Of a stretch of 34,522 nucleotides of DNA, positions 1-34,522 are shown in pieces. This stretch comes from Acidobacteriota bacterium (GTDB taxonomy: Bacteria; Acidobacteriota; Vicinamibacteria; Vicinamibacterales; CAVVIG01): positions 1 to 34,522 of the forward strand of contig JANYHS010000211.1 of NCBI GenBank assembly GCA_025358945.1. The letters are read 5' to 3'. Both the position numbers and the translations under genes were made by a program. Position 1 is the stretch's first letter. Each line of letters starts with the position of its first letter. The notes beneath the pieces were generated by a model. The model was not told the origin of the DNA. It did no database searches and saw only the letters and a program-made list of their open reading frames with translations.

Positions 1-678
1 CGATTACTCATCGTCGAAGACGAACAGGACATCGCCGAACTCATCAAGCACACCCTCGAGCGCGGGGGTGAGACCGACGCGCAGATCGTCGGATCGGGCG
101 ACGCCGCGCTGAAGGCGGTCACCGAGCGGGTGCCCGACCTCATCATCCTGGACCTCAACATCCCCGCAGTCGGCGGCCTGGAAGTCTGCCGCATCCTGCG
201 ATCGCGTGCGGACGTGCCGCACGTGCCGATCATCATGCTGACGGCGCGCACCAGCGAGGACGACCGCGTGGCCGGACTCGAACACGGCGCCGACGACTAC
301 GTCACCAAGCCGTTCAGCCTCCGGGAGCTGACCGCGCGCGTCCGCGCGGCGCTGCGGCGCGGCCCCGCCGCCGAATCGAAGCGGCAAGGCCGCTACCAGG
401 GCGCGCGCCTGAACGCCGACTTCGAGGCCGTCGCCATCGCCGTGGACGGCGCCCCCGTCCGCCTGACCCGCCGCGAGTTCGAACTCCTGCAGTACCTCGT
501 GAGCAACAAGAACCGCGTCGTGTCCAGGGACCGGCTGCTGGAGCGCGTCTGGGGCTACGAACGCCTGGTCGAAACGCGCTCGGTCGACGTCCACGTGGGA
601 CGCCTGCGGAGCAAGCTGCGCACTGCCGGCCACCAGATCGAAACCGTCGTCGGCCTGGGGTACCGGTTCGTCGATTGA
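1..678 (+). CDS. phoB: PhoB-type response regulator (5' truncated by window)
   Basis: OmpR/PhoB-family DNA-binding response regulator. The reading frame is open from base 1 (RLLIVEDEQD...), so only the first few residues are missing. The receiver domain occupies about residues 1-115, with the acidic pair in VEDE, the phosphoacceptor Asp at about window codon 51 (ILDLNIP) and the conserved Lys in DYVTKPF. The C-terminal winged helix (about 135-225) has LTRREFELLQYL and ends VVGLGYRFVD. The domain order and ending are standard for the family. Calling it PhoB rests on the same-strand neighbours pstB, phoU and ppx; the partner kinase is not in the window. The ORF track begins at a later start (130) because the true start lies outside. 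The OmpR-family call is secure; the phosphate role is inferred from context. Confidence 0.85.
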   Translation, partial: RLLIVEDEQDIAELIKHTLERGGETDAQIVGSGDAALKAVTERVPDLIILDLNIPAVGGLEVCRILRSRADVPHVPIIMLTARTSEDDRVAGLEHGADDYVTKPFSLRELTARVRAALRRGPAAESKRQGRYQGARLNADFEAVAIAVDGAPVRLTRREFELLQYLVSNKNRVVSRDRLLERVWGYERLVETRSVDVHVGRLRSKLRTAGHQIETVVGLGYRFVD

Positions 679-753
679 TCCACCATCCGCACCGCCGCGG
701 CTGTACAGTTCGTCTTACGCTCGTGTCTTCGCGCGGGCGTCAGGAGGATCAGG

Positions 754-1185
754 ATGGCCGAACAGAGTTACAAGAAGCACGCCCGGTTGTTGCCCCCGTT
801 GCATTTCTTCGTCGTGCCGGTGCTGTTGATCAACGTGCTCAACTCGCTCCGCCATCTGTGGATGGTGACCAGCCAGCACAATGCCTTCGAGACACTGGTC
901 GCCGTCGCACTCTTGATGACGGCATTCTTGTCACGGATTCAGGCGCTGGCGGCGCAGGACCGCGTGATCCGACTCGAGATGCGTCTGCGCCTGCGCGGAT
1001 TGCTCCCGGCCGACATGCACGCCAGCATCGACGGCCTGACCACCCGGCAACTCGTGGCGCTGCGGTTCGCGGGCGATGCGGAGATGGCGGAGATCGTGCG
1101 CGAGGTGCTCGCCGGGAAACTGGCGACGCAGAAGGACATCAAGCTGCGCGTGAAGAACTGGCAAGCCGACTGGCAGCGCGTGTAA
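754..1185 (+). CDS. DUF6526-like membrane protein
   Basis: A 143-residue protein with two hydrophobic segments near the N-terminus (about residues 18-37, FFVVPVLLINVLNSL, and 45-63, LVAVALLMTAFLSRI), followed by a soluble, charged C-terminal half rich in Arg and Leu (RLEMRLRLRGLLP). This matches my recollection of the DUF6526 family, common in Acidobacteriota and of unknown function. The start is well supported: AGGAGG at 742-747 lies 6 nt before the ATG. It stands 75 bp after the phoB-like gene and converges on sixA. No catalytic motif is visible. The family name is from memory, so only the membrane topology is certain. Confidence 0.7.
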   Translation: MAEQSYKKHARLLPPLHFFVVPVLLINVLNSLRHLWMVTSQHNAFETLVAVALLMTAFLSRIQALAAQDRVIRLEMRLRLRGLLPADMHASIDGLTTRQLVALRFAGDAEMAEIVREVLAGKLATQKDIKLRVKNWQADWQRV

Positions 1186-1187
1186 GA

Positions 1188-1217
1188 AAGGGCTTAGCCC
1201 GCAGGGCTCAGAGCTTA
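1188..1217. terminator. Possible bidirectional terminator between convergent genes
   Basis: The 29 bp between the stops of the DUF6526 gene (1185) and sixA (1215) consist almost entirely of alternating GGGCT/AGCCC blocks (GGGCTTAGCCCGCAGGGCT). These can form a 5-bp AGCCC-GCA-GGGCT hairpin or alternative foldings. A weak T-rich run (TTATTTT) follows on the + strand. The position between convergent stops favours a terminator, but the stem is short. A REP-like repeat is the alternative. Confidence 0.35.
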
Positions 1218-1721
1218 TTTTCGGATGGCGCGGAGGATCTTCGTTGTCATCAGCCAGCGCAGATCGCCGGGGCCGGCGGGCGGCAAGTCGTCGATGTCGA
1301 TGCGGCACACCGCGCCTTTCTTGAACTCGATCGCGTGGCGGGATCCGATCAGCCGCGCGGCGAGTTCGCCCAGCGCGGGCTCGTGGCCGACCAGCGCGAT
1401 GCGCGTCTTGCGCGCGTGCTTCTCGAGATCGACGATGACGGCCTGGTAACTGCCGTCGGTGGCCAGCGAGTCGACATTCAACAGGGACGGGCGGGGTTCA
1501 AGCGCGCTGGCGACGATCTCCGCGGTTTGACGCGCGCGGACAAGCGGGCTCGACAGCACGACATCCACCGACACGCCGAGGCGCGCGAGCCCGCGCGCCG
1601 CCTTCCGCATCTGCGACATCCCCGTGTCCGTCAACGGCCGCTTGGCATCGTCGGGCCACGCCTCGCCGCGTTCCTCGGCCAGACCGTGGCGAATCAAATA
1701 GAGCTGGTAGGGTCCAGGCAT
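1215..1721 (-). CDS. sixA: SixA-type phosphohistidine phosphatase
   Basis: A 168-residue histidine phosphatase. The catalytic RHG triplet is at residues 11-13 (YLIRHGLAEE), with SSPLVRARQTAE at about 58-68 and the second histidine motif GHEP at 112-115. SixA removes phosphate from phosphohistidine in phosphotransfer proteins in E. coli; the substrate here is unknown. The length fits the family (about 160 residues). Its start lies 3 bp after the stop of the CHAD gene, so the two are almost certainly co-transcribed. SixA, CHAD and Ppx commonly cluster, which suggests a shared role in phosphate or polyphosphate metabolism (inference). Confidence 0.88.
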   Translation of the reverse strand: MPGPYQLYLIRHGLAEERGEAWPDDAKRPLTDTGMSQMRKAARGLARLGVSVDVVLSSPLVRARQTAEIVASALEPRPSLLNVDSLATDGSYQAVIVDLEKHARKTRIALVGHEPALGELAARLIGSRHAIEFKKGAVCRIDIDDLPPAGPGDLRWLMTTKILRAIRK

Positions 1722-1724
1722 CGC

Positions 1725-2639
1725 TTATCCTGCGCGGCGCGTCTGCGTGCGCGCGGCGGACAGTTTCGGATCAGCGCTGCACTGTTCGGCGAGCGCATCG
1801 AGCGCAGGGCGCATGCGCATGTACCGGGCGTGCAGCCGCCGGCACTCGTCCTCGATCGAGAGAATGACGATGTCGAGATCGCGCCAGACGGTGACGCTCG
1901 GCGGCGCCAGCGACGCCTGCGTCTGGCGCACACGGTCGAGCAACACCTGCAGGTCGTGCATGCGGCCGAGCAGATCCTGGCCGCGCGTCAGCGCGCGCAG
2001 ATCGGCGGCGTGCCGCGCGCTCGAGGCCTCGACCGCCAGTTCGACGGTGTAGCGCAGTTTCTTCACCGCGATGCGAACCGCGTGCAGGCGTTCGGGCAGA
2101 TACAGCGCGCCCGCGTCAGCGATGGCGCCAGACAAGCGCGACGCGCGCCGCGACACGCGTGCATCAATCGCCCAGCGCCAGCTGCGCGCCGACGCTTTCG
2201 ACGAAGACGCTTCTCTCTCCTGAAGATCAGCGGCCACGCGGTCGAGCTTGCGGGCCAGGCGCGTCATCTCGGCGATGGGAGTGTGCGCGAACAGTTTCTT
2301 TCGCGCCTCGTCGCGGGCCTTGGAAATCGCGACGCCAACGCGGCCCAGCGCGCCGCTTCCCGGGCGGCGAGAAACATGCATCTCGTCGATGAGGAGCACC
2401 AGCACGTCCAGTTCGCGGACGGTCCCCAGGCGGCCGGTGATCTTGCGCAGGCGGCGAGTCAGCTTCCGGGCGGCGGGGCCTTCGAGTTGCAGAATCGGCA
2501 TCAGTTCGCGGAGGCGCCGCGAGGCCACGCGGGCCTGATGCAGCGACGGCACGTCGCCCTTGCCGATTCCCCGGAGCACGCGGGTGAACCGGTCGAGGCG
2601 TTTTCTGAGCAATTCCGATCGGGTCGTGGAAACGGGCAT
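1725..2639 (-). CDS. CHAD-domain protein (polyphosphate-associated)
   Basis: The gene starts at ATG 2639 (MPVSTTRSELLRKRL) and encodes 304 residues. The ORF track extends it to 912 residues, but the extra upstream part is only antisense to ppx. The protein is helical and rich in Arg/Lys. It carries the conserved CHAD signatures HQARVASRRLREL near residue 33 and the repeated half HAVRIAVKKLRYTVEL near residue 200, consistent with the two four-helix bundles of the family. CHAD domains are reported to bind inorganic polyphosphate through conserved His and basic residues. No CYTH domain is attached. A perfect TATAAT lies 28 nt upstream. The gene is divergent from ppx (48 bp between starts) and 3 bp upstream of sixA. 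Confidence 0.85.
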   Translation of the reverse strand: MPVSTTRSELLRKRLDRFTRVLRGIGKGDVPSLHQARVASRRLRELMPILQLEGPAARKLTRRLRKITGRLGTVRELDVLVLLIDEMHVSRRPGSGALGRVGVAISKARDEARKKLFAHTPIAEMTRLARKLDRVAADLQEREASSSKASARSWRWAIDARVSRRASRLSGAIADAGALYLPERLHAVRIAVKKLRYTVELAVEASSARHAADLRALTRGQDLLGRMHDLQVLLDRVRQTQASLAPPSVTVWRDLDIVILSIEDECRRLHARYMRMRPALDALAEQCSADPKLSAARTQTRRAG

Positions 2640-2687
2640 GATGTAAGGTCGACCAGCGGCGCCTTTTATTATAGTTAGAACGAACCT
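2640..2687. promoter_or_regulatory. Divergent promoter region, CHAD-sixA / ppx
   Basis: The 48 bp between the divergent starts contain the AT-rich core CCTTTTATTATAGTTAG in otherwise GC-rich sequence. Read on -, bases 2673-2668 give a perfect TATAAT for the CHAD gene. On +, TATTAT (2667-2672) or TATAGT (2670-2675) could serve ppx. No convincing -35 boxes are seen. ppx has no SD and would have a very short leader (under about 10 nt). Shared use of one AT-rich core by both directions is inferred. Confidence 0.5.
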
Positions 2688-4475
2688 ATGCGTATTGCAG
2701 CCATCGACATCGGCACGAACTCCATCCACATGATCGTGGTCCAGGTTCGCCCCGACCTGTCCTTCGAGGTCATTGACCGCGAGAAGGAGATGGTGCGCCT
2801 CGGCGCGGGCGGTCTGGATGGACGGGCGCTCACGCCCGAAGCGATGCACGCAGCTCTGCAGGTGCTGTCGAAATTCAGGCGTCTGGCCGAATCGCACAAG
2901 GTCGACGAGGTCATCGCGGTCGCGACCAGCGCGACCCGCGAGGCCGAAAACGGCGGCGAATTCCTGCAAACCGTCACGCAGCAGACCGGCATCCGCCCGA
3001 AAGTCATTTCCGGCACCGAGGAAGCCCGGCTCATCCACCTGGCGGCGGTATATGGCGTCAGCGTGCCGGGCGACACCGCGGTGGTGATCGACATCGGCGG
3101 AGGCAGCGTCGAGGTGACGCGTGGTGCGGGCGCCGCGATCGAACTCGGCCGCAGCTTCAAGCTCGGCGTCATCCGACTCACTGAACGCTTCGTGAAGACC
3201 GACCCGCTCGAGTCCCGGGACGAGCGCAAGCTGGTGCGTCACATCGACAGCGAAATCGGCAAGTACCTGCATCAGGTGGCGCGCGGCGGATTCGACCGCG
3301 TCATCGGCACGTCGGGCTCGATCCTCAGCATCGGCGCGGTCGCTTCGGCCGCCGAAGGCGTCGCGCCGGGCGCGTCCCTGCGCAACCGCCGCGTCACGGC
3401 CAAGCAGATCCGTCGCATCCGCAAGGATCTGGTCGCCATCGATCTCGAAAAACGGCTGCGCGTGCCCGGCCTCGAACCGCGACGCGCGGATCTCGCGGTG
3501 GCCGGCGCGATTCTCGTCGACGAGATCCTCAAGCGCCTGGGCGCGACCGAGATCACGCTGTGCGATCTGTCGCTGCGCGAGGGTCTCGTCCTCGACTACA
3601 TTGCGCGCCACCGCAAGGAAATCGCGCAGGCCGATCGGTATCCCGACGTCCGCCGCCGTAGTGTCTTCGAGCTGGCGGAGCGCTGCAACTACTGGCCGGA
3701 ACACTCGCAGCACGTCGCGCGGCTGGCGATCGGTCTGTTCGATCAGACGCGCGCGATTCATGGACTCACTGATCACGAGCGCGAGTGGCTCGAGTACGCC
3801 GCGATTCTCCACGACGTCGGCGTCCACATCAGCTACGAAGGTCACCACAAGCACTCGTACTATCTCGTCACCCACGGCGATCTGCGCGGCTTCGAGCCGG
3901 ACGAGATCGAAGCGATTGCCCTCGTCGCCCGCTATCACCGGCAGGCGACGCCCAAGCGGAAGCACGACGGCTTCCGCAATCTTGGCCGCCGCACACGGCG
4001 GACCGTGCGCACGCTTGCCGCAATCCTGCGGCTGGCGGAAAGCCTCGACCGCAGTCACGCGCAGACGATCAGCGGCTTCGAGCTCCACGACCGCGGCGAC
4101 GACGACCTGCTGCAGTTGCGGACAACGGGCGACGCGGAGCTGGAGCTCTGGTCGGCCTCGCGGCACGCCGCGCCATTCGAACGTCTCACAGGAAAGCCGC
4201 TCCGCATCGAAGTCAGCGGCCACGCATATGCTGAACAACCTGACACAACCACACGAGTACCCGGGCAAACTGTTCGTCGTCGAGGGGATCGACGGCTCGG
4301 GCAAGACGACGCAGTTGGGGCTGCTGGCCAAGTGGCTCAGCGCCGCCGGGCACCGCGTCTTCGTCACCGAATGGAACTCGTCCGCCCTCGTGAAGGCGGC
4401 GACCAAGACAGGCAAGCGAAAAAACTCGCTCACCCCGATGACGTTCAGCCTGCTGCACGCCACGGACTTCGCTGA
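2688..4475 (+). CDS. ppx: Exopolyphosphatase / GppA-family phosphatase with HD domain
   Basis: Ppx/GppA family: hydrolyses terminal phosphates of polyphosphate and/or pppGpp. The ASKHA fold begins with IDIGTNS (residues 6-12). SGTEEARLI (108-116) carries the expected catalytic Glu and IDIGGGSVE (134-142) is the second phosphate-binding loop. An HD-type helical domain follows at about 325-455 (LHDVGVH near 374-380). Homology ends near residue 512 (LRIEVSGH), matching the E. coli enzyme (513 residues). The open frame nevertheless continues for about 83 residues to a stop at 4473-4475, overlapping the next gene by 248 nt. That tail is the out-of-frame sequence of the kinase gene and is Arg/Gln-rich. 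A TGA one frame away at 4232-4234 would give a normal end, so a frameshift or real readthrough is possible. Confidence 0.88.
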   Translation: MRIAAIDIGTNSIHMIVVQVRPDLSFEVIDREKEMVRLGAGGLDGRALTPEAMHAALQVLSKFRRLAESHKVDEVIAVATSATREAENGGEFLQTVTQQTGIRPKVISGTEEARLIHLAAVYGVSVPGDTAVVIDIGGGSVEVTRGAGAAIELGRSFKLGVIRLTERFVKTDPLESRDERKLVRHIDSEIGKYLHQVARGGFDRVIGTSGSILSIGAVASAAEGVAPGASLRNRRVTAKQIRRIRKDLVAIDLEKRLRVPGLEPRRADLAVAGAILVDEILKRLGATEITLCDLSLREGLVLDYIARHRKEIAQADRYPDVRRRSVFELAERCNYWPEHSQHVARLAIGLFDQTRAIHGLTDHEREWLEYAAILHDVGVHISYEGHHKHSYYLVTHGDLRGFEPDEIEAIALVARYHRQATPKRKHDGFRNLGRRTRRTVRTLAAILRLAESLDRSHAQTISGFELHDRGDDDLLQLRTTGDAELELWSASRHAAPFERLTGKPLRIEVSGHAYAEQPDTTTRVPGQTVRRRGDRRLGQDDAVGAAGQVAQRRRAPRLRHRMELVRPREGGDQDRQAKKLAHPDDVQPAARHGLR

Positions 4476-4929
4476 CCGGCTGCTCTACAAGATCATCCCG
4501 CCGCTGAAGGCCGGCATGATCGTGCTGGCGGATCGGTACGCCTACACAGCGTTTGCGCGCGACGCAACGCGCGGCGTCGATCGGCAGTGGGTCCGAGAGC
4601 TGTACAGCTTCGCCGTCCGCCCGGATCTGGCGCTGTATTTCCGCGTGCCGATTGACGTGTCTGTGGACCGGCTGATGGCCCGGCGCGTGAAGCTGAAGTT
4701 CTACGAGGCGGGCCTGGATCTCGGCTGGAGCGCGAACCCGCTCGAGAGCTTCCGCCTGTTCCAGGGCAAGGTGCTCGACGAATACGATCAGCTGGTGCAG
4801 GAGTTCGGGATGGGCGTCGTCGATGCGCGCGGCAGCATCACCGAACAGCAGCGGCTGGTGCGACACGTGATCAGCCAGCACCTGAACATCACACACACAG
4901 TGGAGAAGACCGATGACGAGCTCGTCTGA
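4228..4929 (+). CDS. tmk: Thymidylate-kinase-like P-loop kinase, copy 1
   Basis: A 233-residue TMK-family nucleotide kinase. The intact P-loop is EGIDGSGKTTQ (G20-T27). The DR(Y) motif VLADRYAYTAF is at about 100-109, and PDLALYFRVPIDVSVDRLMARR follows. The canonical enzyme phosphorylates dTMP. This copy carries a C-terminal stretch shared with copy 2 (FYEAGLDLG...ESFRLFQ) that does not resemble the usual TMK lid, so another nucleotide substrate is possible. The start ATG 4228 is chosen because EYPGKL, conserved in copy 2 (QYPGKL), must be included. The ORF track's longer version reads through ppx. It overlaps the ppx tail by 248 nt and copy 2 by 17 nt. Confidence 0.8.
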   Translation: MLNNLTQPHEYPGKLFVVEGIDGSGKTTQLGLLAKWLSAAGHRVFVTEWNSSALVKAATKTGKRKNSLTPMTFSLLHATDFADRLLYKIIPPLKAGMIVLADRYAYTAFARDATRGVDRQWVRELYSFAVRPDLALYFRVPIDVSVDRLMARRVKLKFYEAGLDLGWSANPLESFRLFQGKVLDEYDQLVQEFGMGVVDARGSITEQQRLVRHVISQHLNITHTVEKTDDELV

Positions 4930-5677
4930 CGCGCCGAACGAAGGCGCCAACGGCAACGGACACGCCGGCCGCTACTACGGCCAGGGCATTCCGTACCTGC
5001 CGCTCGATCAGTACCCGGGAAAACTGATCGCCATCGAGGGTACCGACGGCGTGGGACGCAGCACGCAGATCCAGCTGCTGCGCGAGTGGCTCGAGGTCAA
5101 GGGCTACGGCGTCATCGAAACCGGGTGGACGCGGTCGGAGCTGATGCAGCCGACGATCGAACTGGCCAAGTCGAGCAACACGCTCAACAAGCTGACGTTC
5201 GTCCTGCTCTACGCCACCGATTTCGCCGACCGCCTGGAGAAAGAAATCATCCCGGCGCTCAAGGCCGGATTCGTCGTGCTGTCGGACCGCTACATCTTCA
5301 CCGCGCTGGCGCGCGCCGGCGTGCGCGGCGTCGATCGGCAGTGGCTGCGCAACCTGTACGGCTTCGCCATCGCGCCGCACATGGTGTTCTACCTGAACAT
5401 CGACGTGAAGACGCTGATCGGCCGCGTGCTCGAGTCACGCGGGATGGATTACTGGGAATCGGGGATGGATCTGAAGCACGGCGACGACATCTACGACAGC
5501 TTCCGCGCCTACCAGCAGCGTTTGTTGAAGGAGTACGCGTCGATGGGCGACGAATTCCACTTCCGCACGCTCGACGCGCGCCGGTCGATCGACCGGATCC
5601 AGGACGAACTGCGAAAACAGGTCGGCATCTTCCTCGAACCAGTCGAGAAGGCGCCGGAGCCTGCGCCCAAGGGTTGA
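4913..5677 (+). CDS. Thymidylate-kinase-like protein, copy 2, with altered Walker A
   Basis: A 254-residue paralogue of the preceding gene, colinear throughout: QYPGKLIAIEGTDGVGRSTQ, LYATDFADRLEKEIIPALKAG, LSDRYIFTALAR and RGVDRQWLRNLYGFA all have counterparts in copy 1. The P-loop has Arg49 where the invariant Walker A Lys belongs (GTDGVGRST), which in most P-loop kinases severely impairs ATP hydrolysis. The DRY motif (125-127) is intact. A 30-residue Gly/Asn-rich N-terminal extension precedes the fold. It begins 17 nt inside the end of copy 1, so translational coupling is likely. A heteromer of an active and a modified subunit, or a regulatory paralogue, are plausible readings. Confidence 0.75.
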   Translation: MTSSSDAPNEGANGNGHAGRYYGQGIPYLPLDQYPGKLIAIEGTDGVGRSTQIQLLREWLEVKGYGVIETGWTRSELMQPTIELAKSSNTLNKLTFVLLYATDFADRLEKEIIPALKAGFVVLSDRYIFTALARAGVRGVDRQWLRNLYGFAIAPHMVFYLNIDVKTLIGRVLESRGMDYWESGMDLKHGDDIYDSFRAYQQRLLKEYASMGDEFHFRTLDARRSIDRIQDELRKQVGIFLEPVEKAPEPAPKG

Positions 5678-5734
5678 TCCAGCCCAGGGCATCCTCCTTT
5701 CTGCACCGCGGACGCTACATTTAACTCACAGGAA

Positions 5735-6604
5735 ATGTTGTGGCCCGCCTCCTTCGCTATCGTGTGGATGGCCATGATGATGACCGCGCCGCCCCGCGTC
5801 CATGCGTCCCTTCCCCAGACCCCTGGGCAGGAACCGGCCGTCGAGGAGGCCGCCAAAATCGACGTCACCGGACTCGATTTCTTCTACGGCGCCCGGCGCG
5901 TACTCGAGCAGATCACCGTCAAGGTGCGCCCGAACGAAGTGACGGCGCTCATCGGCCCTTCGGGCTGCGGCAAGTCGACGTTCCTGCGCACGCTGAACCG
6001 CATGAACGACATCGTCCCCGGCTCACGCGTCGAAGGCTCGGTCACCATCGACGGCCAGGACATCTACGCGGCGTCGGTGGACGTCGTCGATCTGCGGCGC
6101 CGGGTCGGCATGGTCTTCCAGCGCTCGAATCCCTTTCCGAAGTCGATTTTCGACAACGTCGCGTACGGCCTGCGCATCAACCGCCTCACCAGGTCCCGCG
6201 AAGAACTGGGCGGCCGCGTCGAGTCGAGCCTGAAGTCTGCGGCGCTGTGGGACGAGGTGAAAGATCGGCTGCACACGTCGGCACTGTCACTCTCGGGCGG
6301 CCAGCAGCAGCGCTTGTGCATCGCGCGCGCGCTCGCGGTCGAACCGGAAATTCTGCTGATGGACGAACCGGCGTCGGCGCTCGACCCGATCGCCACCCAG
6401 CGCATCGAGGAACTCATCTACCAGTTGAAGACCCGCTATACCATCGTCATCGTCACGCACAACATGCAGCAGGCGGCGCGCGTGTCCGACGTCACGGCGT
6501 TCTTCTGGCTCGGCAAGCTGGTGGAATGCGGCCGCACGGATAAGATCTTCACCGCGCCGTCGGAAAAACTGACGGAAGACTACGTCACAGGAAGGTTCGG
6601 CTGA
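5735..6604 (+). CDS. pstB: Phosphate ABC transporter ATP-binding protein PstB
   Basis: ATPase subunit of the high-affinity phosphate importer. It has Walker [10 protein letters not shown] (74-82), the PstB hallmark TLNRMND just after it, the Q-loop [19 protein letters not shown], the signature LSGGQQQR (186-193) and Walker B ILLMDEP (206-212). The H-loop is in [14 protein letters not shown]. The track start gives 289 residues, about 30-40 more than usual. Met codons at 5768, 5774, 5777 and 5780 are alternatives and none has a clear SD, so the start is uncertain. It is an orphan: pstS, pstC and pstA are not in the window. The stop overlaps the phoU start (ATGA). Confidence 0.92.
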
Positions 6605-7287
6605 TGTCTTCACCCGAACAGCGCGTCCGGCACTTTCAGGACGAGCTCGAACAGCTCAAGGCGCGGCTCCTCGAAATGGGCGGGCTTGCCGAGGAGCAAG
6701 TACGCCTCGCGGTCAAGGGGCTGGTGGACCGCGACCGCGATCTGATCGCGCGCGCGCTGACGGGCGATGGCCCGCTCAACGCGCTGCACATCGAGGTCGA
6801 CAATCGCTGCTTCACGCTGCTGGCGCTTTACCAGCCGATGGCGGTGGACCTGCGCGCCATCGTGGCCGCGGTGAAGATCAACACCGACCTCGAACGCGTC
6901 GGCGATCTGGCGATCAACATCGCCGAGGCTGCGCGGCAGTACGTCGGCCACGCGCCGGTCAAGAAGCTAATCGACATCCCGCGCATGGCGTCGATCGCCC
7001 AGTGCATGCTGCGCGACGCGCTGGACGCATTCGTCCGCCGCGATACCGACCTCGCCCAGCACGTCCTCGACGAAGACGATGCCCTGGACGCGCTGAAGAC
7101 GCAGATCTTCCGCGAGCTGCTCACCTACATGCTGCAGGACCCGGTGACCATCGAGCCGGCGCTCGACCTGATCCTCGTCTCGCGTCACCTCGAGCGAATC
7201 GGCGACCACGCCACCAACGTCGCCGAGGACGTGATCTTCATGGTGCTGGCCAAGGACGTCCGGCACCACTCCGCCGAGGGCAGCTAA
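6604..7287 (+). CDS. phoU: Phosphate-signalling protein PhoU
   Basis: A 227-residue PhoU of normal length with two three-helix repeats. Each repeat carries the metal-binding pattern ExxxD: INTDLERVGDLAINIAE near residue 97 and VSRHLERIGDHATNVAED near residue 197. PhoU damps Pho regulon signalling between the Pst transporter and PhoR/PhoB and limits phosphate uptake. Its ATG overlaps the pstB stop (ATGA at 6603-6606 region), the classical pstB-phoU arrangement. A small inverted repeat follows 21 bp after the stop. Confidence 0.93.
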   Translation: MSSPEQRVRHFQDELEQLKARLLEMGGLAEEQVRLAVKGLVDRDRDLIARALTGDGPLNALHIEVDNRCFTLLALYQPMAVDLRAIVAAVKINTDLERVGDLAINIAEAARQYVGHAPVKKLIDIPRMASIAQCMLRDALDAFVRRDTDLAQHVLDEDDALDALKTQIFRELLTYMLQDPVTIEPALDLILVSRHLERIGDHATNVAEDVIFMVLAKDVRHHSAEGS

Positions 7288-7302
7288 CCGCCCCGCCAGC
7301 CT

Positions 7303-7329
7303 GTCTCGATGTCTCAGACGTCGAGACAT
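7303..7329. repeat. Inverted repeat after phoU
   Basis: ATGTCTC (7309-7315) and GAGACAT (7323-7329) form a 7-bp stem around AGACGTC. An alternative pairing is GTCTCGA (7303-7309) with TCGAGAC (7321-7327). No U-run follows, so it could be a weak terminator for phoU or an operator upstream of yacG. Function is not determined. Confidence 0.35.
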
Positions 7330-7368
7330 TCCGGTGACTTCGATCTGTCCACCGCGCGCCTCCCCCGG

Positions 7369-7382
7369 TATAAAATAGGCGT
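7369..7382 (+). promoter_or_regulatory. -10 element for a probably leaderless yacG
   Basis: TATAAAAT (7369-7376) stands out in GC-rich sequence and ends 6 nt before the yacG ATG. There is no Shine-Dalgarno sequence. A -10 box at this distance would place the transcript start at or next to the start codon. No clear -35 box is seen. Confidence 0.5.
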
Positions 7383-7568
7383 ATGCCGCCGTCGCTCTGC
7401 GTCTTCTGCCGGCGCCACCCGCCGGAGTCCGCGTGGCGGCCCTTCTGCAGCGAGCGGTGCAAATTGCAGGATCTGGCCCGCTGGGCCGATGGATCCTACA
7501 GGGTCGCTGCCGAACCGGTCGACGACGCTGACGAAAGCGAGAACGAAGATCTCACTTCTCAGTTCTAA
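7383..7568 (+). CDS. yacG: YacG zinc-finger protein (DNA gyrase inhibitor family)
   Basis: A 61-residue protein with the Cys4 zinc site C6-x2-C9 ... C22-x3-C26 (CVFCRR...PFCSERC), followed by the family signature [16 protein letters not shown]. coli YacG binds zinc and inhibits DNA gyrase. Length is typical. The last codons (LTSQF) are made from the heptamer repeat that fills the gap to gltA, so the C-terminus has been altered by the repeat. The transcript is probably leaderless, given the -10 element 6 nt upstream and the lack of an SD. Confidence 0.88.
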
Positions 7569-7600
7569 TTTCTTACTTCTAAGTTCTTTAGTTCAAAGTC
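7551..7600 (-). repeat. Tandem heptamer repeat (GAANTNA family), gltA leader
   Basis: Read on -, this stretch is GAACTAA(A) GAACTTA GAAGTAA GAAATTA GAACTGA GAAGTGA: at least six 7-bp units of pattern GAANTNA. It covers the last codons of yacG and the whole yacG-gltA gap and ends 2 nt before the gltA ATG, leaving gltA with no recognisable SD. The same heptamer occurs at 9907, 26774 and 32688. Confidence 0.8.
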
Positions 7601-7602
7601 CT

Positions 7603-8895
7603 ATGGCCGATACCGTCACGATCACCGACAACCGCACGGGCAAGAAGTACGAACTGCCGATCCAGGACGGCACCATCCGGGCGATGGACCTGCGCCAGAT
7701 CAAGGAGAAGCCCGACGACTTCGGGCTGATGACGTACGACCCGGCGTTCATGAACACCGCGAACTGCCGTAGCGCCATCACCTACATCGATGGCGACAAG
7801 GGCATCCTCCTCTACCGCGGCTATCCAATCGAACAGCTCGCGGAAGAGAGTAACTTCCTCGAAACCGCGTACCTGATCCTGTTCGGCGAGCTGCCCACGG
7901 CGGCGCAGCAGCGCAACTGGACGAAGGAGATCACCCTCCACACGATGCTTCACGAGAACATCAAGAAGCTGATGGAAGGGTTTCAGTACAACGCGCACCC
8001 GATGGCCATCTTCATGAGTGTCGTCGGCGCGATGTCGGGCTTCTATCCGGACGCCAAGGACATTTTCAACAAGGACTCGCGACTGAAGCAGACGCAGCGG
8101 GCGATCGCCAAGGTGCCCAGCATCGCCGCGTGGGCCTTCCGCCACAGCATCGGCCGGCCGTACGTCTACCCAGACAACGACCTCAGCTTCACCGGCAACT
8201 TCCTGAACATGCTGTTCAAGATGACCGAAATCAAATACCAGCCGAACCCGGTGCTCGAGAAGGCGCTCGACGTGCTGTTCATCCTTCACGCAGACCACGA
8301 GCAGAACTGCTCGACGACGACGATGCGGACGATCGGGAGTTCGCACTCGGATCCGTACTCGTCGATTGCCGGCGCGGCCGGCGCGCTCTACGGCCCTCTG
8401 CACGGCGGCGCCAACGAAGCTGTGCTGCGCATGTTGAACGAGATTGGCTCGGTCGGCAAAGTTCCCGAGTTCATCAAGAAGGTGAAATCGGGCGAGGCCG
8501 GCAATCGTCTGATGGGATTCGGACACCGCGTCTACAAGTCCTACGACCCGCGCGCCAAGGTCATCAAGCGCATCGCTGACGTGGTCTTCACGGTGACCGG
8601 GAAGAATCCGCTGCTCGAAATCGCGCTCGAGCTCGAGCGCATTGCGCTGCAGGACGACTACTTCATCACGCGCAAGCTGTACCCCAACGTCGATTTCTAC
8701 TCCGGCCTGATCTACCAGGCGATGGGCTTTCCGGTGGAGATGTTCCCGGTGCTGTTTGCCATCCCCCGAACCGCCGGCTGGATCGCCCAGTGGGAAGAGA
8801 TGCTGCTGGACCCAGAGCAGAAGATCGCCCGGCCGCGCCAGATCTATACGGGCCCCACCGCGCGAAACTATGTGCCGAAGGAGAAACGGGCGTAG
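7603..8895 (+). CDS. gltA: Citrate synthase
   Basis: A 430-residue type II bacterial citrate synthase (E. coli GltA is 427) that condenses acetyl-CoA and oxaloacetate. The catalytic region is intact: HADHEQNCSTTTMR carries the first active-site His, GFGHRVYKSYDPRA the second, and NVDFYSGLIY the catalytic Asp. The N-terminal beta domain ends near YRGYPIEQLAE. The start is ATG 7603 (MADTVTITDNRTGKKYEL); the track's upstream extension crosses yacG in another frame and is not real. The gene follows yacG by 34 bp of heptamer repeat and has no clear SD, so it is probably co-transcribed with yacG or has a promoter disguised in the AT-rich repeat. Confidence 0.95.
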   Translation: MADTVTITDNRTGKKYELPIQDGTIRAMDLRQIKEKPDDFGLMTYDPAFMNTANCRSAITYIDGDKGILLYRGYPIEQLAEESNFLETAYLILFGELPTAAQQRNWTKEITLHTMLHENIKKLMEGFQYNAHPMAIFMSVVGAMSGFYPDAKDIFNKDSRLKQTQRAIAKVPSIAAWAFRHSIGRPYVYPDNDLSFTGNFLNMLFKMTEIKYQPNPVLEKALDVLFILHADHEQNCSTTTMRTIGSSHSDPYSSIAGAAGALYGPLHGGANEAVLRMLNEIGSVGKVPEFIKKVKSGEAGNRLMGFGHRVYKSYDPRAKVIKRIADVVFTVTGKNPLLEIALELERIALQDDYFITRKLYPNVDFYSGLIYQAMGFPVEMFPVLFAIPRTAGWIAQWEEMLLDPEQKIARPRQIYTGPTARNYVPKEKRA

Positions 8896-8904
8896 AATCC
8901 CCCC
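8893..8904 (+). promoter_or_regulatory. -10-like TAGAAT before the M28 gene
   Basis: TAGAAT (8893-8898, five of six bases of TATAAT) overlaps the gltA stop codon and ends exactly 6 nt (CCCCCC) before the M28 ATG. No SD is present. The geometry is the same as for yacG and the S8 protease and suggests a leaderless transcript starting inside the gltA-M28 junction. Confidence 0.45.
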
Positions 8905-9906
8905 ATGGGTAGCGCCCTCCTCGCTCTGGCACTCGGCCTTCAGGCTCTGGCGCCGGTACCGAAGTTCGATTCCGGCCGCGCCTGGGAACATCTGCGCCAG
9001 CTCGTCGCGATCGGCCCGCGTCCGTCGGGCTCGCCGGCCATCGAGCAGACCCGAAAATACATCAAGGACCAACTGGCCTTGTCCGGCCTGACCACGGTCG
9101 AGCAGAGCTGGGACGACCAGACCCCGCTCGACAAGGTTCACATGGTGAATCTCGCCGTCACGATTCCCGGCGCGCGCAAGGAACGCATCGTCATCGCCGG
9201 GCACTACGACACCAAGCTGTATCGCCAGTTCCGATTCGTCGGCGCCAGCGACGGCGGATCGAGCGCGGCGTTTCTGATCGAGATCGCGCGCGTCCTGAAA
9301 TCACGCAAGAACCCGATGACGATCGAGCTGCTCTTTCTTGATGGCGAGGAAGCGCGCATGCCCGAGTGGGGCGGCAACGACAACACCTACGGCAGCCGGC
9401 ACTACGTGGAGATGGCCAAGCGCGACGGCTCGCTGGCGAGTCTGAAGGCGATGCTGCTCGTCGACATGATCGGCGACCGCGATCTCGACATCAGGCGCGA
9501 CACGAACTCGACGCCGTGGCTGAGCAACGTGATCTGGGAAGCCGCGCGCCGTCAGAACCTCGACGACTACTTCATCGCCGACTCGACGCGGATCGAAGAC
9601 GATCACCTGCCGTTTCTCGCGGCCGGGATCCCGTCCGTGGATATCATCGACCTCGACTACGAAGCGTGGCACACCGCGAAGGACACGCTCGACGCCGTCA
9701 GCGCGCGCAGCCTCCAGGTGGTCGGCGACGTCGTGCTCGCGTCGCTGCCGCACATCGAGGCCCATCTCTCCAAAACGCTGGTCCTCACGGGGCGCCGCAT
9801 CGTCAAGCGGCAGTCGTTCAGGGTGCTGAAGGCGAAGTCGACGCTGCCGCGCCGAAAAACGCTGCGGCACTCGATGATCACGACACTGAGCGACGGCGGA
9901 CACTAA
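8905..9906 (+). CDS. M28-family zinc hydrolase, glutaminyl-cyclase-like
   Basis: A 333-residue protein. A short hydrophobic N-terminus (MGSALLALALGLQALA) may be a weak signal peptide. The M28 core has AGHYDTK (H100, D102), VGASDGGSSAA (D116), FLDGEEAR (E148/E149), VDMIGD (D187) and AWHTAKDTLD (H256), together forming the zinc site and catalytic Glu. The set FVGASD, DGEEA, IEDDHLPFL and WHT resembles glutaminyl-peptide cyclotransferases more than classical aminopeptidases, so N-terminal pyroglutamate formation is a real alternative to peptide hydrolysis. After about residue 288 there is an unusual basic tail of about 45 residues that does not look like the family and could come from a frameshift or repeat insertion; the heptamer repeat starts at the stop codon. 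Confidence 0.8.
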   Translation: MGSALLALALGLQALAPVPKFDSGRAWEHLRQLVAIGPRPSGSPAIEQTRKYIKDQLALSGLTTVEQSWDDQTPLDKVHMVNLAVTIPGARKERIVIAGHYDTKLYRQFRFVGASDGGSSAAFLIEIARVLKSRKNPMTIELLFLDGEEARMPEWGGNDNTYGSRHYVEMAKRDGSLASLKAMLLVDMIGDRDLDIRRDTNSTPWLSNVIWEAARRQNLDDYFIADSTRIEDDHLPFLAAGIPSVDIIDLDYEAWHTAKDTLDAVSARSLQVVGDVVLASLPHIEAHLSKTLVLTGRRIVKRQSFRVLKAKSTLPRRKTLRHSMITTLSDGGH

Positions 9907-9970
9907 AGAAGTCAGAACTGAGAAGTCAGAACTGAGAAAGAAGTCAGAACTGAGAACGGAGAACTCAGAA
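9907..9970 (+). repeat. Tandem heptamer repeat (GAANTNA family), after M28 gene
   Basis: Units GAAGTCA GAACTGA GAAGTCA GAACTGA (GAAA) GAAGTCA GAACTGA GAACGGA GAACTCA GAAGTGG: about nine 7-bp units directly after the stop codon. It abuts the REP-like palindrome at 9971. Confidence 0.85.
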
Positions 9971-9998
9971 GTGGCGCACGACTTCAGTCGTGCGTGAC
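9971..9998. repeat. REP-like palindrome, copy 1
   Basis: GTGGCGCACGACTTCAGTCGTGCGTGAC contains a 9-bp stem (CGCACGACT / AGTCGTGCG) around TC. It lies between the convergent M28 and HMGL genes, so it may end transcription in both directions. An inverted copy with one mismatch in 26 bp is at 11672-11697. Confidence 0.75.
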
Positions 9999-11281
9999 TA
10001 GAACCCGTGGCGCCGTTCGGTCCGTGGCTTCTCGCTGCCCGCCTTGATCGTCACGTCCGCGCCGATGATGCCCTGGATCTTTTCGTGCGTCAGCATCCGG
10101 TTCGACGCCTTGGCGGCGGCGAAAATACGATCGACGATCTCGTCGGTCGCCGGTAGCCCCCGGCTCTCCAGCCAGAAGATCACGTTCGACCGTCCGGACA
10201 TCGGGCCGACCTCGATCTCCTGCTGCCGCCCGACCAGGCTCGCGGGAACGGCCGCGTACACCGCATCCATCAGCGCGCGATCGCCCATCCGGAATGCCTT
10301 GACGACGGCCGCGGCGTGGACGCCGGTGGCGGTGCGAAACGCGTCGGCGCCGATCACCGGATAGTTCGGCGCAATCCGCACGTCGCAGGCCTTCGCGACG
10401 GCTTGCGCGTACGCGGGCAGGCCGGACAGATCGTTGTCGCGGTAGCCCATCATCACCAGGTTCACCAGCAGCAGATCGATTGGCGTGTTGCCGCAGCGCT
10501 CGCCGATGCCGAGGGCGGCTCCATGCAAACGGGTGGCGCCCGCTTCGAGCGCCGCGATGCTGGACGCGACGCCGAAGCCGCGGTCGCGGTGCCCGTGCCA
10601 GTCGATGCCGACGTCCGCGCCAATCTCCTTGATGACCGACTTCACAAAAGCGACGACCGCCCGCGCGCCGCTCGGCGTGGCATGTCCGACCGTGTCGGCG
10701 ACGCACAACCGCTTGGCGCCGGCGCGGATGGCGGTGGTGAACAACCGGCGCAGCGATTCAGGATCGGCGCGGGTGGTGTCCTCCGTGACGTACATGACGT
10801 CGACGCCCTCCTTGGCGGCAAACGTCAGCGCTTCGCGAGTGCACTTCTCGAGAAAATCCAGCGTCCAACCCTCGGCATACTGCCGGATCGGGCTCGACCC
10901 GATGAACGCGCCGCATTCGATCGGCACGCCGGTGCGCTGCTGAATCTCCGCAATCGGCTTGATGTCGGACACCAGTGTGCGCGCCGCGCAGTTCGCGCGA
11001 ATCTTTAGTTTGCCGTCGCTGATGGCGCGCGCGAGACGTTCGACATCCCGCGCCACCTTCGGTCCCGCGCCGGGCAGGCCGATGTCGGCGGTGTCGATCC
11101 CGAGCCCGTTCATGTGGTGCAGGATCTCGATCTTCTCGTCGATCGTCGGCGTCCGGACGGACGGCGACTGCAGCCCGTCCCGCAGCGTCTCATCGTCGAG
11201 CATCGCGATCGGTGTCGACGGCCCCTCGGCGACGGAGTCGTGATTCCAGTCGTAAATCAGCGGATGGGGCGCTAGGCGCAC
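9998..11281 (-). CDS. HMGL-like aldolase of the LeuA superfamily, substrate unknown
   Basis: A 427-residue member of the acyltransferase family of 2-isopropylmalate, homocitrate and citramalate synthases. The TIM barrel opens with DDETLRDGLQSPSVR (canonical DTTLRDGEQ), has the metal-binding HGHRDRG in place of the usual HCHNDLG, and GERCGN in place of GERAGN. No LeuA-type regulatory domain is obvious. The start is taken as GTG 11281: AAGGTGA lies 5 nt upstream and the preceding gene stops at 11286, whereas the track's start at 11347 would overlap that gene. The altered motifs separate it from leuA at 23404, so it is probably a paralogue acting on a different acceptor. It is last in the long minus-strand run. 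Confidence 0.8.
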   Translation of the reverse strand: MRLAPHPLIYDWNHDSVAEGPSTPIAMLDDETLRDGLQSPSVRTPTIDEKIEILHHMNGLGIDTADIGLPGAGPKVARDVERLARAISDGKLKIRANCAARTLVSDIKPIAEIQQRTGVPIECGAFIGSSPIRQYAEGWTLDFLEKCTREALTFAAKEGVDVMYVTEDTTRADPESLRRLFTTAIRAGAKRLCVADTVGHATPSGARAVVAFVKSVIKEIGADVGIDWHGHRDRGFGVASSIAALEAGATRLHGAALGIGERCGNTPIDLLLVNLVMMGYRDNDLSGLPAYAQAVAKACDVRIAPNYPVIGADAFRTATGVHAAAVVKAFRMGDRALMDAVYAAVPASLVGRQQEIEVGPMSGRSNVIFWLESRGLPATDEIVDRIFAAAKASNRMLTHEKIQGIIGADVTIKAGSEKPRTERRHGF

Positions 11282-11285
11282 AGGG

Positions 11286-11678
11286 TCACCTTGGGTTGTC
11301 GGGGAGCGCGAGGCTTTCAGCCGCGCGTGCGGCACGGCGCCCCACACGGTGTACCGCGGTCAGACCGACGAGGAGCACCGCACCACCCGCGGCGGTGGCC
11401 ATCCAGAATCCTCGCGTCACGGCAGGGCGCATCCAGTCGTCCATGTTGGCGAACGGTCCGGCCGGATTCACGGCAGCCTGTGCCGCGGCGGCGATGTACT
11501 CACGTCCCGCAACGACGATCACGCGATCGAAGACCACGTTCCAGAGCAGGATTGCCCAGGCCATCCACAGGAAGCGGGCGATCGTCGCTGACGCGCGCGG
11601 CTGCCGGCACGCAACGACTCTGGAACGCAAAGCGCGAAAAAGTCGCAAGGCCCGTTGATTATGACACGCTCCACGCAC
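11286..11678 (-). CDS. Small two-TM membrane protein, unknown
   Basis: Not recognised. Up to 130 residues with two hydrophobic segments: FLWMAWAILLWNVVFDRVIVVA (about 37-58) and MATAAGGAVLLVGLTAV (about 93-109), separated by AAVNPAGPFANMDDWMRPAVTRG. The track's first codon is a GTG inside the REP-like palindrome, an unlikely place for a start; the ATG at 11564 (MAWAILLW) or an intermediate TTG is possible. Its stop at 11286 overlaps the SD of the downstream aldolase gene, so the two are probably co-translated. No function can be assigned. Confidence 0.55.
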   Translation of the reverse strand: MRGACHNQRALRLFRALRSRVVACRQPRASATIARFLWMAWAILLWNVVFDRVIVVAGREYIAAAAQAAVNPAGPFANMDDWMRPAVTRGFWMATAAGGAVLLVGLTAVHRVGRRAARAAESLALPDNPR

Positions 11679-11697
11679 GGCTGAAGTCGTGCGCCAC
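11672..11697. repeat. REP-like palindrome, copy 2 (inverted)
   Basis: CACGCACGGCTGAAGTCGTGCGCCAC is the reverse complement of 9971-9996 with one mismatch. Together the copies form an inverted pair about 1.7 kb apart around the aldolase and small membrane protein genes. Confidence 0.75.
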
Positions 11698-11703
11698 GGG
11701 GCG

Positions 11704-11991
11704 TCAGCGGCGTCGGCGGGCGTAGGCGCGGATGCCGATGATCAGCACGGCCACACCGACGCCGACGTACGTGACCGTCGGCGAGGCGTGGCCACCGTTG
11801 GACGTGCGCTCGACGTAGACCGTGACGGCGACCAGCAGCGCGAGCGCGACCGCCGTGGGCAGGAGCCCGGATAGCCACGACGCGCGAGGTAGCGACGCCG
11901 GCTGATATTTCGCCTCGGTCGTCGCCGTGCCGCATTTGTAGCAGATCAGCGCCTTGGCGGCGATTTCAGTTCCGCAGTTTCGACACTGCAT
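11704..11991 (-). CDS. Zinc-ribbon membrane protein
   Basis: A 95-residue protein. An N-terminal zinc ribbon (C3-x2-C6 ... C17-x2-C20, CRNCG and CYKCG) is followed by a linker and two predicted transmembrane helices (about 41-60, LLPTAVALALLVAVTVYV, and 72-89, TVTYVGVGVAVLIIGIRA), ending in RRRR. Such short zinc-ribbon proteins are common and functionally undefined. It starts 11 bp after the RND transporter stop on the same strand, so it may be co-transcribed with the efflux genes; a link to metal handling is only suggested by position. Confidence 0.75.
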   Translation of the reverse strand: MQCRNCGTEIAAKALICYKCGTATTEAKYQPASLPRASWLSGLLPTAVALALLVAVTVYVERTSNGGHASPTVTYVGVGVAVLIIGIRAYARRRR

Positions 11992-12002
11992 GCGTGTCTA
12001 GA

Positions 12003-15000
12003 TCATACCTTGAGGACATCGTCGTCTTTGGCGACGAGCGAGTACAGCACCGGCGCCAGAAAGATCGACAACGCCAGCCGCGACACCAGGCCGCCGACAA
12101 TGACGATGGCGAACGGCTTCTGCGAGTCGCTGCCGATGCCGGTCGAGATCGCTGCCGGCAGCAGGCCGATGCAGGCCACGAGCGCGGTCATCATGATCGG
12201 GCGGAGCCGGAGCAACGATGCCTCGTGCGTGGCCGTCTTGATGTCCTTGCCTTCCAGCCTGAGCTTGTTGATGAACGAGTACAGGATGACGCTGGTCTGC
12301 ACCGCGACACCCATCAGCGCCACGAACCCGAGCCCCGACGACACACTGAAGTTCGTGCCCGTCAGCTTCAGCGCCAGGAGACCGCCCACCGGCTCGGTGA
12401 CCAGGACGCTGAACATGATGATCAGCGGAAACTTCACGTTGCCGTAGAGCCCGAACAGAATCAGCAGGATCAGCACGATCGTCATCGGCAGGATGATCGC
12501 CATCTGCGACCGTGCGGACAGGTACTCCTTGTACTCGCCGCCCCAGTCGTAGGTGTAGCCGGTCGGCAGGGGGACGACCTCGTCCACCTTCTTGCGCGCG
12601 TCGGCAACCGCGCTCGCCAGATCGCGTCCTTCGACGCTGAATTGGATCCCGATAAAGCGCGAGTTGGACTCGCGATAAATGAACGACGCGCCCTTGCTCA
12701 CCTTGATGTCCGCGAACTGGCTGAGCGGCAGATGCTGGTTGTCCGGCGTGGCAATCAGGATGTTCTTGATCGCCTCCATGCTCTGCCGATACGGCTCCTG
12801 CAGGCGGACCACAAGATCGAACGATCGCTCGCCCTGAATCACCTGCGTCGCCGGTGCCCCGCCGACGGCCGTCTCAATCAGGGTGTTGATGTCGGCGACG
12901 TTCAGGCCGTAGCGTGCGATCTTCGCGCGGTCCGGCTCGATCGTCAGGCTGGGCTGCCCGAGCTCGCGCACGAGCGTGATGTTCGAAATGCCGGGCACGG
13001 TGGACATGGCGCGCTGCACCGCCTCGGCTTTCGATTCGAGCGTGTTCAGGTCCGCACCGAAGATCTTCACCGCCAGCGAACTCTTCAGCCCGGTTTCCGC
13101 CTCGTCGACGGCGTCCGCAGCCGGCTGCGTGTAGTTGAAAATGATGCCGGGAAACGCCTTCAGCTTCTGCTGGATCGCGGCGATCAGCTGCGGCTTCGTG
13201 TGGATCGACCCGCCCCATGACGGATCGCCGTACGGCTTCAGTCCCACGAAGTACTCGTCGTTGAAAAACCCGATCGGATCGGTGCCATCGTCAGGCCGTC
13301 CGAGTTCGTTGGCGACCGTGGTCACCTGCGGGAATCCCTGCAGAAGGTCACGCACCTGGGGACCGAGCTTCGAGGCTTCGTCGAAGGAAATGGTGTACGG
13401 CATCGTCGCGCGAACCCAGAGCGCGCCCTCGTCGAGGTGCGGCATGAACTCCGAGCCGATGTACGGTACCAGCAGGAGCGACGCGCCGAACACCGTGAGG
13501 CAGGCCACGACCGTCGCCGCGCGCTGCCGGAGGCAGGCCTCGAGCAACCGTCCGTAGCCGGCGCGAATCCGCTCGTAAACCTGAACCGTCGGCTCCTTCA
13601 CCTGCTTCCGCAACACGTACGAGCACAGTACCGGGAGGAGCGTCAGCGTGCAGATCAGCGACCCGAGGAGCGCGAAGCCCATCGTGTCCGCCATCGGCCG
13701 GAACAAACGGCCCGAAGGCCCGGTCAGCACGTAGATCGGCAGATATCCGGCGATGATGACGGCGATCGCATAGAAGATCGGACGCTCGACATCCTTCGCC
13801 GCCGAACGGATGACGCCGATCAGGTCGTACTTCTGTCCGTGCCGCTCGGCCAACTCGCGGAAGATGTTCTCCACCATCACGACCGAACCGTCCACGATGA
13901 TGCCGAAGTCAATCGCGCCAATCGACAGCAGGTTGGCCGGAATGTGCCGCCAGTCGAGGCAGATGAAGGAAAATAGCAGCGCGAACGGAATCGTGACCGC
14001 CACGATCAGCGCGGTGCGGACGCTGAACAGGAAGATGCCGAGCACCACCAGCACGAGCACCATGCCGCGCAGTAGGTTGCGCTCCACGGTCTTGGTCGTC
14101 TCCGCAATCAGTTCAGTCCGGTCGTAGTACGGGATGATCTTCACGTCCGGCGGCAGCACGCTATTGTTGAGCGTCGCGGTGAGTTCCTGCACCTTCTTCA
14201 GGATCACCTGGGCCTGCTCGCCGACACGCATCAGGATGACGCCCTCGACCGCGTCGTTCTGCTTCATGTAGCCGAACTGTCCGAGCCGCGGCGCCGATCC
14301 GATCGCCACCTTGCCGACGTCGTTCACCGTGACGGGAATGCCCGAGTGCGCGGCGATCACGATGTGGCCGATGTCCTCGAGCGACTTCACCAGGCCAAGA
14401 CCGCGCACGTAGTAGAACTGCCCGCCCTGCGAGAAGAACCCGCCGCCGGCGTTCGCGTTGTTGTTCGCGAGCTGCTGCACAATCTGCGGAACGGTGACCC
14501 CGTACGACATCAGCCGGTGCGGATCGATCTGCACCTGGTACTGCATCGTCTCGCCGCCGAGGCTGGAGTCGGCGGCGACGCCCTGGATGGCGCGGTAGCG
14601 CCGCTCGAGCACCCAGTCCTCGAGAATCTTCAGCTCCTGGGCGGATCGGTCAGGGCTCTGCAGCACGTACCGGTAGATCAGGCCGCTCGGGCTGAAGAGC
14701 GGGGATATGCCGGGGGTCACGCCAGCCGGTACATGTGCGTCCGCGATCCGTTCGAACGCCTGCTCGCGGGCGAAGTACGGATCGGTGTCGTACTGGAAAT
14801 TCATCGTGACCGACGAAAGCCCGTACAGCGAGATCGAACGCAGCGCGTCGAGCTTCGGGATGCCGTTCATCTCGACCTCGAGCGGGATGGTGATCAGGCG
14901 CTCGACTTCTTCCGCGGCATGCCCCGGCCACTGCGACACGATCTGGACCCGTGGCGGCGACAGATCCGGGTAGGCGTCAATCGGCAGGTTCTGGAACGAG

Positions 15001-15086
15001 ATGACGCCCCACACCGCCAGGCACAGCATCGCCACGATGACGATGAATCGCTGCGAGAGCGAGAAGGAAACGATGCGGTTGATCAT
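12003..15086 (-). CDS. Heavy-metal efflux RND transporter (CusA/CzcA family)
   Basis: A 1027-residue inner-membrane proton/metal antiporter of the HME-RND family, of normal length. It has the N-terminal TM1 (RFIVIVAMLCLAVWGVISF), the family sequence NLPIDAYPDLSPPRVQI, the TM4 charge-relay motif GAIDFGIIVDGSVVMVEN with both Asp and Glu as in CzcA-type pumps, and EFMPHLDEGALWVRATMP at the start of the second half. Twelve TM segments can be placed in two clusters. The motif favours divalent cations (Zn/Co/Ni/Cd) over Cu/Ag, but substrate cannot be fixed by eye. TM10 reads MGVAVQTSVILYSFIN. It lies 4 bp after the membrane-fusion gene. Confidence 0.93.
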   Translation of the reverse strand: MINRIVSFSLSQRFIVIVAMLCLAVWGVISFQNLPIDAYPDLSPPRVQIVSQWPGHAAEEVERLITIPLEVEMNGIPKLDALRSISLYGLSSVTMNFQYDTDPYFAREQAFERIADAHVPAGVTPGISPLFSPSGLIYRYVLQSPDRSAQELKILEDWVLERRYRAIQGVAADSSLGGETMQYQVQIDPHRLMSYGVTVPQIVQQLANNNANAGGGFFSQGGQFYYVRGLGLVKSLEDIGHIVIAAHSGIPVTVNDVGKVAIGSAPRLGQFGYMKQNDAVEGVILMRVGEQAQVILKKVQELTATLNNSVLPPDVKIIPYYDRTELIAETTKTVERNLLRGMVLVLVVLGIFLFSVRTALIVAVTIPFALLFSFICLDWRHIPANLLSIGAIDFGIIVDGSVVMVENIFRELAERHGQKYDLIGVIRSAAKDVERPIFYAIAVIIAGYLPIYVLTGPSGRLFRPMADTMGFALLGSLICTLTLLPVLCSYVLRKQVKEPTVQVYERIRAGYGRLLEACLRQRAATVVACLTVFGASLLLVPYIGSEFMPHLDEGALWVRATMPYTISFDEASKLGPQVRDLLQGFPQVTTVANELGRPDDGTDPIGFFNDEYFVGLKPYGDPSWGGSIHTKPQLIAAIQQKLKAFPGIIFNYTQPAADAVDEAETGLKSSLAVKIFGADLNTLESKAEAVQRAMSTVPGISNITLVRELGQPSLTIEPDRAKIARYGLNVADINTLIETAVGGAPATQVIQGERSFDLVVRLQEPYRQSMEAIKNILIATPDNQHLPLSQFADIKVSKGASFIYRESNSRFIGIQFSVEGRDLASAVADARKKVDEVVPLPTGYTYDWGGEYKEYLSARSQMAIILPMTIVLILLILFGLYGNVKFPLIIMFSVLVTEPVGGLLALKLTGTNFSVSSGLGFVALMGVAVQTSVILYSFINKLRLEGKDIKTATHEASLLRLRPIMMTALVACIGLLPAAISTGIGSDSQKPFAIVIVGGLVSRLALSIFLAPVLYSLVAKDDDVLKV

Positions 15087-15090
15087 GGCG

Positions 15091-16278
15091 TTAAGGCCGG
15101 TACGTATTCGCGAACTGTAAGAACACGCTGCCCTGCGAGACCACCGGATCGCCGGCCTTGAGGCCGTCCATCACCTGCGTGTCGTCGCCCTGCTGGCCGC
15201 CCAGCTTCACGAGACGCTGCGCAAACTTGCCGGCATCCGTCTGCATGTAGACGAACGGGAAGTTCTGCTCGTCGTAAAGCACGGCGGTGGTCGGGATCAC
15301 GAGCACGTCGCGCGTCGTCTTGTCGTGGATCACGACGTCGAGGAACAGATCCTTCTTGAGCACGCCGCCGGTGTTCTGCGTGACGATGCGAACCGAGGTC
15401 GTGCGCGTCGCCGGATCCAGCAGGTCACCGATATACGCCACCGTGCCGTGGAACGTCTCGGGGAACGACGCGTTCCGCTCGTCGACCTTGTCGCCGACAT
15501 GCACCGACGCCAGGTCCTTGTCGTACACGTGTCCCTGGACCCAGACCGTGGACGTGTTGCTGATCACGAACGCCGCGGTCGTCCCGGCCTGGATGAACTG
15601 ACCGGGCAGCACCAGCTTTTGCACCACGACGCCGGCCAGCTGTGCGCGCATCACCAGCTCAGGCCGGATCGCCACGTTTTGTTGCTCGGCCCCGGTGATC
15701 TCGCTTTGCGTGACGCCGTAGATCTTCAGCGCCTGCAACGCCGTCTGCACGTCCGTGCCGGAGTCGTTGTAGTCGGCCTGCGCGGATTCAAAGTCGCGCG
15801 GCGACAGCGCCTTGTGATCGAGCAGATCCTGGCTGCGGGTCAGCACGCGCTGCGCGAGACTGAACCGGTTCTTCGCCTTGCGATACACCGCGATTGCGTT
15901 GGTGATGTCCGCGCTGGCCACGTATAACAGCGGGTCGCCGGCCTTGACGCGCGCACCGGTGTCGACAACGATCCGCGCGATTGGGCCACTGACCTGCGTG
16001 ATGGCCTGCGTCGTGTGGTCATTGTCCCAATCGACCGTGCCGGTCGTGCGCACTTCCGCGGACCATGTGGCGGCGCGAACCGCCGCGATCTTCAGGTGCG
16101 GCAATTGATCCGGCGGCACGGCGAAGTAGGTGGCACCGGCCTGGCCAGCCGCGGCCGTCGGCGCGGGCGTGGAGCCCGGCGCGGCAGCCGCCTCCTTGGC
16201 TACCGCAGCGGGCGGTGCGCCGTTCTGGCACGCTGACCCCGCCAGCGCGACGATGACCGCGATACTCGCGCTTCTCAT
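15091..16278 (-). CDS. Efflux periplasmic adaptor (CusB/CzcB-type membrane fusion protein)
   Basis: A 395-residue membrane-fusion protein. The N-terminus is a lipoprotein signal with lipobox LAGSAC (Cys17), followed by an Ala/Pro-rich linker of about 30 residues. The lipoyl/barrel-sandwich halves are around GPIARIVVDTGARVKAGDPLLYVAS and MRAQLAGVVVQKLVLPGQFIQAG, with a helical hairpin between them. Beta-barrel and membrane-proximal domains follow (YIGDLLDPATRTTSVRI, VLVIPTTAVLYD). It joins the RND pump to the TolC-like channel. Its ATG overlaps the TolC-like stop (ATGA), showing an operon. Confidence 0.92.
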   Translation of the reverse strand: MRSASIAVIVALAGSACQNGAPPAAVAKEAAAAPGSTPAPTAAAGQAGATYFAVPPDQLPHLKIAAVRAATWSAEVRTTGTVDWDNDHTTQAITQVSGPIARIVVDTGARVKAGDPLLYVASADITNAIAVYRKAKNRFSLAQRVLTRSQDLLDHKALSPRDFESAQADYNDSGTDVQTALQALKIYGVTQSEITGAEQQNVAIRPELVMRAQLAGVVVQKLVLPGQFIQAGTTAAFVISNTSTVWVQGHVYDKDLASVHVGDKVDERNASFPETFHGTVAYIGDLLDPATRTTSVRIVTQNTGGVLKKDLFLDVVIHDKTTRDVLVIPTTAVLYDEQNFPFVYMQTDAGKFAQRLVKLGGQQGDDTQVMDGLKAGDPVVSQGSVFLQFANTYRP

Positions 16279-17573
16279 TGCATGACCTGCCTTCCAACCG
16301 CGAAATTGATCTGCTGGACGCTCGTCATGTACGCCGCCAGCGCCTGCCGATACGCCAACTGCGTCGTCCGGTATGTGCGCTCCGCGTCCAGCAAGTCGAG
16401 CAACGTGCCGTTGCCCTGCTGGTACACGTAGGTCGTGATGTCGAGCGACTGCTTCGCCTGGTTCAGATAGCCCGACTCGAACAGGCCCAGCACCTTCTGA
16501 CTGGTCTGGAACGTGGCATACGCGCTGACGACGTCTGTGATGACCCCGGTGCGCGCGCCAGACTCCGCCTCAGCTGCCTGTAGCAGTCCGACCTTCGCGT
16601 GCGCGATGTTGCCCTGGTTGCGGTCGTGAATCGGGAGCTCCACCGAAATGGAAAACCCAAGCGCGTTCAGCGGCCCGGCGCGGTCATATTCCACACCCCC
16701 GGTAATGTCGCGCGCGCGATTGCTGTAGGCGAGCGCCTGCGTGTCTTCGGCAAGTTTGATGCCGCTGCGCGCCGCCCGCAGGTCCGGCCTCGCGTCGAGC
16801 GCGTCACGTTTCAGGTCCTCGAGCGCCACGGTGTATTTGACATACGCGAGATCGCCCTCGACGTCGAACGTCTCGGCCACACCCTCGAAGCCCACGTTCT
16901 GACGCAACGCCGCTTTCGCCAGCACGAGCGCGACTCCGGCCGAGGACACGTCTTGCTCGAACTGCAGCTTCTGCAGCGAAATCTTGAAGAAGTCGGACTC
17001 CGCGAGGTCGCCGGCGCGCAGACGCTCGCGGTTCACGTCCACCACGTTTGAAAAGTTCTTCAGGTTTTCCTGCGCCAGGTCGAGCGATGATTTAGCGAAT
17101 AGGACATTGATGAATGACTGCGACGTCTGAAAGATCAGCTGACGCCCTGCATCGGCGGCCGTCTTCGCCGTCACGTCCGTGGTGTCGCGGGCGACGAGTG
17201 TCCGTTTCTCGCGCTTGCCGCCGCGCTCGAAGAGATAACTGACCGACTCGACGAAGTTCTGGTTGTTGGTCAGGTTGTCCCAACTGAACAGATCGGGCGG
17301 CGCGAAGATTGGAAAGTTCTCGTTGGTCGACGTGAACACCGGATTCGGTTTCAACGCCGCAGTGATTTCGTCGGCTTTCGAGAGGTCCACGTTCAGGCGC
17401 TGCGCACGTAGCAGGTGGTTGTGCTCGAGCGCCAGCCGCACCGCATCACCCATCGAGATGCGGGTGGACGGCAGCGGCTGGACGGCGACCGCCTGCGCCG
17501 CGGCCGCAACTGGCACAGCCGACGCAACCAGCATGGCACCGACGCAGCGTTTCATGGATGACCATGCGCGCAT
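16275..17573 (-). CDS. TolC-family outer-membrane efflux protein
   Basis: A 432-residue TolC/CusC-like channel. The start is set at ATG 17573 (MRAWSSMKRCVGAML) because GAAGGAG lies 9 nt upstream; the track's 18-residue extension has no such support. A signal peptide ends near AAAAQA. Two outer-membrane-efflux repeats of long helices follow: SMGDAVRLALEHNHLLRAQRLNVDLSKAD in the first, ALEDLKRDALDARPDLRAARSGIKLAED in the second, ending LLDAERTYRTTQLAYRQALAAYMTSVQQINFAVG. It is the first gene of the tripartite efflux operon, followed by the adaptor and pump. Confidence 0.9.
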   Translation of the reverse strand: MRAWSSMKRCVGAMLVASAVPVAAAAQAVAVQPLPSTRISMGDAVRLALEHNHLLRAQRLNVDLSKADEITAALKPNPVFTSTNENFPIFAPPDLFSWDNLTNNQNFVESVSYLFERGGKREKRTLVARDTTDVTAKTAADAGRQLIFQTSQSFINVLFAKSSLDLAQENLKNFSNVVDVNRERLRAGDLAESDFFKISLQKLQFEQDVSSAGVALVLAKAALRQNVGFEGVAETFDVEGDLAYVKYTVALEDLKRDALDARPDLRAARSGIKLAEDTQALAYSNRARDITGGVEYDRAGPLNALGFSISVELPIHDRNQGNIAHAKVGLLQAAEAESGARTGVITDVVSAYATFQTSQKVLGLFESGYLNQAKQSLDITTYVYQQGNGTLLDLLDAERTYRTTQLAYRQALAAYMTSVQQINFAVGRQVMQ

Positions 17574-17701
17574 CGAGTTCGACTCCTTCAAGTGACCTGA
17601 CGAACGGTGGCGCGATGCCATCCGCACACGAAGTGCAACTCAGGCCACGCGACAACCGCGAAAAATGGATGGCTCCGTCCGCAGACGAAGCAATGAGGGG
17701 A

Positions 17702-18007
17702 TCAGGTGCGGGCGGGGGGCGAACGGCCGGTGGTGCGAACCGCGAGGAGCGTGCCCGTATCGAGGAGGACGGACGAGGTGGCGGATCCCGCATCGGCGAG
17801 CTGCGCAGCGCCCGGGGCGAGCGCAATCTGCGTGTCGGAGCCGAGCTGCGTGGACGTGCAGGACGTGCAGTGCTGCGGCGTCTTCAGCTCGCAGGAGAGA
17901 TCGTGGTGCTCAAAGGGTGACGCGACCAGGAAAACGGCATAGATCGCCATCCCGACAAGCGCCAGGCGCCACGAGAGACGACCGCTCCCCCTTCGAGTCA
18001 TCCGCAT
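17702..18007 (-). CDS. Small His/Cys-rich membrane protein upstream of the efflux operon
   Basis: A 101-residue protein of no family I recognise with confidence (some resemblance to DUF2946-like proteins). A basic N-terminus and one TM/signal segment (about 12-31, LSWRLALVGMAIYAVFLVAS) are followed at once by the potential metal-binding cluster FEHHDLSCELKTPQHCTSC. The rest is low-complexity Ala/Gly/Ser/Thr. It lies 128 bp before the TolC-like gene on the same strand, so a periplasmic metal-sensing or metal-relay role is attractive but unproven. The start is either ATG 18007 or ATG 18001; a perfect TATAAT ends 8 nt before the latter, favouring a leaderless message from 18001. Confidence 0.65.
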   Translation of the reverse strand: MRMTRRGSGRLSWRLALVGMAIYAVFLVASPFEHHDLSCELKTPQHCTSCTSTQLGSDTQIALAPGAAQLADAGSATSSVLLDTGTLLAVRTTGRSPPART

Positions 18008-18015
18008 CGATTATA
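18008..18015 (-). promoter_or_regulatory. Perfect -10 box for the small His/Cys protein
   Basis: On - the sequence reads TATAATCGATGCGGATG: TATAAT (18015-18010), then 8 nt, then the ATG at 18001. No SD and no good -35 box. It would start a transcript at the second Met codon and could drive the downstream efflux genes. Confidence 0.5.
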
Positions 18016-18033
18016 CGCCTGGCGACAAGCCGT

Positions 18034-18666
18034 TCATCGGCCGACCACGACTTTGACCCGCGCGGCGATGCCGCCCAGGTCAGACTCCCCCGCCTGCTGG
18101 GACACGCCCGCCGTGCCGAGAATGCCCGACACATGGCTGTACTGCACGTCCCCCGCGATGCCGACCCATCGGTGCACACGAAACTCGGCGCCGCCGTTGA
18201 CGACAAACCCAGCGTGACGGGTGCTGACGTCGTCTCCCGGTTCGGCAAAGGACGAGGTCTCGGTGTAGCCGTACGACCCGAACCCGGCCGCAACGTAGGG
18301 ACGCACGGCCGGAAATTTCTTGAACCGGAAACGATACCCGCCCGTCACTTCAACCGGCGTGACCGTTGCGGTGAGCGGAATCCCGAGCTGAAACACCTTG
18401 CCCAGATTCAGGTACGCCCGTTGACCGGTCTGTCGAAATCGCGACGCGCTGATCTCCACGAAGAACGTGTCATGCACAACCACCTGGACGCCGCCGCCGA
18501 AGAACGGAAAGAACGTCTTGCCGAACGTGGCGTTGAACGTCTGCGTGGCGGCGAACGATTGCCCGGTCGCCATCGCGAACGGCCGAATCGAAAGCGGCGG
18601 CGGATCCTGCGCTAATACGGGCGCCGCGAGCACGAGACCGATGACCAGCAGCACGGTGGTTTTCAC
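18034..18666 (-). CDS. Outer-membrane beta-barrel protein
   Basis: A 210-residue protein with a clear signal peptide ([20 protein letters not shown], cleavage after AQ). The mature part has alternating hydrophobic/polar strands typical of a small porin-like or OmpA-like barrel (VVVHDTFFVEISASRF, VEVTGGYRFRFK, VRPYVAAGFGSYGY, HAGFVVNGGAEFRVHRWVGIAGDVQYSHV). The GGAEFRVHRWVGIAGDVQYSH stretch is a common signature of barrel proteins of this class. Its start overlaps the stop of the S8 protease by 4 nt (ATGA), so the pair is co-translated. Function unknown. Confidence 0.8.
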   Translation of the reverse strand: MKTTVLLVIGLVLAAPVLAQDPPPLSIRPFAMATGQSFAATQTFNATFGKTFFPFFGGGVQVVVHDTFFVEISASRFRQTGQRAYLNLGKVFQLGIPLTATVTPVEVTGGYRFRFKKFPAVRPYVAAGFGSYGYTETSSFAEPGDDVSTRHAGFVVNGGAEFRVHRWVGIAGDVQYSHVSGILGTAGVSQQAGESDLGGIAARVKVVVGR

Positions 18667-20312
18667 TTCGCCAACCCCAATCCGCGCAGCGCCGCCCGCG
18701 CATCCACGAGCCCGAACCCGAATGTGTTGTCGCGGCCCGGCGTACCGAGATCGACGGCGGTCTTTTCCAGGATGTCTTCAATCGCCGCAGGGTCGGTGAT
18801 CCCCTGCTGCATCAGCATCGCGGCGATGCCGGACACATGCGGCGCCGCCATCGACGTGCCGATGTACCCGATCGTCGCCAGCACGTCGAAGCGCGGCGCG
18901 CGGTACTGCGCCGGCGGCAGCAGGAACGTGTCGGTAAAGTTGTAGTCGAACGTCTGCTGCCAGACGAACCCGTCCCTGCCGAACCCGCGCTCCGACCCAC
19001 CAGGAGCAGACAGCTCAACGTAGGGTCCGGCGCTCGAGTAGTACGCGTGCGCCTTCGCGCGATCGACCGCGGCCACCGATACGACGCCGGAAATGCGCGA
19101 CGCGATTTCGGCCAGCACGCTGGTCGGATTCGTGCCGTAAGGCGGCACGGTGTCCTCGAACTCGTTTCCGGCAGAGACGACGATGAAGCAGCCTTTGCCG
19201 ACGGCGTAGCGCATGGCCGCTTCGATCACCGGCGCGCAGTCCACCTGATTCGGGTTGGTCCCACAGTTGGGCGGACCGGAGCTGCCGAGGCTCATGTTCA
19301 GGATCTTCGCGCCGTTGTCCGCCGCATACCGGATGCCGCGCGCCACGTCATCGTCGCTGCCGCCTTCGCTGCTGGCGCCGCCGAACAACACGTCCCAGGT
19401 GCTCGCCAGCACTTTCACCGGCATCAGCTTCACGTTGAACGCCACGCCCGCGGTGCCGATCGCGTCGTTTGTCAGCTGACCGATCGTGCCGCTGACGTGG
19501 GTCCCGTGTCCCTCGAAGTCGAGCGGAGGATTGACGCCCGCGGAAATCACATCGTAGGGCGCGACGATGCGCCCGGCGTTGCCGGCGCCGACCAGTTGCG
19601 GCGCACCCGAGTACGGAATCGTCACCTTGCCGAGCGCGGGATAGCGAATTCCGGCCCCGTCCCTGAATGACGGAATCGTCGCCGTGATCGTCGCGTTCTG
19701 GTAGGCCATCCCGGTGTCGATCACCGCGACCGTAATCGTGGAACCGGCCAGCGGCTGAATGTCCCACGCCTTTTCCAGATTGACAAGTGGGAGATTCCAC
19801 TGCAGCGTCGCGTACTCGGGATCGTTGGGGATCAACGTGGCGTGCACGCGGTACGCGGCCTGCGCGTATTGCACCTCAGGACGGCCCTGCAGCGCCTGCG
19901 CGACCATTTCTGGATCCTCGCTCGCATCGAGACGGACGATGTCGAAGTCCGCATACGACGCGCGGGTACCGAACTCGCCGGTGCTGCTTGCCGCGCGCAG
20001 CGCCGCTTTCCGATCGCCCATCGCCGCCTCGTCGCGGAACTTCACGATCAGGCGATCCGATCGATAACGCGCACCGGACGCGCTCACGCGATCGGTGGAT
20101 AACGCGGCCAGCAGGGCCCGCTTCCTCACCATCTGCTCCGACGCCGGCGTGTGGCTTTCGTCGCGGATGACGCCTTCGTCGATCGCCGTCAGGCCTACGT
20201 TCTGGAGGATGGCGAACGAAGACTCCACCACCGTCTGCCCGCGAAGGCTCAACACCAGCCCGCCGGCCACGGCTATGACCGCGCAAAGGGCGCGAACGCG
20301 AAATCCACTCAT
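18663..20312 (-). CDS. Secreted subtilisin-like (S8) serine protease
   Basis: A 549-residue S8 peptidase with an intact triad: D199 (VAVIDTGM), H272 ([11 protein letters not shown]) and S487 ([11 protein letters not shown]), plus oxyanion Asn383 (SAGNEF). An N-terminal signal/anchor (about 5-24) precedes an inhibitor-like prodomain with [10 protein letters not shown] (about 87-96), the typical start of the propeptide. The catalytic domain ends with the family C-terminus [16 protein letters not shown]. Cys350 and Cys359 could form a disulfide. It should act outside the cytoplasm. It is coupled to the downstream beta-barrel gene and divergent from leuC by 54 bp. Confidence 0.93.
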
Positions 20313-20366
20313 GCGTGTATTCTATCGGCTGTCCATCGAGAATACTGCTCCATACAGAACTGTCAC
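20313..20366. promoter_or_regulatory. Divergent S8 protease / leuC promoter region
   Basis: On -, TAGAAT (20324-20319) ends 6 nt before the protease ATG, the same leaderless-like geometry as at yacG and the M28 gene; no SD is visible. An alternative minus-strand pair is GTGACA, 16 nt, TATTCT. For leuC no convincing -10/-35 or SD is seen, and there is no leader peptide or attenuator. Confidence 0.45.
20319..20324 (-). promoter_or_regulatory. -10-like TAGAAT of the S8 protease
   Basis: Reads TAGAAT on -, with ACACGC (6 nt) between it and the ATG at 20312; identical hexamer and spacing to the M28 gene (8893). Confidence 0.45.
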
Positions 20367-21758
20367 ATGGCTGCCACACTGTTTCAAAAAGTCTGGGATG
20401 CGCACGCGGTTCGCGTGTTGCCGAGCGGACAAACACAGCTGTTCGTGGGATTGCATCTCGTCCATGAGGTGACGTCGCCGCAGGCATTCGACATGCTGCG
20501 CCAGAACGGCTGGAAGGTCCCCTTCCCCGAGCGCACGTTTGCCACGGCCGATCACATCGTGCCGACGCTGTCGCAGAAGCGGCCGTTCCTCGACATGATG
20601 GCCGAGCAGATGATGGGCTCGCTCGAGCGCAACTGCCGCGATGCCAGCATCAAGCTCTGGGCGCCCGACAACGACAACCAGGGCGTGGTCCATGTCATCG
20701 GCCCGGAACTGGGACTGACCCAGCCGGGAATGACGATCGCGTGCGGCGATAGTCACACGTCCACACACGGCGCCCTGGGCGCGATTGCTTTCGGCATCGG
20801 CACGTCGCAGGTGCGCGATGTGCTCGCGTCCCAGTGCCTCGCGCTCGATCCGCTGAAGGTGCGGCGCATCGACATCACCGGCAGACTCAGCCGCGGCGTC
20901 TTCGCGAAGGACGTGATCCTGACGATCATCCGCCGTCTCGGCGTCCACGGCGGCGTCGGCTTCGCGTACGAGTACGGCGGCGAGACCATCGATGCGATGA
21001 CGATCGACGAGCGCATGACGATCTGCAACATGTCGATCGAGGGCGGCGCGCGCATCGGCTACGCCAACCCGGACCAGACGACGTTCGACTATCTCCGCGG
21101 CCGTCCGTTCGCACCCCAGACGGGTGATGCATTCGAGCACGCGGTGGCCTGGTGGCGCGAGATGGCGTCGGATCCCCACGCGCGCTACGACGATCGCGTG
21201 ACGTTCAACGCGGCCACCATCGAGCCGACGGTCACCTGGGGCATCAACCCCGGCCAGTCGGTGGCCGTCTCGGAACCGATTGACGCAGCGCCGGATGACG
21301 AGGCACTGGCGTTCATGGGATTCAAGCCGGGCTCGCGGGTGCAGGGCACACGGATCGACGTCGCGTTCATCGGCTCGTGTACCAATGGCCGCCTCTCCGA
21401 TCTCGAAGAAGCGGCACGCATCGTCAAGGGGCATCACGTGGCGAAACACGTGAAGGCGCTGATCGTCCCCGGATCGCGCGCGGTCAGCCGCGCGGCGGAA
21501 GCCATCGGCCTGCACGAGGTGTTCATCGCCGCCGGATTCGAATGGCGCGGCGCCGGCTGCTCGATGTGCCTTGGGATGAACCCGGACAAACTCGAAGGAC
21601 AGCAAGTGTCGGCGTCCTCGTCGAACCGCAACTTCAAGGGACGTCAGGGCAGTCCCACGGGACGCACGCTGCTGATGAGCCCGGCGATGGTCGCCGCCGC
21701 GGCGATTGCCGGGGAAGTCGTGGACGTGCGCGAGATGTTGGAAGGAGTTCCCGCATGA
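20367..21758 (+). CDS. leuC: 3-isopropylmalate dehydratase large subunit
   Basis: A 463-residue aconitase-superfamily subunit of the leucine pathway, isomerising 2- to 3-isopropylmalate with LeuD. The three [4Fe-4S] cysteines are present: C338 (GSCTNGR) and C398/C401 ([10 protein letters not shown]). The substrate and cluster regions [23 protein letters not shown] and [12 protein letters not shown] are intact. The start is ATG 20367 ([15 protein letters not shown]); the track's N-terminal extension into the protease region is spurious. The stop overlaps the leuD start (ATGA). Confidence 0.95.
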
Positions 21759-22372
21759 GCCCCCAGCCCCAAGCCCCCAGCCCCATGGGTCCCGTTTGTC
21801 AGGTCTCCGGGCGAGGCCTGCCATTGAAAGGCCACGACATCGATACCGACCGCATCATGCCGGCGCGCTTTCTGGTGGCCGTCTCGTTCGAAGGACTCGA
21901 ACAACACCTATTCGAGGACGACCGCAAGGCGGATCCGGGTCACGTGTTCAACGACACGCGCTTCAACGGCGCCTCGATTCTGGTCGTCAACACGAATTTC
22001 GGCTGTGGGTCGTCGCGCGAGCACGCGCCGCAGGGACTGGTACGCGCAGGTTACCGCGCAATCGTCGGCGAATCGTTCTCGGAAATTTTTCAGGGCAACT
22101 CGGCGATGCTCGGGATGCCGTGTTTTGTCGCGAGCCACGAGGACGTCGAACGGCTGCAGACATTGATCGCGAAGACGCCGGAGACCGTCATCGCCGCTGA
22201 CATCGCGAGTGGCGCGATCACCGCCGGATCGCTGACGCTGAACGCCGTGCTGCCGCCGGCGCTGCGCGATGGATTCCTGTCAGGGCAATGGAATCCGACC
22301 GCGATGCTGCTCGCCGACTTCGACCAGGTGCGTAACGTCGCCGCTCGTCTGCCATACGTCCGCGGATTCTGA
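21755..22372 (+). CDS. leuD: 3-isopropylmalate dehydratase small subunit
   Basis: A 205-residue LeuD, the swivelling subunit of isopropylmalate isomerase. Signatures are [32 protein letters not shown] and [18 protein letters not shown]. The start is ATG 21755, in an ATGA overlap with leuC and 7 nt after AAGGAG. The first ten residues (SPQPQAPSP) are encoded by four AGCCCCM heptamers, so an N-terminal extension has been created by a repeat; ATG 21785, just after the repeat, is the alternative start. Confidence 0.93.
21758..21785 (+). repeat. Tandem heptamer repeat (AGCCCCM)x4 in the leuD start
   Basis: AGCCCCC AGCCCCA AGCCCCC AGCCCCA, exactly four 7-bp units right after the leuD ATG. A shorter relic of the same unit, read on -, follows the rhomboid stop near 25322-25334. 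Confidence 0.8.
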
Positions 22373-22397
22373 TACGGGGCCAGGCTAGGGTCAGGCT

Positions 22398-22432
22398 GGG
22401 GTCGGAATAGGGTCAGACCCCGATCCGACCCC
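22398..22432. terminator. Nested hairpin between convergent leuD and lysR
   Basis: GGGGTCGGA (22398-22406) pairs perfectly with TCCGACCCC (22424-22432). The 17-nt loop contains a second hairpin, GGGTC-A-GACCC (22410-22420). Further GGGTC blocks precede it (22388 onward). It lies between convergent stops. On - the stem precedes no strong U-run; on + it is followed by C-rich sequence and then CATTTTTCTTTC. A bidirectional terminator or a REP-like repeat are both possible. Confidence 0.55.
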
Positions 22433-22439
22433 CCGCCCG

Positions 22440-23321
22440 TCATTTTTCTTTCTTTTCCTGAGCGACGGCAAGGAACGCGTCGGCGGCGTGAGAACGGTGC
22501 GCCTTCCTGCAGACCAGCGTCACCTGACGCTTGCGCGACACGCCGTTGACAAGAATCGCCACCAGCCGCCCGCTCGCGATCTCCGTAATCGCGCAGCGAC
22601 GTGGTAGCAGCGCGACCCCCAGCTTCAATTCCACCGCGCGCTTGATGCCGTCGAGGCTCGGCAGCGAAATGACCATGTGCAGCGGCACGTGATGCTCTTC
22701 AAAGAGCCGCAGCACGCGCTCGCGCGCCGGCGACGGATCGTTGTGCGCAACCACCGGCTCCTCGGCGATATCCGCCATCTCCACCTGACGGCGACCGGCC
22801 AGCGGATGCGACGGCGGCACCAGCAGCACCAACTCGTCGGTGCCAACCGGCACCTCGAGCAATCCTTCCTCTGACGGATGAAACGTGAGCGCACCGAAGT
22901 CGAGGCTGCCCTGCTGCACTTCGACCGCGATCTGGCGAGCCAGCACGCGCCGCACGTCAATCGCGATGTCCGGATATTGCTGGCGGAACCGCGCGATCAC
23001 CGGCAACAGCGTGTGAACCGCCGCCTCGTTGGCGCCGATCAGCACCCGCCCGCGCCGGAGGTCGCGCAGATCCCGCACCGCCGATTCGGTCTCTTCCGCC
23101 AGCCGGATCAGCCGCTGCCCGTAGTTCTGGAGCATCCGCCCCGCCTCGGTCAGCGTCCCGGTTTTCGACGAGCGATCGAACAGTTGCTCACCCAGTTCGA
23201 CCTCGAGCCGGCGCACCGCCTGGCTGACGGCCGGCTGCGTCCGGTGCACTTTCGCGGCGGCGCGCGAAAAGCTGCGCTCCTGGGCCACGGCGAGAAAGAT
23301 CTTCAGCGCGCCTAGATCCAT
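22440..23321 (-). CDS. LysR-family transcriptional regulator
   Basis: A 293-residue LysR regulator. The N-terminal winged helix-turn-helix (1-60) has FLAVAQERSFSRAAAKVHRTQPAVSQAVRRLEVELGEQLFDR, and the periplasmic-binding-like effector domain follows (about 90-290). Effector unknown. It is divergent from leuA (82 bp between starts) and convergent with leuCD, so it may control leucine biosynthesis, acting on the LTTR-like box in the intergenic region (inference). On -, TATAGT ends 8 nt before the ATG without an SD, suggesting a leaderless autoregulated transcript. Confidence 0.9.
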   Translation of the reverse strand: MDLGALKIFLAVAQERSFSRAAAKVHRTQPAVSQAVRRLEVELGEQLFDRSSKTGTLTEAGRMLQNYGQRLIRLAEETESAVRDLRDLRRGRVLIGANEAAVHTLLPVIARFRQQYPDIAIDVRRVLARQIAVEVQQGSLDFGALTFHPSEEGLLEVPVGTDELVLLVPPSHPLAGRRQVEMADIAEEPVVAHNDPSPARERVLRLFEEHHVPLHMVISLPSLDGIKRAVELKLGVALLPRRCAITEIASGRLVAILVNGVSRKRQVTLVCRKAHRSHAADAFLAVAQEKKEK

Positions 23322-23403
23322 GGGCGCGAACTATAACATGGACTTATTTTTCGTTAATCATTATCGCTTTGACTTCTATTGCACCCAGGGCCACCATGAA
23401 GGC
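23322..23403. promoter_or_regulatory. lysR-leuA intergenic region with LTTR-like box
   Basis: An AT-rich stretch of 82 bp. ATAA-N7-TTAT (23333-23347) fits the T-N11-A pattern bound by LysR regulators and overlaps the lysR -10 (TATAGT on -, 23335-23330), as expected for autorepression. A second palindrome, TAATCATTA (23355-23363), lies closer to leuA. A possible leuA -10 is CATTAT (23359-23364). The leuA SD is weak (GAAGG just before the ATG). Confidence 0.5.
23330..23335 (-). promoter_or_regulatory. -10-like TATAGT of lysR
   Basis: TATAGT on -, 8 nt before the lysR ATG (23321), with TTAACG 16 nt upstream as a possible -35 (four of six). It overlaps the LTTR-like box. Confidence 0.45.
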
Positions 23404-24633
23404 ATGAGTACGACCGCACGCGTCATCGTCTTCGATACCACCTTGCGCGACGGCGAACAGGCCCCGGGCTACTCGCTGGACGTGACGTCCAAGCTGACCA
23501 TGGCGCACGCCCTCGACGCGCTCGGCGTGGACATCATCGAAGCCGGATTCCCGATCGCGTCGCCGGCCGACTCCGAAGCGGTGCGCCAGATCGCGGCGGG
23601 CGTGCGGCGGCCGGTGATCGCGGCGCTGGCGCGGACCCGGGCCCAGGACATCGAAGAAGCGGCGCGCGCCCTCGCCCCCGCCGGGCGCTCGCGCATCCAC
23701 ACCTTTCTCGCGACATCAGATCTGCACCTCTCCGCCAAGCTGCGCATCACGCGCGACGAGTGCCTCGACTCGGCGGTCAGCGCCGTCACGCTCGCCCGCA
23801 ACTTCACCGACGATGTGGAGTTTTCGGCGGAGGATGCGACGCGCAGCGATCGCGACTTTCTCTGCCGCGTGATCGAAGCGGTGATCAACGCCGGCTGCAC
23901 GACAGTGAATCTGCCGGACACGGTTGGCTACGCCACGCCCGACGAGCTGCGCGAGTTCTTCGAGGAGATCATCACCCGTGTGCCCAACGCCGGCCGCGCG
24001 ATCTTCAGCACGCACTGCCACAACGATCTCGGCCTCGCCGTCGCCAACAGCCTCGCCGCGATTCAGGGCGGCGTGCGCCAGGTGGAGTGCTCGATCAACG
24101 GCATCGGCGAACGCGCGGGCAATGCGTCGCTCGAGGAACTGGTGATGGCGCTGCGCGTCCGGCCGGATCGCCTGCCGTTCGACACCGGCATCCGCTCGCA
24201 GGCGCTGTTCGAGACGAGCCAGCTGCTCTCGACGCTTACCAGCGAGCCCGTGCAGGCCAACAAGGCGATCGTCGGCCGCAACGCGTTCGCGCACGAAGCC
24301 GGCATCCACCAGGACGGCGTGCTGAAAGATGCGCGGACCTACGAGATCATGAAACCTGAAGACGTCGGCCAGTCGGTGTCGTCGCGGCTGGTGCTCGGCC
24401 GCCACTCCGGCCGCCACGCAGTGCAGTCACGGTGCGAGACGCTCGGCTTCACGCTGACGCCGGCGGAAGTCGGCGAGGTCTACCACGCCGTCATCTCGCT
24501 CGGCGAACACCGCAAGTCCATCGGCGACGGCGACCTGCGCCGCATCGTCGATCGCGTGCGGACGCCGGCGTCCGCGAGCGCCGCCGCCAGCACCGCGCAC
24601 GTCGAGACGGTCGGCTACGGACACGGGGTTTGA
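23404..24633 (+). CDS. leuA: 2-isopropylmalate synthase, short form lacking the regulatory domain
   Basis: A 409-residue enzyme condensing acetyl-CoA with 2-oxoisovalerate. The TIM barrel has FDTTLRDGEQAPGYSL (10-25), metal-binding STHCHNDLGLAVANS and NGIGERAGNASLEE, and then NAFAHEAGIHQDGVLK. The linker region LGRHSGRHAVQSRCETLGF follows, but the protein ends about 60 residues later; the C-terminal LeuA dimer domain that binds leucine in typical ~510-residue LeuA is missing. Insensitivity to leucine or a homocitrate/citramalate-synthase role are possible. The start is ATG 23404 (MSTTARVIVFDTT); the track's 28-residue extension runs through the promoter region. Confidence 0.85.
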   Translation: MSTTARVIVFDTTLRDGEQAPGYSLDVTSKLTMAHALDALGVDIIEAGFPIASPADSEAVRQIAAGVRRPVIAALARTRAQDIEEAARALAPAGRSRIHTFLATSDLHLSAKLRITRDECLDSAVSAVTLARNFTDDVEFSAEDATRSDRDFLCRVIEAVINAGCTTVNLPDTVGYATPDELREFFEEIITRVPNAGRAIFSTHCHNDLGLAVANSLAAIQGGVRQVECSINGIGERAGNASLEELVMALRVRPDRLPFDTGIRSQALFETSQLLSTLTSEPVQANKAIVGRNAFAHEAGIHQDGVLKDARTYEIMKPEDVGQSVSSRLVLGRHSGRHAVQSRCETLGFTLTPAEVGEVYHAVISLGEHRKSIGDGDLRRIVDRVRTPASASAAASTAHVETVGYGHGV

Positions 24634-24646
24634 AGAGAATGCCCTC

Positions 24647-25321
24647 GTGATTCCCCTCCGCGACGTCATCCCCTCTCGAACGACTCCCTACATCACCATC
24701 ACGATCATCGCGCTGAACGGCCTGGCGTGGCTGTTCGAGCTGTCGCTGCCGCACGAGGTCCTGTCCAACTTCCTGACCATCTACGGCGTCGTACCGGCGT
24801 ACTTCTCTGCGCCGACCTTGGTCACGTCGATGTTCCTGCACGGCAGCTGGTCGCACGTGCTCGGAAACATGTGGTACCTGTGGATCTTCGGCGACAACGT
24901 CGAGGACCGCGTCGGCCACGGGCGCTTCATCGTCTTTTACCTGCTGTGCGGGATCCTGGCGGCGCTCGGCCAGATGGCCGTGGATCCGACATCGACGCTG
25001 CCGACCATCGGCGCCAGCGGCGCGATTGCCGGCGTCATGGGCGCCTACTTCGTCCTCTACCCGCGCTCGCGGGTGCTGACGCTGATCCCGTGGATCTTCA
25101 TTCAGATCGTCGAGATGCCGACCGTGGTCCTGCTCGGCTTCTGGTTCGTGATGCAACTGTTCAGCGCCGGCGCGATCGCGGTGACGGCAAACAGCGGCGG
25201 AGGCGGAGGCGGCGGCGTCGCGTTTGCCGCGCACATTGCCGGCTTCCTTGTCGGCATGGCCGGCGTGCTGGTGTTCAGGAACCGCGCGCTGGATCCCTGG
25301 GAAGACGCGCGTAATTATTAG
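24647..25321 (+). CDS. Rhomboid-family intramembrane serine protease
   Basis: A 224-residue rhomboid with six to seven TM segments, starting at GTG 24647. Conserved features: HGSWSHVLGNMWYL (65-78, the HxxxN-type loop and Asn74), catalytic Ser124 in GASGAIAGVMGAYF and catalytic His196 in AAHIAGFLVG. A Gly run (GGGGGGG, about 184-190) precedes the last helix. It cleaves TM substrates within the membrane; substrates unknown. It lies 13 bp after leuA with a GAAGAGA-like SD, so it is probably co-transcribed, though a functional link to leucine synthesis is not expected. Confidence 0.9.
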   Translation: MIPLRDVIPSRTTPYITITIIALNGLAWLFELSLPHEVLSNFLTIYGVVPAYFSAPTLVTSMFLHGSWSHVLGNMWYLWIFGDNVEDRVGHGRFIVFYLLCGILAALGQMAVDPTSTLPTIGASGAIAGVMGAYFVLYPRSRVLTLIPWIFIQIVEMPTVVLLGFWFVMQLFSAGAIAVTANSGGGGGGGVAFAAHIAGFLVGMAGVLVFRNRALDPWEDARNY

Positions 25322-25334
25322 GGGGCTGGGGCTG

Positions 25335-25465
25335 CGTGCCCTTCTTCTTGCGAATCCGCACGCTGTCGCCAACGACGCCTAACTCCACTTCGCTGCGGGC
25401 CGCATGCCGAGCCGCTCGCGGACGGCCTGCGGAATCGTGACCTGACCTTGGGTCGTCACGCGCAT
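25335..25465 (-). pseudogene. Frameshifted AbrB/MazE-type antitoxin relic
   Basis: Not in the ORF track. ATG 25465 follows TAGGAG by 8 nt and reads MRVTTQGQVTIPQAVRERLGMRPAA, an unmistakable SpoVT/AbrB swapped-hairpin start, then hits a stop (TAG 25381-25379) after 28 residues. Shifting by one base continues as SEVELGVVGDSVRIRKKKG, the expected second half of the domain. So one base has been lost near 25394. The 3' end runs into an AGCCCC-type repeat and no PIN or other toxin follows, because the rhomboid gene is there. The SD is still perfect, suggesting recent decay or a sequencing error. Confidence 0.75.
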
Positions 25466-25529
25466 GGTATTGCTCCTACCAGTCAGACTCGCACCGACGG
25501 CACAACGCGTCAACATGATCAGAAGACGG

Positions 25530-25770
25530 GCCACAGAGAACCAGAGACACCGAGGCACCGAGATCGTCGGAACGCGAGGGCCGCTAGCGCGCGATCGATT
25601 CGGCGGGAGCCGCGCAGCGGCGGCGATGCCGGAGTCGCGAAGAAACGCGAACCCGCCTGGATCGTATTCGTTCGCGTTTCTTCGCGATCCGGCATCACAC
25701 GTCGGCCTGCCACGCAGGCCGACCCGCCGAATCTTTCCGGCGCGCCTCTGTGGCTCTGTGACTCTGTGGC
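25530..25770. mobile_element. MITE-like palindromic element, ~240 bp
   Basis: Non-coding and nested. The outer arms are imperfect 27-bp inverted repeats (25530-25556 GCCACAGAG...GAGGC; 25744-25770 GCCTC...CTCTGTGGC; 22 of 27 paired), built from 8-bp CTCTGTGR units. Inside are a near-perfect 27/28-bp inverted repeat (25625-25652 / 25670-25696, one bulged base, 17-nt loop) and a perfect 10-bp hairpin (25701-25723). It carries no transposase. It sits 10 bp beyond the stop of the caspase-like gene, between it and the antitoxin relic. No target-site duplication was seen. It is a candidate non-autonomous element or a folded RNA. Confidence 0.6.
25625..25696. repeat. Long near-perfect hairpin inside the MITE-like element
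   Basis: GATGCCGGAGTCGCGAAGAAACGCGAAC pairs with GTTCGCGTTTCTTCGCGATCCGGCATC; the only defect is one extra G in the left arm. The loop is 17 nt. It would form a very stable stem in either transcript and could stop transcription from the operon ending at 25781. Confidence 0.8.
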
Positions 25771-25780
25771 GAGTTGATCC

Positions 25781-26809
25781 TCAGGACTTCGCGCGGATCT
25801 GGGCGGAGAGGCGGGCGATCTCGACGAGCAGCTTTTCGAGCTCGGCGTCGTACAGATCGGACGAAGTGGATTCCTTGCGCGCCTTCAATTCCTCGAGCTG
25901 CGCCTCGAGAGTGGCCCGGCGACGCATCAGTCCGGCTAACGCGGCGTCGGATGGCAGCGTCAGCACGGCATCCGGCTCGATGTAGGTCACGCGAGCGACC
26001 GCGCCATCCGTGCCGGGATTGGGCGCTTCGCGCCCGACGCCCGCCCCGGTGTCGTCGAGCAGCGGACGCTCCGTCGGCAGTTGCCCTTTCTGCTCGAACC
26101 ATTGGCGCACACCGGCGCTGGCATACGTGAATGCCTCCCACATCGAAACCCGGTTGTTGTGGTCAAGGTCAGCGGCGCCATCGTCGAACGCCTTGATGAA
26201 AAACTCTGCGAACATCGTCTCGAACTGCTGCGCGGCCGCGTCGGTCGAGGTCAGCACGACACGTCCGCGTCCGGCGAGCTTGCGCAGGAATGGGAAGCTG
26301 GCGGCGGTCGTGTTCACGAACACCAGCCGCCCTGGCACCGGCCGCAGGAGGTCGCTCCACTCGGTCGCGCTCAGATCAGGGCCCACCAGATTGAACTTGG
26401 CCTCCTCACCGTCGAGCGAGGTGCCGTGGCCGATGAGCAGCACCAGCAACTGATCGTCCTTCGTCATCCGCTTGCGGAAATCGGCCAGCGCACCGCGCAC
26501 GTTTTCGCGCGTCGCCGGCCGGACGCCGTCCTCGGCCTGCCCTGCCCCTGACCGGAGGGCCTCGCCGAGCACGATCAGCCTGGCCGGATCGTAGTGAAAC
26601 TTCCCGCGCAGCGTGTCGACGAACGACACACGCCATCTCGTGTATTTCTGGGCGTAGGGTTCACCACCAGATGCGCCGGTCACGACCAGCGCGTAGCGCT
26701 CCCCGGCGGACGCAGGGGACGCAAGGCTGAACGTCAGCAGAAGCGCGGCCGCAACCATCGTGCAGCGCCGAACGAATTCTGAATTCCGAATTCTGAATTC
26801 TGAATTCAT
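25781..26809 (-). CDS. Caspase/C13-fold exported protein lacking the catalytic Cys
   Basis: A 342-residue protein. After a repeat-derived N-terminus (MNSEFRIRNSEF) comes a signal segment (MVAAALLLTFSLASPASA, 18-35). The caspase-like alpha/beta core has RYALVVTGASG, the His loop LLVLLIGHGTSLDGEEAKFNL (GHG 127-129) and the strand RLVFVNTTAASFPFL, where caspases and legumains have the catalytic Cys; here it is Thr/Ala. An EF-hand-like loop DLDHNNRVSMWE (214-225) and a C-terminal coiled coil (about 293-340) follow. The start ATG 26809 overlaps the stop of the vWA gene (ATGA). It is probably a non-peptidase partner of the vWA operon. Track residues before MNSEF are antisense to the neighbour. Confidence 0.75.
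   Translation of the reverse strand: MNSEFRIRNSEFVRRCTMVAAALLLTFSLASPASAGERYALVVTGASGGEPYAQKYTRWRVSFVDTLRGKFHYDPARLIVLGEALRSGAGQAEDGVRPATRENVRGALADFRKRMTKDDQLLVLLIGHGTSLDGEEAKFNLVGPDLSATEWSDLLRPVPGRLVFVNTTAASFPFLRKLAGRGRVVLTSTDAAAQQFETMFAEFFIKAFDDGAADLDHNNRVSMWEAFTYASAGVRQWFEQKGQLPTERPLLDDTGAGVGREAPNPGTDGAVARVTYIEPDAVLTLPSDAALAGLMRRRATLEAQLEELKARKESTSSDLYDAELEKLLVEIARLSAQIRAKS
26774..26808 (-). repeat. Tandem heptamer (GAATTCN)x5 at the caspase-like gene start
   Basis: GAATTC recurs at 26774, 26781, 26788, 26795 and 26802, exact 7-bp spacing. On - it encodes NSEFRIRNSEF directly after the ATG. It is a variant of the GAANTNA heptamer family. Confidence 0.9.
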
Positions 26810-29082
26810 CTGAGCCCCCAGCGGCGGCGCAGGATCCACTCCGTTGACAGAAGCACGATGACGAGTGCGAAGGCCCAGGGCTCGTGCCAGAGGTCGCGGC
26901 GTTCGGGCGTCGCGTTCTGCGGCACGGTCGCCTGAAGCCACGGTACGATGCGCGACGCGTCGGCCGCGCGCACGTAGCGGCCGCCGGAATTCCGCGCGAT
27001 GCGCCGCAGAAAGCCTTCGTTCAACCTGGGATCCGCAAACTCGCGATCGGCGCCGCCGACGTACATCCACGTGTCCGCCGTGCCGAGCGTTGTCGATCCG
27101 CGTCGCGCCTCCGCGTGAACGCGGTAGAGGCCGGGCTGTTCCGGTCCGAGCGCTGCTGTGTAGCGGCCGCCCGCGGCGTCCGCGTGACGCAGCGCGATGG
27201 GCTGCGTGGCTCCGCCTGGCAGCGTGAGCGTCGCCTCGAAGGTCGCGTCGGCGACCGGTGCGAACGCCGCATCGCGCGCGTCGACGTCCACGGAGATCGC
27301 GTCGCCTGGCTCAGGCGCGTCCGGCAATGTGATCGCGACCGGATCCGGAGTGGCCGACGATAGCCAGCGCGCCGACTGACGCCAGAAGAATTCGTAGGAG
27401 CGATCCGTCGACGCCACCAGCATCTTCCAGCGCCACGACGCTTCGCCGGCAAACACCATCGACCGGCCCCGGCCGTAGCGCTGGACGGCGACCACCGGAA
27501 ACACGCCGCCACCGGGCGCTGTCGTGAGTGCGAGGACCGTCGCGCCGGGCCGCGGACCGCCAAGCGCCGCGCTCGCTGCAAGCGCCGGCAACGCCGACCA
27601 CAGCTTGCGCGTCTCGTCCGGTGATGCGCCGAGCCGCATGATCGGATGCGTCTCGCCTTCCGGCGTCAGCCGCATGCGGTTGTGCGCGAGTAGATCGCCG
27701 CTGCCAGACGAGGCGCGCACGAGCCCGCCCCGGCGATCGTTCAACTCCACCGGCAGCGCCTCCTCGAGCGGCGTCCCCGACAGACCGCGTTGCGCGAACG
27801 ATCGACCGCCCAACACCAGCAGTCCGCCACCGCGCTCGGCGACGAAGTCGGCCGCCAGCTTCAGTTGCGCGCGAGAGAAGAATTCGGCCTCGACGTTGGC
27901 GATCACCAACCCGTCGTAGGCGTAGAGTTGCTCGCGCGTGGACGGAAAGCCGCCGGTCAATCCAGCGCCTCTGGCTGCGCCCGCCTGAACGATGAACGTG
28001 TCCTGACCGTCGCCGCTCTTGCCCTTGCGCGTGACCGAATCGATGTCGAGCCCGGGATCGCCGGCCAGCGCGCGCGCCATGAAACTGTGTTCGAATCCCG
28101 GCGCGCCTTCGACGAGCAGCACGCGCCGTTTTCGTCCCGCCGGGCTCACGAGCACACTGCGGCTGTTGTTCTCGTCCACGTCCTCCGCCGGGTCGCGGGG
28201 GATCTCGGCGGTGTAGACCGTCGCGTTCAGTGGATCCGGCGACACGGTGAACACCTGTTCGATCGGTGATCCATCGGCCTGAGGCACGAGACGCCGCGTG
28301 TCGAGAAGCTGACCGTTCGCCAGGACGCGCAACGCAAACGGCGCCCGCCCGAACCCGCTGCTGACCGCCGTCACGTGGAGATCGACGGTGGCGTGATCGA
28401 GCCGCGGATCGCCGGCGGTGATGCCGAGCACTTCGCGATCGCGCGGGCCGTCCGGCGAGCCGATGCCGACAGTAAACACGGGCGCCCCGCCCGCCTCCCC
28501 ACCAGACCCACCAGACCCACCCGACCCACTTGACCCACTTGACCCACTTGACCCACTCGACCTGCCAGCGCCCGTATCTCCTCCGTCGCTCAGCACGACG
28601 ATGCCGGCGACGGGCTGGCCGCGGTAGCGCTCGCGAACGGCGGCGATCGCGCCGGCGAGATCGGTGCGCCGCGCATCAGCGGTCAGTGCGTCAACGTTGA
28701 CAGGCGCGAGACGGTCGCCGACGCCGTAGATCTGCGTGGTGAAATGCGTCGTCAGCGGGAGGCCGAGTTCGTTGTGCAGCAGGCCGCTCGCACGCGCGAG
28801 GCGCGTCTGCCCGTCCGCATCATTGATTCGCATGCTGCGCGACACGTCGACGAGCACCGGCACGATCGCATCGCGCGAACCGGCAGGCGGCAGGACGGCG
28901 ATGGGACGGAAGACGAAGAGGACGAGCGCCAGCAGCGCCGCCACGCGCAAGCCGGCCAGCACGCCGCGCTGCGCGCGCGTGAGCGGAGACAGCGGGCGCC
29001 GGTACTCGACATACACGACCGCGCCGATCACCGCCGCGAGAATGACCGCCAGCCACCACGGCAGCGGATACGCAAAATGCAT
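26806..29082 (-). CDS. Membrane vWA-domain protein with GATase1-like region
   Basis: A 758-residue inner-membrane protein. Two N-terminal TM helices (about 8-27 and 42-64) are followed by a von Willebrand A domain with the MIDAS motif DVSRS (D79, S81, S83) and LSDGGDTG near 164-171. A Ser/Gly tract (174-199) interrupts the vWA and is encoded by a 9-bp minisatellite. The middle part (about 320-560) resembles a class I glutamine-amidotransferase-like fold (VLLVEGAPGFEHSF, GGGLLVLGGRSFAQRG) without an obvious catalytic triad. Beta-rich domains follow, with one C-terminal TM (about 733-752, FALVIVLLSTEWIL). Such proteins neighbour MoxR/DUF58/BatA genes. It abuts the DUF4175 gene with no gap and overlaps the caspase-like gene. 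Confidence 0.82.
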   Translation of the reverse strand: MHFAYPLPWWLAVILAAVIGAVVYVEYRRPLSPLTRAQRGVLAGLRVAALLALVLFVFRPIAVLPPAGSRDAIVPVLVDVSRSMRINDADGQTRLARASGLLHNELGLPLTTHFTTQIYGVGDRLAPVNVDALTADARRTDLAGAIAAVRERYRGQPVAGIVVLSDGGDTGAGRSSGSSGSSGSSGSGGSGGSGGEAGGAPVFTVGIGSPDGPRDREVLGITAGDPRLDHATVDLHVTAVSSGFGRAPFALRVLANGQLLDTRRLVPQADGSPIEQVFTVSPDPLNATVYTAEIPRDPAEDVDENNSRSVLVSPAGRKRRVLLVEGAPGFEHSFMARALAGDPGLDIDSVTRKGKSGDGQDTFIVQAGAARGAGLTGGFPSTREQLYAYDGLVIANVEAEFFSRAQLKLAADFVAERGGGLLVLGGRSFAQRGLSGTPLEEALPVELNDRRGGLVRASSGSGDLLAHNRMRLTPEGETHPIMRLGASPDETRKLWSALPALAASAALGGPRPGATVLALTTAPGGGVFPVVAVQRYGRGRSMVFAGEASWRWKMLVASTDRSYEFFWRQSARWLSSATPDPVAITLPDAPEPGDAISVDVDARDAAFAPVADATFEATLTLPGGATQPIALRHADAAGGRYTAALGPEQPGLYRVHAEARRGSTTLGTADTWMYVGGADREFADPRLNEGFLRRIARNSGGRYVRAADASRIVPWLQATVPQNATPERRDLWHEPWAFALVIVLLSTEWILRRRWGLR
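28499..28563 (-). repeat. 9-bp minisatellite, tract 1 (Ser/Gly)
   Basis: Units of GGGTCAAGT/GGGTCTGGT on -, about seven, four of them identical or nearly so, encoding SSGSSGSSGSGGSGG in the vWA protein. Confidence 0.85.
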
Positions 29083-32000
29083 CTATGATTTCTTCTTGCC
29101 CGCGATCGCCTTGAAGTAGTCGTCGACTTGTTGCTGATACCCGGCCGGCGCTTTGTCGTCGGCGCCGGCGGCGAGCCGATCGTGCGCCTGCTTCGCCTGC
29201 AGTTTTTTCGACAGCGAGGCCTCGACGTTCTCCAGTACCTGTGTCGCCTGACGCCGCATCTCTTCCCACTTCGCGAAGTCCTGTTTGAACGCTTCTGTGC
29301 CCGGTGCGGACAGGCCGCTGCTGCTGGGCGTCTCGAAGGTGAACCCGCCACCGCCGCCGCGTGCAAAGGCCGGATCGTCGCGGCGCATCTGATCGGCGAG
29401 CTCCTTGGTCTGCTGCAGCTGACGCTGATACTGCTCGCGCAGCTTCTCGAGATCGGTGCCCGTGCCGCCGCCGCCGGATCGTCCTTCACCGGCTCGACCC
29501 AAATCGCCGGGCGTCTTCGACGCGCTCGACCCGCGCTCCGACCCACCCGACCTATCCGACCCACCCGACCCACCAGACCTACCTGACCCACCCGACCTAT
29601 CCGCCCCACCTGCCCGTCCTGCCTGTCCGTTCGCCAACTGTCCGAGCGCGCGGCTGGTCTCGTTCAATTGCTCGCGCAGTTCCTGCGCGCGCGCGCGTTG
29701 CGCGGAGAGCTTCTGCGAGTCGCCGTCCTGACCGCCGGTCGCCGCCGACAGTTTGTCCGCCGCCTTCTCGAACGCGCGAGCCAGTTCCTGCTGCGAGCCG
29801 GTCTGGGCCCGCGGATCGGTGGTCGATCGCGCGGCCGTGTTGCCGCGGCCGCCTTTCGGATCCTCGGTGGCGGCGCGCATCGCGTCCGCCGCCTGCTGCA
29901 TGCGTTCCGGCAACCGCTGACGCTCGAGATCTTTCGCGACGTCACCGGCAGCGGCCTGTGTCTGCTGCTTCAATGACTCCTGCAGCTTGCGCGCGCGCTC
30001 GGCGAGCCGCTCCTGTTCGCCGGCCAGTCGGCGCACTTCGTCTTTGCCGGCATCTCCCTGTGCGGTCTTGGCGAGCCTGGAGGCGATCTGCTTCTGGGCG
30101 TCGGCCAGCTGACGCGCCTCGAGTTGCATCTCGCCCAGCGCGCGGCGGCGCTCGTCGGGGCGCGACGCCTCGAGCTGCTGTTGCAGCTCTCTCAACTTCT
30201 CGAGCGCGCGATTGCCACGCGCACTCGCCTGACCCGGATCCTGCCGGCGCAGCTCGCTCGCCGCGTTGCGCATCTCCTCGGACACATCGCGCATGCGCTT
30301 GCCATTGTCACCGCCGCTCGGTCCTGCCTGACCTACCTGACCCACCTGACCCACCTGACCGACCTGACCCTTTTGGTCCTTCTTTCCGTCCCGCCCTGTC
30401 TTTCCGTCCTGCCCGGTCTTCTGCGCCATCTTCTGCGCGAGATCCTCGGCCTTCTGCCGGAGCTCGGATTGCTCGCGCGTCAGCTTCTCGAGCTCGCGCT
30501 TCAGCTCCTCTTCGCTCATCTGCGCGCGCTGACGCGCCAGTTCCTGCTGCTTTTTCAACAGTTCGTCCTGACGCCGCGCAAGTTCCTTGATGGTGTCGAG
30601 CGCGCTCTGATCGCTTTCGCTGCGTGACTCGGTGCTCGATTTCGTCTCGTAGTTGGTCTGCTGCGCCTTCTGCAGTTCCTTGTCGAACAGCGACGAGACG
30701 TCGTAGTTGCTGCGGTTGCTGCCGGCGCCGCTGCCGGCTTGCTGACGCTGCACTTCGTGGCGTTTCACGTCGGCTTGCGCTTTCAACAGCCGGTTGAGCG
30801 CATCCATCTCGCGCGGCAGCGCCTCCGCGATCTTCAGACCGTCGAGCGCGGTCACCGCGTCCGCCATCGCCGTGGCTGCCGCCGTCATCTGATCCTCTTC
30901 CGGCAGCGTCTGACCCGCTTTGAGTTCGGGCGGCTGCGGCGGTGGCGGAGGCAGCGGCGGGCCGCCGCGGCCGCGCTGTGGCTGCGCGCGCCGCTTCGGA
31001 TCGCGCATCGTGCCTTCGCGGAGCGAACTCGACAGCTGCTCGACGCGCGTCTTCAGCTCCGCTTCCGCGCGAGACACAGACTTCACGTCCTGCTCGGACT
31101 TCGCGCCCTTCGCCGCGCGCGCGCGCCGATCAAGTTTCCAGGTGGCGACGACGACTTCCTTTTGCGCGGTGACGAGGTCGTCGATGCCCTGGCCGCCGCC
31201 CGGCATGTTGCCCTGACTCTGCGTCAGGGTGAATTCCTGCTCGTACGGCTTCACTTCCAGAAAGAAGATGTCGCTGCGCGCTTCGTTCGGCCGCGTGCCG
31301 CGCGTGAGGTCACGCGCCCGCGCGTAGTAGGCGACGACGTCGCCCGGCTGAACGTCCAGATCTTCCAGGAACAGCGTGTGGCGTCCGGTGACGTTCACAC
31401 TGGCGCGCGCGATGCTGAACGGAACGACCTTCTCGTCCCCGCCCCGCACCGAGTACACCAGGTCGAGACGATCGACGCCGTAGTCGTCCTCCGCCTGCGC
31501 CTCGATGTCCACTTCCTCGAGCCGGGTGACCGATCGATCGGTCGCCGGCTTCAGCAACCGCACATCCGGCGGGCGATCCTCGAGCGGGCGGATGAAGTAT
31601 TCCGTATCGCCCGGGTTGCCGACGCCGTCGCGGTCGGCCAGCGCCACGCGATACGAGTTGTCGTCGGTCACGGTCAGCGACGCGGTCCACTCGTTGGCGT
31701 TGCTGGTGGTCAGCGTGATCGCCTTGCCGTCGCCAAGCGTCATCTGTCCGTTGGCGGCAGGGCGATCCGTGAACACCTGCACCTGAACGCTGGTGCCGGC
31801 CGGCGCGTAGATATCGCCGCCGTCGGTCTCGGTGCGCGGCGCAAGTCGAAGACCGGGAGGATAGGTGTAGTGCACGTCGATGCGCGTGACGCGCGGCGGA
31901 ATCGCCACCGCGACGTCGTAGGACCGCGATGTCACCGGACCGGCGACGACGCGATACCTGAACGGCGCGTTGACCGCGGGCATCGCCAGACGGAACGACC

Positions 32001-32724
32001 CGGACGCATCGCCGGTCATCTCGACGCCGCGCCAGCGATCGCCGTCAGCGATCTGCACCTGCGCGATGATCGGCGCGCGGTTGCCGGCCAGGCGCGCCTC
32101 GATCGTCAGCGGCGATCCGACTTTGACTCGCGTGTTCCCCGGCGTCACGTTCAGGCCTACGCGTTCCGGAAACAGTGTCAGCGCGGCGGCGTCCACGGCT
32201 TGCCGCGCGGGACCGAGCGCAGCGAACAGCACGACGCCGAGCGCCAGTGCGGCGGCGGTCGCCTGCATGCCGGCGCGGCGCAGCGCAGCGCTCGACACAA
32301 TCGTGTCGATGTCGACCGCCGACAAGCGGCGCGACGCGTCGGCGATCATCGCGGCAGCGAGCCCGGGCGCGTTCTTCGATTCGGCGACGTCCACCGCGGT
32401 CACCAGGCGATCGTCGAGCGCCGGCACGCGCTCCTCGATAAACCGCGCCACCTGGCGATCAGCCGGCCGGTGGCGCAGCGGGGCCAGGGACCAGCCGAGT
32501 GCGCCAAGGGCGACGGCCGCCGCCGTCGCCGCCAGCAGCATCAGCGCGATCGGGGCCCCGTCGGTCCAGCGCGCCGCGATGGTCGCGGTGCCGACGACAA
32601 GCGCGACGACAATCGCGCCGCGCACGGCAGCCTGAAAAGCGACGAGCGCGAGCCACCGCGTCCGCACCCGAGCCAGGAGAACGCGTATCGGTTCTGAGTT
32701 TTCAGTTCTCAGTTCTAAGTTCAT
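29083..32724 (-). CDS. DUF4175-family large membrane protein with coiled coil
   Basis: The start ATG 32724 overlaps the BatA-like stop (ATGA) and gives 1213 residues; the track's longer version is antisense. Three N-terminal TM helices (about 24-45, 53-74, 155-175) anchor a protein with DUF4175 character (RFIEERVPALDDRLVTAV). A region of Ig-like beta domains follows (about 190-470, e.g. VEDRPPDVRLLKP-like segment and DDYGVDRLDLVYSVRGGDEK). Next come a proline-rich spot near 590 (PPLPPPPPQPP) and a very long Glu/Gln/Arg-rich coiled coil (about 680-1130), interrupted by QVGQ repeats near 785-800 and Ser/Gly repeats near 1040-1065. Function unknown; probably a scaffold linked to the adjacent vWA proteins. 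The first residues (NLELRTENSE) come from the heptamer repeat. Confidence 0.8.
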   Translation of the reverse strand: MNLELRTENSEPIRVLLARVRTRWLALVAFQAAVRGAIVVALVVGTATIAARWTDGAPIALMLLAATAAAVALGALGWSLAPLRHRPADRQVARFIEERVPALDDRLVTAVDVAESKNAPGLAAAMIADASRRLSAVDIDTIVSSAALRRAGMQATAAALALGVVLFAALGPARQAVDAAALTLFPERVGLNVTPGNTRVKVGSPLTIEARLAGNRAPIIAQVQIADGDRWRGVEMTGDASGSFRLAMPAVNAPFRYRVVAGPVTSRSYDVAVAIPPRVTRIDVHYTYPPGLRLAPRTETDGGDIYAPAGTSVQVQVFTDRPAANGQMTLGDGKAITLTTSNANEWTASLTVTDDNSYRVALADRDGVGNPGDTEYFIRPLEDRPPDVRLLKPATDRSVTRLEEVDIEAQAEDDYGVDRLDLVYSVRGGDEKVVPFSIARASVNVTGRHTLFLEDLDVQPGDVVAYYARARDLTRGTRPNEARSDIFFLEVKPYEQEFTLTQSQGNMPGGGQGIDDLVTAQKEVVVATWKLDRRARAAKGAKSEQDVKSVSRAEAELKTRVEQLSSSLREGTMRDPKRRAQPQRGRGGPPLPPPPPQPPELKAGQTLPEEDQMTAAATAMADAVTALDGLKIAEALPREMDALNRLLKAQADVKRHEVQRQQAGSGAGSNRSNYDVSSLFDKELQKAQQTNYETKSSTESRSESDQSALDTIKELARRQDELLKKQQELARQRAQMSEEELKRELEKLTREQSELRQKAEDLAQKMAQKTGQDGKTGRDGKKDQKGQVGQVGQVGQVGQAGPSGGDNGKRMRDVSEEMRNAASELRRQDPGQASARGNRALEKLRELQQQLEASRPDERRRALGEMQLEARQLADAQKQIASRLAKTAQGDAGKDEVRRLAGEQERLAERARKLQESLKQQTQAAAGDVAKDLERQRLPERMQQAADAMRAATEDPKGGRGNTAARSTTDPRAQTGSQQELARAFEKAADKLSAATGGQDGDSQKLSAQRARAQELREQLNETSRALGQLANGQAGRAGGADRSGGSGRSGGSGGSDRSGGSERGSSASKTPGDLGRAGEGRSGGGGTGTDLEKLREQYQRQLQQTKELADQMRRDDPAFARGGGGGFTFETPSSSGLSAPGTEAFKQDFAKWEEMRRQATQVLENVEASLSKKLQAKQAHDRLAAGADDKAPAGYQQQVDDYFKAIAGKKKS
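29538..29611 (-). repeat. 9-bp minisatellite, tract 2 (Ser/Gly/Arg)
   Basis: About eight units of GGGTCNGGT / AGGTCNGGT on -, encoding SGGSGRSGGSGGSDRSGGS in the DUF4175 protein. Same unit as tracts 1 and 3. Confidence 0.85.
30327..30370 (-). repeat. 9-bp minisatellite, tract 3 (QVG)
   Basis: GGTCAGGTN units on -, about five, encoding GQVGQVGQVGQVGQ. The unit equals that of tracts 1 and 2 but is read one base out of phase, so the peptide differs completely. Confidence 0.85.
32688..32723 (-). repeat. Tandem heptamer (GAANTNA family) at the DUF4175 start
   Basis: On -, GAACTTA GAACTGA GAACTGA AAACTCA GAACCGA follows the ATG and encodes NLELRTENSE. Five 7-bp units of the family seen at 7551, 9907 and 26774. 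Confidence 0.85.
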
Positions 32725-34522
32725 GCGGTTCTTGCCGCCAGGATGCCTTCGGCCGCGAGCAGCAATGCCATCGCCGCAAGCGCGTATTGCCACAAATGTT
32801 GCGCGTCTTCCTGCTGACGCGCTTCCCCGCGCGATTCGGGTCCGGCCACGTCCTTCAAGCGCGTCACGGCCGATTGAAACTCTTCGACCGACATCCGCGC
32901 AGGATCCGTTTCGCGCGGATCGACGTTGACCGCGATCCGACGCGCCACGCCTCCCACACCAGGAGCCGCGGTCATCGACGCAATCCCGGGCACTGGCTTC
33001 ACCCCCGCCGGCGCGTCGCCAATCAGGTAGTCCACCGCATGCGCTCGCGCACTGGCCAGATACCGCACGGCCTCGTGGACGAACGGCACGAACGTCGCGT
33101 GCAGCGGAAAATCGTTCCAGCGATTGTTCAAGTCGGAGGCGATGACGATCGCTCGGCCCTCCCCGGCCGGACACTCGATGAGCGCCGTGTCGCCGGTCGT
33201 GAACCGCGCCAGCGTCTGGCACGCGTCCCCGCCGATGCGTGCAGCGCGCTGAAACGTCACCAGCCCAAGACTCGCCGGGTTGGCTGCAAACGGCTGAAAC
33301 ACAGGGTGGCGGCCATCCGCAGGCGCAAGCACACGCGGCGCAGGTCTCGCGCCTTCGATCGTGGCAATCTTCAGCGTCGATCCGGCGCCGAGCACATCAC
33401 CGGCCACGTCGCCATCCACCTCAGGCCCGGCCGCGATCAACACGCCGCCTCCTCCCTGCGCGTACGCCGCGAGAAGTTCTCGCCCGTGCCGCTCGAGGCC
33501 GCGCGTCGACAACAGCAAGACTGCCGCGTGCGGGCGCAGTCGATCCGCGGACCATCCCGCCAACTGAGACGCGCCCGCGCTCGCGACCACAAAGGCGCCG
33601 TCCGCAGACGTGCCTGCCGCCAACGCATGCCGCACGTAAAACGCATCGCGATCGAGTTCGCCTGACCCGGTGATGATCAACACCGACGGTTTCCCCGTGC
33701 CGCCAAGGACGGCGTAGCGCGCGTTGTCAGCCTGGATGCCGCCGGGGTCGTCAACCGTCACCGCCGCCGACAGACCGCGTGGTGCGCCGGCAAACGTCGC
33801 ATCCGCTGACTGGTTCGCTCCGAGCGACACCATTGCGTCACCGGCGGGGCGATTGTCGATCGTCAGGTGCACGCGCGCCTCGCGCGCGCGGTCGCCGCCG
33901 TTGTGAATCGTGGCGACGATACGATCGGCAAGTGGACGGACGGCGGTCACCGCAAGATTCGCCGGCAGCGCCCCGACATCCGCCACTCGAATCGTCGTCC
34001 CCTCCGGCACGGACGCGCGGTCGCCGGCGTCCCATCCGTTTTCCTGCAGGTCGGTGACGACCACCATCGTGCCGTGGCCGCCGGCAAGATGCTGCGATGC
34101 GGCGGACAGCGCTGCGCGGTAGCGGGTGGCGCCGAATCCGACCGATGCCTGCTCGATCGCATCGAGAGCCAGCGTGCGATCCGATCCAGGTCTCGTCACG
34201 ATCTCTGCTTCGTCAGCGAACGTCACCACGCCAACCAGATCGCCGGCCGGCGCCTTCGCGATCGCGTCCTTCGCCAACTGCTTCGCCCGCTCGAATCGTC
34301 CCGGTGCCGCGAGGCTGTACGACGTGTCGAGCGCGACGACGGTGACGCCGGTGGACGCGACCGCTGCGCCGGTCGCCAGGAACGGACGCGCGAACGCCAG
34401 CGCCAGCAGCGTCAGCGCCGCTACCCGCAACGCCAGCAACAGCAGTTCGCGCAGGTGCCGCCAGTCGGTGTATTCCACGGGCGCCGTCTTGATCAACTTC
34501 ACCGGCGCGAATTTCACGCGCG
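32721..34522 (-). CDS. BatA-like membrane vWA protein (5' truncated by window)
   Basis: The frame is open to the window edge, so the N-terminus is missing; the track's first codon (GTG 34517) is internal. What remains begins in the BatA aerotolerance-type N-terminal region (VKLIKTAPVEYTDWRHLRELLLLALRVAALTLLALAFARPFL, one TM helix). A vWA domain follows (VVALDTSYSL, MIDAS DxSxS; VVTDLQENGWDAG), then beta-rich domains and a region like the GATase1-type fold of the neighbour (GGGVLIAAGPEVDGD), then a C-terminal TM (about the last 22 residues, YALAAMALLLAAEGILAA). BatA genes usually follow MoxR ATPase and DUF58 genes, which would lie beyond the window. The stop overlaps the DUF4175 start. Confidence 0.85.
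   Translation of the reverse strand, partial: RVKFAPVKLIKTAPVEYTDWRHLRELLLLALRVAALTLLALAFARPFLATGAAVASTGVTVVALDTSYSLAAPGRFERAKQLAKDAIAKAPAGDLVGVVTFADEAEIVTRPGSDRTLALDAIEQASVGFGATRYRAALSAASQHLAGGHGTMVVVTDLQENGWDAGDRASVPEGTTIRVADVGALPANLAVTAVRPLADRIVATIHNGGDRAREARVHLTIDNRPAGDAMVSLGANQSADATFAGAPRGLSAAVTVDDPGGIQADNARYAVLGGTGKPSVLIITGSGELDRDAFYVRHALAAGTSADGAFVVASAGASQLAGWSADRLRPHAAVLLLSTRGLERHGRELLAAYAQGGGGVLIAAGPEVDGDVAGDVLGAGSTLKIATIEGARPAPRVLAPADGRHPVFQPFAANPASLGLVTFQRAARIGGDACQTLARFTTGDTALIECPAGEGRAIVIASDLNNRWNDFPLHATFVPFVHEAVRYLASARAHAVDYLIGDAPAGVKPVPGIASMTAAPGVGGVARRIAVNVDPRETDPARMSVEEFQSAVTRLKDVAGPESRGEARQQEDAQHLWQYALAAMALLLAAEGILAARTA

Follow-up and report, generated by a model that had tools for sequence, protein, structure and literature searches.

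A small minus-strand open reading frame (ORF) ahead of a metal-transport operon in an Acidobacteriota bacterium quite probably encodes a nascent-chain metal sensor of the kind represented by CruR and CutF, that is, an upstream ORF (uORF) that would set the output of its own operon, probably in response to zinc; the stalling, the identity of the metal, the step controlled and the sign of the response are all points that we infer. The original prediction had been that the product could be a metal chaperone or sensor for the neighbouring efflux pump. The link to a metal is supported, and of the two roles we retain the sensing one, as a putative arrest peptide acting as a nascent chain rather than as a chaperone or a stable sensor protein.

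The leader ORF and its operon

The window, by which we mean the whole stretch of 34,522 nucleotides that was analysed, carries the following features of interest, listed in the direction of transcription:

18010..18015, (-), -10 box TATAAT, 8 nt before the likely start codon
18007, (-), alternative upstream ATG of the leader ORF
17702..18001, (-), leader ORF (uORF), 99 aa, likely start at codon 3 (18001)
17921..17986, (-), the one TM segment, residues 6-27 (helix in the AlphaFold model with block pLDDT up to 94)
17891..17908, (-), HHDLSC, predicted metal-ligand motif, residues 32-37 (alignments)
17858..17872, (-), HCTSC (HCxxC), predicted metal-ligand motif, residues 44-48 (alignments)
17714..17725, (-), RSPP, residues 93-96, a motif of the arrest type (44 residues after CxxC, 3 ahead of the stop)
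17574..17701, (-), intergenic leader, 128 nt, between leader ORF and TolC
17672..17691, (-), terminator-like hairpin and T-run, possible attenuator (1 found vs 0.3 expected by chance)
16275..17573, (-), TolC-type outer membrane efflux protein (PF02321; start MRAWSS with SD)
15091..16278, (-), CzcB-type periplasmic adaptor, MFP (PF16576; TIGR01730)
12003..15086, (-), CzcA/ZneA-type RND pump with DFGIIVDGSVVMVEN motif (TIGR00914, 902 bits)
11704..11991, (-), membrane protein with zinc ribbon, constant to the right of the exchanged cassette

The ORF at 17702-18007 is real and lies on the minus strand. Its first ATG is ATT in the same-genus homologue, and because of this and of the spacing from the -10 box we place the start at codon 3, which would probably give a protein of 99 aa. 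The TATAAT with which the original prediction had credited the gene is present, and TAT[A/C]AT or TATACT adjoins the start codon at ~34 of 40 loci as against 5 of 518 control ORF starts, a contrast that is approximate since the control ORFs include spurious ones. The position of this box would imply a leaderless or near-leaderless mRNA at most loci. The leader ORF is the first gene of its operon and has its own -10 box, conserved at most loci.

The genes behind it had also been read correctly as a TolC/MFP/RND series on the same strand, and no classical metal regulator was seen nearby in the ORF lists, again as predicted. With a TolC protein, a CzcB-type adaptor and a CzcA-family pump bearing the divalent-metal motif, these partner genes form an HME-RND operon. 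The pump is ZneA/CzcA-like and not CusA-like: its best solved relative is ZneA (778 bits, vs 534 bits for CusA), and since the ZneA match lies far above that to CusA, the substrate is probably a divalent metal such as zinc. A CusA-type copper pump was rejected on these two scores and because, where CusA has its methionines, the aligned residues of the window pump are different ones.

Distribution and relatives

That the ORF is more than a chance one follows from the profile match of the window locus (E 6.5e-38) together with profile-search matches in 38 of the 193 genomes of its class of Acidobacteriota. Homologues occur in 23 of the 60 relatives searched, and among 396 genomes sampled evenly across the phylum there were 12, one of them outside the class; the named homologue records are Acidobacteriota MAGs. 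Plasmid relatives were looked for and none were found. Judged by sequence, the protein is a new family: no Pfam, NCBIfam or PDB relative reached significance. Membership of DUF2946, the family of CruR, was rejected on the same grounds, as the window locus was not matched by the Pfam DUF2946 (PF11162) profile, hhalign against three DUF2946 proteins gave no significant match, and the weak similarity of a few members stayed below threshold (best E 0.055, 2 of 25 members).

Anatomy of the leader protein

As had been noted from the window, a dense His/Cys cluster follows the TM segment: the N-terminal helix leads into HHDLSC and then HCTSC. The expectation that these residues would be conserved in relatives has been borne out, in that HCxxC is near-invariant, with both Cys invariant in alignments A1, A2 and A4, while HHDLSC is invariant in alignment A2 and HHDxxC is kept at most loci of the wider set. 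HCxxC and a C-terminal R[S/A/G]PP are the best-conserved parts of the protein, the latter standing beside the stop at all loci and reading RSPP in most members (the window protein ends RSPP-ART-stop). The distance from CxxC to R[S/A/G]PP is 43-44 residues at every locus, and the linker between the two diverges, with homologue identity to the window protein as low as 25%. Of 2961 six-frame ORFs of 60-250 residues, R[S/A/G]PP is terminal in just 57, and in 39 of them a CxxC stands 43-45 residues away. The positive N-terminus suggests that the TM segment is oriented N-in/C-out. Its helix is the sole confident part of the AlphaFold model, the rest being predicted to be unstructured (pLDDT 58), a confidence pattern more in keeping with a sensor that acts transiently as a nascent chain than with a folded chaperone.

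The same cluster might instead belong to a stable, membrane-anchored periplasmic accessory protein that binds zinc and either hands metal to the transporter or restrains it, a reading that we consider improbable but the most serious of the alternatives. The conservation of the His/Cys residues after the TM segment and the linkage to two kinds of metal transporter (see below) would suit it, as would the precedent of CzcI from Cupriavidus metallidurans, a small His/Cys protein ahead of czcCBA that has been suggested to be a metal-sensing regulator and that the window protein, likewise ahead of a CzcCBA-type RND operon, resembles by description. Such a protein is nevertheless at odds with the lack of any predicted fold outside the TM segment, and it leaves unexplained the terminal R[S/A/G]PP and its fixed distance of 43-44 residues from CxxC; CzcI itself is without a C-terminal proline motif.

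Resemblance to known arrest peptides

The leader resembles CruR in every anatomical feature that could be tested. CruR (Bp2923, DUF2946) of Bordetella pertussis is a uORF that senses copper. In its nascent chain, arranged as CXXC-45 residues-RAPP, RAPP is three residues from the end, and the spacing is kept within 1-2 residues and matters for regulation (PMC9426467). CruR has an N-in/C-out segment and a C>G bubble that holds its rut site, occupies the first position, precedes a long intergenic region, and is reported to be unstructured beyond the TM segment (PMC9426467). In the family described here the spacing is 43-44 residues as against 45, the motif again lies about 3 residues from the end, and a small first ORF with an export/TM segment (residues 6-27) and a C-rich 3′ end, where a C>G bubble was measured, is followed by an intergenic region of 46-235 nt and a metal-transport operon; two divergent members even head TonB-receptor genes, as CruR does. 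The differences are RSPP in most members in place of RAPP, the extra HHDxxC ligands, zinc-type ABC or RND cassettes in place of a copper TonB transporter, the occurrence in Acidobacteriota, and the lack of a detectable DUF2946 match.

Arrest by CruR has been demonstrated in vitro; test peptides showed RSPP to be partly permissive for arrest, and the motif is strongly depleted from proteomes (PMC12992588). RSPP also occurs in uORFs that fall into clusters with RAPP arrest peptides. Many sequences resembling RAPP fail to stall, as did the proline motif of CutF on its own. SecM, ApdA and ApdP are exported uORF products that likewise carry a C-terminal motif of the R-A-P/G-P type, but they monitor protein export, not metals.

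CutF of Rhodobacter capsulatus has CxxxC, covers the SD of the gene behind it with a stem-loop, and turns its target on (PMC9973294). The rules given there for CutF-like proteins describe the window protein well, with its 99 aa (<150 aa), PP within the last 15 residues, residues 6-27 as a presumed export signal and a same-strand gene <1000 nt downstream (TolC, 128 nt), although it has CxxC in place of CxxxC and no conserved stem-loop was found. RND operons headed by CutF-like proteins are already known, OEP/RND genes being frequent neighbours of such proteins, and the text cited here makes no mention of ZnuA/ZnuB neighbours or zinc (PMC9973294). Because copper turns the CruR operon off (PMC9426467) and CutF turns its target on, both signs of response exist among such leaders.

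Exchangeable cassettes behind the leader ORF

Among 40 informative loci, the leader ORF is followed by a porin-like OMP, ZnuA (PF01297) and ZnuB (PF00950) at 33 (32 in the class and one in G217, from another class), by TolC-MFP-RND genes at five, the window included (at one of the five the contig ends within TolC), and by TonB-receptor genes at the other two. The predicted linkage to efflux genes thus exists but is not general, and a role specific to metal efflux was rejected on these counts. An assembly chimera is an unlikely source of the RND version, since five genomes carry it. At many loci of both cassette types, the window too, the zinc-ribbon gene closes the cassette. The window and its closest relative, the same-genus genome G001, share ~79% DNA identity up to 17711, at the end of the ORF, and are similar again from 11994, at the zinc-ribbon gene, with unrelated cassettes in between; on this alignment the difference is a cassette exchange with the 3′ end of the leader ORF and the zinc-ribbon gene as its edges. 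As the downstream genes and the intergenic leader change around the ORF, we regard the small ORF as the constant element and the transporter as exchangeable. Compared with the papers cited here, what is new is the association with ZnuAB, the exchange of cassettes and the existence of an acidobacterial family.

The link between leader ORF and cassette is not absolute. Two RND genomes (G003 and G026) keep OMP-ZnuA-ZnuB elsewhere, where it adjoins a TonB receptor and no leader ORF was recognised, and G008 has this cassette without a leader ORF; no close copy of OMP-ZnuA-ZnuB was found in the window's genome. The displaced cassettes lie near a TonB-dependent-receptor-like gene at L137:2902-6321 and on the reverse strand of L139 at 2640-5865.

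The intergenic leader

The sequence around the uORF stop of the window is C-rich (C-G +18 in 80 nt, 99.8th percentile), and the ORF 3′ end is C-rich and G-poor across loci (median 97.5th percentile), a skew that is partly due to the CGN-TCN-CCN-CCN codons of RSPP, which dictate C. Intergenic leaders have a median of 162 nt in RND loci vs 75.5 nt in ZnuAB loci (p 0.007), and longer RND leaders would fit a rewiring of the response, the RND sample being five loci. The hairpin and T-run of the window recur in some relatives only, and a universal intrinsic attenuator was rejected for that reason. No conserved stem-loop, SD sequestration or shared structure was found in the intergenic leaders (mean folding z -0.44), the SD of the next gene has a median unpaired probability of 0.31 across loci, and an Rfam search of the leader returned no riboswitch match.

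These data bear on the idea that the leader is merely translated and acts through translational coupling or RNA structure alone, with no metal sensing by the nascent chain. The first position in the operon, the short intergenic regions with SD sequences and the terminator-like hairpin of the window are what one would expect of it, but it does not account for amino-acid conservation of the His/Cys and RxPP residues over ~40 loci and sits poorly with the lack of conserved RNA structure or an Rfam match, so that we think it very unlikely. A membrane-tethered thiol redox protein with HCxxC as its active site, for which a CxxC on the presumably periplasmic side could be cited, is scarcely credible given the lack of a thioredoxin-type domain, Pfam match or solved relative and operons that encode metal transport, not redox partners.

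Proposed mechanism

Under the nascent-chain sensor that we favour, the emerging protein would bind a divalent metal, most likely zinc, through HHDxxC and HCxxC, and the ribosome would pause once it reaches RSPP, which adjoins the stop at the C-terminus. With the ribosome in that position, HCxxC would stand ~47 residues away from the peptidyl-transferase centre, either close to the exit of the tunnel or within the translocon, the TM segment having already left the ribosome. The pause would then be altered by metal binding, and transcription or translation of the transporter genes would depend on the occupancy, by ribosomes, of the intergenic leader and the C-rich end of the ORF. Candidate control steps are Rho or intrinsic attenuation, or access to the SD.

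Metal-sensing arrest peptides are known for copper (CruR, CutF) and just suspected for nickel/cobalt; if the proposal is true, the mechanism extends to zinc-type transporters and to the Acidobacteriota. Import and efflux cassettes that share one sensor would require inverted logic in one of the two. It is conceivable, and we put it forward tentatively as something that may well prove wrong, that this is the first zinc-responsive arrest-peptide sensor, with the same locus wired to an uptake-type or an efflux cassette and the logic set by the intergenic leader that each cassette brings. The same sensor before two cassettes would be a natural experiment on wiring one arrest peptide to opposite outputs. 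Caution also seems warranted in annotating small His/Cys proteins of this type as chaperones.

Other features of the loci

The OMP-ZnuA-ZnuB cassette is without an ATPase gene, with no intergenic room for one and none seen alongside (L035:5362-7203 and other ZnuAB-type loci). Its porin-like OMP (L035:4089-5387, L033 and others) begins with a stretch resembling a coiled coil, has a barrel-like part and ends in a conserved GAHGAHPF; no Pfam family matched it above cut-off. The window also has, at 18034-20312 (-) upstream of the leader ORF, a small beta-barrel OMP (PF13505) and an S8 protease of the subtilisin-like type, both recurrent upstream of loci of this family; in G023 (L030, oriented 2684-3625) the gene of an ArsA/Get3-like ATPase separates the leader ORF from the barrel OMP. 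Three close relatives only (L028, L029 and L032) have an inverted-repeat-like TTTGTGAAAAAGTGT...ACACAAAGTTGTTC ~35-90 nt upstream of the leader start, a possible operator. Finally, at L092:3620-6602 and in L093 (oriented 3168-6025), divergent ORFs with the closely CruR-like arrangement CxxC-44-RAPP head TonB-receptor-like genes.
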